Assembly: GCF_021404545.1 (NCBI RefSeq)
Contig: NZ_JAAWWD010000037.1
Coordinates: 1-64,000 of the forward strand
Reading direction: 5' to 3'
DNA: 64,000 nucleotides
Source of the DNA: Aestuariivita sp.
GTDB taxonomy: Bacteria; Pseudomonadota; Alphaproteobacteria; Rhodobacterales; Rhodobacteraceae
The notes below the pieces were generated by a model, which searched no databases, was not told the DNA's origin, and saw nothing but the letters and a program-made list of their open reading frames with translations. Shown here piece after piece: positions 1 to 64,000 of the stretch (position 1 is its first letter; every line of letters starts with the position of its first letter). The translations under genes were made by a program, and so were the position numbers.

Positions 1-50
1 CCGAGGCAAACGTCTACGCGGCCCTGGAAAGAGCAAACATGGCCGCGTAA
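1..50 (+). CDS. 3' end of a CDS truncated by the window edge (…EANVYAALERANMAA*)
   Basis: Frame 3 from base 3 reads EANVYAALERANMAA then TAA at 48-50; too short to identify. Confidence 0.3.
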   Translation, partial: EANVYAALERANMAA

Positions 51-318
51 CTAAGATCAATCAGCCTCCGGCAAACCCGGCGCGGTTCACACCATATTCA
101 GGTCTCATACCGATAATGACGTTCAAGACACCCGGCGGCACCCCGGCCTTCAACGCCAATTCCGCGAGGCGCAGAACCGTGAGGAAGTCTGTTCGGTCGG
201 TTTCACACTCGCCGAATTGCCCGTGGCCAGTGTCGCGGGCCTGTCTTCCAGGGCCTTATCAGTATCTTGTGGCGTTCAGGGCCGCCTCCGACCGGGTTAC
301 GGTCTGAGAACACAGGCA

Positions 319-1662
319 TCAAAGCCCCAGCTGGTCAAGCAGGCGCAGGCGTAGGATTTCCGCCTCCACAGCCAGGGTGCGCGCGAATGAAAAGGGCAGG
401 GGCGCGACGGGTGTCACCGGGAAATCAAGATCCTTCGGCGGGGTGCCCGATGCCCAGCGGGCCAGGACGCGACCCATCGCAGTCGCAATCGCCACGCCGC
501 GCCCGTTATATCCCAGCCCCGCCATCAACCCCGGAGCGATCTCATGCAGATGTGGGTAATGATCGCGCGTCAGTGCCACGAACCCGCCCCAGGCATGCTG
601 CCACTCCACTCCCGAGAGCTGCGGAAAAAGCTGTGATGTGACGGCCTTGAGACGTGCGATCTGGCGCCGGGTGGAGCCGTCATTATAGGTGCCGCGCCCG
701 CCCATCACAAAACGTCCCTCGGCGTCGAGGCGAAAGTAGAGCAGCAGCCGCCGCGCATCCGACAATGCATGCCGGTCCGGCAGGATAGACGCGCGCAGGT
801 TGTCCGAGAGCGGCGCCGTAGCGACCTGCACCGAACGGACGGGCAGAACCGACCTTCCCAAGGGACGCTCCAGATCGCCGGAATAGGCATTGGTGCAGAT
901 CAGAACGGTGTCGGCGCCAAGTACCCCCCGGACGGTTTTCAGGCGATAGCGCGCGCCGTCTCGGTCGATGGCGTCAACAGGGGACTGCCCATGGATCACA
1001 GCGCCCGCCCGGCCCGCAGCATCTGCCAGCCCCAGCGCATAGTTCAGCGGGTGCAGATTGCCGCCACGCCGGTCGATCAGCCCGCCGAGATAGGTGTCGG
1101 TCCCGGTGATCCGGGTGATGGCCGCACGGTCCAGAGCATCGACCGGCGCGCCCAGCGTGTGCCAATCCTCCGCCAGTGCATGCAGATCGCGCAGCGTCTT
1201 TTCGGTATGGGCCGCGCGGATCCAGCCGGGTCGCACCGCATCGCAGGCGATCTGGTGCGTATCGATCAGCGCAAAGACCAGATCGGCCGCATCGCCTGCC
1301 ATCTCGGCCATGCGCCTGCCCTGTTCGGGGCCGAACTTGGCCATGATCCCGCTGGGCCCGTCCTTGAGCCCTGGGTTGATCTGTCCGCCATTGCGACCCG
1401 AGGCACCCCACCCCGGTTGCTCGGCCTCCAGAAGCGTCACGCGCACCCCAGCTTCGGCCAGGTGCAGCGCCGCCGACAGCCCGGTATACCCGCCGCCGAT
1501 CACTGCCACATCCGTGTTCTGGACGCCGGTCAGGGCCGGATAGTCCGGTATCCGATTGGCCGTCGCCGCCCAAAGACTGTTGGCGATCACGGGGCGTTCA
1601 TTCGGGATCACAGGGCTGGCCCCAATGCGTTGCGGGCATGGGTCGCTGAGCATACTCCCCAA
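319..1662 (-). CDS. FAD-dependent oxidoreductase, DAO family (gamma-glutamylputrescine oxidase/DadA-like)
   Basis: 447-aa ORF with VAVIGGGYTGLSAALHLAEAGVRVTLLEAEQPGWGASGRNGGQI dinucleotide-binding motif and C-terminal GLGYNGRGVAIATAMG. Confidence 0.85.
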   Translation of the reverse strand: MGSMLSDPCPQRIGASPVIPNERPVIANSLWAATANRIPDYPALTGVQNTDVAVIGGGYTGLSAALHLAEAGVRVTLLEAEQPGWGASGRNGGQINPGLKDGPSGIMAKFGPEQGRRMAEMAGDAADLVFALIDTHQIACDAVRPGWIRAAHTEKTLRDLHALAEDWHTLGAPVDALDRAAITRITGTDTYLGGLIDRRGGNLHPLNYALGLADAAGRAGAVIHGQSPVDAIDRDGARYRLKTVRGVLGADTVLICTNAYSGDLERPLGRSVLPVRSVQVATAPLSDNLRASILPDRHALSDARRLLLYFRLDAEGRFVMGGRGTYNDGSTRRQIARLKAVTSQLFPQLSGVEWQHAWGGFVALTRDHYPHLHEIAPGLMAGLGYNGRGVAIATAMGRVLARWASGTPPKDLDFPVTPVAPLPFSFARTLAVEAEILRLRLLDQLGL

Positions 1663-2019
1663 AGCGGGGGCGTCACAAAATACCCCATCCTCTCAAGCAG
1701 CTTTATCTTATATCCCAGATCATGCGCGCGCGGTTGGCCGCGGCCTGGGCGCCCTTTGCCGCGGATTTGGTCGCTGCGGATCCGGCGGTGTCTGCCGGGC
1801 CGGCCAGGACATGCCAGCCCGACTGCGATTTCGCGACCGACACGGAGCGCGACAAAGGGGGTCTCACGATGACCGCATTTCCCGACCAGGCGCAGGCCTG
1901 CGCCGCAGGGTCCGTGATCAAGGCCCAAGCGCAGCCTATGGCGCGGTTGCATCGCAAGGTCTGTGCCATGGTCCATGACGCGGTCTTCACTTTTGGGGAC
2001 GACTAGGTGTCGAACCGGG

Positions 2020-3351
2020 TCACGCCAGCGCCTTGGCCATGGCCTTGGCTGTCTTCTTGCCGCTTTTATAGGCGCCATTGACCAGGGCCGAGACACTGCC
2101 GCCCATCGCCTCGCCCGCGAAGAAGAGGCTGTTGCCCACCGGTTCGGCCAGCGCTTTGCGCGCGGAAATCGCACCCGGACGCGGTGCGCCATAGGCCCCC
2201 AATGTCAGAGGGTTTTCGGCCCAATCGGTCGCAAACCCCTTGACGAAATGCTTGCGCGTATCGCTGCCCAGCAGTCGCACCAGCTCTCCCAATGCGTAAT
2301 CGACCACCGCGTCTGAGCCTTGCGCTGACAGCTCCCAGCCGAACCGACCGCCGATATTGCCAAAGAGGTAATCGTGGCCGCAGGGCCAGGCAACAAAGTA
2401 ACAGGCTTCTCCCGCCTTGTCCTCGGGGATACGGTACGTCACCCAATTGTTTTCGGCCAGACCCAGCCGTGCGCCGTCGAACATCATCGGCACCTTCATC
2501 AATAGGCCCATGGGAATGTCGCTGATCGCTTGTTGTTTCGTCGTGGGCAGTTCAGGTGTGAAACGGATCTTGCCTGCTGCCAGCACCCCGGTCGAGACGG
2601 TGACGAGGCAGGCTTTGGCCCGGATCGTCCCGGCGGAGGTTTCCACAGCGACGCCGGGGCCGGAATGATCAATCGCCGTGACGGTGGTACCCAGCGATAC
2701 GGGCAAGCCCTCGGCCAGCGTGGCCACGACAGCGCCCAGCCCTTCCTTGACTAGATAGCTTGGCTGGTCCTCAGCGGAATCCCAGTAATCGGCGGTCGAG
2801 ACGCCGTCGAAATCCACCCCGTAATCCATCGCACCCATCCAGGACTGCACGGTTGCGGAATAGGGCATGTCGGGCACCACGGTGGAGGCGGCGACGTCCT
2901 TGCCCGCCTTGCCCGCGCGCGACAGCGCGCGCTCTACCGCGCTCCAGGCGCGGTCATAGGCGGCCCATTCCGCGTCGTTGGCCGGATTGCCATCCAGATC
3001 GAAAAGATCCGATCCGGCAGAGGTGTGGTTGACCATGGTAAACCCGCCTGCCTTGCCGATCTGCGTAAAGGGGTTGTTGTTCGATCCCGATATCCACGAG
3101 CAGCCATGATCGACCGGCTGACCCAATGTGGCGCTTTCGGTATAGGCGCGCCCGCCGATATGGTCCGCCGCTTCGACGATCACAAAGGAGATCCCCCGTT
3201 TCTGAAGCTCTCTGCCGGCCGACATGCCTGCCGCACCTGCGCCAATGATCACGACATCGGGATTTGTGGGAAGGGGTTGTGCCATGAGGGGGTTTGCTCC
3301 TGCGATTGCCAGCCCGGCCAGTACCGCGCGGCGTCCGATTTCATGTGCCAT
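2020..3351 (-). CDS. Flavin monoamine oxidase family protein, probable Tat signal
   Basis: 443 aa; GRRAVLAGLAIAGA N-terminus; VVIIGAGAAGMSAGRELQKRG; C-terminal LFFAGEAMGGSVSALVNGAYKSGKKTA. Confidence 0.85.
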   Translation of the reverse strand: MAHEIGRRAVLAGLAIAGANPLMAQPLPTNPDVVIIGAGAAGMSAGRELQKRGISFVIVEAADHIGGRAYTESATLGQPVDHGCSWISGSNNNPFTQIGKAGGFTMVNHTSAGSDLFDLDGNPANDAEWAAYDRAWSAVERALSRAGKAGKDVAASTVVPDMPYSATVQSWMGAMDYGVDFDGVSTADYWDSAEDQPSYLVKEGLGAVVATLAEGLPVSLGTTVTAIDHSGPGVAVETSAGTIRAKACLVTVSTGVLAAGKIRFTPELPTTKQQAISDIPMGLLMKVPMMFDGARLGLAENNWVTYRIPEDKAGEACYFVAWPCGHDYLFGNIGGRFGWELSAQGSDAVVDYALGELVRLLGSDTRKHFVKGFATDWAENPLTLGAYGAPRPGAISARKALAEPVGNSLFFAGEAMGGSVSALVNGAYKSGKKTAKAMAKALA

Positions 3352-3354
3352 GAT

Positions 3355-4113
3355 TTATCCTCCGGGTCGGATGTTGGGATCGAGGGCTGCATAGTACTTC
3401 TTGAGGTATGTCGGGACGGTCCAGGCACAGACCGTGCCTGCGGGGATGAAAAAGATATCGCCTTTTGCAAAGTGATGGGCGGTGCCATCGGCATCCGTGA
3501 GGGTCACCTCACCTTCCAGAACCTGCGCGAACTCGTGCCAGGGGAACGGTTCGGCCGGGGTGTCCATCGTCTGGGTATCCCAGCAGCCTACCTCGAAATT
3601 GCCGTGGTCATTCTCGAAAAAGATCTTCTCACGCTGCGGCGTGCTGGTGTCGGGCAAAAGATCGTCATCCGTCAGCACGCAATCGGGGTCGAGCGCCTGA
3701 ACACCGCCCTCGGCACTCAGACCTTCGGGGATGTCGGCACGCGGATCCATGTAGGTGATGTAGAACTTCTTGAGATAGCCGTCCTGTTTCCAACTGACCG
3801 GGACGCCATTGCGAAAGATCACGCTTTGCCCCTTGGTCGCGGACACGCCACCGCCGTTCTCGTCCAGCATCTTGAACGATCCATCCAGTACCAGAATGAA
3901 TTCATCGCCCGGATAAGGGCCGAACGCCTCCTGCATGGTGGTGGTGTCCCACACACCTGCGCTCATCCCCAGTTCCTTGTCCTCAAAGTAGACATGCACG
4001 TTCTGCTCGGAGGGCATCGTGTGGAAATCGTCCGGATCCAGCGTCATCCGCTCCAGACCGGCGGGGCCGTCGAGCTCAAATCGAATGATGCGATGGTCGG
4101 TGGTCATAATCAT
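3355..4113 (-). CDS. Tandem cupin-domain protein
   Basis: 252 aa with two cupin halves (EFILVLDGSFKMLDENGG; EFAQVLEGEVTLTDADG…FFIPAGTVCAW). Confidence 0.75.
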   Translation of the reverse strand: MIMTTDHRIIRFELDGPAGLERMTLDPDDFHTMPSEQNVHVYFEDKELGMSAGVWDTTTMQEAFGPYPGDEFILVLDGSFKMLDENGGGVSATKGQSVIFRNGVPVSWKQDGYLKKFYITYMDPRADIPEGLSAEGGVQALDPDCVLTDDDLLPDTSTPQREKIFFENDHGNFEVGCWDTQTMDTPAEPFPWHEFAQVLEGEVTLTDADGTAHHFAKGDIFFIPAGTVCAWTVPTYLKKYYAALDPNIRPGG

Positions 4114-4242
4114 GTCTTCCCTGATGGCGCGGTCGCTTTGGGTCGATTGCGGGTCTTGATGCCCGGTTTTTCATCGCATGCGCGATTTGCGGATGGTGGC
4201 TTGGCAAAAGACTTGACTCGATTCGCGCATCGTTTCAATGAT

Positions 4243-4256
4243 TGAATGATCATTCA
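4243..4256. promoter_or_regulatory. Perfect 14-bp palindrome TGAATGATCATTCA, candidate TetR-family operator
   Basis: Self-complementary sequence in the divergent intergenic region between the cupin gene (-) and the solute-binding protein gene (+); a TetR gene lies in the same cluster. Confidence 0.6.
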
Positions 4257-4406
4257 GTGGATCGGTTGTCACCATAAGTCTGTCGCCGCCGCGAATTCGG
4301 GCAGCACGGACATCACGCAAAAAACGACACCCGTCCCAGCGATCCGAAGACGCCCCGTCCGGGCCAACACGGGCGGGTGCCAAACCAACAGGGGAGACTG
4401 ACACTC

Positions 4407-5531
4407 ATGGATGTTGTCGATCAACTAGGCGCGGTGCGCGAAGGCAAGCTGAGCCGCCGCAAATTCACAAAAGGGCTGCTTGCTGCCGGTGTGGCGATGG
4501 CCACAATGCCTGCCACCTCGCGCCGCGCGATGGCGTCGGTGGACGATGAGGCCACGTTCTTTACCTGGGGTGGCTACGACATCCCCGAGCTGTTCCAGCC
4601 CTATGAGGCCAAGCACGGCACCCCTCCGAATTTCGCGATCTTCGGCGGCTCGGAAGAGGCGCTGACCAAGATGCGCGGCGGCTTTGTCGTCGACGTGGCC
4701 CATCCGTGCAACTCTGGCATGCCGCGCTGGGTGCAGTCGGGGCTCTTTCAACCCATCGAGACATCGCGCCTGTCGAACTGGGCCGATGTGATGCCCGAAC
4801 TGGTGGCGCTGCCCGGCAACGATGCCGAGGGCGGCAATGTCTGGATGGCGCCGTTCGATTGGGGCCAGACCTCTGTCACCTACCGCACCGACCTCTATGA
4901 ACTGGAGGGCGAGGAAAGCTGGGACATGCTCTGGGACAAGCGCTATGCGGGTCGGCTTGGTTCGCTGGCGTCGGGCGGCGATGCCTGGTGGTGCGGCGCG
5001 ATCAAGGCCGGTGTCGCGATGGAAGATATCGCCACCGAAGAGGCGTTCACCAAAATCGCCGCCGTGATGCGGGAGCAGCGCCCGCTGATCCGCGTCTATA
5101 CCGATGACACCACCACGCTGGAGCAGGCTCTGTCTTCTGGTGAGATGGCCGCTGCGATGACCTGGAACAGCTCGGCCGTGCTGCTGCAATCCGAAGGTGT
5201 GCCGGTGAAGTTCGCACGGCCCAAGGAGGGTGCGCTGACCTGGGTGTGCGGGGTGATGGTGCATAAGGATGCGCCCAATCTGGACCGCGCCTATGACGTG
5301 ATCGATTCGCTTCTCAGCGTCGAATCGGGCCAGTTCATGATCAATGACTATGGCTATGGCCACTCCAACCGAAAATCCTTTGATGCCTTCAACGAAGAAA
5401 CTTTGGCGGGTCTGGGCTTGTCCAAAAACCCGCAAGAGATCCTCGAAGCGGGTCACATGCAGCGCCCGCAGACCCAAGAATGGGAAACCCGCATGAACGA
5501 GACGTTCGAGCAGATCAAGGCCGGGTTCTGA
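4407..5531 (+). CDS. ABC transporter substrate-binding protein (polyamine PotD-like), Tat signal
   Basis: SRRKFTKGLLAAG twin-arginine motif; FFTWGGYDIPELFQPYEAKHG…; followed by PotBCA-like genes. ORF track starts at 4377; in-frame ATG at 4407 chosen. Confidence 0.85.
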   Translation: MDVVDQLGAVREGKLSRRKFTKGLLAAGVAMATMPATSRRAMASVDDEATFFTWGGYDIPELFQPYEAKHGTPPNFAIFGGSEEALTKMRGGFVVDVAHPCNSGMPRWVQSGLFQPIETSRLSNWADVMPELVALPGNDAEGGNVWMAPFDWGQTSVTYRTDLYELEGEESWDMLWDKRYAGRLGSLASGGDAWWCGAIKAGVAMEDIATEEAFTKIAAVMREQRPLIRVYTDDTTTLEQALSSGEMAAAMTWNSSAVLLQSEGVPVKFARPKEGALTWVCGVMVHKDAPNLDRAYDVIDSLLSVESGQFMINDYGYGHSNRKSFDAFNEETLAGLGLSKNPQEILEAGHMQRPQTQEWETRMNETFEQIKAGF

Positions 5532-5546
5532 ACTGACCGATCCTCG

Positions 5547-5575
5547 GCCCGCCAGACATCTCTGGCGGGCTTTTT
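5547..5575 (+). terminator. Rho-independent terminator between SBP and permease genes
   Basis: GCCCGCCAGA-CATC-TCTGGCGGGC perfect 10-bp stem followed by TTTTT. Confidence 0.9.
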
Positions 5576-5604
5576 CGATCCTTCATTGTCAAAGTGAACC
5601 CTGG

Positions 5605-6543
5605 ATGGCCGACACGTCCCTGTCCCAGACCGAAGCGCGATCCGCGCCCGCCGCCCCGCCTAGGGTCGGGCGGATCGCCGGCATTCTGCATCGCAACGAA
5701 ACGCTGCGTGGCTATCTGTTGATGTCGCCCACCATGCTGATCATGACGATCGGCATTCTGGTGCCGTTCCTGATCCTGCTGGTGATGAGCTTCTGGACCC
5801 GCGAAGGGTTTGGCTTCGACACGACGCTGACCGCCCACAATTATACCCGCGTCTGGAACGAGCCGATCTTTGGCGCGCTTTTGCAGCGGTCGTTCTGGAT
5901 CTCGGGCGTGGCGACGGTGGTCACGGTGGCGCTGTGCTATCCGATGGCCTACTATGTCGCCTTCCACGTCCACAGAAACAAGATGATGTGGATCATCCTG
6001 ATGACGCTGCCCTTCTGGACCAGCTATCTGCTGCGCGTTTTCGCGTGGAAAGTGATCCTGGGCTATCAGGGCGTGATCAATTCCGGTCTGATGAGTGTGG
6101 GCGTTATCGAGGCGCCGCTGGAGTTCCTGCTGTATTCCCAAACAGCGGTGATCATCACGCTGGCCCATGCCTGGGCGGCCTTCGCGATCCTGCCGCTTTA
6201 TGTCTCGCTGGAAAAGATCGACAAATCGCTTTTGGAGGCCGCGACCGATCTGGGTGACGGCCCCATGGCACGGTTCTTCCGGATCACGCTGCCGCTGTCG
6301 ATGCCGGGCATCATCGCGGCCACCTTCCTGATCTTTATCCCCACAACGGGAGATTACATCACTCCCGCGCTGCTGGGCGGGCCCGACGGGGCGATGATCG
6401 GCAATTTCATCCAGCTCCAATTCGGCGCGATCAACAACTGGCCCATGGGGGCGACCCTGTCGATCGTGCTAATGCTGTGGATCTCGGCCATCGCGCTGGT
6501 GTTTCTGTTCGTCACCCGCAAGGCACAGGAGCGCATCGCATGA
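5605..6543 (+). CDS. ABC transporter permease (PotB-like)
   Basis: 312-aa multi-TM protein with EAATDLGDGPMARFFRITLPLSMPG EAA motif. Confidence 0.9.
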   Translation: MADTSLSQTEARSAPAAPPRVGRIAGILHRNETLRGYLLMSPTMLIMTIGILVPFLILLVMSFWTREGFGFDTTLTAHNYTRVWNEPIFGALLQRSFWISGVATVVTVALCYPMAYYVAFHVHRNKMMWIILMTLPFWTSYLLRVFAWKVILGYQGVINSGLMSVGVIEAPLEFLLYSQTAVIITLAHAWAAFAILPLYVSLEKIDKSLLEAATDLGDGPMARFFRITLPLSMPGIIAATFLIFIPTTGDYITPALLGGPDGAMIGNFIQLQFGAINNWPMGATLSIVLMLWISAIALVFLFVTRKAQERIA

Positions 6544-7349
6544 GCGATCAGGGCACCTATATCAAGCGGCCGAACCGGCCCTTGCAGATCTATGCGATGG
6601 TCTTTTTGTTCGTGCTCTATCTGCCGATCCTGTTCATTCCGATGTTCAGCTTCAACGACTCGATCTATGTGCGCTTCCCGCTCCAGGGTTTCACCTTCCA
6701 GTGGTACGGCGAGTTGTGGAACCGGCAGCCGGTGTGGAACGCGCTGTGGAACAGTGTGAAGGTCGGCGCCGTCGTAGCGGTCATCTCTACGATCTTAGGC
6801 GTTGTGGCGGCGCGTGCGATCACGCGCTATCGGATGCCGGGCAAAAGCGCGCTGGTGACCTTTATCATGATGCCGCTGGTGATTCCCGGTATCATCTTCG
6901 GGGTGGCCCTTCTGGTGTTGATGAGCCGGATGGGCGTGCCCCTGTCGCTTTATACCGTGACGCTGGGCCATCTGATCGTGTGCCTGCCGTTTGCGGTGGC
7001 CACGCTCCTGCCCCGATTCGAGGGGTTCGATCCCTCGATGGAGGAAGCCTCGGCCGATCTGGGGGAGAACGGCTGGTGGACCTTCTGGCGCGTGACCTTC
7101 CCGATGGTGATGCCAGGGGTGGTGGCAAGCCTCTTGTTGACCTTCACCATCTCGTTTGACGAGTTCATCATGGCGTTCTTCCTGACCGGGACCGATCCGA
7201 CGCTGCCGATGTATATCTGGGGTCAACTGCGCTTCCCGCAGGAATTTCCATCGGTTCTGGCGCTGTCCTCGCTGATCCTGTTCGTTTCCTTCATTCTGGT
7301 CTTTGTCGCGCAGTGGATCGGGCGACTGGGGCTGGACAAAGACACATGA
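6540..7349 (+). CDS. ABC transporter permease (PotC-like)
   Basis: EEASADLGENGWWTFWRVTFPMVMPG EAA motif; ATGA overlap with upstream permease; internal ATG of ORF 6477..7349 chosen. Confidence 0.9.
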   Translation: MSDQGTYIKRPNRPLQIYAMVFLFVLYLPILFIPMFSFNDSIYVRFPLQGFTFQWYGELWNRQPVWNALWNSVKVGAVVAVISTILGVVAARAITRYRMPGKSALVTFIMMPLVIPGIIFGVALLVLMSRMGVPLSLYTVTLGHLIVCLPFAVATLLPRFEGFDPSMEEASADLGENGWWTFWRVTFPMVMPGVVASLLLTFTISFDEFIMAFFLTGTDPTLPMYIWGQLRFPQEFPSVLALSSLILFVSFILVFVAQWIGRLGLDKDT

Positions 7350-7368
7350 AAAAGGGGGCGGTTCCGAC

Positions 7369-8484
7369 ATGACCACGTCTGACGGTTTCATTTCGATCCG
7401 ACACGTCAACAAGTTCTTTGGCAGTTTTCAGGCCATTGAAGACGTGTCGATGAACATCGGACAGGGGGAGTTCTTTTCCCTGCTGGGCGCCTCGGGCTGT
7501 GGCAAGACCACGCTTTTGCGGATGCTGGCTGGGTTTGAGAGCACCTCGTCGGGGGAGATCTATATCGACGGGCAGCCAACATCGGACGTGCCGCCGCATC
7601 ACCGCCCCGTCAATATGGTGTTCCAGAGCTATGCGATCTTTCCGCATCTGAATGTGCGCGACAACATCGCCTATGGGCTGCGCAAACAAAAACTTCCCAA
7701 GGCCAAGCGCGACGAGATGGTCGAGGAGATGCTTGAGCTGATCAAGCTGCCCGGCTATGGCCAGCGCAAGGCGACCGAGCTTTCGGGCGGTCAGCGCCAG
7801 CGCATCGCGCTGGCCCGCGCGCTGATCCTGCGGCCCAAGGTGCTTTTGCTGGATGAACCGCTGGGCGCGCTCGACAAGCAATTGCGCGAACAGATGCAAC
7901 TGGAACTGCGCGCGCTGCAACGCCAGGTGGGCATCACCTTTGTCTTTGTCACCCATGATCAGGAAGAGGCGCTGACGCTCTCGGATCGCATCGCTGTGAT
8001 GTCGGGCGGCAAGGTGTTGCAGGTCGACACGCCCGCCGGGCTTTATGAGACGCCAAAGACCCGTGAGGTCGCGAGTTTTATCGGCAACATGAACTTTTTC
8101 CAGGGCACCGTGCGCCGCAACGGCGCGGCGATGGGCGCGGTCGAGACCGAGGGGCTGGGCCATATCCCGGTGCCGCTGGATCAGTTGACCAAACCCGATG
8201 GCGCGCCCGTGCAGGTGGCCCTGCGCCCGGAGAAATTCGAACTCTCGCCGACGAGACCCGAAGGCGCCCTGCACGCGGTCGAAGGCCGGTTGAGCAATGC
8301 CGCCTATCTGGGCGAGCGCAGCCATTACTATGTCAGTATCGCGGGCAAGGACCAGCCGATCGCGGTCTCGACCCAAAACCTGGGCCGGATGACCGGGGCG
8401 CCCGATATCTCGGGCGATGCGCCGATGTGGCTCTCCTGGGCGCCGGAAGCGATTGTGATTTTGGATGCGGACGAAACGGGCTAA
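7369..8484 (+). CDS. ABC transporter ATP-binding protein (PotA-like)
   Basis: Walker A GASGCGKTTLL, signature LSGGQRQRIALARAL, Walker B VLLLDEPLGALD, C-terminal TOBE region. Confidence 0.93.
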   Translation: MTTSDGFISIRHVNKFFGSFQAIEDVSMNIGQGEFFSLLGASGCGKTTLLRMLAGFESTSSGEIYIDGQPTSDVPPHHRPVNMVFQSYAIFPHLNVRDNIAYGLRKQKLPKAKRDEMVEEMLELIKLPGYGQRKATELSGGQRQRIALARALILRPKVLLLDEPLGALDKQLREQMQLELRALQRQVGITFVFVTHDQEEALTLSDRIAVMSGGKVLQVDTPAGLYETPKTREVASFIGNMNFFQGTVRRNGAAMGAVETEGLGHIPVPLDQLTKPDGAPVQVALRPEKFELSPTRPEGALHAVEGRLSNAAYLGERSHYYVSIAGKDQPIAVSTQNLGRMTGAPDISGDAPMWLSWAPEAIVILDADETG

Positions 8485-8517
8485 ATCCACGGTCATCGAC
8501 AGTGATCGGAAAGACAG

Positions 8518-9177
8518 ATGAACCAGACCCTCAGGACACAGAAACCGACAGGGAAACCCACCCGCCGGACCGCCTCGAAAGAGGTGCGCCGCCAGCAGTT
8601 GATCACATCCACGATCAACTCCATCGCCAAATACGGGATCGGTGGGACAACCATGTCCACGGTGACGGACGATGCGGGTCTGTCGCTGGGGATCGTGAAT
8701 TTCCACTTTGAAAGCAAACAGAAGCTTTTTGAAGAGACGCTGCTCTTTCTTGCGCGCGAGCATCACGAGCATTGGCAGACAGGCTACAAGGATGCGGGCC
8801 TGGGCGCGGCCGACAAGCTGCGCGCGATCGTGGGCGCGCATTTCCATCCCAAAATCTGCACGCGCAAGAAGCTGGCCGTTTGGTTTGCGTTTTACGGCGA
8901 GGCGGGCCGTCGCAAGGTCTATCGCAAGCTGATCGAGGATATCGACGCTGAACGGTTCGAGATCAGTGTCCAGCTTTGCGAGAAGATCGCCGAGGAGGGG
9001 GGCTATCATGGCATCCCGCCCCGCCAGATCGCCAATATGCTGGAGTCGCTTTATGACGGGCTCTGGCTCGACATTCTGACCTATCCCGGCAGCTATTCCC
9101 GCGAGACCGCGCAGGACCATGTGCTTGCCTTTCTCGCCAGCATCTTTCCAGAGCATTTCGCCATGCCCGACTTTTAA
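8518..9177 (+). CDS. TetR/AcrR (BetI-like) transcriptional regulator
   Basis: N-terminal HTH IAKYGIGGTTMSTVTDDAGLSLGIVNFHFESKQKLFEE. Confidence 0.85.
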   Translation: MNQTLRTQKPTGKPTRRTASKEVRRQQLITSTINSIAKYGIGGTTMSTVTDDAGLSLGIVNFHFESKQKLFEETLLFLAREHHEHWQTGYKDAGLGAADKLRAIVGAHFHPKICTRKKLAVWFAFYGEAGRRKVYRKLIEDIDAERFEISVQLCEKIAEEGGYHGIPPRQIANMLESLYDGLWLDILTYPGSYSRETAQDHVLAFLASIFPEHFAMPDF

Positions 9178-9209
9178 GACCTGAAGGTCATCACCGACAC
9201 CGCACCGAA

Positions 9210-9236
9210 CCGAAAAAGCCCGGTAGGCTTTTTCGG
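9210..9236 (+). terminator. Bidirectional-type intrinsic terminator hairpin
   Basis: CCGAAAAAGCC-CGGTA-GGCTTTTTCGG, 11-bp perfect stem with internal A/T tracts, between tetR and the TMADH-like gene. Confidence 0.75.
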
Positions 9237-9271
9237 CGAAAAGACGCTTTGACTTCAAGGAGCACCGACAA

Positions 9272-11356
9272 ATGAGCCGCGATCCCCGTTACGACATCCT
9301 TTTCGAGCCGGTCAAGATCGGTCCCGTAACAGCGCGCAACCGGTTTTTTCAGGTCCCCCATTGCACGGGAATGGGCCACATGCGCCCGCGCACCCTTGCC
9401 GCGATGCGCGGGGTCAAGGCCGAGGGCGGCTGGGGCGTTGTGTGTACCGAATACAACTCCATCCATCCCAGCTCGGATGATCTGCCGCACCCTTCGGCCG
9501 CGCTTTGGGACGACAGCGATGTGCGCGCGCATACGCTTATGACGGATGCGGTGCATGAGCATGGATCGCTTGCCGGGGCCGAGCTGTGGTATGGCGGCGC
9601 GCGCAGCGCCAACCTGATGACGCGGATGACGTCGATGGATGTGGCCAGCCTACCCAATCTGGCCGGGCACCCGTTTCAGACCCGCGCGATGGACAAGACC
9701 GACATCCGCACCCTGCGCCACTGGCACAAGCGCGCCGCCCTGCGCGCGCGCGAGGCGGGGTTCGACGTGGTCTATGTCTATGCGACCCATGGTTATCTGG
9801 TGTCGAACTTCCTCAATCCGCGCATGAATACCCGGTCCGACGAATATGGCGGTAGCCTGGAAAACCGCCTGCGTTTGACCCGCGAGCTGATCGAGGAGAC
9901 CAAGGAGGCCGTTGGCGACCGCTGCGCCGTCGCGGTGCGGTTTTCGGCGGATGAAGAGATCGGCCAGGATGGCCAGCCGATCTATGGCGAACGCCGCGAG
10001 ATGCTGGAGATGCTCGCCGAGCTGCCGGATCTGTGGGACATCAATATCGCCGATTACTCGCTGGAGATGGGCGTGTCGCGCTTTGTCAAGGAAGCGGCGT
10101 TGGAGCCTTACATGGAATGGGTGAAATCGGTGACCACCAAGCCCGTGGTGACCGTGGGCCGCTTTACCTCGCCCGATACGATGGTCAGCCAGGTCAAACG
10201 CGGGATCACGGATTTCATCGGGGCGGCGCGCCCCTCCATCGCCGATCCGTTCCTGCCCAGAAAGATCGAGGACGGGCGTCTGTCGGCCATCCGCGAATGC
10301 ATTGGCTGCAATATCTGTTATTCCGGCGATGGTCTGGGCATCCCGATCCGCTGCACCCAGAACCCCACCATGGGCGAGGAATGGCGCCGCGGCTGGCATC
10401 CGGATGTGATCACCGCCAAGGGCTCCGACGCACGCGTGCTGATCGTGGGCGCAGGCGCCGCGGGGCTGGAGGCCGCGCGCGCGCTGGGCAGTCGCGGCTA
10501 TGAGGTGATGCTGGCCGAGGCCACGCGCGAGATCGGCGGGCGGATAACCCGCGAGGCCGCCCTGCCGGGGATGAGCGAATATATCCGCGTGCGCGATTAC
10601 CGCGAGCAGCAATTGACCCAGATGACCAATGTGGAGATTTTCCGCGAAAGCCGCCTGGCCGCACAGGATGTCTTCGCGGTGGAGGCAGACCATGTCGCCA
10701 TCGCCACCGGCGCGCGGTGGCGCCCGGACCGCTTTGATGAGGAGGTCTATCTGCCCATCGCCACCGGCGAGGCCGCAGCCCGCGTGTTCACGCCCGACGA
10801 CATCATGGATGGCACCTTGCCGGACGGGCCGACGGTCGTCTTTGACGGCGACGGCTATTATATGGGCAGTGTCATGGCCGAACGGATCCGGGCCGAGGGG
10901 CATGCGGTTACCTATGTCACACCCTCCGACAGCGTCTCGCACTGGGCCGGCAACACGTCGGAGCGCTGGCGCATCCGCACGCATCTGATGGCGCTGGGCA
11001 TCCGGATCGAGACCGCGCAGACCGTGATGGGCTTTGATGGCGCCGAGGCGCTGCTCGAATGCGCCTATAGCAGAGCGGAGAAGGCGGTCGCGGCACGTAA
11101 TGTGGTGATGGTCACGGCGCGCAGGCCCAATGACGCGCTCTTTCATGCGGTGCAGGCCGAGGCGGGGCCGGACGGTCTGCCCTTCACCCTCACACGGATC
11201 GGCGATTGCGAGGCGCCCGCGATCATCGCGGCCGCCGTCTATGCCGGGCACCGCTATGCGCAGGAACTGGACGCAGAGGTGGATATCGATGTGCCGCTGA
11301 AACATGACCGTGTGGATGTGGGCCTCGACAGTGGCGCGCTGGCGCGCTGGAAATGA
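9272..11356 (+). CDS. FMN/FAD oxidoreductase of the trimethylamine dehydrogenase/DgcA/2,4-dienoyl-CoA reductase family
   Basis: 694 aa; N-terminal OYE-type barrel (FEPVKIGPVTARNRFFQVPHCTGMG), CIGCNICYSGD…IRCTQNP Fe-S motif, C-terminal VLIVGAGAAGLEAARALGSRGYEVMLAEA. Confidence 0.88.
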   Translation: MSRDPRYDILFEPVKIGPVTARNRFFQVPHCTGMGHMRPRTLAAMRGVKAEGGWGVVCTEYNSIHPSSDDLPHPSAALWDDSDVRAHTLMTDAVHEHGSLAGAELWYGGARSANLMTRMTSMDVASLPNLAGHPFQTRAMDKTDIRTLRHWHKRAALRAREAGFDVVYVYATHGYLVSNFLNPRMNTRSDEYGGSLENRLRLTRELIEETKEAVGDRCAVAVRFSADEEIGQDGQPIYGERREMLEMLAELPDLWDINIADYSLEMGVSRFVKEAALEPYMEWVKSVTTKPVVTVGRFTSPDTMVSQVKRGITDFIGAARPSIADPFLPRKIEDGRLSAIRECIGCNICYSGDGLGIPIRCTQNPTMGEEWRRGWHPDVITAKGSDARVLIVGAGAAGLEAARALGSRGYEVMLAEATREIGGRITREAALPGMSEYIRVRDYREQQLTQMTNVEIFRESRLAAQDVFAVEADHVAIATGARWRPDRFDEEVYLPIATGEAAARVFTPDDIMDGTLPDGPTVVFDGDGYYMGSVMAERIRAEGHAVTYVTPSDSVSHWAGNTSERWRIRTHLMALGIRIETAQTVMGFDGAEALLECAYSRAEKAVAARNVVMVTARRPNDALFHAVQAEAGPDGLPFTLTRIGDCEAPAIIAAAVYAGHRYAQELDAEVDIDVPLKHDRVDVGLDSGALARWK

Positions 11357-11844
11357 GCGCGGCGATGCATCCAGATTATCTTGAGACGCTGCTTCTCTAC
11401 TACGAGGAAGAAATCGAGGGGGAGGCCTATTTCGCCGAACTGGCCGGGGCCTTCGACGACCAAGCGCATCGGGATAAGCTGACGCTGCTGGCGCGCGTCG
11501 AACGCCATGCGGCTGAAGCTGTGACTCCGCTGATCGCGCGGCACGGCCTGACCCCGCGCGACACTGCGGCCCTTGTGGCCTCGGGTCAGGCAGAGGCGCG
11601 CGCGACCGCTGCCGACTGGCCTGCCCTGCTGGCCGAGATGACCGAGAGCTATCCGGGATATCTGCGTGATTTCCGCGCATTGGAGGCGATGGGCCCGCCT
11701 GCGGATCGCGCACGCCTGTCGTTTCTGAGCGCGCATGAGGTCGCCGCCCTGGCGTTTCTGGCGCGCGAGGCCACCGACCCCGATCAGAGCGCCGCCCCCT
11801 TGCGGGATTACATCGCCACCGCGCCCGATACCTTGGTGGGATAG
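11353..11844 (+). CDS. Small ferritin-like/rubrerythrin-like protein of unknown function
   Basis: 163 aa, all-helical, EEEIEGEAYFAELAG…ARVERHAAEA; start overlaps the stop of the upstream oxidoreductase (ATGA). Confidence 0.6.
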   Translation: MSAAMHPDYLETLLLYYEEEIEGEAYFAELAGAFDDQAHRDKLTLLARVERHAAEAVTPLIARHGLTPRDTAALVASGQAEARATAADWPALLAEMTESYPGYLRDFRALEAMGPPADRARLSFLSAHEVAALAFLAREATDPDQSAAPLRDYIATAPDTLVG

Positions 11845-11848
11845 GGCG

Positions 11849-12070
11849 ATGCTGCTGCGATCCGCCCTGCTCCTTGCGCTCATGCTCAGCCTCGCGCCGA
11901 CCGTTCAGGCGGAGCCTTCGACGACCAAGGCCGAGCCAAAGGAGACGCCGGAGTGCCAAAGCTGCTCCGCCCGTCACCAGCGGCTCAAAAAGCTCAAAGA
12001 TGTGGGGTTGCCGCCGCCCAAACCCGCCCCGCCAGAGACTGCGACGGTGCCAGGGCCCAAAAGATCCTGA
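11849..12070 (+). CDS. 73-aa putative secreted CxxC protein
   Basis: MLLRSALLLALMLSLAPTVQA signal-like N-terminus, ECQSCSARHQRLKKL, Pro-rich tail; starts 5 nt after upstream stop. Confidence 0.5.
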   Translation: MLLRSALLLALMLSLAPTVQAEPSTTKAEPKETPECQSCSARHQRLKKLKDVGLPPPKPAPPETATVPGPKRS

Positions 12071-12138
12071 CCCAAAGCTCTGGATTGTTGCGGCGCATTG
12101 CCCTCTGATGCGCATCGGGTAACGGCAAGGGCGGGCGC

Positions 12139-13122
12139 ATGGTCCAGCTGCATGATCTGAGCCTCAAATGGCTCACTTCGTTTCGCGAGACGGCGCGCAG
12201 CGGTTCGGTCCGCGAGGCCGCCTTGCGTCTGGGGTTGGTGTCCAGCACCGTCTCTTACCACATCCGCTGTCTTGAGGAGGCTGTGGGCGCACGGCTTTTG
12301 ATCCACAACCAGCGCCCGATCAAACCCACCTTTGAGGGCGAGGCATTGGTGGCGGCCATCGACACCGCGTTTGTGGCGCTGGAACAGGGACTTTTTCGGC
12401 TGTCGCTGCCGGATCTGTCGACCCTGTCGCAGACCATCCGCGTGGCCACGATCGAGGATCTGGACGCCGACATCATTCCCGGCCTCACCCATGCGCTGCG
12501 CCAGCGGTTGCCAAACTGTACGTTCGCTTTTTTCACCCGGCCCAGCCACGAGGTCCGCCGGATCGTGGAGCGGGACGAGGCCCATATCGGCATCGCGGCC
12601 CGCCCCGACCATCCCGACGGGCGTCTTCTGGAAACACCGCTTTTGACCGACCCGTTTCTGTTGGTGGTGCCCGCCGCCGCCCGTTTCACCGCCGAACAAT
12701 ATCTGAGCGACCGCACGGGGCTGGCCTTTCTCAACTATGGCGCGGGCCAGTTCATGCGCAGCCGCATCGATGCGGAACTGTCGCGCCGTAAGCTGATGCT
12801 GAAAAACGGAGGCGAGTTCGACAGCACCGCCGCCATTCTGGGGACCGTCGCCACCGGGGGCGCCTGGACGATCACCACCGCGCTGAACTATGCGCGGCTG
12901 TCGCGGCTGCACGATCAGATCCGCCCGCTGGCGATCCCGCGCGGCAGTTTCTCGCGCTATATTTCGTCGTTCCACCCCGAGAGCTTTCCCGGCGATCTGG
13001 CGGCACTTTTGCGGGCCGAGATCGTGCCGCTCCTGCGGACCCGGATGATCTCACCCACGATTGAGGCCGCCCCCTGGCTCAGGGATCAGTTCCAGACCCT
13101 AAAGGAGGATGGGAAAGGTTGA
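12139..13122 (+). CDS. LysR-family transcriptional regulator
   Basis: N-terminal HTH LSLKWLTSFRETARSGSVREAALRLGLVSSTVSYHIRCLEEAVGARLL. Confidence 0.88.
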   Translation: MVQLHDLSLKWLTSFRETARSGSVREAALRLGLVSSTVSYHIRCLEEAVGARLLIHNQRPIKPTFEGEALVAAIDTAFVALEQGLFRLSLPDLSTLSQTIRVATIEDLDADIIPGLTHALRQRLPNCTFAFFTRPSHEVRRIVERDEAHIGIAARPDHPDGRLLETPLLTDPFLLVVPAAARFTAEQYLSDRTGLAFLNYGAGQFMRSRIDAELSRRKLMLKNGGEFDSTAAILGTVATGGAWTITTALNYARLSRLHDQIRPLAIPRGSFSRYISSFHPESFPGDLAALLRAEIVPLLRTRMISPTIEAAPWLRDQFQTLKEDGKG

Positions 13123-14622
13123 GCGGATCGCGCTGTCCTGTGCATGGCTCAGATGGTCGGGGTGATGCTCGTCGAGGATCGCGCGCACCGCGTCGCGCGC
13201 CCGGTCCCAGGCGGTCAGCGCGCCGCGCTCGGCCCAGGTCCTGGGGTCTTGGCGATCCGCAAGCCGGGGGTAGAGGTAATCGCGCTCCATCGCGTCCTGC
13301 GTCTGGCCCGCGCCCAGAAAATGCCCTTCGCCGCGCACCACGTCGCAGATCGTGTCGAACCCCAGCGTCTCGTCGGTCACTTCGACGCCGCGCAGCGCGC
13401 GATAGACGGTGCCCAGCATTTCGTTATCCAGCACGAACCCCTCGAAACTCGCCCCCAGCAGCGAGGCTGTCATGCCTGAGCTTTCATAGATCAGGTTACC
13501 CCCCGCAAGCCCCGCAGCCAGCGCGGCGATCCCCTTTTCGGCGCCGTATTGCGCGTCAATCGCCTTGGCATCCGTCATCGACGAGGCCACGCCCGACGGC
13601 AGCCCCAGCCAGTTCGAGAGCTGGGCCGAGGCCGCGTTCATCACCGCCACCTCGCCGCCGCCGCCCGCAAAGGCGCCGGTGCGCAGGTCGATCACCAAAG
13701 GCCAGTTCGAAAACACCATCGGGTATCCGGGCTGGATCGCATGGACCATCACGAGGCTCGCCAGCGTCTCGGCCAGCGACATCGCCAGAAACCCCGCCAG
13801 CGGGGCAGGCGCCGTGGCCCCCGATTGCGCCGCCGTGATGCAGGAGACGGGGATTTTGTGATCGATGCAGGCATAGACCACATCGACCGCATCCTCGCCA
13901 TAGCGCAGGGGCGAGATCACCGGGCTGATATGGGCCTTCATGAAGGGCCGTTCGGCGAACCTGCCCTGTCCGCCGGCCACGATATCGAGCATCCCGACGA
14001 TGGGCGCCACATGCTCGGCCAGGGCAAAGGACGTGGCGATCGGTTTGGTGGTGTTGCGCACCAGCGCATAGGCGGTGTTGATATCCAGATCGAACACCTC
14101 CGGCACATCGGTGGCCACGCAGCAGCGGGTGAACCAACTGACATTGGGCAACCGGTCCTGAAGCCGGGTGAAATCATGCAGGTCCTGCAAAGTCGACGGG
14201 CGGTAAAGCCGCGTCTCGATATCCAGGGTCTGGACCGCCGCGCCACCGGTTCCAAAATGCACTGCCTCGCCGCCCACCTCGATGGACCGGTCGGGGTCGA
14301 TCCCGTGCAGCCAGAACCGTTTGGCCGCACCCGCGATGGCATCCTCGACCAACGCACGGTGAAAGACCACGCGATCACCCCGCGCCTCGGCGCCCGCGCG
14401 CAGCAGATCGCCCGCCAGCCGGGCCGGCACCTCGCCCATCCCCAGATCCGACAAAAGCCGTAATGCGGTGTCGTAGATCCTGACGATCTGGGCCTCGCTC
14501 AGCGGGCGGTATTGCCCGCCCCGCTGCCCGGGCGGGGCAGGGTTCGGCGCGCCGGTGGCCCGGTGCTGATGACGCGATTTGCGCCCCCCGGCCCGGCGTC
14601 TGGGTGCGGTCTGGTCCGTCAT
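13099..14622 (-). CDS. Trimethylamine methyltransferase (MttB) superfamily protein, non-pyrrolysine type
   Basis: Full-length uninterrupted ORF with MttB-family regions (VMNAASAQLSNWLGLPSGVASSMTDAKAIDAQYGAEKG); start at MTDQTAPRRRAGGRK chosen inside ORF to 14784. Confidence 0.85.
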   Translation of the reverse strand: MTDQTAPRRRAGGRKSRHQHRATGAPNPAPPGQRGGQYRPLSEAQIVRIYDTALRLLSDLGMGEVPARLAGDLLRAGAEARGDRVVFHRALVEDAIAGAAKRFWLHGIDPDRSIEVGGEAVHFGTGGAAVQTLDIETRLYRPSTLQDLHDFTRLQDRLPNVSWFTRCCVATDVPEVFDLDINTAYALVRNTTKPIATSFALAEHVAPIVGMLDIVAGGQGRFAERPFMKAHISPVISPLRYGEDAVDVVYACIDHKIPVSCITAAQSGATAPAPLAGFLAMSLAETLASLVMVHAIQPGYPMVFSNWPLVIDLRTGAFAGGGGEVAVMNAASAQLSNWLGLPSGVASSMTDAKAIDAQYGAEKGIAALAAGLAGGNLIYESSGMTASLLGASFEGFVLDNEMLGTVYRALRGVEVTDETLGFDTICDVVRGEGHFLGAGQTQDAMERDYLYPRLADRQDPRTWAERGALTAWDRARDAVRAILDEHHPDHLSHAQDSAIRSTFPILL

Positions 14623-14799
14623 TGCCGCCAGTGGCCCCGCAAACCCCGCCCATTTCAAGACAATTCGAGGAATGCGCAAGAATTCGTCATCAGGTATCGA
14701 AAAATTCGAACCTGCCCCCTTCGCAGTTGCGACGCAGGCTGCGTTCGGGGTGAGTATCCGCGTGCGCCATATGGGCGTCTGCAACGAAAGGGACCCCTC

Positions 14800-17232
14800 A
14801 TGAAATCCTCAACCCGTGTCGTGGTTATCGGTGGCGGTATCGCGGGCTGCTCCACACTTTATCACCTCACCCAGGAGGGGTGGAGCGACGTGATGCTATT
14901 GGAGCGTGACGAGCTGACCTCGGGCACCACCTGGCATTCGGCGGCGCAGGTTACGAATTTCGGGATGACCCAGACGATGGTGGGTCTGAAATCCCATTCC
15001 ATCCAGCTGTATAAGGACCTGGCCGAGGATCCCGATTACCCCATCGTCTATCATCACGGCGATGGCGGCATCCGCCTGGCAAACACACGCGAACAGATGG
15101 ACGGTTATCGCCATTTCGCGTCGATGGCGCGCGGCATGGATGTGCATTTCGAGGTGATCGATGCCGAAGAATGCGCCCGCCGTCATCCGCTGATTTCGAC
15201 GGACAATCTGCTGGGCGGGCTCTGGGATCCGATGGATGGCGACATTGACCCCGCGCAGCTATGTCAGGCGCTGGCGCGGCGCGCGCGTAAGGCGGGCGCC
15301 GAGATCCACCGCAACACGCCCGTCACCGGTCTGCGCCAGCTCAAGGATCACAGCTGGATCGTGGACACGCCCAAGGGCCAGATCCATGCCGAGATCGTGG
15401 TGAATGCGTGCGGGTACCGGGTGAACGAGGTGGGCGCGATGATGGGCGTGCAGCATCCGGTCACCTCGATGGAGCATCAGTATTTCGTCACCGAGGATAT
15501 TCCCGCCATTGCGGAGGCCGGGCATCGCATGCCGCTTCTGCGTTGCCCGATCAGCGACTATTATTGCCGCCAGGACAAGAACGGGCTGCTGGTGGGGTTT
15601 TATGAGCAGGAGTGCAAGACCTGGGGGATGGACGGGATCGATCCGCATTTCACCAACGCGCTCTGCCCCGACGATCTCGACCGGGTGACGGATGTGCTCG
15701 AAGGGGCATTTGCGCGCATGCCTGCCCTGACGGAGGCGGGCATTCACACCATCGTCAACGGGCCCATTACCTATACCATCGACGGCGCGCCCTTGGTGGG
15801 CAAGATCCCGGGCAAGCGCAACGCGTATTGCATCATCGGGCTGCGCGCCGGGCTGGGCGAGGGCGGCGGGCATGGCTGGCTTTTGGCGCAGCAGATCGTG
15901 CATGGTGAGGCGTGCTACGACACCTGGGTCATCGACCCACGCCGCTTCACCGGCCATTGCAATGTGGAGTTGACGGCGCTCAAGGCCGTCGAGGATTACC
16001 AGAACGAGTTCCGCTTTCATTTCCCGCATGAGTATCGCCCTGCGGGCCGCCCGGCCAAGACCACGCCGCTGACCCCGGTTCTGGCCGCCGAAGGGGCCGC
16101 TTTTACGGTCGTCAACGGGTGGGAGCGGGTCGATTACATCAAGCCCTCCCCGGATTTTGCCGAGGCGCACGGCTTTCGTTTCACCAATGTCGAAGAGATC
16201 GTCAGAGGCGAGGTCGACGCCGTGCATACCGGCGTGGGCCTGACAGAGGTCAACGGGTTCAACCGGCTGGAATTGACCGGGACCGATGCGCAGGCGTTTC
16301 TCGACCGAATGGCTTGTGGCGTGGTGACCAAGAGGCCGGGCCGGGTGGGTCTGTGTTATCTCCTGAACCACCACGGCATGATCAAATGCGAAGGGACGAT
16401 TGCCAATCTACCCGCATCTCATACCGGGCCCGATCGCATCTGGTACGGATCGGCGGCGGCGTCGGAGTTGCACGATCACGACTGGCTCACCCAGCATATC
16501 CGCGAGGATGAGGATGTTCAGATCCGCACGCTCACCAATGACTGGACGATCCTTCTTCTGGCAGGCCCCCGGGCGCGCGCGGTTCTCTCGGCGGCCTCAC
16601 GCGGGGATTGGTCGACTGAGGGCTTCCCCTGGCTTTCGGCGCGCGAGGCCGTCATCGGCATCGCACCCGCCGTGGTCATGTCGGTCAGCTTTTCCGGCGA
16701 GCTCGCCTATGAGATCCACGTGCCCAATGCCCAGCTCTACGCCGCTTATCTGGCACTGCGACAGGCGGGGGAGGCGCATGGCCTGACCCTCTTCGGTGCC
16801 CGCGCTGTGGAGGCGATGCGCATGGAAAAAGGCTATCTGCACTGGAAAGCCGATCTGCTGACCGAGTTCGATCCGTTCGAGACGGGGCTCGACCGGTTCG
16901 TGCGCCTGAGCAAACCCGATTTTGTGGGCAAGTCCGCGTTAGAGGCGCGCCGGGGCCAAGCGGTTCGATCGCTTGTCATGCTGGAGATTGACAGTACCCA
17001 AGCTCCGGCCCATGGCGGTGCGTCTGTGATGTCGGGCGGGACGGTGGTCGGGACCGTCACCTCGGGCGCCTGGGGACCGCGCGTGGACAAGAACCTTGCC
17101 TATGCCTTTGTCGCACTCGACCATGCCGCGCTCGGCACGCGGCTGACAGTCGATGTCATCGGGACATATGTCTCTGCCCGTGTCATTGATCGGTGCAGCT
17201 TTGATCCCGAGGGCACCCGCTTCCGGGCCTAG
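14800..17232 (+). CDS. FAD-dependent dimethylglycine/sarcosine dehydrogenase family protein with GcvT-like aminomethyltransferase domain
   Basis: 810 aa; VVVIGGGIAGCSTLYHLTQEGW…ERDELTSGTTWHSAAQV; C-terminal GcvT fold (GARAVEAMRMEKGYLHWKADLLTEFDPFETGL). Confidence 0.9.
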   Translation: MKSSTRVVVIGGGIAGCSTLYHLTQEGWSDVMLLERDELTSGTTWHSAAQVTNFGMTQTMVGLKSHSIQLYKDLAEDPDYPIVYHHGDGGIRLANTREQMDGYRHFASMARGMDVHFEVIDAEECARRHPLISTDNLLGGLWDPMDGDIDPAQLCQALARRARKAGAEIHRNTPVTGLRQLKDHSWIVDTPKGQIHAEIVVNACGYRVNEVGAMMGVQHPVTSMEHQYFVTEDIPAIAEAGHRMPLLRCPISDYYCRQDKNGLLVGFYEQECKTWGMDGIDPHFTNALCPDDLDRVTDVLEGAFARMPALTEAGIHTIVNGPITYTIDGAPLVGKIPGKRNAYCIIGLRAGLGEGGGHGWLLAQQIVHGEACYDTWVIDPRRFTGHCNVELTALKAVEDYQNEFRFHFPHEYRPAGRPAKTTPLTPVLAAEGAAFTVVNGWERVDYIKPSPDFAEAHGFRFTNVEEIVRGEVDAVHTGVGLTEVNGFNRLELTGTDAQAFLDRMACGVVTKRPGRVGLCYLLNHHGMIKCEGTIANLPASHTGPDRIWYGSAAASELHDHDWLTQHIREDEDVQIRTLTNDWTILLLAGPRARAVLSAASRGDWSTEGFPWLSAREAVIGIAPAVVMSVSFSGELAYEIHVPNAQLYAAYLALRQAGEAHGLTLFGARAVEAMRMEKGYLHWKADLLTEFDPFETGLDRFVRLSKPDFVGKSALEARRGQAVRSLVMLEIDSTQAPAHGGASVMSGGTVVGTVTSGAWGPRVDKNLAYAFVALDHAALGTRLTVDVIGTYVSARVIDRCSFDPEGTRFRA

Positions 17233-17312
17233 ATCGTGGGCTTTTGTCCGGAAGCGCACCAGAGTGTATGATCTGCGGTAGGATATTGCCGGGTGCGCGC
17301 GCTGCCCGTGCC

Positions 17313-17756
17313 TCAGTCGAACTTGCGCGAAGGGGCCAGGACCATGGCTTCACCCATCAGCACCTTCTTGCCATCGACCGAACAGTGACAGTCCAGCTTG
17401 ACCCTGCGTCTGGACATGTCGATGTCGATGACCTTGACCTCGGCATAGACCATGTCGCCAGGGCGTACGGGGGCCAGGAATTTCAGCGATTGACCCATAT
17501 AGACCGTGCCATGACCCGGCAATTGCTCGCCAATCACGGCCGAGATCAGGCCGGCTGTCAGCATCCCGTGGGCGATGCGCCCCTCGAATATGGTGTCGCG
17601 GGCGTAATCGTCATCCAGATGCACCGGGTTCCGGTCGGTCGAGACCTGGGCGAACATCTCGATATCCTCATCCGTGACGGTTTTGCGCAGATGGCGGGAC
17701 ATGCCCATCTCGATATCTTCGATGCAGATCGTGCCGCGTGGCAGATTGTCCAACAT
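17313..17756 (-). CDS. MaoC-like (R)-specific hydratase
   Basis: 147 aa with DRNPVHLDDDYARDTIFEGRIAHGMLTAGLISAVIG hot-dog hydratase motif. Confidence 0.85.
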   Translation of the reverse strand: MLDNLPRGTICIEDIEMGMSRHLRKTVTDEDIEMFAQVSTDRNPVHLDDDYARDTIFEGRIAHGMLTAGLISAVIGEQLPGHGTVYMGQSLKFLAPVRPGDMVYAEVKVIDIDMSRRRVKLDCHCSVDGKKVLMGEAMVLAPSRKFD

Positions 17757-17859
17757 GTGTCCCTCCAGATCAGGATGCGAAAGTAATATTCAGATAGGTC
17801 CGTAGTCCATTTTGGCAACTTTATTACTTCGCGACCGCAGAAAAGCAAGCAAAAAATGC

Positions 17860-18732
17860 TTAACGCAATTTTCCGATTGTGTAGGTCGGATTGGACATTT
17901 CCTTGTGCAGATAGGCATTTAGCGCGTCTGCGTCCGGTTGCTGCGCGGTCCCGGTTTCAAGCGCGGCCAGACCGCCCGAGATAAAGAGGGAATCAATATC
18001 CTCGCCCATCGCGCCCTGAATGTCGGTATGGATGCCATCCCCGACGGCCAGGATTGACGTATCCGCGATCCCCGGTTTGACCGCAGCCAGACGCCTGCGC
18101 GCCAGGTCGTAGATCGGCGGATGCGGCTTGCCGAAATAGAGACTTTCGCCGCCCATCTCGGTATAGAGCCGCGCCAACGCGCCCGCACACCATTCGCGGG
18201 TCTCGCCGCGGTCCACCACGATGTCGGGATTGGCGCAAAGCAGTTTCATCCCCTTCTGCTTGGCATAAAGAAACTGAGGCCGCATCTCGGCCGGATCGGC
18301 CAGCGGGTCAAAGGGGCCGGTGCACACGATGCCCTCTGCCTGTTCCAGCGGGACCTGCTGGATCTCTACCGGATCGGTGATGATGTGGAGCGGGTCGAAA
18401 AACCGCGTATCGCGTGCCTCGCCAATAAACCAGATCTTTTCTCCGACCGCCCCGCGGAACATCGCCGCGCGGGCGCTGTCGCCGCTGGTGGCCAGACTGT
18501 CCCAGGCATCGGCGGGCACGCCGAAAGCCTCCAGTTGCTTTTCCACACCTGCCCGGGCACGCGGCGAATTTGTCACCAGAATAACCACGCCGCCCGTCTT
18601 GCGATAGGCCTGAAGGGCGGCCACCGCATCAGGCAGCGCCTTGACGCCGTCATGCACGCAGCCCCAGAGATCAACGAACATTGCCTCGTATCGGTCAGAG
18701 ACGTCGGCAAGCGAAGAGATGATCTGGGTCAT
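17860..18732 (-). CDS. HAD-superfamily class IIA hydrolase (NagD/TIGR01459-like)
   Basis: MFVDLWGCVHDGVKALPDAV…VTNSPRARAGVEKQL…FGKPHPPIYDLAR…LAVGDGIHTDIQGA. Confidence 0.85.
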   Translation of the reverse strand: MTQIISSLADVSDRYEAMFVDLWGCVHDGVKALPDAVAALQAYRKTGGVVILVTNSPRARAGVEKQLEAFGVPADAWDSLATSGDSARAAMFRGAVGEKIWFIGEARDTRFFDPLHIITDPVEIQQVPLEQAEGIVCTGPFDPLADPAEMRPQFLYAKQKGMKLLCANPDIVVDRGETREWCAGALARLYTEMGGESLYFGKPHPPIYDLARRRLAAVKPGIADTSILAVGDGIHTDIQGAMGEDIDSLFISGGLAALETGTAQQPDADALNAYLHKEMSNPTYTIGKLR

Positions 18733-18852
18733 GAGAAGGCTCCGGAGAAACTGGGGGCGGCGTCACGCGCCACCCCTAACGGCTGCCTGGCCTCGCTTCA
18801 AGCCGGGCCAAGGCGGCGCAAACCGCCCCGGCCCGGGCGCAGAGTGTGGCGC

Positions 18853-19773
18853 TCAGACCTTGAGGTTCGGAATGATCTGCTTTTTGCGGCTGACCACACC
18901 GGGTAACACCACCGTGTCGCCCGCAGCCTCGGCGCCAAAGCTTTTATGGGCCACGGTTTTGACCAGATCGTTGGGCACCAACAGGGTGGATTGCTCATTT
19001 AGGATATCCACCACAAACAGCAGCACCTGATCGACACCGTCCTCAGAGGCGACATCCGTCATTGACGCGATCAGGCTGTCCTTGCGGCTGAGCACCGTGT
19101 CGGGCGAGGTGGTCTCGAGCACCGAGACACGGAACGCAGTGCCATCGACCGTGTATTCCTTGGAATCCATCCGCAGGAGCTCGGCGTCCGAAAAGGACGA
19201 GACGTCGGATTTCGCCGCGAACATCTCGGCCGCATAGGCCGGAATGTCGAGGCCGAGATCCTTGGCAAGATCATGCGCGATTGCTTTGTCTTCCTGGGTG
19301 GTGGTGGGCGAGCGGAACTCCAGCGTGTCCGACAGGATGCACGACAGCATTGTGCCTTTGACCCAGACGGGTGCCTGGGCCATGTCCTTGCCGATCATCT
19401 TCCACATGATGGTGGCGGTGCAGGCCAGCGGCTCGATCCGGATCTCGATGGGGCCTTTGGTTTCCAGCCCGCCGACCAGCTTGTGGTGGTCGATGATGGC
19501 GCGGATATCGGTGTCGTTGATCCCGTCGGGCAATTCGGCGGGGTTGTTGGTGTCCACGATGACAACGGGCATGTCAGGGGCCACCGCGTCAATGATGCGC
19601 GGCTTGGGCAGGTCCCATTTCTCCAGCATGAAGGCGGCCTCGGTATTGGGCTCACCCAGCAGCACCGCCTCGGCGGTCTCGCCTTTGATTTCGTTGAGAT
19701 ACCAGGCCCAGATCAACGGCGAGCCGGTGGAGTCGGTGTCGGGGGATTTGTGGCCGAAAACGTGGATGGTCAT
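18853..19773 (-). CDS. ppaC: Manganese-dependent inorganic pyrophosphatase
   Basis: VFGHKSPDTDSTGSPLIWAWYL, VVIVDTNNPAELP, AIIDHHKLVGG (DHH family). Confidence 0.93.
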   Translation of the reverse strand: MTIHVFGHKSPDTDSTGSPLIWAWYLNEIKGETAEAVLLGEPNTEAAFMLEKWDLPKPRIIDAVAPDMPVVIVDTNNPAELPDGINDTDIRAIIDHHKLVGGLETKGPIEIRIEPLACTATIMWKMIGKDMAQAPVWVKGTMLSCILSDTLEFRSPTTTQEDKAIAHDLAKDLGLDIPAYAAEMFAAKSDVSSFSDAELLRMDSKEYTVDGTAFRVSVLETTSPDTVLSRKDSLIASMTDVASEDGVDQVLLFVVDILNEQSTLLVPNDLVKTVAHKSFGAEAAGDTVVLPGVVSRKKQIIPNLKV

Positions 19774-19878
19774 ATGCTCTGGTCCTTTGTGAAATAGGCA
19801 GTCGCGCGCCTTATAGGAGTGGCCCCATCCCTTGTCACCCGCCCAATCGTCGCGCCGTCATGGGGGACATTTTCTCGG

Positions 19879-20880
19879 TCAGGGATCGCTGCGGAACGGT
19901 GCGCGCTCCATCGTGAATCCGGCTTGCACCAGCAAGTTGAGCACACCCTGCTCTCCCATCAAGTGCAACCCGCCCACCGCAACCGCGATCCGGGCCTCAG
20001 GTGCGGTCAGAAGCGGCCGCATCCACGCTTGATTGCGCCGGTCAAGGAGCTTGGACTTGAATTCGGCGAGGACCGCTTCGATCTCCTGCGGGGTCATCTC
20101 AAGCTGGCGATGGGACAGGAGGCGGGCAAACTCCCATGCTGCTGCGGTTTCCTCGTCAAAGTAAAAGCCCGCGGTTGTTGCAAAGTGATCCTCGCTGTCA
20201 TCCGCAAAGGGCAAGGTGGCCATCAGAATGCTAAGCTGCTCCTCGACGGTGCCTTCTGCCAGAACGCTGTAAAGTTCCTCGAACCCTTCCAGTGATTGAA
20301 CCGGAACGCCCGCGTCTCGCGCGATGTCCATCAAACGCAGATCAAGTCCGCCTTTGGCCAGGCTGGGGTTTTCGATTGCGCAGGCTGGCATGCCCAGCAT
20401 CAGTGTCTGCATCCAAGGCTGCATCTTGGAGGCGATAAAGCCTGGCACGCCGCGCTCGGCCATCGCCGCCGACAGCTGCTGCCACTCCTGTTCGGGGAGC
20501 AGTTCGGGCAATGTGGGACCTTGCGTGATAAAGACCTTTTCAGGCTGGCGCGAAAGGGCGTTCTGCATATCGGCCTGATCGGCATCTGTCATCTCGACAA
20601 AAAGCCGCTCCACCCCGGACACGATGGGCCCCAACTGATCCATGACCGGGTCCCAGCGGGGATCGTCCAGATGCATTGTGCCGATAATGTGGATCGTCTG
20701 ATCCCCGCGCCGGGCGATCCAGTGATTGTCATGCGCAAAGGGGACGGTTTGCACAGCACGCGCGATCTGCGCCTGTTCTTGGTCCGAAAGGGTCGCGCGC
20801 AGATCGGTGCCGGTGCAGTACCCGGCCTGGACGACTGGCGCGATCAGCACGAAGCAAAAGGAAAGAAACCAGCGGGCCAT
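19879..20880 (-). CDS. TraB/GumN family protein
   Basis: Signal peptide; QTIHIIGTMHLDDPRWDPVM…LFVEMTDADQADMQ; GGLHLMGEQGVLNLLVQAGF. Confidence 0.8.
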   Translation of the reverse strand: MARWFLSFCFVLIAPVVQAGYCTGTDLRATLSDQEQAQIARAVQTVPFAHDNHWIARRGDQTIHIIGTMHLDDPRWDPVMDQLGPIVSGVERLFVEMTDADQADMQNALSRQPEKVFITQGPTLPELLPEQEWQQLSAAMAERGVPGFIASKMQPWMQTLMLGMPACAIENPSLAKGGLDLRLMDIARDAGVPVQSLEGFEELYSVLAEGTVEEQLSILMATLPFADDSEDHFATTAGFYFDEETAAAWEFARLLSHRQLEMTPQEIEAVLAEFKSKLLDRRNQAWMRPLLTAPEARIAVAVGGLHLMGEQGVLNLLVQAGFTMERAPFRSDP

Positions 20881-20985
20881 GCAAAACTCCGGTCAGGATG
20901 CCGTCGTGTTCAAGCTAGGCAGCCGGGACCCTTTGAACAACCCGGCCATGCTTGAATGGCGCGCGCGCGGTTCCTATCCTGGGGC

Positions 20986-21657
20986 ATGGACAGAGAAAGC
21001 GACCTTTATCCGCCGATCAAGGCGTTTCTGGAGCGGCAGGGATATCTGGTCAAGGGAGAGGTCGGCGCGGTCGATATCATGGCGACGCGTGCCGATGAGC
21101 CCCCCGTTCTGGTCGAGCTGAAACTGCGGTTCTCGCTGTCGTTGTTCCATCAGGCGGTCGCGCGGCTGGCAATCAGCGATCTGGTCTATATCGCGGTGCC
21201 ACGTCCTACCGGTAAGACCGCAAAGCGGGCCATTCGGGACAATACCGCGCTCTGCCGTCGGCTGGGTTTGGGCCTGATTCTGGTGGCGGGCAATGGCCGG
21301 GTCGAGGTGCCATGCGATCCGGGGCCTTATGCGCCGCGCAAGTCGCGCAAGCGTCAGATGCGGCTCTTGCGCGAGTTCGAGCGGCTGAGCGGCGATCCCA
21401 ATGCAGGCGGCGCCACCCGGCACGGCATCGTCACCGCCTATCGCCAGGATGCGCTGCGCTGCGCCGCCCATCTGGCCGAACACGGTCCCAGCAAGGGCGC
21501 CCAGGTCGCCGCCGCCACTCAGGTCGCGGGTGCGACGCGGCTGATGGCGGTCAATCACTATGGCTGGTTCGAGCGTGTGGAGACCGGCATCTATCGTCTC
21601 AGTCCGGCGGGGGCAGAGGGTCTCAAACACTGGGCCTATAGCTGGGAAGACCGATAG
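20986..21657 (+). CDS. DUF2161-type PD-(D/E)XK phosphodiesterase-like protein
   Basis: YPPIKAFLERQGYLVKGEVGAVDIMATRADEPPVLVELKLRFSLSLFHQAV (D…ExK) and C-terminal winged-helix-like region. Confidence 0.75.
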   Translation: MDRESDLYPPIKAFLERQGYLVKGEVGAVDIMATRADEPPVLVELKLRFSLSLFHQAVARLAISDLVYIAVPRPTGKTAKRAIRDNTALCRRLGLGLILVAGNGRVEVPCDPGPYAPRKSRKRQMRLLREFERLSGDPNAGGATRHGIVTAYRQDALRCAAHLAEHGPSKGAQVAAATQVAGATRLMAVNHYGWFERVETGIYRLSPAGAEGLKHWAYSWEDR

Positions 21658-21771
21658 CATCCGCCGCCGACCGCACCCGGCCCGACCCTGGTGGTCCAGC
21701 AGCCCGGGACCGGGTGCCGGTGTCGTCCGGCGCGGCCCCGCGAATGTCGTAAATCGCGCGTGTGAATCGTG

Positions 21772-21800
21772 TTGACAGATCGCCGCAGCTTGCCTATCTC
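21772..21800 (+). promoter_or_regulatory. Sigma70-type promoter of groESL (-35 TTGACA, 17-bp spacer, -10 TATCTC)
   Basis: TTGACA 21772-21777 and TATCTC 21795-21800 just upstream of the CIRCE operator. Confidence 0.75.
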
Positions 21801-21807
21801 CGCGATG

Positions 21808-21834
21808 TTAGCACTCGGGGAGAGTGAGTGCTAA
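21808..21834. promoter_or_regulatory. CIRCE element (HrcA operator)
   Basis: TTAGCACTC-N9-GAGTGCTAA, perfect match to the CIRCE consensus. Confidence 0.97.
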
Positions 21835-21835
21835 C

Positions 21836-21861
21836 AGAGGCACCCGGCACCGGGCGCCTCT
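21836..21861 (+). other. GC-rich 5'-UTR hairpin of groES
   Basis: AGAGGCACCCGG-CA-CCGGGCGCCTCT, 11 of 12 positions paired, between CIRCE and the groES start. Confidence 0.7.
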
Positions 21862-21898
21862 GAGGAAGAAACACTTTGAGCCTTAAGGAGCTGCAAAG

Positions 21899-22186
21899 AT
21901 GGCATTGAAACCGCTTCACGACCGTGTGCTGGTTCGCCGCACTGAAAGCGAAGAGACCACCGCAGGCGGGTTGATCATTCCCGACAGCGCAAAAGAAAAA
22001 CCCGCCGAGGGCGTGGTTGTTGCCGTGGGCGCAGGCGCACGCGACGATGATGGTGACCGCATCGCAATGGACGTCAGCGAAGGGGACAAGATCCTGTTCG
22101 GCAAATGGTCCGGCACGGAGGTAACCGTCGACGGCGAAGAACTGCTGATGATGAAGGAAAGCGACATCATGGGCATCATCGAGTAA
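21899..22186 (+). CDS. groES: Co-chaperonin GroES
   Basis: [35 protein letters not shown]. Confidence 0.98.
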
Positions 22187-22231
22187 GCCGTACGGCTTCT
22201 CTGATCTCCAAACATCGCTGACATCAACTGA

Positions 22232-23892
<1,661 letters not shown>

Positions 23893-23893
<1 letters not shown>

Positions 23894-24006
23894 AACCAAT
23901 CCCGTATTGGGATTGGTTTGGTGGCGGCAGGCGTTTGGCGCAGCCAAATGCCGAGAGCCACACCGCCAAAAAGAAAGAAGGGGCTGCCCGACCGGCGGCC
24001 CCTTTT
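23893..24006 (+). terminator. Tandem hairpins downstream of groEL, the second an intrinsic terminator
   Basis: AAACCAATCCC-GTATT-GGGATTGGTTT (23893-23919) and GGGGCTGCC…GGCGGCCCC-TTTTT (about 23980-24005). Confidence 0.75.
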
Positions 24007-24039
24007 TGCGTTTCACCCGCTATCGGTCGCGACCGTCGC

Positions 24040-24531
24040 CTAGCGGGGTGAGTTCAGCCGCTGATGGAACATGCGCTGTTCCCAGTTCGCGCCAAACACA
24101 CCGAACATGATCGCAAAGATAAACGCATGCAGGCAGAGCCCCGCAAGCCAGCCGACCGCTGTATAATGCACCCAAAGACTCTGTGGCGATAAAATCCAGT
24201 TTGCCAAAGCCAGACCCGGCACGGTCACGCAGAACAGCGCGAGATGGATAAGAAGTCCCTTCAGATGGTACACATATTCCAGCGCCTCGGTTTCGCGGGC
24301 CTCGATCTCTTCGGTGTTGGCGTTCATGGACATTGTTCGATCCTCCGATAAGGCGCTGATGCTTGTCTCAAACACAGCGGCCAGACATTTCAGGGTTTCA
24401 AGCGTTGCCGGCTGCCCATTTTCCAGCCGCTGAATCGTGCGGGCGCTCAGGCCGGCCTGCTGTGCCAGTTGTTCCTGTGTCCACCCTCGCTCTCTCCGGC
24501 GATCTTTCAGTTGCAAATGCGCCTCCGTCAT
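24040..24531 (-). CDS. XRE-family helix-turn-helix protein with C-terminal 2TM domain
   Basis: RERGWTQEQLAQQAGLSARTIQRLENGQPATLETLKCLAAVF; two hydrophobic segments at C-terminus. Confidence 0.85.
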   Translation of the reverse strand: MTEAHLQLKDRRRERGWTQEQLAQQAGLSARTIQRLENGQPATLETLKCLAAVFETSISALSEDRTMSMNANTEEIEARETEALEYVYHLKGLLIHLALFCVTVPGLALANWILSPQSLWVHYTAVGWLAGLCLHAFIFAIMFGVFGANWEQRMFHQRLNSPR

Positions 24532-24676
24532 TGGCCTGATGTCATCGATCTAGGATGCCTTGGACAAACCTACCACGCCACGGGTGCGACAGGCCACGAC
24601 ACCAAGACGACAGGTGTGGCAATGCTGCGCGAAATCGTACATTTCCTTTCCGGACCAGGGCGGATTAAGTCTGCAC

Positions 24677-25540
24677 ATGCGCCTTATCCTTTTGACCACG
24701 CTGACCATGATCGCCTTTGCCGCCAATTCGGTGCTTAACCGGATGGCGCTGGTGGATGGTGGCATTGACCCGGCCGCCTTTGGCGCGTTCCGCCTGATCG
24801 CCGGGGCGGCGATCCTGTGGTTGCTGGTCATGCTGACCGGCGGCGGTCCGATCCGCGGCGCGGCCGACTGGCGCGCGGCAGTCGCGCTTTTTGCCTATAT
24901 GTTCGGGTTTTCCTTCGCCTATCTCGCGCTCGATGCTGGAATCGGGGCACTGATCCTGTTTGGCATGGTGCAGATCACCATGTTTGTCGGAGCCCTCGGC
25001 GGAGGAGAGCGCCCGCCCGCCCGGCGCTGGATCGGGGCGGGCATCGCCTTTGCCGGTCTGACCTGGCTTTTGTGGCCGGGCGGCACGGTGAATATCAGCC
25101 TCATCCATGCAGCGTATATGTGCGTGGCGGGGATCGGGTGGGGGCTCTATTCCCTGCTGGGCCGCAGCGCGTCGGATCCGCTGCGTGCCACGGCCGCGAA
25201 TTTCATGATGGCCGTGCCCTTCGGCGTGGCGCTGGCGCTGGTGCTGTCGGCGGATCAACTCGCCGAGATCACCGGGCGGGGGCTGGTGCTCGCAGGCCTT
25301 TCCGGCGCGGTGACCTCCGGTCTGGGCTATGCGCTGTGGTACAGGGTGTTGCCGCATCTAAGCGCCTCGGTCGCGGCGGTCGCACAGCTCAGCGTTCCGG
25401 TGATTGCCATGGCGGCAGGCGTGGTGTTTCTGGCCGAACCGCTGGGTGCGGGGCTTGCCTTGCCCGCGCTGCTGGTCCTGGGGGGCGTCGCGATCTCTGT
25501 GCTGCCGCGTCAAAAGGCGATCAGTTCCAAAGGATCGTAG
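24677..25540 (+). CDS. DMT-family (EamA) transporter
   Basis: Multi-TM; start codon at MRLILLTTLTMIAFAANSVLNRMAL within ORF 24560..25540. Confidence 0.85.
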   Translation: MRLILLTTLTMIAFAANSVLNRMALVDGGIDPAAFGAFRLIAGAAILWLLVMLTGGGPIRGAADWRAAVALFAYMFGFSFAYLALDAGIGALILFGMVQITMFVGALGGGERPPARRWIGAGIAFAGLTWLLWPGGTVNISLIHAAYMCVAGIGWGLYSLLGRSASDPLRATAANFMMAVPFGVALALVLSADQLAEITGRGLVLAGLSGAVTSGLGYALWYRVLPHLSASVAAVAQLSVPVIAMAAGVVFLAEPLGAGLALPALLVLGGVAISVLPRQKAISSKGS

Positions 25541-25947
25541 CCGAACCCGCGCGCCCAGGCGATATCCGGCAGGCTGGAGGGTTTGAAATGCAGCCCCGCC
25601 AGTTCCTCGCGCGCAAAGAAGCGCCGCTTGGTGACGATGCGATCAGGATCCTCCCAACTGTCGCTGAGCGTGCCCGCGACCAGCGTGCAGCGAAAGAACA
25701 CCTCCACCTGGTGAAACCCATCCTTTGGATTGTGAAACTCGTTTACCAGGCAAGGGGGCCCGACCGTCACGGTCAGGCCTGTCTCTTCCATCACTTCGCG
25801 CCGCAGATTGTCGGGCAGGGAGCTTCCCGGCTCCACTCCGCCGCCCGGCGCACACCACAACGTATGGCGCGGATCGGCCCAGGCATTGACCAGCAAAAGC
25901 CTGTCCTCATGTACCAAAACGGCGCGCACGGCGATGCGAGGTTTCAT
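25510..25947 (-). CDS. NUDIX hydrolase
   Basis: GGGVEPGSSLPDNLRREVMEETGLTV Nudix box; MKPRIAVRAVLVHEDR start chosen. Confidence 0.87.
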   Translation of the reverse strand: MKPRIAVRAVLVHEDRLLLVNAWADPRHTLWCAPGGGVEPGSSLPDNLRREVMEETGLTVTVGPPCLVNEFHNPKDGFHQVEVFFRCTLVAGTLSDSWEDPDRIVTKRRFFAREELAGLHFKPSSLPDIAWARGFGYDPLELIAF

Positions 25948-26010
25948 TTTTCCGTATCTCTTTGCAAACTCCCCTTTGCATAGGGGGCGCACTGCGCATA
26001 GGTCAACGCC

Positions 26011-26775
26011 ATGAGATACGCCATGGCATTGATGTTTGGCCTGCTTGCGCCCATGGCACGGGCGGATTGTGTGATCCTACTGCACGGGCTGGCGCGCACG
26101 CAGGCCTCCTTTGCCATCATGGAAGAGGTGTTGGAGCAGCGCGGGTATGACGTGGTGCGCCCCGGTTATCCCTCCACCCAGCTGCCAATCCAACTGTTGG
26201 TTGACCGCACGCTGCCTGAGGCGGTCGACAAATGCGGCACTCAAACGGTGCATTTCGTCACGCATTCGATGGGCGGCATTCTGGTGCGTTACTGGTTCTT
26301 GCGGGATCGTCCGCAAAACCTGGGCCGCGTGGTCATGCTGGGCACGCCCAACCAGGGCAGTCAACTGGTCGATCAGTTAGACGATTTGGAGGTCTTTGGC
26401 TGGTTGCATGGCCCGGCAGGTCAGCAATTGGGTACCGGCCCGTCCAGCCTGCCGTTGAGGTTGCCCCCTGTGGATTACCCTGTCGGTGTGATCGCGGGCG
26501 ACCAATCGCTCAACCCGGTCTTCTCCGCAATGATCGAGGGGCCTGACGATGGCAAGGTCGCCGTTGACGAAACGCGTGTGGATGGCATGGATGCGCATAT
26601 GGTGCTGCCGGTGACGCACACGTTCATGATGAACAGCCCACGTGTGATTGCCGAAACGGTGTTCTTTCTGGAAACCGGGCGCTTTGACCCGGATATCACC
26701 TGGATCGAGGCTGTGTTCGGCACCATCGATCTGGATTGCAAAGGGGACGATTGCGGCCCAGGTTCCACCCGATGA
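26011..26775 (+). CDS. Secreted alpha/beta hydrolase (lipase-like)
   Basis: Signal peptide; VILLHGLARTQASF; VHFVTHSMGGILVRYW nucleophile elbow. Confidence 0.82.
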   Translation: MRYAMALMFGLLAPMARADCVILLHGLARTQASFAIMEEVLEQRGYDVVRPGYPSTQLPIQLLVDRTLPEAVDKCGTQTVHFVTHSMGGILVRYWFLRDRPQNLGRVVMLGTPNQGSQLVDQLDDLEVFGWLHGPAGQQLGTGPSSLPLRLPPVDYPVGVIAGDQSLNPVFSAMIEGPDDGKVAVDETRVDGMDAHMVLPVTHTFMMNSPRVIAETVFFLETGRFDPDITWIEAVFGTIDLDCKGDDCGPGSTR

Positions 26776-27920
26776 ACAGCCTTGATCTGACACTGACCGG
26801 AGCACAGGTGCTTTGGCCCGATGGCATGGGCGGCGGGGCCGTTCATGTATCTGACAGCCGGATTTGCGATGCGCCATGTGGCCGCGACGTCGATCTGGCG
26901 GGCTTTCTGGTGATGCCGGGGATTGTCGATGTCCATGGCGATGCGTTCGAGCGGCATCTTGCCCCGCGGCGCGGTGCGATGAACCAGCGCGGCGAAGGGC
27001 TGGTGGCGACCGAGGCGGAGATTGCCGCCAATGGCGTCACCACCGCCTATCTCGCCCAATTCTTCAGCTGGGAGGGCGGGCTGCGCGGGCCGGAATTTGC
27101 CGACAGCGTCTTTCGCGCACTGGCCGCGACACAGGACAGTCTGGTCAGCGATCTGCGCGGGCAGTTGCGGTTCGAGATCCACATGCTGGATGATTACGCC
27201 GACCTGCCCGCCAATCTGGCGCGGTGGGGCATCGATTACGTGATCTTCAACGACCATCTGCCGCACAAGAAACTGGCGGCGGGCAAGCGCCCTTCCGGCC
27301 TCACCGCCCAAGCGCTCAAAGCGGCGCGCAATCCCGAAAAACACCTGGAAATGCTCCAGACACTGCATGCGCGGCGCGCGGAGGTACCCGCTGCCCTGGA
27401 CAAGGTCGTCCCTGAGCTTCTCGCGATGGGTATCCGCATCGGCAGTCATGACGACACCACGGCTGAAGACCGTCTGACCTGGCGCGACCAAGGTGCGCGG
27501 ATCTCGGAATTTCCCGAAACGCTGGAGGCTGCCGAGACCGCGCGCGCGGGCGGTGACGGCATTATCCTGGGCGCGCCCAATGTGGTGCGGGGGGGCTCGC
27601 ACAAGGGTAACGTGAGCGGCGTGGATCTGATCGCCATGGGCCTTTGCGACGCGCTGGCCTCCGATTACCACTATCCCAGCCTGCGCCGCGCGGCGCTGAT
27701 GCTGGCGGATGCGGGTGTGGTTCCTCTGGCCGAAGCGTGGCGACTGATTTCCGCCGGACCCGCGCGGCTGATGGGGCTTGAGGACAGGGGACGCATCGCG
27801 CCGGGCTTGCGCGCCGATCTCGTGATCCTCGATGCCGACACACGCCGGGTTGCGGCCACTCTGGCAGGAGGGCGGTTCAGCTATCTCAGCGGCGACATCG
27901 CGGCCCGGTTCATAAGCTAG
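26772..27920 (+). CDS. phnM: Alpha-D-ribose 1-methylphosphonate 5-triphosphate diphosphatase-like (PhnM)
   Basis: DVHGDAFERHLAPRRGAMNQRGEGL, IFNDHLPHKK, IGSHDDTTAEDR, SDYHYPSLRRAAL; ATGA overlap with upstream gene. Confidence 0.88.
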   Translation: MNSLDLTLTGAQVLWPDGMGGGAVHVSDSRICDAPCGRDVDLAGFLVMPGIVDVHGDAFERHLAPRRGAMNQRGEGLVATEAEIAANGVTTAYLAQFFSWEGGLRGPEFADSVFRALAATQDSLVSDLRGQLRFEIHMLDDYADLPANLARWGIDYVIFNDHLPHKKLAAGKRPSGLTAQALKAARNPEKHLEMLQTLHARRAEVPAALDKVVPELLAMGIRIGSHDDTTAEDRLTWRDQGARISEFPETLEAAETARAGGDGIILGAPNVVRGGSHKGNVSGVDLIAMGLCDALASDYHYPSLRRAALMLADAGVVPLAEAWRLISAGPARLMGLEDRGRIAPGLRADLVILDADTRRVAATLAGGRFSYLSGDIAARFIS

Positions 27921-28987
27921 GCCCGGATCACCCGGTTGATATGGCCCAACTTGCGGCCGGGTTTGACGGTGGCCTTGCCATAGAGATGGATCGCTGTGTC
28001 GCTGTTGCGCGCAAGGCCCGGGACCCGGTCCATATCGTCGCCGATCAGGTTCTCCATCACGACATCCGCATATCGCTGCCCGTCGCCCAGGGGCCACCCT
28101 GCGATGGCGCGGATATGCTGCTCGAACTGATCCACGGCAGAGCCATTCTGCGTCCAATGGCCTGAGTTATGCACGCGCGGTGCGATCTCGTTCACGATAA
28201 GGCCGTGGGCCGTGACAAAGAGTTCAACCCCCATGACCCCGACATATTCCAGCCGGTTCAGGATGTTGGCGGCCAAGAGTACCGCATCGGTGCGCTGCGA
28301 TGCCGAAAGCCGGGCCGGGACCGTTGTGGTCCGCAGGATCCCGTCGCGGTGCACATTCTCGCCCGGATCGAAAGACGCAACCGACCCATCCAGCCCGCGC
28401 GCGGCGATCACCGAAACCTCATGGCTGAAATCGACAAATCCTTCGAGGATCGCGGGTGCGCCTGCCATGGCCGACAGCGCATCGGCGGCCTGGGAGGGAT
28501 CGTCGATGCGCACCTGGCCCTTGCCGTCATAGCCGAACCGCCGGGTCTTGAGGATCGCGGGCGTGCCCACCCGCGCCAGGGCGGCTTCCAGCCCCGCCAG
28601 ATCGGCGATATCGGCGAAAGGGGCGGTGGTCAGGCCCAACGATTGCAGGAATTCTTTCTCGATCAATCTGTCCTGGCTGATCCGAAGCGCCTCGCGCCCA
28701 GGGCGGATCGGGCGATGCGCCTCGAGAACGTCGAGAGCCTGGGTCGGGATGTTCTCGAATTCATAGCTGATGACATCGACAGCCTCGGCAAAGGCGATCA
28801 GGGCCGCGTGATCGTCATAGGGCGCTGTCGTGACCCGATCTGCCACCTGACCGGCTGGCGGCTGGGTGCCGGGTTCAAAAATGTGGGTTTTCATCCCCAT
28901 ACGACTGGCCGCAACCGAAAGCATGCGGCCCAGTTGCCCGCCGCCAAGGATCCCGATCACCGATCCGGGTGTCAACATATCCGTCAT
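27917..28987 (-). CDS. purK: 5-(carboxyamino)imidazole ribonucleotide synthase
   Basis: GILGGGQLGRMLSVAASRMGMKTHIFEPG; KTRRFGYDGKGQ; ATP-grasp fold. Confidence 0.95.
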   Translation of the reverse strand: MTDMLTPGSVIGILGGGQLGRMLSVAASRMGMKTHIFEPGTQPPAGQVADRVTTAPYDDHAALIAFAEAVDVISYEFENIPTQALDVLEAHRPIRPGREALRISQDRLIEKEFLQSLGLTTAPFADIADLAGLEAALARVGTPAILKTRRFGYDGKGQVRIDDPSQAADALSAMAGAPAILEGFVDFSHEVSVIAARGLDGSVASFDPGENVHRDGILRTTTVPARLSASQRTDAVLLAANILNRLEYVGVMGVELFVTAHGLIVNEIAPRVHNSGHWTQNGSAVDQFEQHIRAIAGWPLGDGQRYADVVMENLIGDDMDRVPGLARNSDTAIHLYGKATVKPGRKLGHINRVIRA

Positions 28988-29049
28988 GGCCGCTCTTTTC
29001 TCAGTTGATGTTCATCTGTCGTCGCGCCGGGTCCGGTGGCGATCCGGCG

Positions 29050-29535
29050 TTACCCTTCGGGCGCCTCTGGGATAGATGCCGAAAGCGCCACGCGCCAGGC
29101 ATCGAGCCGGTCGGCCAACTCGGTATCCGACAGGGCGAGGATGCCCGCCGCCATCAGCCCGGCATTTGCCGCACCAGCTGCGCCGATCGCCATTGTGGCA
29201 ACAGGGTAGCCCTTGGGCATCTGCACGATGGAATAGAGGCTGTCGACGCCGGACAGGGCCTTGGTCTGAACCGGGACACCGATCACCGGCACGCGGGTCT
29301 TTGAGGCCATCATGCCGGGCAGATGTGCGGCCCCGCCGGCCCCTGCGATAATCGCCTTCAGACCCCGCTCGACCGCAGCCCGGCCATAGTCCCAAAGCCG
29401 GTCCGGTGTACGATGGGCCGACACGATGCGGGCCTCATAGGTCACACCCAGATCATCCAGGATACGCGCCGCCTCTTTCATCGTGGGCCAGTCGGATTGA
29501 CTGCCCATGATGATCCCTACCGAAATGTCGGACAT
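29050..29535 (-). CDS. purE: 5-(carboxyamino)imidazole ribonucleotide mutase
   Basis: [42 protein letters not shown]. Confidence 0.97.
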
Positions 29536-29588
29536 ACGCCGCGCCCCCGTGCCGCCAAAAGAACGCGCACTATAGCCAAATCATCCGC

Positions 29589-29816
29589 TCAGGCAATGAT
29601 GTCCGGGGTCAGCCGATCCTCGATCAATGCGATCCGATCCTTGAGGTAAAGTTTTTGTTTTTTCAATCGCTTGATCGTCAGCTGATCAGACACGCCGCGC
29701 TCTTGCAGGGCCGAGATCGCCTCATCAAGATCGCGATGCTCCCGGCGAAACACTTCCAACTCTACGCGCAGAACGTCGTCGGACTTCATGGCGAAATCAT
29801 GGGGTGCGTTCATCAA
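29589..29816 (-). CDS. YdcH/DUF465 family small protein
   Basis: EHRDLDEAISALQERGVSDQLTIKRLKKQKLYLKDRIALIEDRL; start (29816 or 29834) uncertain. Confidence 0.75.
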   Translation of the reverse strand: MMNAPHDFAMKSDDVLRVELEVFRREHRDLDEAISALQERGVSDQLTIKRLKKQKLYLKDRIALIEDRLTPDIIA

Positions 29817-29883
29817 CATCTCTCGATTCGTCATCTTACTGCGAGGGTTACAAGATACCTGTTAATGACCTATGCGCCTACCC

Positions 29884-29912
29884 CTTGTTAAGCTTGGCTT
29901 TTCTCCCCATAT
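29884..29912 (+). promoter_or_regulatory. Sigma32 (RpoH)-type promoter of hsp20
   Basis: CTTGTT (29884-29889), 15-bp spacer, CCCCATAT (29905-29912). Confidence 0.65.
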
Positions 29913-29950
29913 TCTGAACGAAGCGGTTGCCGCAACGGGGCCGCACCACA

Positions 29951-29977
29951 TCGTCGCTTTTGCTTTTTCAAGGACGA
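29951..29977 (+). promoter_or_regulatory. ROSE-like RNA thermometer hairpin sequestering the hsp20 Shine-Dalgarno
   Basis: UCGUC(G)CUU pairs with AAGGACGA, leaving one bulged G; contains UCGCU (ROSE UYGCU motif) at 29954-29958; ATG at 29982. Confidence 0.65.
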
Positions 29978-29981
29978 GGAC

Positions 29982-30395
29982 ATGACAAAACTAACCCTGG
30001 GGTCCTACCCTCATCTGTTGGGGTTCGAACAGCTGGAACGGCTTTTGGAGCGCACGGCAAAGTCCGGCAACGAAGGCTATCCTCCGTTCAACATAGAACA
30101 AACCTCGGATTACTCCTATCGCATCACATTGGCTGTGGCCGGGTTTGCCGAACGCGATCTGGCAATTACGGTCGAAGAGCGCCAATTGGTGATCCGTGGA
30201 CGGCAGAGCGATGATAGCGAGGGGCGCTTGTTCCTGCATCGCGGCATTGCCGCGCGGCAGTTTCAGCGTACCTTTGTTCTGGCCGATGGTGTCGAAGTGG
30301 GCGAGGCGATCATGGAAAACGGTCTGCTGCATGTGGACCTGACCCGTGCCGTGCCCGAAACCGTTGTCCAGACGATCAACATCAAGAAAGGGTAG
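29982..30395 (+). CDS. Hsp20/IbpA-family small heat shock protein
   Basis: YPPFNIEQTSDYSYRITLAVAGFAERDLAITVEERQLVIRGRQ…YLHRGIA-like alpha-crystallin domain. Confidence 0.95.
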   Translation: MTKLTLGSYPHLLGFEQLERLLERTAKSGNEGYPPFNIEQTSDYSYRITLAVAGFAERDLAITVEERQLVIRGRQSDDSEGRLFLHRGIAARQFQRTFVLADGVEVGEAIMENGLLHVDLTRAVPETVVQTINIKKG

Positions 30396-30398
30396 CCC

Positions 30399-30623
30399 AT
30401 GAACACTCCGTTTGATTTCAAGAATTTCGGCGCCAAGGTTGTCTATGTCAAAGCGGTCGCCGTCGCCGATCTGCCGCAAGAGGTGCAGGAGAGCGCCGAT
30501 GGCCTCGACCAGCTTTATTCGGTGCATGATGCCGACGGGCAGCAACTGGCCCTGGTCGCGGATCGCAAGCTGGCCTTTGTGCTGGCGCGCCAGCATGACA
30601 TGACGCCGATGACTGTGCACTGA
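30399..30623 (+). CDS. DUF1150 family protein
   Basis: 74 aa directly downstream of hsp20: LYSVHDADGQQLALVADRKLAFVLARQHDMTPMTVH. Confidence 0.8.
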   Translation: MNTPFDFKNFGAKVVYVKAVAVADLPQEVQESADGLDQLYSVHDADGQQLALVADRKLAFVLARQHDMTPMTVH

Positions 30624-30625
30624 GT

Positions 30626-31501
30626 GTGAGCCAGGACTTTCCTGTCGATTGGGTGGACGCGTTTGCCGATCGCCCGTTTGGCGGGAATGGCTGTGCAGTG
30701 GTGCATGGCGGTGCGACACTCGACGCAGAAACGGCCATGCAGTTCGTGCGCGAGACCTCTTTGGTTGAATGCACCTTTACCGGGCCATCCGATATCGCCG
30801 ACATTCGGGTTCGGTACTTTCTGGCCAGCCGGGAGATCCCTTTCGCAGGGCATCCAACCCTTGCCACTGCCGCGGCCCTTCAGGCCCGTGGCATGATCAA
30901 GGAAGACAGGGTCGTGCTGGAGACCGGCGCGGGGCTGGTTCCTGTCGTCTTGGATCAGAACAGCTATGAGATGACCCAGATCGCGCCGGAATTTGGTGTA
31001 CATCCCGATCCCGGACTGGTCGCTGCCGCAGTCGGGCTGCGTGAAGAGGATATCGCCGCGCCACCACAGCTGGTCTCCACCGGATTGCCTTTTGTCATCA
31101 CTCTTCTCAAATCCAAGGATGCGTTGCGCCGGGCTCAAGTCAACGGCGACGCTCTGGCCGGGCTTTGCACCGCATTGGGTCATGACGACACCGATCTGAT
31201 GGAACCGTTTCTGGTGACGCTGGGCGGCGCAACAGAGGCGGGCGACACTTTTTCCCGGCTTTTGCTGGCTCCGCCAAGCCCACCGGAAGATGCCTTTACC
31301 GGATCGGCGACCGGCGCAATGGCGGCCTATCTCTGGCGTCACGGGTTGCTGGATCAGAGCAGTTTCCTGGCCGAACAGGGCCACTGGATGGGACGGCCGG
31401 GTCAGGCGCGCGTCACCCGGGTGGGCCCGGCAGAGGCGATGACCGGTGTCCGCGTGTCGGGTCAGGCGTGGCGGCTGATGTCGGGCGTGTTGCACCTTTG
31501 A
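30626..31501 (+). CDS. PhzF-family isomerase/epimerase-like protein (GTG start)
   Basis: VDWVDAFADRPFGGNGCAVV; IRVRYFLASREIPFAGHPTLATAAAL. Confidence 0.85.
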   Translation: MSQDFPVDWVDAFADRPFGGNGCAVVHGGATLDAETAMQFVRETSLVECTFTGPSDIADIRVRYFLASREIPFAGHPTLATAAALQARGMIKEDRVVLETGAGLVPVVLDQNSYEMTQIAPEFGVHPDPGLVAAAVGLREEDIAAPPQLVSTGLPFVITLLKSKDALRRAQVNGDALAGLCTALGHDDTDLMEPFLVTLGGATEAGDTFSRLLLAPPSPPEDAFTGSATGAMAAYLWRHGLLDQSSFLAEQGHWMGRPGQARVTRVGPAEAMTGVRVSGQAWRLMSGVLHL

Positions 31502-31569
31502 CCGGGATGGATTGCGGCGCCGATGTCTTGCGCTATAGGTGAACGCGCCACAAATGGACCCATCAAGCG

Positions 31570-32430
31570 ATGACCCAGCCTGCGATTGCCGTTCTGCCCT
31601 ATGGCCTCTCTCTGGGGCGCGCCGCGCGCGAACTGCCCCTGGATCGGCTTAACTGGCCTTTTGGCCGTCCGGACAGGCTGAGCGGCGGGTCGCTGGGCGA
31701 TCTTGGCCCGGACGACCACCTCATTGTCTATCCCAAGACCAAGCTGCATGTGCTGCCGTCCTTTGGGACGCGCGCGCGGATCTCACTGGTGATGGGAGAG
31801 CCTTCGGTGATCCATGCCAAGCACATAACCTTACTGCGGCTGACGCATCGGCGCTTTTTTAGGGTGCTGAGTTTCAACGAGGATTTGCTGGCGGCGATTC
31901 CGAACGGGCTGTTTTTTCCCTACGGCACGACCTGGGTGCCGGAATGGCGCGGGTTGGACAGGACCAAACACCGCCACATGTCGCTGATCGCATCGGCCAA
32001 ACGGGACACCGAAGGGCATCGGCTGCGCCATGCGATGGTTTCTCGGGTGCAGCAGGCTGGGCTGGACGTGGATGTGATGGGGCGAGGCTATACCCCGTTT
32101 GACGCCAAGTCCGAGGGATTGGCGCCTTACCGGTTTTCCGTCGTCATCGAAAACGTTCGAGAGCGAAATTATTTCTCGGAAAAGCTGATCGACGCTGTGT
32201 TGTGCGATACGGTACCGATCTATTGGGGATGTCCGAACATCGATGCGTTCGCCCAGACAGACGGGATGGTTCTGTGCCGGAGCGAAGACGAGCTCTGGCA
32301 GGCGATCCGGTCGGCGACGGCGGAGGAATACGCCCGCAGGTTGCCGTCGTTGAAAGCGGCGCAACCGTCTTTGGCAGCATTTTGTGATCTTGAACATCGC
32401 GCTGCCGCGGCGATCCGCGACGCGCTTTGA
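31570..32430 (+). CDS. Glycosyltransferase family 10 (fucosyltransferase-like)
   Basis: YRFSVVIENVRERNYFSEKLIDAVLCDTVPIYWGCPNID, GT10 acceptor/donor motif. Confidence 0.85.
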   Translation: MTQPAIAVLPYGLSLGRAARELPLDRLNWPFGRPDRLSGGSLGDLGPDDHLIVYPKTKLHVLPSFGTRARISLVMGEPSVIHAKHITLLRLTHRRFFRVLSFNEDLLAAIPNGLFFPYGTTWVPEWRGLDRTKHRHMSLIASAKRDTEGHRLRHAMVSRVQQAGLDVDVMGRGYTPFDAKSEGLAPYRFSVVIENVRERNYFSEKLIDAVLCDTVPIYWGCPNIDAFAQTDGMVLCRSEDELWQAIRSATAEEYARRLPSLKAAQPSLAAFCDLEHRAAAAIRDAL

Positions 32431-32435
32431 GGTGA

Positions 32436-32555
32436 CATTTTCTGACACAGAAAATGGACAGATTTTGACGCAAAATCTGGGCTCCTGGGCGGGCGGGGTA
32501 TTCCTGGTTGCCAGAAACTGCGTCAGTTTCTGGTCAGAGTTTGCGTCAAACTCTG
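32436..32555. repeat. Array of four tandem perfect hairpins with 3-nt loops (core TGACRCA / TGCGTCA)
   Basis: 32436-32456 CATTTTCTG-ACA-CAGAAAATG; 32459-32479 CAGATTTTG-ACG-CAAAATCTG; 32511-32533 CCAGAAACTG-CGT-CAGTTTCTGG; 32535-32555 CAGAGTTTG-CGT-CAAACTCTG. Confidence 0.95.
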
Positions 32556-32565
32556 TGCCGGGGTG

Positions 32566-34281
32566 TCAGCCAGAAATCAAACCCATGCTCTCCAGCTTCA
32601 GCAGAACCTGATGGGCGCAATTGTCGACATCGACATTTTCCGTCTCGACCCGCAATTCGGGATCTTCGGGCACATCATAGGGATCCGAGATCCCGGTGAA
32701 CTCCTTGATCTTGCCTTCGCGCGCCAACTTATAGAGGCCCTTTCGGTCGCGCCGCTCACATTCTTCGATGGATGTGGACACATGCACTTCCACGAAGGCT
32801 CCGAAGGTTTCGATATCTTCTCGCACGGCGCGGCGGGTGGTTGCATAGGGCGCAATCGGCGCACAGATCGCGATGCCGCCATTCTTGGTAATCTCTGAGG
32901 CGACATAGCCGATCCGGCGGATGTTGAGATCGCGGTGTTCTTTCGAAAAGCCCAGCTCGGAGCTGAGGTTTTTCCGAACGATATCGCCGTCCAGCAGCGT
33001 GACAGGGCGCCCACCCATTTCCATCAGCTTAACCATCAGCGCGTTCGCGATAGTCGATTTTCCCGATCCCGAAAACCCGGTAAAGAAGACGGTAAAACCT
33101 TGTTGGTTGCGCGGTGGCCGGGTGCGGCGCAGTTCGGCCACCACCTCCGGAAAGGAGAACCATTCGGGGATTTCCAGCCCTTCTTGCAACCGGCGGCGCA
33201 GTTCGGTGCCCGAGATGTTGAGGATGGTCACATCGTCTTTATCTGTGATCTCGTCCATCGGTTCGTACTGCGCGCGTTCCTGGACCCAGACCATGTGTTT
33301 GAAATCGACCATCTCGATGCCGATCTCGTCCTGGTATTTGCGGAACAGATCCTGCGCGTCGTAAGGTCCGTAAAAATCCTCTCCGGCCGAGTTCTTGCCC
33401 GGGCCTGCGTGATCGCGCCCGACGATGAAATGCGTGCACCCGTGGTTCTTGCGGATCAACCCGTGCCACACCGCCTCGCGCGGGCCGGCCATGCGCATCG
33501 CAAGGTTCAGCAGGCTCATCGTTGTGGTGGCGGCAGGGTATTTGTCCAGGACCGCCTCATAGCAGCGCACCCGGGTGAAATGATCCACATCGCCGGGTTT
33601 GGTCAGACCGACAACCGGATGGATCAGCAGGTTCGCCTGGGCTTCACGCGCGGCGCGAAAGGTCAGTTCCTGATGCGCGCGGTGCAGCGGGTTGCGGGTC
33701 TGGAAGGCCACGATCCGGCGCCAGCCCAGCTTGCGGAAATAGGCGCGCAGCTCGTTGGGCGTGTCACGGCGTCCACGAAAATCGTAATGGACAGGTTGCT
33801 GGATCCCGGTCACAGGTCCACCCAGATAGATCTTTCCCGCCTGGTTGTGCAGATAATTCACAGCCGGATGCGCGTCGTCATCGGCGCCAAACACGTTCTG
33901 GGCTTCGCGTGCCTTGTTGGGCACCCACCTGTCTGTGACCGTCATGGTCGCCAGTATCACGCCTTCCTGATCGCGCAGCGCGATATCCTCGCCCAGTTTC
34001 AGGCTATCGGCAAATTCCTCGCTGACATCGAGTGTGATCGGCATCGGCCAGAGCGATCCATCGGCCAGCCGCATGGTCTCGATCACGCCGTCATAATCCG
34101 CTTCACCCAGAAAACCCTTGAGCGGATAAAATCCGCCGTTCATCAAGAGCTCCAGATCGCAGATCTGTCGCGGGCTCAGATCGTGGCTCTTGAGATCGCC
34201 TGCTTCAACCTTCAGCTTTTGGGCGGACTCGTAAGAGACATAGAGCTCGGGGATCGGGGTGAGATTGCTCAACATCGTCAT
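32566..34281 (-). CDS. Bifunctional sulfate adenylyltransferase/adenylylsulfate kinase
   Basis: 571 aa; FQTRNPLHRAHQELTFRAA and FIVGRDHAGPGKN (Sat), GFSGSGKSTIANAL (APS kinase P-loop). Confidence 0.95.
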   Translation of the reverse strand: MTMLSNLTPIPELYVSYESAQKLKVEAGDLKSHDLSPRQICDLELLMNGGFYPLKGFLGEADYDGVIETMRLADGSLWPMPITLDVSEEFADSLKLGEDIALRDQEGVILATMTVTDRWVPNKAREAQNVFGADDDAHPAVNYLHNQAGKIYLGGPVTGIQQPVHYDFRGRRDTPNELRAYFRKLGWRRIVAFQTRNPLHRAHQELTFRAAREAQANLLIHPVVGLTKPGDVDHFTRVRCYEAVLDKYPAATTTMSLLNLAMRMAGPREAVWHGLIRKNHGCTHFIVGRDHAGPGKNSAGEDFYGPYDAQDLFRKYQDEIGIEMVDFKHMVWVQERAQYEPMDEITDKDDVTILNISGTELRRRLQEGLEIPEWFSFPEVVAELRRTRPPRNQQGFTVFFTGFSGSGKSTIANALMVKLMEMGGRPVTLLDGDIVRKNLSSELGFSKEHRDLNIRRIGYVASEITKNGGIAICAPIAPYATTRRAVREDIETFGAFVEVHVSTSIEECERRDRKGLYKLAREGKIKEFTGISDPYDVPEDPELRVETENVDVDNCAHQVLLKLESMGLISG

Positions 34282-34486
34282 CAGCAGACTTTCAATTTGC
34301 TTTGTGAAAAAGACGGGTGTTCTTGCCGGTGTCGCGCTTTCCCATGAAAGGATGCCAATGTCTAGAATGCGACCTGCCGTTTCAGCAAAAAAGAGTGGCC
34401 GTGTCGCAATACATTCGCGTCAAAAACACCATGTTGCGCAAACAAGGGGTCCGCTACTCTGGAAGATGCCGACCTGAGCAGGCGTG

Positions 34487-36151
34487 TCAGGGGGCGGGCA
34501 GCGCGTCCAGCTCAGCCAAATCGACAACCGGCAAGGCGGCAACCGGCGCGCTGACGCCACGCAGCTCCAGTGTCACAAGCGGAAGGTCTGAAGGGTCAAG
34601 ACCGGCGGCGGCAAGCAAGGCCTCGGTGATCAAAAGGGGCACTGAAAGCTCCTTTGTCTTCGCCTCAAGCCGACTGGCGGTGTTGACCGCGTCTCCGATG
34701 ATCGTGCGGGGGGCGTGCCCGGCGCCGATCTCGCCCAGAACGATCTCGCCAAGATGCAGGCCGATGCCGACACGGACTGGATCTGATCCCTCGTCTTCCA
34801 GCGTTTCGTTGAATGCCAAAAGCGCCGAGAGGATGCCCTTGACCGCCTTTAGACCGGCCCGGGCCGAGCTCGCTTCATCGGCGGTCTCAAACACGGCGAG
34901 CAGACCGTCCCCCAGATATTTATCCACTGTGCCCCCCGCGCCGGTGATCGGCGGGACGATTGCATCAAAGAAGCGGTTAAGCAGAAACACCACGTCGTAA
35001 GGCAATTGTCCCGTGGTCCGGGCGGTAAAGCCGCGCATATCGAGAAACAGAATGGCCAGGCGCCGTTCCTCCCCCTGGCTGGCATGGGCGCGTTTGCGCC
35101 GCCCGTCGGGCTGAAACACCCGAAAAACCGTCAGCGGGCCCGCGGGCCGTATCTGACAGGCGAGCCGTGTGCCGACGCGCGCGCCCACGGCCGCAAGGCT
35201 GCGGGCCTCTGCCGGTCCCGGCGGGTGGAGATGATCGGCCCCACTTTCAATGACCACGCGGCAAGTGGTGCAGCGCCCCTTGCCGCCACACAAAGAGGTA
35301 TGAGGGATGCCATTGGCCTGCGACATCTCAAGCAGGGTCAACCCTTTGGGGGCCGCGATACCGGGCCCATCAACGTAAGAGATGCGCACAGACTGGCGCC
35401 GCCGCATCAGCCATCGCAGCGCATAGGCGGCCATGCTCAGCCCCAAAAGCAGCCAAAAGAGCTGTAGACCGTAATCCTTCCAGGCCACCATCGCGTCAAA
35501 GGCGGGGGCATCGGGCCAGTTATAGAGGGCCAGCAGACCCTGCACCCGATCTGGATCTGCGAAGGCTACTGTGATGCGCCGACCCTCGGTGACAAACCCC
35601 ACCATCGCAAAGGCGGGCACCAGCACCGCGAGCGCGATCAGCCAGGGCTGGGCGGCTCGCCACCAGGCCTTGGCCCTGAGCCAGATATGCAGTCCGATGC
35701 AGCCATGGATCCATACGAGCAAAAGAAGGGCGGTCTGCGTCCAGGCCGAACTGCTGCCCCAGATCAGCCCGATCAGATAGCCGTAATCGTCATTGACCCC
35801 GAAGATCTCATGCGCGCCGCGGGTAAAGATAATGTGGGTGATCAAAAACAGTGGGATTGTGAGCCCAAAGCCAAGCTGTATCGCCTCGCGCAGGGGCATC
35901 CGCAAGGTGCCACGTTGCGCCAGCCCGACCAGCGCCATCGCAGCATGTATGATCAGCGCGCTGTAAAGGATCACCGTGCCGGCCCCTGACCGTGTCACCA
36001 CCTGCCGGGCCTCCTGCATCGCCTCCATCGCGGCGGGCGAGGCAAGGCCCATCCCGATATTGAGGAAATGAAAAAGCGCATAGCCAAAAAGCACAAGGCC
36101 CGAGACGATGCGCAGCCGGGTGGCAAGGCTTCCCCGCCAGAGCGGGCTCAT
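34487..36151 (-). CDS. Membrane-bound class III adenylate cyclase with N-terminal cytochrome b-like TM module and [2Fe-2S] ferredoxin domain
   Basis: Multi-TM N-terminus with several His in helices; CGGKGRCTTC…C ferredoxin motif; LAILFLDMRGFTARTTGQLP…VDKYLGDGLLAVFE…GDAVNTASRLEAKTKEL cyclase. Confidence 0.87.
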   Translation of the reverse strand: MSPLWRGSLATRLRIVSGLVLFGYALFHFLNIGMGLASPAAMEAMQEARQVVTRSGAGTVILYSALIIHAAMALVGLAQRGTLRMPLREAIQLGFGLTIPLFLITHIIFTRGAHEIFGVNDDYGYLIGLIWGSSSAWTQTALLLLVWIHGCIGLHIWLRAKAWWRAAQPWLIALAVLVPAFAMVGFVTEGRRITVAFADPDRVQGLLALYNWPDAPAFDAMVAWKDYGLQLFWLLLGLSMAAYALRWLMRRRQSVRISYVDGPGIAAPKGLTLLEMSQANGIPHTSLCGGKGRCTTCRVVIESGADHLHPPGPAEARSLAAVGARVGTRLACQIRPAGPLTVFRVFQPDGRRKRAHASQGEERRLAILFLDMRGFTARTTGQLPYDVVFLLNRFFDAIVPPITGAGGTVDKYLGDGLLAVFETADEASSARAGLKAVKGILSALLAFNETLEDEGSDPVRVGIGLHLGEIVLGEIGAGHAPRTIIGDAVNTASRLEAKTKELSVPLLITEALLAAAGLDPSDLPLVTLELRGVSAPVAALPVVDLAELDALPAP

Positions 36152-36314
36152 CTGTCGTGGCTCGGGTCGAAGAGGCGCATGGCGCAACTGTGTGCTGCGC
36201 CTCGGGCGGGGTCAAGCACCACGCTTGCACCACCCCTCGGTCGCCCGGGCCGGGCCAGAGGGGTCGCGACCCGATGGGCAAAGTCGATCCGCCAGACGCG
36301 GTCGGCGACCCAGA

Positions 36315-37280
36315 TCACTCGGCGGCGAGTTCGGCGGCGTCGCTTTGTTCGGCCAGAAACCGCTCTGCCTCCAGGGCTGCCATGCAGCCCATGCCGGCGC
36401 TGGTGACGGCTTGGCGGTATTTGTGATCGGTCAGATCTCCGGCGGCAAAGACACCGGGGATGGAGGTTTCGGTGCTGTCGGGCTTGGTCACCACATAGCC
36501 GCCCATATGGGTTTCCAGCGTGTCCTTAACCAACTCGTTGGCGGGCGCGTGGCCGATGGCGATAAAGACGCCTTTGGCGGGGATATCGGTGATCTCTCCG
36601 GTCTTGGTGTGGCGGACCTTGACGCCTTCGACGCCGAGAGGATTGTCGGTGCCGTACACCTCGTCCAGCTCGTGAAACCACAGCGGCTCGATCTTGGGGT
36701 TCTTCATCAAACGGTCGATCAGGATCGCCTCGGCACGCAGTTCGTCGCGCCGATGGATCAGCGTGACCTTGGAGGCGAAATTGGTCAAAAACAGCGCCTC
36801 TTCCACAGCGGTGTTGCCGCCGCCAACCACGACGATCTCCTGGCCGCGATAGAAAAACCCATCGCAGGTGGCACAGGCGCTGACGCCAAAGCCCTTGAAC
36901 TTTTCTTCGGTCTCAAGCCCCAGCCATTTGGCGCGCGCACCAGTGCACAGGATCACCGCATCGGCTACATATTCGGTGCCGCTGTCGGATTGGCACACGA
37001 AGGGGCGCGTGGAGAAATCAATCGAGGTGATGATGTCGCCGATCACCTCGCAGCCCATCGCTTTGGCATGCGCCTCCATCCGGACCATCAGATCGGGGCC
37101 CTGCACCTCGGTATCGCCGGGCCAGTTCTCGACCTCGGTCGTGGTGGTCAGCTGCCCGCCGGGTTCGATCCCCTGCACCAGAATCGGCTCCAGCATCGCG
37201 CGGCTGGCATAAACCGCGGCGGTATATCCAGCCGGACCTGATCCGATGATCAAAACCTTGGTGTGGCGCGTCGTGCTCAT
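36315..37280 (-). CDS. trxB: Thioredoxin-disulfide reductase
   Basis: MSTTRHTKVLIIGSGPAGYTAAVYASRA, CATCDGFFYRGQEIVVVGGGNTAVEEALFL; start inside ORF to 37532. Confidence 0.95.
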   Translation of the reverse strand: MSTTRHTKVLIIGSGPAGYTAAVYASRAMLEPILVQGIEPGGQLTTTTEVENWPGDTEVQGPDLMVRMEAHAKAMGCEVIGDIITSIDFSTRPFVCQSDSGTEYVADAVILCTGARAKWLGLETEEKFKGFGVSACATCDGFFYRGQEIVVVGGGNTAVEEALFLTNFASKVTLIHRRDELRAEAILIDRLMKNPKIEPLWFHELDEVYGTDNPLGVEGVKVRHTKTGEITDIPAKGVFIAIGHAPANELVKDTLETHMGGYVVTKPDSTETSIPGVFAAGDLTDHKYRQAVTSAGMGCMAALEAERFLAEQSDAAELAAE

Positions 37281-37497
37281 GATCTGTCCCCAGTTTCCGC
37301 GCAGCGATTCCACACCGCTGCGGGTCTTGGATATAACCGTCACTGCGGCACGCTTAAACCCCTTGCAGTATCGGATCGCTCGCCTGTGAACTGTGCACAG
37401 AGTGAACAGTATCAATTCATAATGTTGCGCATCGGTGAAACAATATTGCGCGTACCCGCGGCGCTGATATAAGAATCGCGAAGCCGGGGGAGCGCAT

Positions 37498-37998
37498 ATG
37501 GCGACGACGAAACTCGATGATATCGACCGCAAAATCCTTACGGAACTTCAGGCCGATGGCCGAATGACCAATGTCGAACTGGCCAAGCGCGTCGGCATCT
37601 CGGCGCCACCCTGCCTGCGCCGCGTGCGCACGCTGGAGGAGGCCGGGTATATCCGCGGCTATCACGCCGATGTCGATGCGCGCGAGCTGGGGTTCGAGGT
37701 GCAGGTCTTTGCCATGGTCGGTCTGCAAAGCCAGGCCCAGGCCGATCTCAACGCATTCGAGGGCGCCTGCCGGGGCTGGTCGCTGGTGCGCGAGTGCCAC
37801 ATGCTCAACGGCGAGGTGGATTTCATCCTCAAATGCGTGGCGCCGGATCTGTCGAGCTTTCAGAATTTCCTGACCGGAGAGCTTTTGACCACACCGAATG
37901 TGGCCAGCGTCAAGACCTCGCTGGTGATCCGTGCGGCCAAGGATGATCCGGGCGTGCCCTTTGACGTCCTCGAAGACCGGCTGAGCCGTCAGGCTTAG
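37498..37998 (+). CDS. Lrp/AsnC-family transcriptional regulator
   Basis: LDDIDRKILTELQADGRMTNVELAKRVGISAPPCLRRVRTLEEAGYIRGY. Confidence 0.92.
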   Translation: MATTKLDDIDRKILTELQADGRMTNVELAKRVGISAPPCLRRVRTLEEAGYIRGYHADVDARELGFEVQVFAMVGLQSQAQADLNAFEGACRGWSLVRECHMLNGEVDFILKCVAPDLSSFQNFLTGELLTTPNVASVKTSLVIRAAKDDPGVPFDVLEDRLSRQA

Positions 37999-38747
37999 GC
38001 AGCGCTGGCATCCTCGGTCGGCGGCTCAGGTTCTCGCGGCTGCACCATCAGGCCGAAATCGGCGACATGGTCGATCTGCGGGAAAAGCTTGAGGAAAAGA
38101 TCACGCATCGCGGGCCTCATTTCGCTGAGCGCGCCATGGCCCGGATGGTAGGTCTCGAAATCCAGACCTCCGACCCGGATCAGAGCATGGTCCTTCAGGC
38201 ACAGATGGAACATCTCGACGGGGGAAGGAGGGGTGATCCGCGCCACCTGCACGCCGTCTTCAAAGGCCGCGAGCGAGCAGAGCCCTTGTCCCGACCGGCC
38301 GGGAACGCGTGCCGAAGGACCCGCGATCATCGGGGAGATTGGCCGCGCCAGGCCAAAGGCATCTGTCATCACCCGATAAAGCGGAACGGACCGTAAACGC
38401 GCCGAAGGATCGACAGGCACCAGTGTCGTGGTGCCGATCCAGGTCACGGCCTGCCCGGTCCCGTCCGAGGTCAGAACCTTGTCGCCGGGCAGCAGATCTT
38501 CGATCGCGGTCGGTCCGGTGTCGGTATCGATCAGCGTCCCGCGGGCAAAGGCGCAGAATGCCGCTTCGAACACCGCATGGGCGGGAATCAGAAAGCGCGT
38601 GTCCTGAATATCGCCACGCGTATCCATCCAGGTCGCGCGGCAGGGTCGCAGCTGTGGCCGTTTGCCGCCGGGCATCTGTTCCATCAACCGGGCGATATCC
38701 AAGCGATCAGCCTCGGCTGGGCGCGTTGGGGTGGGGCTCCAATTCAT
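37995..38747 (-). CDS. Hint-domain (hedgehog/intein) containing protein
   Basis: CAFARGTLIDTDTGPTAIEDLLPGDKVLTSDGTGQAVTWIGTTT; LCLKDHALIRVGGLDFETYHPG. Confidence 0.82.
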   Translation of the reverse strand: MNWSPTPTRPAEADRLDIARLMEQMPGGKRPQLRPCRATWMDTRGDIQDTRFLIPAHAVFEAAFCAFARGTLIDTDTGPTAIEDLLPGDKVLTSDGTGQAVTWIGTTTLVPVDPSARLRSVPLYRVMTDAFGLARPISPMIAGPSARVPGRSGQGLCSLAAFEDGVQVARITPPSPVEMFHLCLKDHALIRVGGLDFETYHPGHGALSEMRPAMRDLFLKLFPQIDHVADFGLMVQPREPEPPTEDASAA

Positions 38748-39059
38748 CACGTCTACCCTTTGAACCAGGGTCACATCCGCGTCGGCCCCCACCGACAACG
38801 ACAGATGGACATTTCCATCTAACGAAGGTGCTAATGGCGTGATTTCCGGCTGATTGTCAAAAAATCGCGCACATTTGATGGGTCATCGGGATCAGTCCGG
38901 GTCCGAGCCGACGGATTGTTTTGTCAATATCCACCAATCCTGCCACATTTTGATTCGCAGATCTTGTGTCCCGGCCGCAAAACCCCCGCATCGGAACGCG
39001 GATCGGGAGGTGCCCTTGCCCCACAGGAGGGCAGGCGCGCGGATTTCCCGCCCAAGCGG

Positions 39060-39212
39060 TCAGCCGGTCTTGATCCGCGGCGTCTGCGATGCAGCTTCGT
39101 CGCGGCGCGCAATCATTTTGCGGCGCGTGCTACCACGGGTCCACGGCATCTGGGTTTCGCTGGCGTTCGTCGATGCGATTACCGATTTGATAAAGCGGTT
39201 TCGTACGGTCAT
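39060..39212 (-). CDS. 50-aa small protein of unknown function
   Basis: MTVRNRFIKSVIASTNASETQMPWTRGSTRRKMIARRDEAASQTPRIKTG; GGAG ribosome-binding site 7 nt upstream on the minus strand. Confidence 0.5.
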   Translation of the reverse strand: MTVRNRFIKSVIASTNASETQMPWTRGSTRRKMIARRDEAASQTPRIKTG

Positions 39213-39502
39213 GGTCTGTCTCCTGCCTCTGTCCGGTTTTCCGGCGCGTTTTTTGTCTGCTCCGATCCAGAATGATCGGTGTTTTGGGCCGCGGTTGGGC
39301 CGAATTGGGAAACCCCTCACGATAGAGGCACGGCTGATCAGGGCAATTGGGGCAAACTGGCCATGCCGGTCAAAGGCCTGTAAAAACCGTCAATCGCGGC
39401 AATGCATGAACAATCCAACCGGGCTGCGCGGCATTGTTTCTGTCAGATTGTGGCGTCTTGACGACGGGCCTGCCGCATTCTGAGCCGGTGCGCGGGATCG
39501 CC

Positions 39503-40258
39503 CTAAAGCCGGATGGCCGAAATCAGCCGCCCGTAATCGGCCTCTTGGTCGTGTCGGCTGCGACGATAGGAGAAAAAGCGCGCCGGGTCGGAATATGTGC
39601 AATGGCCGGTCCAGACCGCCGCACCGACCCCGGCGCGGCGCAACCGGTGCAAGCCAAAGGAGGGCAGATCGAACTGATACCGATCGCCCTGACCATTTGC
39701 GAAAAAACGCGCGTTATCGGGATCGCCGTCCAGGAACTCATCGAGAAATTCGGGACCCACCTCATAGGCACGCTGGCTGATTGACGGCCCGATGACGGCT
39801 GTGATTTGAGACCTGTTGGCGCCCAGGGCCTCCATCGCGTCCAATGTCGATTCGAGCACGCCATCGAGCGTGCCGCGCCATCCGGCATGTGCGGCGCCGA
39901 TGACCCCGGCCTGGGCATCGGCAAACAGAACCGGCTGGCAATCTGCTGTCAGAACACTCAGCGCCAGGCCGGGCAGCCTGGTCACCAGCGCATCCGCTTG
40001 ATCTCGGTCCTGATCGGGTGCCGTTACTGTCACCACATGCGCTGAATGCACCTGATGAACGCCCAGCAGGGCCTCGCGGTCCAGGTCCATCGCGTCGGCA
40101 ACCCGCGCACGGTTGATGCCCACGATTTCGGCCTGATCAGAGGAGCCCGCACCACAGTTCAGACCTGCGAACACCCCGCTGGAGGCGCCGCCCTTGCGGG
40201 TGAAAAACCCATGCCTAAGCGGGGCGAGGTGGTCGGAGGTGAGAATCTCAAGCGTCAT
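39503..40258 (-). CDS. pgeF: Multicopper-polyphenol-oxidase/laccase-domain family protein (YfiH/PgeF)
   Basis: VHQVHSAHVVTV, ALSVLTADCQPVLFAD, IGAAHAGWRGTLDGVL. Confidence 0.9.
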   Translation of the reverse strand: MTLEILTSDHLAPLRHGFFTRKGGASSGVFAGLNCGAGSSDQAEIVGINRARVADAMDLDREALLGVHQVHSAHVVTVTAPDQDRDQADALVTRLPGLALSVLTADCQPVLFADAQAGVIGAAHAGWRGTLDGVLESTLDAMEALGANRSQITAVIGPSISQRAYEVGPEFLDEFLDGDPDNARFFANGQGDRYQFDLPSFGLHRLRRAGVGAAVWTGHCTYSDPARFFSYRRSRHDQEADYGRLISAIRL

Positions 40259-41316
40259 ATGTCCAATCCGGGTGGCGGCGCCTGACCTTCGGGGAAAAGC
40301 CCAATCACCTTGAACAGGTTTCCCATTTCCTCAGGGTGCGTCAACCGGCGATGTGCGGCAATCAGGTTGTCGAGCGGGTTGCCGGTCAGATGTTGGGCCA
40401 GCGATCGGGCCCGATGCGTGATGCCGAGGCGTTCCAGAAAGACGCCTTGTGTGGTCAGCCGGGTATGGGCGCACGGGGCGGCCTGCGCGATCGCCTCGAA
40501 ATCCACATGAGCGGTGAGATCGGCAGCACCGGGCGTCTTGAGCGGGTCCACCGGTTTATGGTCGCGCAGCGCCTGCAACGTGTCCCCCAAAGAGCGCCAG
40601 TCGCCATAATCCACGATCAGCGCCGCGCCGCCGTGCACTGCGATTCGCTGGCCGATGGCGTCAATGGCCGGGGCCAGGGCAGAGCAGTGTTCGATAAGAT
40701 CGCCATCGGTTGTGTCGTCAAGCCGGTGTGCGAGCGCGGGTTGCGGCTGTGCGGGTCCCAAACCGAACCGCAGCGCGTCGCCTGCCACCCCGACCTGCCG
40801 TTCCCGCCACATCCGGCCGTCCCGCTGAAACTGCCGGATCGGCAGGGCGTCGAAAAACTCGTTCGCAATGAAAAAGAGCGGTGCGTCGTCAGGCAGATCG
40901 CCCAGGCTTTCGATCCAGTGAGGGGCGTAGCCGCCAAGCATGTCGGCCTGAGGGGTGCGCAAGGTGGGGGATGCCTCCAGCAGCACCAACTGGGCCGCTT
41001 CGACAAACCCCGGCACGGCGCGCGCGGCGCGCAGGGCATCGGCCATCAGGGTGCCGCGCCCGGGGCCGGCCTCGGCCAGGATAATCCGCTGGGGGCGGCC
41101 CTGTGCGACCCAGCTCTGGGCGAGGCCGAGGCCCAAAAGCTCTCCGAAAATCTGACTGATTTCCGGTGCGGTGATGAAATCCCCCTCCGCCCCCAGAGGG
41201 TCGCGGGTGGCGTAATAGCCGAATGCCGGATGCAGCAGACAGTCCGCCATGTACTCAGCGACGGTTATGGGGCCTTGCGCTGTGATCCGCGCGACCAGCA
41301 GATCAAGCAGGCTCAT
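40255..41316 (-). CDS. Class I SAM-dependent methyltransferase, NDUFAF7 (DUF185) family
   Basis: [38 protein letters not shown]; overlaps adjacent genes by 4 bp. Confidence 0.88.
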
Positions 41317-42197
41317 GTCCGTACTCGGGCCGTCCGGATCAGCCAGACGCCCAAGAGGATCATCGGCACTGACAAAAGTTGCCCCATTGTCAGACCCCAG
41401 CCTCCGGCATGCAGCGCAAGCCCCAGCGGATTGCCCGCAGAGACGAATTGCGCATCGGGCTGGCGCACGAACTCAACCGCGAACCGCGCGGCGCCGTAGC
41501 CGACGAAAAAGACCCCTGCGATCAGCCCGGGACGCTGGAGCGCGCCGTGCCGCCACGCCAGCCAGACCAGCAAAGCGCCCAGTATCAACCCTTCGAGCAG
41601 CGCCTCATAGAGCTGTGACGGGTGGCGGGCACAGAGCGTCATCACTCCCGGGCAATCCTGGGCCGCCTGGCCGGGAAAGACAACGCCCCAGGGCAGCTGG
41701 GTGGGACGGCCCCAAAGTTCGGCATTGATGAAATTTGCAAGGCGCCCGAAAAAGATGCCAGGGGCCACGACCAGGGCAATCAGATCCGCAGCACTACGGC
41801 GTGGGATGCGGTAGCGCGCGGTATAGGCATAGCCCGCCAGAACGACACCCAAGAGCCCGCCGTGAAAGGCCATGCCGCCTTGCCAGATCATCGGAATCTG
41901 TCCGGGGTTCTGAAGATAGAAACCCGGCTGATAGAACAGGACAAACCCCAACCGACCGCCCAGAATGATCCCGAGAATAGCCCAGGTCAGGAAATCGTCC
42001 ACCTGCTCTTTGGTCATGGGTGCCGTCTGTGCGGGCCAAAGGGCCGGGGATCTGACCGCGCGCACGGCGATCCACCAGGCCAGCAGGATGCCTGCGATAT
42101 AGGCCAGCGCGTACCAGCGCAGCGCGAACTCAAAACCGCCGATAGAGATCGAAAAGAGCTCGGGCGCGATATCGGGGAAAGACAGGACAGCGTGCAT
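41313..42197 (-). CDS. lgt: Prolipoprotein diacylglyceryl transferase
   Basis: [60 protein letters not shown]. Confidence 0.96.
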
Positions 42198-42290
42198 GGA
42201 CGCCACTCAACAGAGGTCCCGGGCGAAGTCAACCTTGCCTCGGCGGCTGGTGATGCCCATATAGATGGCGACGCGAAGGAGGTTTCTGTC

Positions 42291-42542
42291 ATGCAGACCC
42301 GCAACAAAATTATGGACGACATCTCGCAGCTGATGACCAACGCGATGGGCGTGGCCCAGGGTGCGCGCGAAGAGGCTGAAACGGCGATGAAATCCATGAT
42401 AGACCGCTGGCTGGCCGACCGCGATCTGGTCACGCGCGAAGAATTCGATGCTGTGCGCGCAATGGCTCAGAAAGCACGTGAGGAAAACGCGGCCCTGGAA
42501 GCGCGGATCGTGGCGCTGGAAAGCAAGAAGTCCAAGAAATAG
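42291..42542 (+). CDS. UbiK/BMFP accessory factor family protein
   Basis: MQTRNKIMDDISQLMTNAMGVAQGAREEAETAMKSMIDRWLADRDLVTREEFDAVRAMAQKAREENAAL. Confidence 0.88.
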   Translation: MQTRNKIMDDISQLMTNAMGVAQGAREEAETAMKSMIDRWLADRDLVTREEFDAVRAMAQKAREENAALEARIVALESKKSKK

Positions 42543-42716
42543 GGCATCCGCACCAAGCGGCGCGCGACCCAATAGCGGCGCTGCTGCGCCAGTGTCAGAT
42601 ACAACCAAATGCGCAGGCGATGCGCCCACCCAGTGGCGCGCATATTTCATCTGATGCGCTGCCTCAGTAAATCAACGCTCATCCCTGAACGTCGATATTT
42701 CGGGCAATGCAGTCCG

Positions 42717-42745
42717 CTATCCACAAGTTATTGCGGTTATCCCCA
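42717..42745 (+). promoter_or_regulatory. Pair of near-consensus DnaA boxes (CTATCCACA, TTATCCCCA)
   Basis: Each one mismatch from TTATCCACA, same orientation, starts 20 bp apart, upstream of the ybjN-like gene. Confidence 0.35.
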
Positions 42746-42884
42746 AAAATAGGGGTTGCCACAAGGCTGCGTGCAAAGCACCATATCTTGTATGGGCACG
42801 GGGGATCGCCCCGGTCCATAGAGCAGTCACCTAGCGCTGGGGCGCCAAGCGCCCATTGACGCTAGAGAGCAGTGAGGTGGCACC

Positions 42885-43385
42885 ATGGCCCTTTCCGAGC
42901 AGTATCTGGAAGACGACATTCACCCCATCGACATCGTCGAGCACATCGCCGAGCATCACGAATGGGATTTCGACCGTATCGGCGACGATCAGATCGCCAT
43001 GGCGGTGGCGGGTCAGTGGCGCACCTATTCGCTGACACTTGCCTGGTCCAGCTATGATGAGACGCTGCGCCTGGTCTGCACATTTGAAATGGACCCGCCG
43101 GAAGACAAGCTGCCCGGCCTGTTCGAGCTGATCAATATCGTCAATGATCAATGCTGGGCCGGGGCGTTCACCTATTGGGCGCAACCCAAACTGATGGTCT
43201 ATCGCTATGGTCTGGTGCTGGCTGGCGGACAGGTGGCCAGCGCCGAGCAGATCGACACCATGATCAACGCCGCCGTTCTGAGCGCGGAGCGATACTACCC
43301 CGCAATGCAGCTTTTGATCTGGGGTGACCGTACACCGGAACAGGCTATGCAGGCAGCCATTGCAGAGGCCTACGGGCACGCGTAA
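42885..43385 (+). CDS. YbjN domain-containing protein
   Basis: LRLVCTFEMDPPEDKLPGLFELINIVNDQCWAGAFTYWAQPKLMVYRYGLVLAGG. Confidence 0.87.
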   Translation: MALSEQYLEDDIHPIDIVEHIAEHHEWDFDRIGDDQIAMAVAGQWRTYSLTLAWSSYDETLRLVCTFEMDPPEDKLPGLFELINIVNDQCWAGAFTYWAQPKLMVYRYGLVLAGGQVASAEQIDTMINAAVLSAERYYPAMQLLIWGDRTPEQAMQAAIAEAYGHA

Positions 43386-43422
43386 CACTCGGCCCCAACC
43401 GCAAGAGGGGAAAGGGCCATTG

Positions 43423-44238
43423 ATGAATATGGATCACGTGGCGTCCCGGGGGCTGGTGCTTTTGGGATGCGGCAAGATGGGGTCGGCCATGCTGGCTGGC
43501 TGGCTTGAGGGCGGCCTGCCACCCGGATCGGTCTGGGTGCGCGATCCTGCACCCTCGGACTGGGTCAAGGCCCAGGGGGTGCATCTGAACAGCGACTGGC
43601 CCGCAGCACCTGCAATCGTCCTGGTGGCCGTGAAACCCCAGATGATGGCGGATGCTCTGCCGTCCATGGCCGCACTTGGCGGGGGCGGGACGCTCTTTGT
43701 CTCGGTTGCGGCCGGTACGCCGATTGAGTATTTCAGGGAGGTTCTGGGTGCCGGCACCCCGGTGATCCGGGCCATGCCCAACACGCCCGCGGCGATTGGC
43801 AGGGGGATCACCGCGCTGATCGGCAGCGCGGATGTGTCCGAAGATCAAGTGGCCCAGGCCGAGGCGCTCTTGTCCGCTGTGGGGCAGACTGTGCGCTTGC
43901 AAAGCGAGGCGCAGATGGATGCGGTAACCGGCGTCAGCGGCTCTGGTCCGGCCTATGTGTTCCACCTGATCGAGACGCTGGCCGCCGCGGGGGAGGCGCA
44001 GGGCCTGCCCGCAGACTTGTCGATGACACTGGCCAAGGCGACAGTGGCGGGTGCCGGCGCGCTGGCGGAGACCGCGCAGGAGACACCTGCCGAGCTGCGC
44101 ATCAATGTCACCAGCCCCAACGGGACCACGCAGGCCGCCCTTGAGGTTCTGATGAATGATCAGACCGGCTTTCCCAAGCTGTTACGCGACGCGGTTGCGG
44201 CAGCCACCGATCGGTCAAGGGAGTTGTCGCGTGGATAA
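43423..44238 (+). CDS. proC: Pyrroline-5-carboxylate reductase
   Basis: LVLLGCGKMGSAMLAGWLEGG; VSGSGPAYVFHLIETLAAAGEAQGLP; NVTSPNGTTQAAL. Confidence 0.94.
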   Translation: MNMDHVASRGLVLLGCGKMGSAMLAGWLEGGLPPGSVWVRDPAPSDWVKAQGVHLNSDWPAAPAIVLVAVKPQMMADALPSMAALGGGGTLFVSVAAGTPIEYFREVLGAGTPVIRAMPNTPAAIGRGITALIGSADVSEDQVAQAEALLSAVGQTVRLQSEAQMDAVTGVSGSGPAYVFHLIETLAAAGEAQGLPADLSMTLAKATVAGAGALAETAQETPAELRINVTSPNGTTQAALEVLMNDQTGFPKLLRDAVAAATDRSRELSRG

Positions 44239-44569
44239 CCTTTCGTTCGATGAGTTTCTCAAGGTGGACATCCGCGTGGGCACCGTGACCCGCGCGGAAT
44301 CATTTCCTGAGGCACGCAAACCGGCGATCAAGCTTTGGGTCGATTTTGGCGGAGAGATCGGGGAGAAGAAATCTTCCGCCCAGATCACCGCCCATTACAC
44401 TCCCGAAGCGATGGTGGGGCGACAGGTGATGGCGGTCGTGAACTTCCCGCCGCGCCAGATCGGCCCGTTCATGTCCGAAGTTCTGGTGCTGGGCCTGCCG
44501 GATGCGGATGGAGAGATTGTCCTCATCGAACCGGGGCACAGGGTGCCCGACGGGGGGAGGATGCACTGA
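44231..44569 (+). CDS. tRNA-binding protein, CsaA-like (GTG start)
   Basis: FDEFLKVDIRVGTVTRAESFPEARKPAIKLWVDFGGEIGEKKSSAQITAHYTPE. Confidence 0.9.
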   Translation: MDNLSFDEFLKVDIRVGTVTRAESFPEARKPAIKLWVDFGGEIGEKKSSAQITAHYTPEAMVGRQVMAVVNFPPRQIGPFMSEVLVLGLPDADGEIVLIEPGHRVPDGGRMH

Positions 44570-45519
44570 TGAAACTGTGGTTGACCCGGCCCTTGCCGGA
44601 CGCAGTCGAAGCGCGCGCGCGCGCGACATTCGATGTGGAGATCCGCCCGTCGAACATGCCGCTGTCGGGCGAGCAACTGCGTCAGGCTCTGCGAGATTAT
44701 GACATTGTGATGCCCACGCTGGGTGATCGTTTTCAGGCGGATGTTTTTGACGACGTACCAGACCCTCGTTGCAAGCTGCTCGCCAATTTCGGGGTCGGGT
44801 ACAACCATATTGATGTGGAGGCTGCGCGCAGGCATGGCATTGCGGTGTCCAATACGCCCGGTGCGGTGACCGATGCCACCGCCGATATCGCGATGACGCT
44901 GATCCTGATGACCGCGCGGCGCGCGGGCGAGGGAGAGCGGATGCTGCGCGCAGGCCAGTGGAACGGCTGGCACCCGACGCAGATGCTGGGTCTGCATGTC
45001 ACGGGCCAGACATTGGGCGTGGTCGGTATGGGGCGCATCGGTCAGGCGATTGCCCGGCGCTGTCATTTCGGGTTCGGGATGGATGTCCGCTATGTCAGTC
45101 GCAGCGACAAGGCGTTGGCGTTTCCGGCGGCCCGAGACGGCTCCCTGACAGAGCTTGCGGGCAAATGCGATATCCTGGTGGTCGCAGTGCCGGGCGGGGC
45201 TGAGACGCATCACCTGATAGATGAGGCTGTGTTTGCCGCACAGCAACCACATGCGATTTTCGTCAATATCGCGCGGGGCGATGTGGTGGACGAGGCGGCC
45301 CTGGTGGCGGCGCTCCGGGCGGGTCAGATCGCGGGTGCCGGGCTCGATGTTTATGAGTTTGAGCCGCAGGTGCCCGCGGCGCTGATGGCGATGGAGAACG
45401 TGACGCTTCTGCCGCATCTGGGAACGGCGGCGCTGAATGTGCGCACGGATATGGGCATGATGGTGCTGGACAACGTGCAGGCCTTTGTCGAAGGGCGGGC
45501 GCTGCCGAACCCGGTCTGA
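44569..45519 (+). CDS. D-2-hydroxyacid dehydrogenase (glyoxylate/hydroxypyruvate reductase-like)
   Basis: GVGYNHIDVEAARRHGIAVSNTPGAVTDATADIAM; LGVVGMGRIGQAIARR; NIARGDVVDEAALVAAL. Confidence 0.92.
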   Translation: MKLWLTRPLPDAVEARARATFDVEIRPSNMPLSGEQLRQALRDYDIVMPTLGDRFQADVFDDVPDPRCKLLANFGVGYNHIDVEAARRHGIAVSNTPGAVTDATADIAMTLILMTARRAGEGERMLRAGQWNGWHPTQMLGLHVTGQTLGVVGMGRIGQAIARRCHFGFGMDVRYVSRSDKALAFPAARDGSLTELAGKCDILVVAVPGGAETHHLIDEAVFAAQQPHAIFVNIARGDVVDEAALVAALRAGQIAGAGLDVYEFEPQVPAALMAMENVTLLPHLGTAALNVRTDMGMMVLDNVQAFVEGRALPNPV

Positions 45520-45770
45520 GGACAGGCAACCCGTTTCGTCGCGGATGTTTGGGAGGCCGATCCATTGGGCGGTCTTGAGCTGGACCGAGTACATGGCGCG
45601 TCCGTGCGATAGCTGGCGTGACCATCGCGGGGATGCTCGTTTCAGCGGGGGCTTTCACATCCCGGGTGAGGGCCGATATAGCGCCTGCGCGTCGTGATTG
45701 GGCGCCGACGATCCAATGGCGCAACTGGGGCGACGCTACGGCTCGGCTCCCGCGGGGGCGGTGGCTCCGG

Positions 45771-46361
45771 TTAGGTGACCTGGCTGTCGCCGACAGCCTC
45801 CCGCCAATGACGGCGGCACAGGGAAATGTAGGCTTCGTTGCCTCCGATCTGCACCTGCTCCCCTTCGGTCAGAACACGGCCCTGATCGTCCTTGCGGATG
45901 ACCATGGTGGCCTTTTTGCCGCAATGACAGATCGTACGCACCTCACGGATCTCATCCGCGAGTGCCAGAAGCGTGGCCGAGCCGGGAAAGAGCGTGCCCA
46001 GAAAATCGACCCGCAAGCCATAACACATCACCGGCACCGACAGATCATCGACAACACGGGCAAGCTGCCAGACCTGATCGGGGGTGAGGAACTGCGCCTC
46101 ATCGACAAAAACACAAGCGATCACCCCCTCGTTTACTCTGTCGACGACTTTGGCAAACAGATCTGAAGACGGCGTAAACGTCTCGGCGCTGGCACCGATC
46201 CCGATGCGGGACGCGATCCGGCCATCGCCCGCGCGGGTGTCGAGATGGGCGGTCAGCAAAAAGGTATCCATACCGTTTTCGCGGTAGTTATGCGAGGCCT
46301 GCAACAGCAATGTCGATTTGCCGGCATTCATCGTGGAGTAGTTGAAAAATAGCTTGGCCAT
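45771..46361 (-). CDS. tdk: Thymidine kinase
   Basis: LFFNYSTMNAGKSTLLLQASHNYRENG; CVFVDEAQFLTPDQVWQLARV; Zn ligands. Confidence 0.95.
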   Translation of the reverse strand: MAKLFFNYSTMNAGKSTLLLQASHNYRENGMDTFLLTAHLDTRAGDGRIASRIGIGASAETFTPSSDLFAKVVDRVNEGVIACVFVDEAQFLTPDQVWQLARVVDDLSVPVMCYGLRVDFLGTLFPGSATLLALADEIREVRTICHCGKKATMVIRKDDQGRVLTEGEQVQIGGNEAYISLCRRHWREAVGDSQVT

Positions 46362-46644
46362 GGGCGATCTCTAGCCAGCGTTGGGGCGTCGTGCAAGCGC
46401 TGCGAGCGCCACAAAAAACCGCCCGCTGCACATCGCGCCACATGGGGACTGACTGTATGGTCCTGGGGATGGGACGCTGTGTGTAGCAGGCAGAAGTCTG
46501 TCGTCACGTGGCCGGATGCATGTTGGGCAACCGGCCACGAAACTCTTTAACCGGAGTGGTGATTTAGCTCACTTGTTACCCCCCCAAGCAAACCGTTGGG
46601 ATAGTCAAAGACTGCCAGATACCCTAGAAGGCCATAATGGGAAA

Positions 46645-47169
46645 ATGGCCCTGTGTTTCCCCGTTTTACATGCGGGGCGCTGGGGGGTGAGCGGAGGGCA
46701 GGATTTGGCGGAATACACCGGATATCTGAAAAAACACACCGAGGCGCTGGTCAAGGATGTGGGCATCGAGGCGGCGTGCATGCTGACCGGCAAGTCCAAG
46801 GCGACTCTGGGACGGTACTATTCTGAACATGACGAGCATGCCGACCGCTTCATGCCGATTGATGCGGTGGCCCGGCTGGAGGCGGCCTCGTCTTATCCGC
46901 ATGTGACGTCCGCTCTTGCGGAACTTCGGGGGATTACTCTGTCCTATGATGATCGGCATCCCAATACCGAGCGCTCGGGCGGGGTGAATTCCGACGTCAT
47001 CGCGCTGAGCCAGAGATTTGCGATGCTGATGGCCGAGTATCAGCAATCCATCGAGGATGGGGTGATCACGGTCGCCGAGGCCAAACGGTTGTTGAAAGAG
47101 ACGGTGATGCTGCAACAGGTGCTGATCGACATGAAGCTGCATCTTGAAACGGAAAGCGACAATGCGTGA
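46645..47169 (+). CDS. Conserved hypothetical protein, possible HTH-type regulator
   Basis: [79 protein letters not shown] 46687 is an alternative start; overlaps arsH start. Confidence 0.65.
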
Positions 47170-47884
47170 TCTGAGCGAACTGCCTCAGATCGCAAGCGAG
47201 GCGCTGCGGCCGGTGGATGTGGAGGCGTTGGCCGCGCCCGGTGATCTGCGTCACCCGCCCCGTATCTTGCTCCTCTACGGCTCGTTGCGGCCCCAGAGCT
47301 ATTCCCGCAAGGCGGCGGAGGAGGGTGCGCGGGTGCTGCGCGCCCTGGGATGTGAGACGCGGTTTTTTGATCCCTCGGGCCTGCCTCTGGTGGATGATCA
47401 AAGCGCGGACCACCCCAAGGTCAAGGAGTTGCGCGCGCTTGCGACCTGGTCGGAAGGGATGGTCTGGTCAAGCCCGGAACGGCATGGCGCGATGACGGGC
47501 CTGATGAAAACGCAGATCGACTGGCTGCCCTTATCGCTGAAAGGCGGGATCCGCCCGACCCAGGGCAAGACCTTGGCGGTGATGCAGGTCTCGGGCGGGT
47601 CGCAGTCGTTTAACGCGGTCAATCAGATGCGTATCTTAGGGCGCTGGATGCGGATGGTGACGATCCCGAACCAAAGCTCGATCCCCAAGGCGTGGCTGGA
47701 GTTTGGCGAGGGCGCGCGATTGCCCGACGGGCCGCTTTATCGTCGGATCGTGGATGTAATGGAAGAGTTGGCGAAGTTCACTTGGCTGATGCGTGGGCGC
47801 AAGGAGTATCTGGTGGATCGGTACTCCGAGCGGGTCGAAAGCGCCGAAGCCGTGCATGAGCGGGTGTCTTTGAAAAACATCTGA
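47162..47884 (+). CDS. arsH: ArsH-type NADPH-dependent FMN reductase
   Basis: [46 protein letters not shown]…[23 protein letters not shown]. Confidence 0.92.
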
Positions 47885-47936
47885 CGGCGGGACGCCGCTG
47901 GTGCGGGCTGCGCCGCACATCGCCCCGCCCGCCGTC
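47883..47936. terminator. Nested inverted repeats between convergent arsH and the KAS III-like gene
   Basis: Outer GACGGCGGG/CCCGCCGTC, inner GTGCGG-GCTGC-CCGCAC; no U-tract. Confidence 0.5.
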
Positions 47937-47939
47937 CCG

Positions 47940-49064
47940 TTATCCGTGGCGTTCGACGATCACGGAACCGACCGAATATCCTGCGCCAAAGGAGCAGATG
48001 ACGCCCAGATCGCCTTCCGCCAGATCGTTGGAGTATTTGGAAAAAGCGATGATGGAGCCTGCCGAGGAGGTATTGGCGTAATCCTGGAGGATATTGGGCT
48101 GTTCGCCGGTCTCGGGCGTGCGCCCCAGCACCTTGCGCCCGATGAAATCGTTCATCGTTTTGTTGGCCTGGTGCAGCCAGAGGCGTTTAAGGTCGTCTGC
48201 CTTGATCCCGGTATCGTCCATGTGATCAGCGATATGCTGGCTGACCATCGGCAACACTTCCTTGAACACCTTGCGACCGTTCTGCATGAACTGCATATCG
48301 CGGCGGTCGGCCATTCCGTCGGGGCGGGAGCGGCGCAGAAATCCGTTATTGTTGCGGATATTGTTCGAGAACTCGGTCGCGCAGCGGGTTGATTTGATTT
48401 CAAAGTATGACCCGGTGGCATCCTCTGCACGCTCGATCAACACGGCTGTCGCCACGTCGCCAAAGATGAAATGGCAGTCCCGGTCGCGCCATTCCAGATG
48501 GGCCGAGCAAATCTCGGGATTGACGACCAGCGCGGAGCGGATGGAGCCCGAGCGTACCATGTCGGCGGCAGCCTGGATGCCGAAGGTGGCGGATGAGCAC
48601 GCGACATTCATGTCAAAGGCAAAGCCTTTAATGCCCAGCAGATCCTGGATTTCGATCGCGACCGCCGGATAGGCGCGTTCAAGGTTGGAGGCCGCACAGA
48701 TCACCGCGTCGACATCCGCGGCTGTCTTGCCCGCCTGGGCCAGCGCCTTGTGACAGGCATCGACCGCCATTTCCGCCATCACGCCGGGTTCGTCGTCATC
48801 GCGCTGGCGCAACAGCGGATGCATTACATCAGGATCAAGAACGCCTGATTTATCAAGGACATAACGCTGTTCTATGCCAGAGGCCTTGAGGATGAACTCC
48901 TCGGATGAATGCTCCTTGGCCTTACAGGCACCACTGGCGATGTCCTCGGCGTGCTGGGCGTTCCAGTGATCGGCATAGGCGTTGAACGCCTCGACCAATT
49001 CGGCATTCGTAATGGTCTGTTCCGGCGTGAACACGCCTGAGCCTGTGATGGCTGGTCTATGCAT
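47940..49064 (-). CDS. Beta-ketoacyl-ACP synthase III-like protein
   Basis: DAVICAASNLERAYPAVAIEIQDLLG, FDMNVACSSATFGIQAAADMVRSG, WLHQANKTMNDFI; start chosen at MHRPAITGSGVFTPEQ. Confidence 0.88.
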   Translation of the reverse strand: MHRPAITGSGVFTPEQTITNAELVEAFNAYADHWNAQHAEDIASGACKAKEHSSEEFILKASGIEQRYVLDKSGVLDPDVMHPLLRQRDDDEPGVMAEMAVDACHKALAQAGKTAADVDAVICAASNLERAYPAVAIEIQDLLGIKGFAFDMNVACSSATFGIQAAADMVRSGSIRSALVVNPEICSAHLEWRDRDCHFIFGDVATAVLIERAEDATGSYFEIKSTRCATEFSNNIRNNNGFLRRSRPDGMADRRDMQFMQNGRKVFKEVLPMVSQHIADHMDDTGIKADDLKRLWLHQANKTMNDFIGRKVLGRTPETGEQPNILQDYANTSSAGSIIAFSKYSNDLAEGDLGVICSFGAGYSVGSVIVERHG

Positions 49065-49269
49065 ATCTCTTCCCCTCGGCGGTTGTGAGATGTGTTCAAA
49101 ACTGGCCCCAAAGGTCAAGAGCGGTGTGTGCTGATTTGCAAACAAGGCTCGGCTCGGAGCTGTGCAGGCGGGGCGATGGCGCGGCGCGGATTGGATCGGT
49201 TGGAGAAATCCATCCGGACGGCGCAGGTGAGACGGATCGTTCCGGGGCGGTGCAGGCAGACCGGGTCCT

Positions 49270-52200
49270 TTAATGAAAATCCCGCGATTTGGGGATGACG
49301 CGGACACTGCGCGGATGTCCTCTGATCCCGACTTGAGCGGGCAGGGGGTGGGTCGGATGATCGCCGCGCGTGGTGATCGTGGGGCAGGGCGCGTCCGACA
49401 GGCTTGCCAAGCGGTCGCTGCGATCTTGCAGATCATCGGCGACGACATGGATAACGCGGCCATCGGTCTGAACCCGTCCCCGCACGACCAACAGCCTGGC
49501 GGACATGATCGTCGCGCGATAGGCCGTGAACATCTTTGGCCAGATCACAAGGTTCGCGACGCCGGTCTCGTCCTCCAGCGTGATAAAGCAGACGCCCTTC
49601 GCGCTCCCGGGTTTTTGTCTGACCAGCACGAGCCCGGCGAGGCAAACGCGGTGCCCATGGCGCAGGCAGGGCAAATCGGAGGCGGCGGCAAAGCCCTGGG
49701 CGCGCAGACTGGTGCGATAGAATGACATCGGGTGCGCCTTGAGAGACAGGCGCAGCGTTTGGTAATCGGCCACGACATGTTCGGCCTTTGGCATTTGAGG
49801 AAGCCGTATGTGGGGCTCAGGGCCCTGTGCTGCGGCTGAGACATGCGCAAAGATCGGCAGGGCGGGGGCGTCCTTGAGAGCCGCGACCTGCCAGAGCGCC
49901 TGCCTGCGGTCGATGCCCATACTGCGCAGCGCATCGGCGGCGGCCAGGTGACGGATCGCTTTCATATCCAAAGCCGCGCGCGCCTTGAGATCGCCCGCAC
50001 TGGTATAGGGGGTATCACGCTGGCCCATGATCCGCGACGCGGCCGTTTGCTGCAAGCCATCCACCTGACGCAGGCCCAGGCGCAGCGCAAAGCCATCCTC
50101 ACAGGGTTCAAGCGTGCAATCCCAATCGGAATAGTTGACGTCGACCGGGCGCATCTCGACCCCGTGGTCGCGGGCATCGCGCACGATCTGTGCCGGGGCG
50201 TAAAACCCCATGGGCTGCGCATTCAGCAGGGCACAGGCAAAGGCCGCGGGATAGTGGCATTTCATCCAGCTTGAGACATAGACCAGCTTGGCAAAGCTGG
50301 CCGCATGGCTTTCGGGAAACCCGTATTCGCCAAACCCCTTGATCTGGTCAAAGCAGCGCGTGGCAAATTCCGGCGCGTAACCGCGCTCGATCATGCGCCC
50401 GACCATTTTTTCCTGTAGGGTTCCAATGGTGCCGCGCGACCGAAAGGTTGCCATGGCACGCCGCAGCTCGTTGTTTTCGGCGGGGGTAAAGCAGGCGGCA
50501 TCCATGGCGATCTTCATGGCCTGTTCCTGAAAGATCGGAACACCCAAGGTACGGTCGAGGATTTTCTCAAGCTCATCCTGCGGATGTTCTGGTCCGGGTC
50601 TGGGGTATTCGACCTCCTCGATCCCCTGTCTGCGCCGCAGATAGGGATGCACCATGTCGCCCTGAATGGGGCCGGGGCGCACGATGGCGACTTCGATCAC
50701 CAGATCGTAAAACGTGCGCGGGCGCAGCTTGGGCAGCATGGCCATTTGTGCCCGGCTTTCCACCTGGAACACGCCCAGGCTGTCGCCCCGGCACAGCATG
50801 TCATAGGTGGGGCGTTGATCGTCGGGGCCGTCCTCTTCAACCGGTACGGTCGCCAGTTCCAGTCGTCGTCCGTAATGCGCGTCCAGCAGATCAAAGCATT
50901 TGGCGATACAGGTCAGCATCCCCAGGGCGAGCACATCGACCTTGAAGATCTGCAACGCGTCGATATCGTCCTTGTCCCATTCGATGAAGCTGCGCTCGGG
51001 CATTGCGCCGTTGCCGATCGGCACGATCTCGGTCAGGGGGCGTTCGGTCAGGATGAAACCGCCCACATGCTGTGACAAATGACGCGGCATGCCGATCATC
51101 TGCCGGGCCAGTGTGAGCACCTTGCGCAGGTATGGATCAGACAGATCCAGCCCGGCCTCCTTGGCGCGGCTGTCATCCACCTGGCCTTCGAAACTGCCCC
51201 ATATTGTACCGGCCAGTTTCGAGGTGATATCTTCGGACAACCCCATCGCCTTGCCGACCTCGCGAATGGCCGAACGCGGGCGATAATGGATCACCGTCGC
51301 GCACAGGCCCGCCCGGTGGCGGCCGTATTTGCGATACATGTACTGGATCACCTCTTCGCGCCGTTCATGTTCGAAATCCACGTCGATATCGGGCGGTTCG
51401 TCACGCTCTTCGGACAAAAACCGTTCAAACAGAACATTATGCTCGTTAGGGTCGACCGATGTGATGCCAAGGCAGAAACAGACCGCGGAATTGGCGGCCG
51501 ATCCGCGCCCCTGGCACAGGATCGGAGGCTGCGCCTCCTGGCGGGCAAAACGCACGATGTCGCGGATAGTCAGGAAATACCGGGCGATCTTCTTAGTCTG
51601 GATCAGCGCGAATTCCTTTTCGATTGTCTCGGTTACATGCGCCGGAGTGCCTTCGGGATAGCGCTCTGCGGCGCCCTGCCATGTCAAGCGTTCCAGCTCC
51701 TGCTGGGCCGTGCGACCGTCGGGTACGATTTCGTGGGGGTATTCGTATTTCAGATCCGTCAGCGCGAAGGTGATCCGGTCCGCAAGCGTCCGGGTTGCCG
51801 CGATGGCATGGGGCCATGCGGCAAACAGCCGACACATCTCATCTGGTGACTTGAGGTGCCGTTCGGCATTGGCCTCCAGCAGATATCCGGCCTTGGGCAC
51901 GGTGGTACCTTCGCGGATGCAGACCATCACATCCTGCAAGGGGCGCCGATCGGGCACATGATAGAGTACGTCATTGGTGGCCAGGATCGACAGGCCATGA
52001 GACCGGGCAAGCGCGTCCAGCCGATTGACCCGCGCCCTGTCATCGCCCCGATAAAGAAAGGTCGCTCCGATGTGACGGATGCCGGGCAGGGATTTTAGCA
52101 GACGCGGCAAGCCCGCCTCGAAGAGATCGAGGTTTTCCTGCGGTATCACGATCAGATGCAGCCCTTTTGCATGGGCCGCCAGCATCTCCAGCGTCAGATG

Positions 52201-52599
52201 CGTCTCGCCCTTGTCCTGCCAATGGCCGTCACTGGTCTGCATCTTACCCTTGGACAGCAGGGTGGACAGACGGGCATAGGCGGTCCGGTCCTGCGGATAC
52301 GCCAGCAGCTCGGTGCCGCACATCGTCACCAGGCGCGCCCCGATCAGGGGGCGGACACAGGCTTTTTGCGCCTCTGTATGGATCCGTACCACCCCGGCCA
52401 GCGTGTTGCGATCCGCGATGCCGATCCGGTCATATCCAAGACGGTTTGCCGTGGCGGTCAGATCAACCGCGTCAGAGGCGGCCCGCAAAAAGGAAAAGCA
52501 ACTGGCCAGGCCGAATTCCACATACCGGCTTGGCGGGTTTTGTGTGAACCCGTCCGCCTCGCCCAATGTGCGCCGCTTATGGCCTTCCTGCACAGGCAT
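49270..52599 (-). CDS. dnaE2: Error-prone DNA polymerase
   Basis: 1109 aa; YVEFGLASCFSFLRAASDAVDLTATANRLGYDRIGIADRNTLAGVVR; RGSAANSAVCFCLGIT; DIDVDFEHERREEVIQYMYRKYG. Confidence 0.97.
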   Translation of the reverse strand: MPVQEGHKRRTLGEADGFTQNPPSRYVEFGLASCFSFLRAASDAVDLTATANRLGYDRIGIADRNTLAGVVRIHTEAQKACVRPLIGARLVTMCGTELLAYPQDRTAYARLSTLLSKGKMQTSDGHWQDKGETHLTLEMLAAHAKGLHLIVIPQENLDLFEAGLPRLLKSLPGIRHIGATFLYRGDDRARVNRLDALARSHGLSILATNDVLYHVPDRRPLQDVMVCIREGTTVPKAGYLLEANAERHLKSPDEMCRLFAAWPHAIAATRTLADRITFALTDLKYEYPHEIVPDGRTAQQELERLTWQGAAERYPEGTPAHVTETIEKEFALIQTKKIARYFLTIRDIVRFARQEAQPPILCQGRGSAANSAVCFCLGITSVDPNEHNVLFERFLSEERDEPPDIDVDFEHERREEVIQYMYRKYGRHRAGLCATVIHYRPRSAIREVGKAMGLSEDITSKLAGTIWGSFEGQVDDSRAKEAGLDLSDPYLRKVLTLARQMIGMPRHLSQHVGGFILTERPLTEIVPIGNGAMPERSFIEWDKDDIDALQIFKVDVLALGMLTCIAKCFDLLDAHYGRRLELATVPVEEDGPDDQRPTYDMLCRGDSLGVFQVESRAQMAMLPKLRPRTFYDLVIEVAIVRPGPIQGDMVHPYLRRRQGIEEVEYPRPGPEHPQDELEKILDRTLGVPIFQEQAMKIAMDAACFTPAENNELRRAMATFRSRGTIGTLQEKMVGRMIERGYAPEFATRCFDQIKGFGEYGFPESHAASFAKLVYVSSWMKCHYPAAFACALLNAQPMGFYAPAQIVRDARDHGVEMRPVDVNYSDWDCTLEPCEDGFALRLGLRQVDGLQQTAASRIMGQRDTPYTSAGDLKARAALDMKAIRHLAAADALRSMGIDRRQALWQVAALKDAPALPIFAHVSAAAQGPEPHIRLPQMPKAEHVVADYQTLRLSLKAHPMSFYRTSLRAQGFAAASDLPCLRHGHRVCLAGLVLVRQKPGSAKGVCFITLEDETGVANLVIWPKMFTAYRATIMSARLLVVRGRVQTDGRVIHVVADDLQDRSDRLASLSDAPCPTITTRGDHPTHPLPAQVGIRGHPRSVRVIPKSRDFH

Positions 52600-54143
52600 C
52601 AGATGAAAAATCCATGCAGGAACCAGCGCGGTGCGCCACCTCTGCCGTCATGTAACAGCCCCTCACGATAGAGCCAGAAACGACGCCCGCCCTGAACCTC
52701 GACCTTGTAGTAATCGCGCAGCCGGGTGCTGGGACGATCCAGCCACCATTCCGGCGCGATGCGTTCGGGTCCCGCGTGGCGGGCGGATTTGTAGACCACC
52801 CGCCGCCAGCGAAACTGGGAAGGGGGCCCCTCCGGCACGGAATAGATCACGTGCACTTCCTCGGCCGGGGACAAAAGGCGCAAAGGGCGCTCGCGGGGCA
52901 ATGCGGGGGGTGCGGCGGGCGCGGCGGTCAGCGCCGGGACCCGCCCTTCGACGCGTTCGGGCTTATGGGTTTGGGTCCATGTGGGCCATGTCACCTTATC
53001 CTTGCCCAACCGGGCTGTCAGCCGATCCAGCAATCCGGCGATATCCGCGTCGCTGTCGGGTTGGCCATCAAGCCGCTCCTGCGTAAGCGAGACAGGCTCC
53101 ACCCGCGTGGCCTCCAGCGTCAGCAGATCGAAGCCAAATCCGGGATCCATCCTGACAAGCTTGCCATCGAACAGGCGCAGCATATGGGCGGGGTCGCGGC
53201 TGGCCCGGGCCGTTCCCAATTGAACGGTCCTGTATTCGCTGTCGATCCGGTAAATGGTCAGGCGCATGTGGCGGGCGCCCTGCTCGGCTTGTGCAAGCTG
53301 GGTGCAGAGGTCTTCCACAAGGCCTTTGAGATGCGGAACGGGGTCGATCACCGGTTCGGCCAGGCGCGCGCGGGCTATGAAATACGGCCGGTCCGGCGGG
53401 GCGTTCAGGGGATCGGGCGCCCGCCCCAGCGCCCGATCCAGCAGGATCAGCGGATTGCGATCCACCGCCAGATCGGCAAAGCGGCGCATCAGCGACACGC
53501 GGGGCATATCGGCCAGAGCGCCGATTGTTTTCAGGCCAAGCCGGGTCAGCAAACGGGTTGTGGCCTGATCCAGGCCAAGGGCGATCACCGGCAGCGGGGC
53601 CAGATGATGCGCCACATCCCGACCCGTGCAGATCGTGAGATCGGGGTCATACCGGGCCAGGGCCCGCGCCGCGCCGCGTGTCGGCGCCATCGCCACCCGC
53701 GCTGTCAGCCCCTGCATGGCAAACCGCTGGCATATGTCACGCAACAGCCCCGCGGGCCCGCCGAACAGATGTGCGGCCCCCGTCACATCAAGGGCCAGCC
53801 CGTCATCTGCGTCCTGTACCGTCCAGGGGCACCAGCGCCGCGTCCAATACATCAGCCGCTGCATCAAAGCGTGGTCGCCGTCCAGATCCGCAGGCTCGAC
53901 CTGCAAATCGGGATGGATCGCCTGGGCATCGACCACACGTTCACCGGGCTGCATGCCCCGCGCATGTGCCGCGTGATTGATGCTGTGAAGCACCGGACCG
54001 TGGGGGCCATCACGCGACAGCGCAACCGGCACATTATCCCCCGGACCGGTCCGATACTGGGACGTCATCCGCCTCCACCGTTCCATCGTCAGGGCGGGGA
54101 ACCAGACGAAAACGATCTGCTGTTCTGACGGCCTTTGGGTCAT
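52599..54143 (-). CDS. imuB: Y-family polymerase-like protein ImuB
   Basis: FVWFPALTMERWRRM; DADDGLALDVTGAAHLFGGPAGLLRDI; operon with imuA and dnaE2. Confidence 0.92.
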   Translation of the reverse strand: MTQRPSEQQIVFVWFPALTMERWRRMTSQYRTGPGDNVPVALSRDGPHGPVLHSINHAAHARGMQPGERVVDAQAIHPDLQVEPADLDGDHALMQRLMYWTRRWCPWTVQDADDGLALDVTGAAHLFGGPAGLLRDICQRFAMQGLTARVAMAPTRGAARALARYDPDLTICTGRDVAHHLAPLPVIALGLDQATTRLLTRLGLKTIGALADMPRVSLMRRFADLAVDRNPLILLDRALGRAPDPLNAPPDRPYFIARARLAEPVIDPVPHLKGLVEDLCTQLAQAEQGARHMRLTIYRIDSEYRTVQLGTARASRDPAHMLRLFDGKLVRMDPGFGFDLLTLEATRVEPVSLTQERLDGQPDSDADIAGLLDRLTARLGKDKVTWPTWTQTHKPERVEGRVPALTAAPAAPPALPRERPLRLLSPAEEVHVIYSVPEGPPSQFRWRRVVYKSARHAGPERIAPEWWLDRPSTRLRDYYKVEVQGGRRFWLYREGLLHDGRGGAPRWFLHGFFI

Positions 54144-54759
54144 GGCGGGCAATCCAACGCCCGGGCGGGCGCCCCCGGGCACGAAACAGTTCGGCCTCCC
54201 ATTGCGGGTGACCCGGTGAGTGGGTGTCGTGGGCGTGCGGCTCCGAGGGTATGGAGGCCACACGCCACCGCGCGCGGGCAGCACTCAACCCGCCGGGATC
54301 GCCGCTGCGGATCAGATAAACCGGCACCCCTGACCCCTCGGCCCGCAAGGCCAGCCGCTTTGTGGCAACAAAACTGAGCGCGGCCGGTCCGCCGTAAATC
54401 TCGCCAATAACAGCCGACAGACCCGCGCAGGCGGCGCCTTCTTCCATGGCCCACAGAACGTCCCTCGGGTGGCTGACCGTGACTTGCAGGACCGCATGGT
54501 CGACGCCCAAGGCGCGCAGACCCGGTGTATAAAGCTGTCCGTTTTCCTGCCGGGAGAGGTAATCCTGAACCCAAAGGATCGGCCCATCCGCATCGCGCAA
54601 TAAAGCCAGAACAAAGCCTGTGGCGGCAGGGTCGGTTGGCAAGGAGGGAAAGACATCCGTCAAAACCGGCCGCTCGGCAGGGGCGGCCAGGTTCTGTCTG
54701 GCCGATAGCTTGCGCTTTGGCAGACGCAGGATCTGCCCGTATGAAGAATCGTTTTCCAT
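54034..54759 (-). CDS. imuA: ImuA-like protein
   Basis: 241 aa ILRLPKRKLSARQNLA…GPILWVQDYLSRQENGQLYTPGLRALG; overlaps imuB. Confidence 0.88.
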   Translation of the reverse strand: MENDSSYGQILRLPKRKLSARQNLAAPAERPVLTDVFPSLPTDPAATGFVLALLRDADGPILWVQDYLSRQENGQLYTPGLRALGVDHAVLQVTVSHPRDVLWAMEEGAACAGLSAVIGEIYGGPAALSFVATKRLALRAEGSGVPVYLIRSGDPGGLSAARARWRVASIPSEPHAHDTHSPGHPQWEAELFRARGRPPGRWIARHDPKAVRTADRFRLVPRPDDGTVEADDVPVSDRSGG

Positions 54760-54773
54760 GCACGGATAGTATT

Positions 54774-54788
54774 GTTCACTCTTTGTTC
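54774..54788. promoter_or_regulatory. LexA (SOS) box of imuA-imuB-dnaE2
   Basis: GTTC-ACTCTTT-GTTC, matches alphaproteobacterial GTTC-N7-GTTC; 14 nt from imuA ATG. Confidence 0.88.
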
Positions 54789-54996
54789 TAAAAATGCCAG
54801 ACTATTTCCACCCGCCATGATCGCGTCTGTGCGATCTGTCCCGTGATGCCGAGCCCTGTTGTCGGCAAGGACTCAAACGTGGCAGGAATTACGGGCGCGC
54901 GGGATGACCGGGACGCGCCATGGGTGATATGGCTGGGGGCCAACCAGGCCTGTCAACGGGGGGGCCCATACCTGCTACCCAGACCAAGGAGCCCAT

Positions 54997-55599
54997 ATGC
55001 GACGCTACAACAGCCGCTCAGACAACGCGCTGCCGCCACGTCAGATGCCGGTCTTGGGAGCCCTGCTTTGCACCTGCCTTGCAGTCTGGGGCATGATGCC
55101 CGCATCATCCCGCGCACAGGAGGCCGATTTGCAACTCACGCCGCACTGGGAATTCGTCGCCGATACCGTCATGGGCGGTGTGTCGCGCGGCGCGCTGCGC
55201 GTCGAGACATCGCAGGGGCGCACCGCCACGCGGCTGACCGGCCAGGTGTCGCTGGATAACAATGGCGGTTTTGTCCAGATGGCGATGGATCTGGGCCCCG
55301 GGCGCGTGCTCCTGGATGCCAGCGGATATACCGGCGTTGAGATCGTGCTGCGCGGCAATGGCGAACGGTATGATCTGCGCCTGCGCACCGACGCGCTGAC
55401 CCGGCCATGGCAATCTTTTCGCACGGAGTTCCTGGCGCCGCCGGATTGGACCGCGATCCGCATCCCGTTTTCCCGGTTCGATCCGCACCGGACAGAGGTG
55501 CGGTTTGATCCCGCGCGCCTGCGCCGGGTTGGCATCCTCGCCATCGGACGGGAATTTGCGGCGGATATCTCTGTCGCTTCGATCGGGTTTTATCGTTGA
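54997..55599 (+). CDS. CIA30-family (NADH:ubiquinone oxidoreductase intermediate-associated) protein with signal peptide
   Basis: WEFVADTVMGGVSRGALRVETSQGRTATRLTGQVSLDNNGGFVQMAMDL. Confidence 0.85.
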   Translation: MRRYNSRSDNALPPRQMPVLGALLCTCLAVWGMMPASSRAQEADLQLTPHWEFVADTVMGGVSRGALRVETSQGRTATRLTGQVSLDNNGGFVQMAMDLGPGRVLLDASGYTGVEIVLRGNGERYDLRLRTDALTRPWQSFRTEFLAPPDWTAIRIPFSRFDPHRTEVRFDPARLRRVGILAIGREFAADISVASIGFYR

Positions 55600-55632
55600 T
55601 CCGGCTGGCGGCGGGTGACACGCCGCAGGGTT

Positions 55633-55974
55633 TCAACCGTCCTTTTTGTCGAACATCTCCAGTTTGAGCGCGGGCATCGCACCCATCCAGATTGCGTGAT
55701 CGCGGTGGTCCTTGAGATCGTCGCCGGTGTCGGGATGAATAAACACGGTCAGCCCCTGCCGGTTCAGCGCCAGCCACGGAATGATCTGTGCAAAGGCCTC
55801 AGGCTCAAAAGCAAGCTGGCAAGACCACATCGGGTGCGGTCCCACGGGGCGCTCATGCACGCGGCCCATCTGGGCCCCGAACCTGTCGCGCACCGCTGCA
55901 CAGAGCGCGCGGGCTGGATCGACGGAGGTGGCGTCGAAATAGACATGGGCGTGATAGCCTTTGATGGTGTCCAT
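55633..55974 (-). CDS. DOPA 4,5-dioxygenase family protein
   Basis: IKGYHAHVYFDATSVDPARAL…VGPHPMWSCQLAF…LTVFIHPDTGDDLKDHRDHAIWMG. Confidence 0.88.
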   Translation of the reverse strand: MDTIKGYHAHVYFDATSVDPARALCAAVRDRFGAQMGRVHERPVGPHPMWSCQLAFEPEAFAQIIPWLALNRQGLTVFIHPDTGDDLKDHRDHAIWMGAMPALKLEMFDKKDG

Positions 55975-56538
55975 CTGTGTCTCCTGTGCGGTCGGGCTGC
56001 CCTCACCCTAGCCGCACATCTGCTTCGTCAAAAGGCGCATGCGCGAACATCTGCTGTGCGCATCAGGCCGTGAAAGACGCGGCGCTGGCCGATAGCGGGT
56101 GTTTTCTTTCTTCGGGGATCGCTGACGACAAATCCATTCGGCCGCAACCAGGACAGGCGATCATTGGGGGTTGAACGCCTACCTCTCGCGAAAGCATTCC
56201 CGCTGTACTCCTTGTTCAGAACGCGGGACCTCTTGCCGTCATTGGCGTTCTCCCTTGCGCCCCTGAAAACGCTGCCCAGCACATCGCAAATACTGTTCCC
56301 GGCTATGGGGTTGCGGGTTTCCGGTCCGAGCTTAAGCCTTGGTCAGATCACTGATGGTCCGACTATCATAAGGCGCGGTCCGGTGGCGCGGCACCAAGGT
56401 CCGTCCCGTAATTCTTTCAAGGAATGGTCGGTGCGTGGTCTTTGCGATGAAATCTGTGCCGGAGAGGTGCGATTCTCTTTTCAAAGGAACCGGGGTCGGG
56501 CAAGAGTGGAGGTGAGCCCACCCCTGTCGGAGCGCGTG

Positions 56539-56934
56539 ATGAAATCCCTGAACCCTGCGTCAATCTCACCGCCATTTGCGCGTTATGCGCATGGGGTGGA
56601 ACTTCCGGCCGGGGCCCGCATCGTGCGCACATCCGGTCAGCTTGGGCTGGCAGCGGATGGATCGGTGCCCGAGGCTCCGTTCGATCAGGCGCAGATTTGT
56701 TTTGCAAACATTACAGCGATCCTGGCAGAGGCCCGCATGACCGCGCGGGATGTGGTGCATGTGTCCGCCTATGTGACCGACCGCGCGCATATGCAGGGCT
56801 ATATGGCGGCGCGCGATGCGTTTCTGGCAGAATGCCCGGAGGGCCATTTGCCGTCCTCGACGCTGGTGATCGTGTCGGGTTTTACCCGGCCCGAGTTCAA
56901 GGTCGAGGTCGAGGTTTGGGCCGCCGCTGACTAG
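56539..56934 (+). CDS. RidA/YjgF-family protein
   Basis: 131 aa from MKSLNPASISPPFARYAHGVELPAGARIVRTSGQLGL; C-terminal TLVIVSGFTRPEFKVEVEVWAA; start inside long ORF 56164..56934. Confidence 0.85.
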   Translation: MKSLNPASISPPFARYAHGVELPAGARIVRTSGQLGLAADGSVPEAPFDQAQICFANITAILAEARMTARDVVHVSAYVTDRAHMQGYMAARDAFLAECPEGHLPSSTLVIVSGFTRPEFKVEVEVWAAAD

Positions 56935-56957
56935 CTTGCGCCGGGTGTGGCCGGAGC

Positions 56958-57008
56958 GTTGGGGGGCCAGCCCCCCAACCCCCCCGCCGGTATTTCGAAA
57001 GAGAAGAA
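56958..57008. repeat. G-tract hairpin plus C-tract and GGTATTTCGAAAGAGAAGAAG tail
   Basis: GTTGGGGGGC-CA-GCCCCCCAAC perfect stem 56958-56979 followed by CCCCCCGCCGGTATTTCGAAAGAGAAGAAG. Confidence 0.7.
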
Positions 57009-57211
57009 GCAGGGTGGGGCGGGGCGTTTTGTGTGATCTTATCTGCCAGGCCTGCAAGGACTGTGCTGAGCGTGGTTGCGCTATCTGGTGAAGGTGTCGG
57101 CGACCGTGCGGCTGTCGCAAGAGCGGCCCGTTTCGGCGCCATGTCGCACTGGTCAAATGCTGAGCACCACGGTATCTGGCGGACACAGCGAGGATAAAAG
57201 GCGGTTGCCCC

Positions 57212-58333
57212 ATGAGCTATGAGACCCCCGGACCGGTAGAGAGTGACTGGGCGGATGCCATCTCTCCCATCGACGAGATCATCGACGAGGCGCGCAATGG
57301 GCGCATGTTTATTCTGGTCGATCACGAGGATCGCGAGAATGAGGGCGATCTGGTGATCCCCGCGCAGATGGCAACGCCGGAGGCGATCAACTTCATGGCG
57401 ACCTATGGGCGCGGGCTGATCTGTCTGAGCCTTCCGGGCGAGCGGATCGACGCGCTGGGGCTGGAGCTGATGTCGACGAATAACTCATCGCGCCATGAGA
57501 CGGCCTTTACGATTTCGATCGAGGCGCGGGAGGGGGTCTCCACCGGCATTTCCGCCCATGACCGCGCCCGGACCGTGGCAGTAGCCATCGATGCGACCAA
57601 GGGCGCGGCGGATATTGCCACGCCGGGCCATGTTTTTCCGCTGCGGGCCAAGAATGGCGGGGTGCTGGTGAGGGCAGGCCACACCGAGGCCGCGATGGAT
57701 CTGTCGCGTTTGGCCGGGCTGAACCCGTCGGGCGTGATCTGCGAGATCATGAACGAGGACGGCACCATGGCGCGGTTGCCCGATCTGGTGGGGTTTGCGC
57801 AGAAACATGGGCTGAAGATCGGCACGATCAGCGATCTGATCGCCTATCGGCGGCGGCATGACAATCTGGTCACCTTGAAGAGCGAAGAGGAGGTTACCTC
57901 GGAGTTCGGCGGGGACTGGACGTTGCGGATTTATGAGGATCAGACCCAGGGCGCTGAGCATATCGCGCTGATCAAGGGCGACATCTCGGGCGACACGCCG
58001 GTTCTGGTGCGCATGCATGCGATGGACCCGATGATGGATGTGGTCGGCCTGGGCGCGCCCGGTCGCGCGGCGGAGTTCGGCCGCGCGATGACCAAGGTCG
58101 CCGAGGCGGGACGCGGCGTCGTCGTTCTGTTGCGTGACACCCGCATGAGGCTGGACACCGATGAGGCGCGTCATCCCGCGACGTTGCGCCAATACGGGCT
58201 GGGCGCCCAGATCCTGTCGTCGCTGGGTCTGTCGCAGCTGGAGCTGTTGACCGACAGCCCCAAACCCAATGTGGTGGGGCTGGACGCTTACGGTCTCGAA
58301 ATTGTCGGCACGCGCAAAATCTCGGAGGGCTGA
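57212..58333 (+). CDS. ribB: 3,4-dihydroxy-2-butanone-4-phosphate synthase with degenerate GTP cyclohydrolase II-like C-terminal domain
   Basis: MFILVDHEDRENEGDLVIPAQMATPEAINFMATYGRGLICLSL; C-terminal domain lacks the GCH II zinc cysteines. Confidence 0.94.
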   Translation: MSYETPGPVESDWADAISPIDEIIDEARNGRMFILVDHEDRENEGDLVIPAQMATPEAINFMATYGRGLICLSLPGERIDALGLELMSTNNSSRHETAFTISIEAREGVSTGISAHDRARTVAVAIDATKGAADIATPGHVFPLRAKNGGVLVRAGHTEAAMDLSRLAGLNPSGVICEIMNEDGTMARLPDLVGFAQKHGLKIGTISDLIAYRRRHDNLVTLKSEEEVTSEFGGDWTLRIYEDQTQGAEHIALIKGDISGDTPVLVRMHAMDPMMDVVGLGAPGRAAEFGRAMTKVAEAGRGVVVLLRDTRMRLDTDEARHPATLRQYGLGAQILSSLGLSQLELLTDSPKPNVVGLDAYGLEIVGTRKISEG

Positions 58334-58336
58334 GGG

Positions 58337-58885
58337 ATGGCTGGATCGGAAACCCATTACACCCTGCCGCGCCCGGCGTTTGACAATCCGGTCAAGCTGT
58401 TGATCGTGGTTGCGCCCTATTACAAGGACATCGCGGACAATCTGGTGGCCGGCGCCAAGGCCGAGATTGAGGCGGTCGGCGGCACCTGGGAGCTGGTTGA
58501 GGTGCCCGGCGCGCTGGAGGTGCCCACGGCCATTTCGCTGGCTGACCGGCGCAGCGATTTCGATGGCTATGTGGCGCTGGGTTGTGTGATCCGAGGCGAG
58601 ACCACGCATTACGAGACGGTGTGCAATGACAGCAGCCGCGCGATCCAGCTAATGGGGTTGCAGGGGCTTTGCATCGGCAACGGGATCCTCACGGTCGAGA
58701 CCCGCGCTCAGGCAGAGGTGCGCGCTGACGCAAAGGGGCAGAACAAAGGCGGAGGGGCCGCTGCGGCCGCCTTGCATCTTGTCGCGCTGGCCCGTAAGTG
58801 GAGCGGCCAGAGCAAGGGCATCGGGTTCAAGCCTGCGGGCAGCGACCAGGGTGCCGATCAGTCGGACGGATCGTCAAACGCATGA
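58337..58885 (+). CDS. ribH: 6,7-dimethyl-8-ribityllumazine synthase
   Basis: VPGALEVPTAISL; GYVALGCVIRGETTHYETVCNDSSRAI. Confidence 0.95.
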   Translation: MAGSETHYTLPRPAFDNPVKLLIVVAPYYKDIADNLVAGAKAEIEAVGGTWELVEVPGALEVPTAISLADRRSDFDGYVALGCVIRGETTHYETVCNDSSRAIQLMGLQGLCIGNGILTVETRAQAEVRADAKGQNKGGGAAAAALHLVALARKWSGQSKGIGFKPAGSDQGADQSDGSSNA

Positions 58886-59364
58886 GCAGCCAGGCTCCCA
58901 AACTGTCGGGCAACCAGAAACGCAAGATGCGCTCTGCCGCGCGCCTTTATGCGGTGCAGGCGCTGTTTCAAATGGAAGCCTCGGGTCAGCCCAGCCCGCA
59001 GGTCGTGCGGGAGTTCCTCGATCACCGGTTCGGCGCCGTGTACGAAGGCGACGAGATGGCCGAGGGCGACATTGATCTGTTTGCCAAGCTTGTCGAGGAT
59101 GCGGTCAATCATCAGGCGCTGATCGACCAGATGACGGATCGTGCGCTGGTGGCCAAATGGCCCATTGCGCGGATTGATCCAACGCTTCGCGGGCTTTTCC
59201 GTGCCGCTGGCGCCGAGTTGAACCACGGGGAGGCACCGCCAAAGGTGGTGATCAATGAGTTCGTGGATATCGCGCGGGCGTTTTTTCCCGAAGGGCGCGA
59301 ACCGAAATTCGTGAACGCCGTTCTTGATCATATGGCCCGGGAGGCGCGGCCGGACGCGTTCTGA
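58882..59364 (+). CDS. nusB: Transcription antitermination factor NusB
   Basis: KMRSAARLYAVQALFQMEASG…VINEFVDIARAFFPEGREPKFVNAVLDHMAR; ATGA overlap with ribH. Confidence 0.95.
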   Translation: MSSQAPKLSGNQKRKMRSAARLYAVQALFQMEASGQPSPQVVREFLDHRFGAVYEGDEMAEGDIDLFAKLVEDAVNHQALIDQMTDRALVAKWPIARIDPTLRGLFRAAGAELNHGEAPPKVVINEFVDIARAFFPEGREPKFVNAVLDHMAREARPDAF

Positions 59365-59497
59365 GGGCAACAATGTCGCGAGGATCCGCTATCGGCTGCA
59401 AATGGCTCATCTCGTCGCGTTAACCGGAAAAAAACCGGCGTGCGATATCGACAAAATGCCCCATATCTCTAGGTTATAGGGCAGTGAGGAAAGAAAC

Positions 59498-59818
59498 ATG
59501 CCTGACCTGATCAAACTCTATATCCGACATTCGCTGATTGGTTTCGCGATTGCCGGGGTCTTTGTGGCCGCTCTGCTTTATCTGAATGTGATGAACCTTT
59601 GGACGCTGGTCTCCAATGACCAGTCCGCGATCTTGGTCGTCTTCATTCTGTGGTTTTTCAACGGTGTGGTCTTTGCCAGCGTTCAGTTCGCTTATGCGGT
59701 GATGAACCTGGCGGAGAAGCCTGACCGCTCTGGCGGGAAGGGTGTGACGCCCTTCGTTCTGGCGCCCCAAAAGGCGCTGGTCCATGCGCCGCGTCGGCCC
59801 TCAGGGCTTAAGCGCTGA
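59498..59818 (+). CDS. Small membrane protein of unknown function
   Basis: 106 aa with two clear hydrophobic segments (LIGFAIAGVFVAALLYLNVM; AILVVFILWFFNGVVFASVQFAYAV). Confidence 0.75.
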   Translation: MPDLIKLYIRHSLIGFAIAGVFVAALLYLNVMNLWTLVSNDQSAILVVFILWFFNGVVFASVQFAYAVMNLAEKPDRSGGKGVTPFVLAPQKALVHAPRRPSGLKR

Positions 59819-60770
59819 GCGCGGGATGTGACGGGACCACCAGCAACCGTGTGGTTATGATTCCCGAGGACCTGTGTGTACAGGTGGGCGCCAGGTAATC
59901 AGGCCAGGGCCAGAACAGAGCCAGCTCCCTCGGAATTGTGTAAGGCCACCGGAATGCAACCGCGCACGAGAAGGGCAGAACCCGCCACCGACCTAGGTAG
60001 GGCGATTGCGGTCCCGGTGCAAGGGTTGGTTTGGTGGTTTCATCTTCGCTGCGCAGACGGCAGAGAGCCGCACGGCCCATCGTTTTTGCGGTGGCGCTTT
60101 GGCCCGATGAATAGGGATCGGGCCGGTATAAATGCGGCTTGATGAGAGGTCGGTGACAGCGGCTGTGCTGTGGTCCGACCGATGTCGTTAAGGCGCCGCC
60201 CTTCTGGCCTTGCATGCTGCACGTCATGCGTTGGCATTTCCAGATCTGCAATGAGGTCTGAGATTTTGGCCCTTCGTTGCTCTCCCAGTCAATGATCGGC
60301 TGTTGCCCGGCAATTCCGGAAAGGCGCGGACTGTCGGAGCATAAAGGTGACGCGCAGGTCGGACCGTCCGCCCGTCAGTGATCGAATCGCCCGTCGGCAA
60401 TCCTTGGTCTTTGATCCCAGGCGCGTGTGCCCCCCTGTATCGGCAAGACGCCCGGCAAGTCCGCACAGAACGGCGGCGATGACCGTGCCAGGGGCATCGG
60501 ACAACGGGCCAAAGCAACCCCGACGACCCGCCCAGGCCGGGTCCCGAACGCCCCAAGGGGGCCTGGAGCAGGATCCCGGGTTGGCGTGCGTGCCCCCGCC
60601 CGCGGGGAGGCGTCATCTACCATTGCGCGGCCCGCGTCGTTCCGCCGGACGCCTGACGATCAGCAATCCCACCCGCTTATCCATCCCGGTCGTGCTTGCC
60701 CAGCGTGCGCGCGGATCGATACGCCGGATATCTCAAAAGGCGCGAGGTTCGGGGAACCTGCTTGATTTTT

Positions 60771-60785
60771 GTTCACGGATTGTTC
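60771..60785. promoter_or_regulatory. LexA (SOS) box of mmcB
   Basis: GTTC-ACGGATT-GTTC; lies in a 17-bp spacer between TTGATT (60762) and CACTTT (60785); 14 nt from the mmcB ATG. Confidence 0.88.
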
Positions 60786-60799
60786 ACTTTGGTTTGGTG

Positions 60800-61234
60800 A
60801 TGTTGGATTTGCAACCTGGACAGCGACTAGCGCGCGGTGTGGCGCGCCACCTCAGCGGCTTGGGCTTTGTTTCGGTTGAGGAGTTTGTGCCCGCGCGCGG
60901 TCTGCGCGTTGATGTCATGGGGCTTGGTCCCAAGGGTCAGCTTTGGGTCATCGAATGCAAGTCGAACCGCGCCGATTACCAATCGGACGGGAAATGGCAG
61001 GGCTATCTGGAGTGGTGCGATCGGTATTTCTGGGCCGTGGATCAGGATTTTCCGACGGATCTTTTGCCGGACGGCACCGGATTGATGATCGCGGATGCCT
61101 ATGACGCCGAGATCATTCGCATGGCCCCGGATGCGCCGGTGGCCGGTGCGCGCCGCAAGGCGATCATACAGAAATTCGCCACCCATGCCGCGCGCCGCCT
61201 GCATGGGCTGCGCGATCCCGGCTTTACCCTTTGA
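60800..61234 (+). CDS. mmcB: MmcB-family DNA repair protein
   Basis: 144 aa from MLDLQPGQRLARGVARHLSGLGF; RVDVMGLGPKGQLWVIECKSNRADYQSDGKWQGYLEWCDRYFWAVD (PD-(D/E)XK motif). Confidence 0.9.
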   Translation: MLDLQPGQRLARGVARHLSGLGFVSVEEFVPARGLRVDVMGLGPKGQLWVIECKSNRADYQSDGKWQGYLEWCDRYFWAVDQDFPTDLLPDGTGLMIADAYDAEIIRMAPDAPVAGARRKAIIQKFATHAARRLHGLRDPGFTL

Positions 61235-61412
61235 CGCGGCGCGCGGCCTTTGCGGCAGCGCGGATTTCTTCGGCGATTTCGTCGGCCTCCTCGGGGTCGA
61301 AATCCATCGGAACCTCCACCCCTGGCGCCTCGATGAAAAGGCGTACCATGCCCTTGTCAGTCGGCCCGATCTGAAGGTTGGCTTCGATGTCGCGTTCGGA
61401 GTTGATGCCCAT
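61224..61412 (-). CDS. Small acidic protein (DUF6324-like)
   Basis: MGINSERDIEANLQIGPTDKGMVRLFIEAPGVEVPMDFDPEEADEIAEEIRAAAKAARRVKG. Confidence 0.7.
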   Translation of the reverse strand: MGINSERDIEANLQIGPTDKGMVRLFIEAPGVEVPMDFDPEEADEIAEEIRAAAKAARRVKG

Positions 61413-61601
61413 GGGTCGCCTCATCTGGTCAAGAGGCGATGTGCTAGCCCGACCGGCACCGAATAGCAAGCCGCATTGACGATTGTGCGGGGCGACGGGT
61501 TTCGTAGCGTTGGGCTCAACCGCCGGTTTCCCGGTGTGCGCTGCGTGGATATCTCCGCGCTTCTCGTCTCGTCGCACCCGGTCTGCCCGTTTATCGGATG
61601 A

Positions 61602-63161
61602 TCAGCTCTGGGCCCTCAGCATCTTGCCGATTTCACGGATCAACATGGCGCTGTCGATCGGCTTGGGAATCAATACATCGCTGCTGGAAAGGGCATTGCC
61701 ATGAATGGCGGCTTCTTGCGGCAGGCCCGAAACGAAGATGACGTTCAGGTCCTCGATCAGTTCCCTGGCCTTCTCGGCCAGCTCGGGGCCCTGCAACGCT
61801 CCGGGCATGATGATGTCCGTCACCAACAGCTTGGGCCGATACCCGGTTGTCAGCAGGGTAAAGGCTTCGTCTCCGCTGGCCGCCTGAGCCACGTTCAAAC
61901 CGGCCTTTTTGATCTGGTTCGCCAGAACCCGGCGCACGTCGTGCTCGTCTTCGACGACGAGGATCTCCGAGAGCGGGCTGGGCACTCCGTCGCCACTCTG
62001 CCATTGTTGATCCTGCTCTTCCTGGGTCAGGTCAAACCGTGTGGCCGGGAAATAAAGCTTGAATGTCGATCCGAACCCGGCCTCTGAATAGACCCGAATA
62101 GTGCCGCCAGACTGCTTGACATAGCCAAACACCATCGACAGCCCCAAGCCGGACCCCTGTCCAAAGGGCTTGGTCGAGTAGTAGGGTTCAAAAATATGCT
62201 CAAGATCCTCGGCTGAGATTCCGTCCCCGGTGTCGGATATTGCAAGCATGACATACCGGCCCGGCAAGATACCCTCGTCGCGAGAGACGACATAATCCTT
62301 GGAGATCCTTACGTTGCAGGTCTCGATCGTGATCTTGCCGCCCTTGGGCATCGCGTCCTTGGCGTTGTTCACGATATTGATCAAAGCGGTTTCAAGCTGG
62401 TGGGGATCCAGGTGCACACCCCAAAGCCCGGTTGCCGTGACAACCGAAAGGTCAAGTTTGTTGGGCAGCACCCGGCGCAACATGTGGTCCATATCGCGCA
62501 CCAGAAGGTTGAGATCGGCGTCGCGCGGTTCCAGGTGGCTTCGCTGCCCGTAAGACAAAAGCATCTGCGTCAACGAAGCACCGCGATGGCTGGAGCGCAG
62601 CGCATCCTGCAAGAAAAGCCCGCGTTCTTCACTGTCTGGATCCTCTTTGAGAAACTCAAGGTTGCCCTGAATGACCGACAGGATGTTGTTGAAATCATGA
62701 GCCACGCCGCCGACGAGTTGGCCCAAGGCCTCCATCCGCAGCTTGTGGTTGAGTTCGGCATACAGGCGCTTGTTTTCACTATTGTCGAACACAACGGCCA
62801 TTGACCGCAAGAACTCTCCCTCGCGCGAGAACTGGGCCACGGCAGACAAAAGAACCGGGATAACCGTACCGTTCTTGCGCACAAAGTCATACTCGATATT
62901 CGAGATTTCGCCGGTGCTGAGAAACTCGGGCAGGACTGTGCCTTCGGCCTTGTCCCGCGATTGCTGGGTCATGAATTCGGTGATCTTTCGCCCGATCATC
63001 TCATCTTGGCTATAGCCCAGTTTTTCGGCCCAATACGCGCTGACATTCAACAAGATTCCATGCTTGTCGATCGAGTGCATCAGGATCGGCGCGACCATGA
63101 AAACGGCGTCGAACAGGTCTTCTCCGCCTTCACGCCAAAAGCTCAGGATACTATTCGGCAA
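61602..63161 (-). CDS. PAS-domain hybrid sensor histidine kinase with C-terminal receiver domain
   Basis: GGVAHDFNNILSVIQGNLEFL H-box, G boxes SDTGDGISAEDLEHIFEPYYSTKPFGQGSGLGLSMVFGYVKQSGG, receiver ILVVEDEHDVRRVLANQI. Confidence 0.94.
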   Translation of the reverse strand: MPNSILSFWREGGEDLFDAVFMVAPILMHSIDKHGILLNVSAYWAEKLGYSQDEMIGRKITEFMTQQSRDKAEGTVLPEFLSTGEISNIEYDFVRKNGTVIPVLLSAVAQFSREGEFLRSMAVVFDNSENKRLYAELNHKLRMEALGQLVGGVAHDFNNILSVIQGNLEFLKEDPDSEERGLFLQDALRSSHRGASLTQMLLSYGQRSHLEPRDADLNLLVRDMDHMLRRVLPNKLDLSVVTATGLWGVHLDPHQLETALINIVNNAKDAMPKGGKITIETCNVRISKDYVVSRDEGILPGRYVMLAISDTGDGISAEDLEHIFEPYYSTKPFGQGSGLGLSMVFGYVKQSGGTIRVYSEAGFGSTFKLYFPATRFDLTQEEQDQQWQSGDGVPSPLSEILVVEDEHDVRRVLANQIKKAGLNVAQAASGDEAFTLLTTGYRPKLLVTDIIMPGALQGPELAEKARELIEDLNVIFVSGLPQEAAIHGNALSSSDVLIPKPIDSAMLIREIGKMLRAQS

Positions 63162-63389
63162 GCCTCTCGCCCTTCATTTTTTTCTGGCCCCGCACTGTAG
63201 AGCGTTGAAAAGAAATCGTTTTATGGTGAGTGTCTTTATCGTTTGATGTGCGATTTGAATTTGGGTGGCAGACACTGTCCGTATCACGTTTCGAAAATCT
63301 ACTTTAGTCTTAGAACCTTGATGGCGAAAATCCAGAATTTTTGTAACAATTTTGAGTTGTTTTAAGTGGTGCGCCGATTTGGACGCCGG

Positions 63390-64000
63390 TTACGCCTCGG
63401 GATCCGGAAGCACCCGGCGCAGGGAGGGCAGATCCAGGGGTTTGGATAAAACGGGCACGTCGAACTTGCCGACAATATCAAGCCCATCCGACCCATATCC
63501 CGTTGCAAATGCAAATGGGATGCCCAACAGATCAAGCCGCGTGGCAACAGGCGTGCTGAGCTTGCCATTCAGGTTCACGTCCAACAGGCAGAAATCGTAT
63601 TGGTTCGCCTCGATAAAGGCCAATGCCTCCTCCACCGTCGAGGCAGCGTCAACCCGTTCGATCCCGCAATCGCCCAACATGCGCTTGGCCTGCATCGCGA
63701 CGATGAAATTGTCCTCCACGACCATCACCCGGTCCAGCCGCCCGGTGGTCTGGCGTGGCGCGTCGTGGTTTGCCTGCAGCCTGAGCGTCGGGGCGACGAT
63801 AACCTCGAAATCAAGATCCGTGACGGTGTCGCCGGGCAGCCAGAACTGTCCGTCTACCCCGTCTTGGGGAAAGGTCAGTTTGGCCTCGCCGTTGAGCTCA
63901 TACGGGATCGCAGAGCTGATGATCGTTGTGCCGAACCCATCTTGTTCCGGCGGCGTGACCTTCGGCCCGCCGGATTCTTTCCATCGCAGCTCGACACCGT
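63390..64000 (-). CDS. C-terminal part of an HWE-type sensor histidine kinase with receiver domain (truncated by window end)
   Basis: Minus-strand frame stays open from 63998: GVELRWKESGGPKVTPPEQDGFGTTIISSAIPYELNGEAKLTFPQDG…RVMVVEDNFIVAMQAKRML. Confidence 0.85.
   Translation of the reverse strand, partial: GVELRWKESGGPKVTPPEQDGFGTTIISSAIPYELNGEAKLTFPQDGVDGQFWLPGDTVTDLDFEVIVAPTLRLQANHDAPRQTTGRLDRVMVVEDNFIVAMQAKRMLGDCGIERVDAASTVEEALAFIEANQYDFCLLDVNLNGKLSTPVATRLDLLGIPFAFATGYGSDGLDIVGKFDVPVLSKPLDLPSLRRVLPDPEA

Follow-up and report, generated by a model that had tools for sequence, protein, structure and literature searches.

The window (the whole analysed stretch of 64,000 nucleotides, from Aestuariivita sp.) includes two convergent genes, one for a GT10-domain glycosyltransferase (31570..32430, + strand; an ORF with PF00852, E 8.9e-8) and sat-cysC (32566..34281, - strand), which encodes a fused ATP sulfurylase/APS kinase (PF01747, PF01583 and PF14306). 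The 135-bp gap between them (32431-32565) contains four perfect hairpins, two with an ACR loop on each strand, and re-examination of the sequence bore out the gap, stems, loops and coordinates given by an earlier sequence-only reading. Upstream of the sat-cysC neighbourhood (34487-36187, - strand), a single protein combines a 2Fe-2S ferredoxin domain and, after it, an adenylate/guanylate cyclase domain.

Each of the two genes has a pair of hairpins, hereafter a doublet, at its 3' end. On the GT10 side (+ strand), hairpin 1, CATTTTCTG-ACA-CAGAAAATG (32436..32456), begins 5 nt past the stop codon and is followed, 23 nt away from loop to loop, by hairpin 2, CAGATTTTG-ACG-CAAAATCTG (32459..32479); the doublet model matches this pair at 32436-32479 (+ strand, E 7.2e-14). 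On the cysC side (- strand), the first hairpin, 10 nt past the stop codon, is CAGAGTTTG-ACG-CAAACTCTG (CAGAGTTTG-CGT on the + strand; 32535..32555) and the second is CCAGAAACTG-ACG-CAGTTTCTGG (CCAGAAACTG-CGT on the + strand; 32511..32533), with a model match at 32512-32555 (- strand, E 1.3e-13). The centre that separates both doublets (32480..32510) keeps neither its sequence nor its length between orthologous arrays. Read in the sense of the genes, all four hairpins have the form stem-G-ACR-C-stem; GT10 has one ACA and one ACG loop, and both loops of cysC are ACG. The string TTTGACGCAAA occurs twice in the window (0.02 occurrences expected). No T-tract follows the hairpins.

The gap folds far better than expected by chance, with z = -5.3 for RNA and z = -8.9 for DNA, and none of 200 shuffles was equally good. 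When the whole gap is folded as a single strand, the structure of minimum energy pairs unit 2 with unit 4 because the ACG and CGT loops are complementary; four separate hairpins are therefore the local (co-transcriptional) reading. The whole array was rejected as one long selected hairpin, as its centre varies and there is no general likeness between its outer and its inner partners. In the array 32436-32555, a gene-end element occurs twice, once for GT10 (+) and once for sat-cysC (-). Its description as a head-to-head pair of doublets is right as to layout, which arises because a doublet takes its orientation from the gene whose end it adjoins; the basic unit is one doublet per gene end and not the four-hairpin array.

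A family of oriented doublets in Rhodobacterales

Covariance models were built for the single hairpin (R1) and for the doublet (R2). At E <= 0.01, R2 matches 85 doublets in Aestuariivita sp., 48 in A. boseongensis BS-B2, 88 in genome G130 of another genus, 33 in an Aestuariivita MAG (G174), 33 in G329 and 15 in G402; with 150 candidates scored per genome these counts may be too low, and a shared doublet can count on both strands. The exact string TTTTGACGCAAAA was found 11 times in the 4.8-Mb genome (0 times for the reversed control), and a 454-kb sample of this genome contains 11 arrays, in every one of which the + units stand left of the - units. The array is thus neither unique nor a product of chance, and the genome-wide recurrence that the sequence-only reading proposed to look for is found. 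A family-wide sample of 397 genomes from 396 genera was examined under stricter filtering, with 16 candidates scored for each genome; 44 genomes, representing 43 genera, had at least one R2 match. Most genera of the family thus lack the element or carry it below the detection limit, which weighs against the reading as a 3'-end signal. Carriers also include Tateyamaria, Tabrizicola, Rhodobacter kunshanensis, R. ruber and Aliishimia ponticola. Outside Rhodobacterales, a group of bacteria from aquatic habitats, the matches from a scan of the collection are lone hairpins without a partner. Doublets of similar spacing but with self-complementary GCGC loops were observed at loci L068, L267 (genome G075) and L268 (genome G022), which suggests that a common architecture carries loop types particular to individual genera.

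A doublet consists of two hairpins of at least 9 bp each. Regardless of stem length, their loops are mostly 23 nt apart in Aestuariivita sp.; in G130 and G174 the usual distance is 24 nt. The loops are mostly ACG or ACA (25 of the 29 sense-strand first hairpins of Aestuariivita sp.), the second hairpins of shared or single doublets being less constrained. In four genomes, hairpin 1 mostly starts 1-11 nt past the stop codon. The TGA of its core is the stop codon of the gene itself in only 10 of 86 cases, so that a designed stop codon is not a general explanation of this core. A T-tract follows only one of 84 doublets, which upholds the claim that the array is not an ordinary intrinsic terminator; positions 1-5 after hairpin 2 in these 84 doublets, from several loci, are biased to G, G and then C at position 5 (61%, 46% and 62%). 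The T-rich 5' arm of hairpin 2 could provide hairpin 1 with a T-tract, but in some doublets only, as the arms do not always come in one order. In none of 84 doublets did the arms match to within one mismatch (null mean 11.5, P < 1/5000). This is expected if each hairpin has to fold independently of the other one, or if recombination removes tandem palindromes that are alike.

Convergent genes have either one doublet each, face to face, or one shared doublet, from either end of which the first loop met by the gene is ACR. In Aestuariivita sp., doublets lie at 14 of 78 convergent but at 4 of 158 codirectional gene ends (Fisher P = 7e-5), an approximately eight-fold preference that agrees with the enrichment the earlier reading had proposed to check; counts of this kind are approximate because genes were called by a simple codon-usage caller, and a convergent junction contributes two ends that depend on each other. 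Single doublets are found at single gene ends (loci L050, L051 and L053, and cysC of A. boseongensis). A few full four-hairpin arrays (L006, 1474-1592, and L030, 4354-4471) have only one called gene end beside them or none close by, which counts against a 3'-end element; small missed genes or a bidirectional role could account for them.

Inheritance of the doublets and change of their stems

In A. boseongensis, a doublet (GCCGGAATGTG-ACA and GCCGGAAACTG-ACG) lies right past the stop codon of cysC. The cysC doublet of Aestuariivita sp. (CAGAGTTTG-ACG and CAGAAACTG-ACG) differs from it by changes that are matched on both sides of the stems, and the compensatory changes first proposed from the array alone are thus seen as matched substitutions at orthologous junctions. 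The GT10-side neighbour is syntenic in A. boseongensis and its own doublet is missing, so the cysC half of the array is what the congener has at this junction. The refuting condition named in the sequence-only reading, an array unique in its genome and absent from the junction in all relatives, therefore does not hold. At seven junctions common to both species (six compared pairwise and one in a three-way comparison), the type and spacing of the hairpins are kept, the stems are altered and the centre is not conserved. Several doublet junctions are also common to the Aestuariivita MAG, and single ones to Tateyamaria and Aliishimia; such sharing across species and genera speaks against recent mobility. 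From these comparisons, the doublets appear to be inherited vertically, with matched changes in their stems.

Covariation within the stems exceeds that of shuffles (421 double-changed cells versus 120; score 0.787 versus 0.218), and both sides have changed at 16 of 18 pairs in a set of 80 doublets. As the sequences of this set were selected for good pairing, the orthologous comparison and a partner test, in which the second hairpin was located only by its distance and its closing G-C pair, provide better evidence. In this test, 7 or 8 of the 8 outer pairs are intact in 101 of 142 candidates; among candidates with at least 5 pairs, 732 of the 756 inspected pairs are Watson-Crick, G-U pairs (4/756) being as rare as A-C mismatches (5/756). 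G-U pairs are also rarer in doublets (10/872) than in the canonical terminators that these genomes contain (6/152; P = 0.02). This is not what selection acting solely on one RNA strand predicts and it counts against a reading that involves the transcript only: either both strands matter or palindromes are repaired by template switching (PMC8794818).

A putative 3'-end element and its alternatives

The doublet seems to stand in for a terminator, as three observations suggest. Among 19 relatives, cysC is followed in 10 by a terminator made of a G+C-rich hairpin and a T-tract, and in none by a doublet. At another shared junction (L186 of the Aestuariivita MAG, near 1500), a 17-bp hairpin with an ACG loop lies between AAAA and TTTTTT and is apparently a hybrid of an ACR hairpin and a bidirectional intrinsic terminator. 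Lastly, canonical terminators are found at 2 of 78 convergent ends in Aestuariivita sp. versus 11 of 58 (P = 0.002) in G004, a genome in which the model finds no doublet.

On balance, we consider it probable, if by no great degree, that the doublet is a lineage-specific, inherited element that lacks a U-tract and acts at the 3' end of transcripts. A two-hairpin element that would work together with Rho, which is present in all 14 genomes tested, and with exonuclease trimming would be the most economical account. Its mode of action might be as follows. Hairpin 1 would lie within reach of the ribosome at the stop codon, so that the farther hairpin 2 would be the one free to fold while translation ends. 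Transcripts would halt at the doublet or past it, through Rho or through weak intrinsic termination without a U-tract, and would then be trimmed back to the doublet, which would seal them against 3'-5' exonucleases. Such trimming would also spare converging genes antisense tails on each other. The pair of hairpins may be recognized by a factor, as suggested by the invariant and oriented loop and by the fixed spacing. A more specific proposal, which we regard as tentative, is a two-hairpin code of Rhodobacterales, in which an RNA- or ssDNA-binding factor would read paired ACR loops 23-24 nt apart, set 3' ends without a U-tract and replace intrinsic terminators in some lineages. ProQ/FinO was rejected as the reader of the hairpins, PF04352 being found in none of 14 genomes.

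A role at the level of DNA or repair of palindromes by template switching would fit the rarity of G-U pairs equally well. A DNA-level element, rather unlikely in our estimate, would form cruciforms or single-stranded hairpins, or offer sites to a protein such as gyrase or a nucleoid protein, at places where supercoils accumulate between converging genes, as proposed for BIMEs. The near absence of G-U pairs, a loop-to-loop distance that is independent of arm length, the preference for convergent ends and the DNA fold (z = -8.9) all agree with this; however, the single doublets at single ends, the orientation of the loops with the genes and the placement next to stop codons fit a transcript signal better, as do the canonical terminators found at the same place in relatives. 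The palindromes might also be neutral or nearly so, made and repaired by replication template switching that copies one arm onto the other, with a weak function or none. Template switching has been proposed to create and maintain hairpins (PMC8794818), and nearly all pairs are Watson-Crick, with few intermediates. As a full explanation this appears improbable, since it does not account for the constant oriented loops, the fixed spacing, the unlike arms, the preference for gene ends or the retention at orthologous junctions; template switching may nevertheless supply the mutations that alter the stems.

The clustered hairpins might instead constitute a true U-tract-independent intrinsic terminator, acting with neither Rho nor trimming. 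The terminators located at the same site in relatives favour this explanation, which we hold to be improbable: a T-tract follows only one of 84 doublets, and hairpin 1 sits where E. coli ribosomes repress termination, a terminator placed a few bp past a gene being repressed in this species (PMC4824070), so that a single hairpin so close to the stop codon would be handicapped. The kinship with REP/BIME sequences put forward in the sequence-only reading would imply a REP/REPIN-like mobile repeat spread in trans by a transposase, in keeping with the many extragenic copies per genome and the head-to-head layout. This is very improbable. The stems are not conserved, and the element occupies junctions that are orthologous across genera. 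The search for a RAYT-type protein proposed along with this kinship led to the rejection of RAYT mobilization, as no Y1_Tnp protein was found in A. boseongensis, G130 and the Aestuariivita MAG, all three rich in elements. The two Y1 transposases of Aestuariivita sp. (L032, 1501-1857, and L033, 1501-1857) look IS200-type and are not accompanied by ACR doublets. Next to each of these two transposase genes is a long hairpin that contains GGAAAATGAGCC.

A recognizable terminator is lacking at many bacterial genes. The doublet family, which is present in dozens of genera, provides a concrete candidate signal, with an invariant loop, a fixed spacing, an orientation that follows the gene and compensatory changes in the stems. 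The genomes with and without doublets give a matched comparison, and knowledge of the family would improve the prediction of operons and terminators in Rhodobacterales. Doublets also represent a natural set with which selection on RNA pairing can be separated from palindrome repair by template switching.

Comparison with known systems

A known RNA family was rejected, as Rfam gave no match at the gathering score, nor at E up to 5 for the gap, which is consistent with the core being unfamiliar, as had been claimed. Six core strings of 13-17 nt were found in no paper of the collection searched, and nothing matching was found in the literature on Rhodobacterales terminators or repeats; with most subscription journals outside the coverage, both negatives are weak evidence. 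A DNA uptake sequence located in terminators, i.e. a constant word of ~9-12 nt, was rejected, as doublets share only a core of ~7 nt (TGACRCA) and differ in their arms.

Doublets resemble REP, BIME and REPIN sequences, including the CGTC-tagged REPs of Alphaproteobacteria (PMC3733652), in being short extragenic palindromes present in many copies and in head-to-head pairs. However, the stem is conserved in these repeats, whereas the loop is conserved and the stem variable in doublets. Furthermore, doublets appear vertically inherited at orthologous sites and are unaccompanied by a RAYT-type gene in three carriers. The base of their stems carries neither a GTAG nor a CGTC tag, CGTC occurring solely across the loop on the antisense strand. 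The CGTC REPs are themselves said to have no dedicated transposase (PMC3733652). Clustered-hairpin terminators are described in PMC8355165, where, in the part of that source consulted, no fixed spacing or loop is defined, whereas both define the doublet family. Rho-independent terminators share with doublets a stable hairpin just past the stop codon and, in relatives, the orthologous position at cysC. They differ from the doublet, which has two hairpins of fixed spacing, A+T-rich stems and a constant ACR loop, lacks a T-tract and lies closer to the stop codon. In Rho-terminated transcripts, hairpins that block exonucleases mark the mature 3' end without a U-tract, and the doublet would resemble them as a hairpin mark of the 3' end that does without a U-tract; to our knowledge, they include no sequence-marked two-hairpin family. 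The constancy of loop and spacing, kept while the stems change in step on both sides, points to the doublet as an undescribed kind of gene-end signal in Rhodobacterales.
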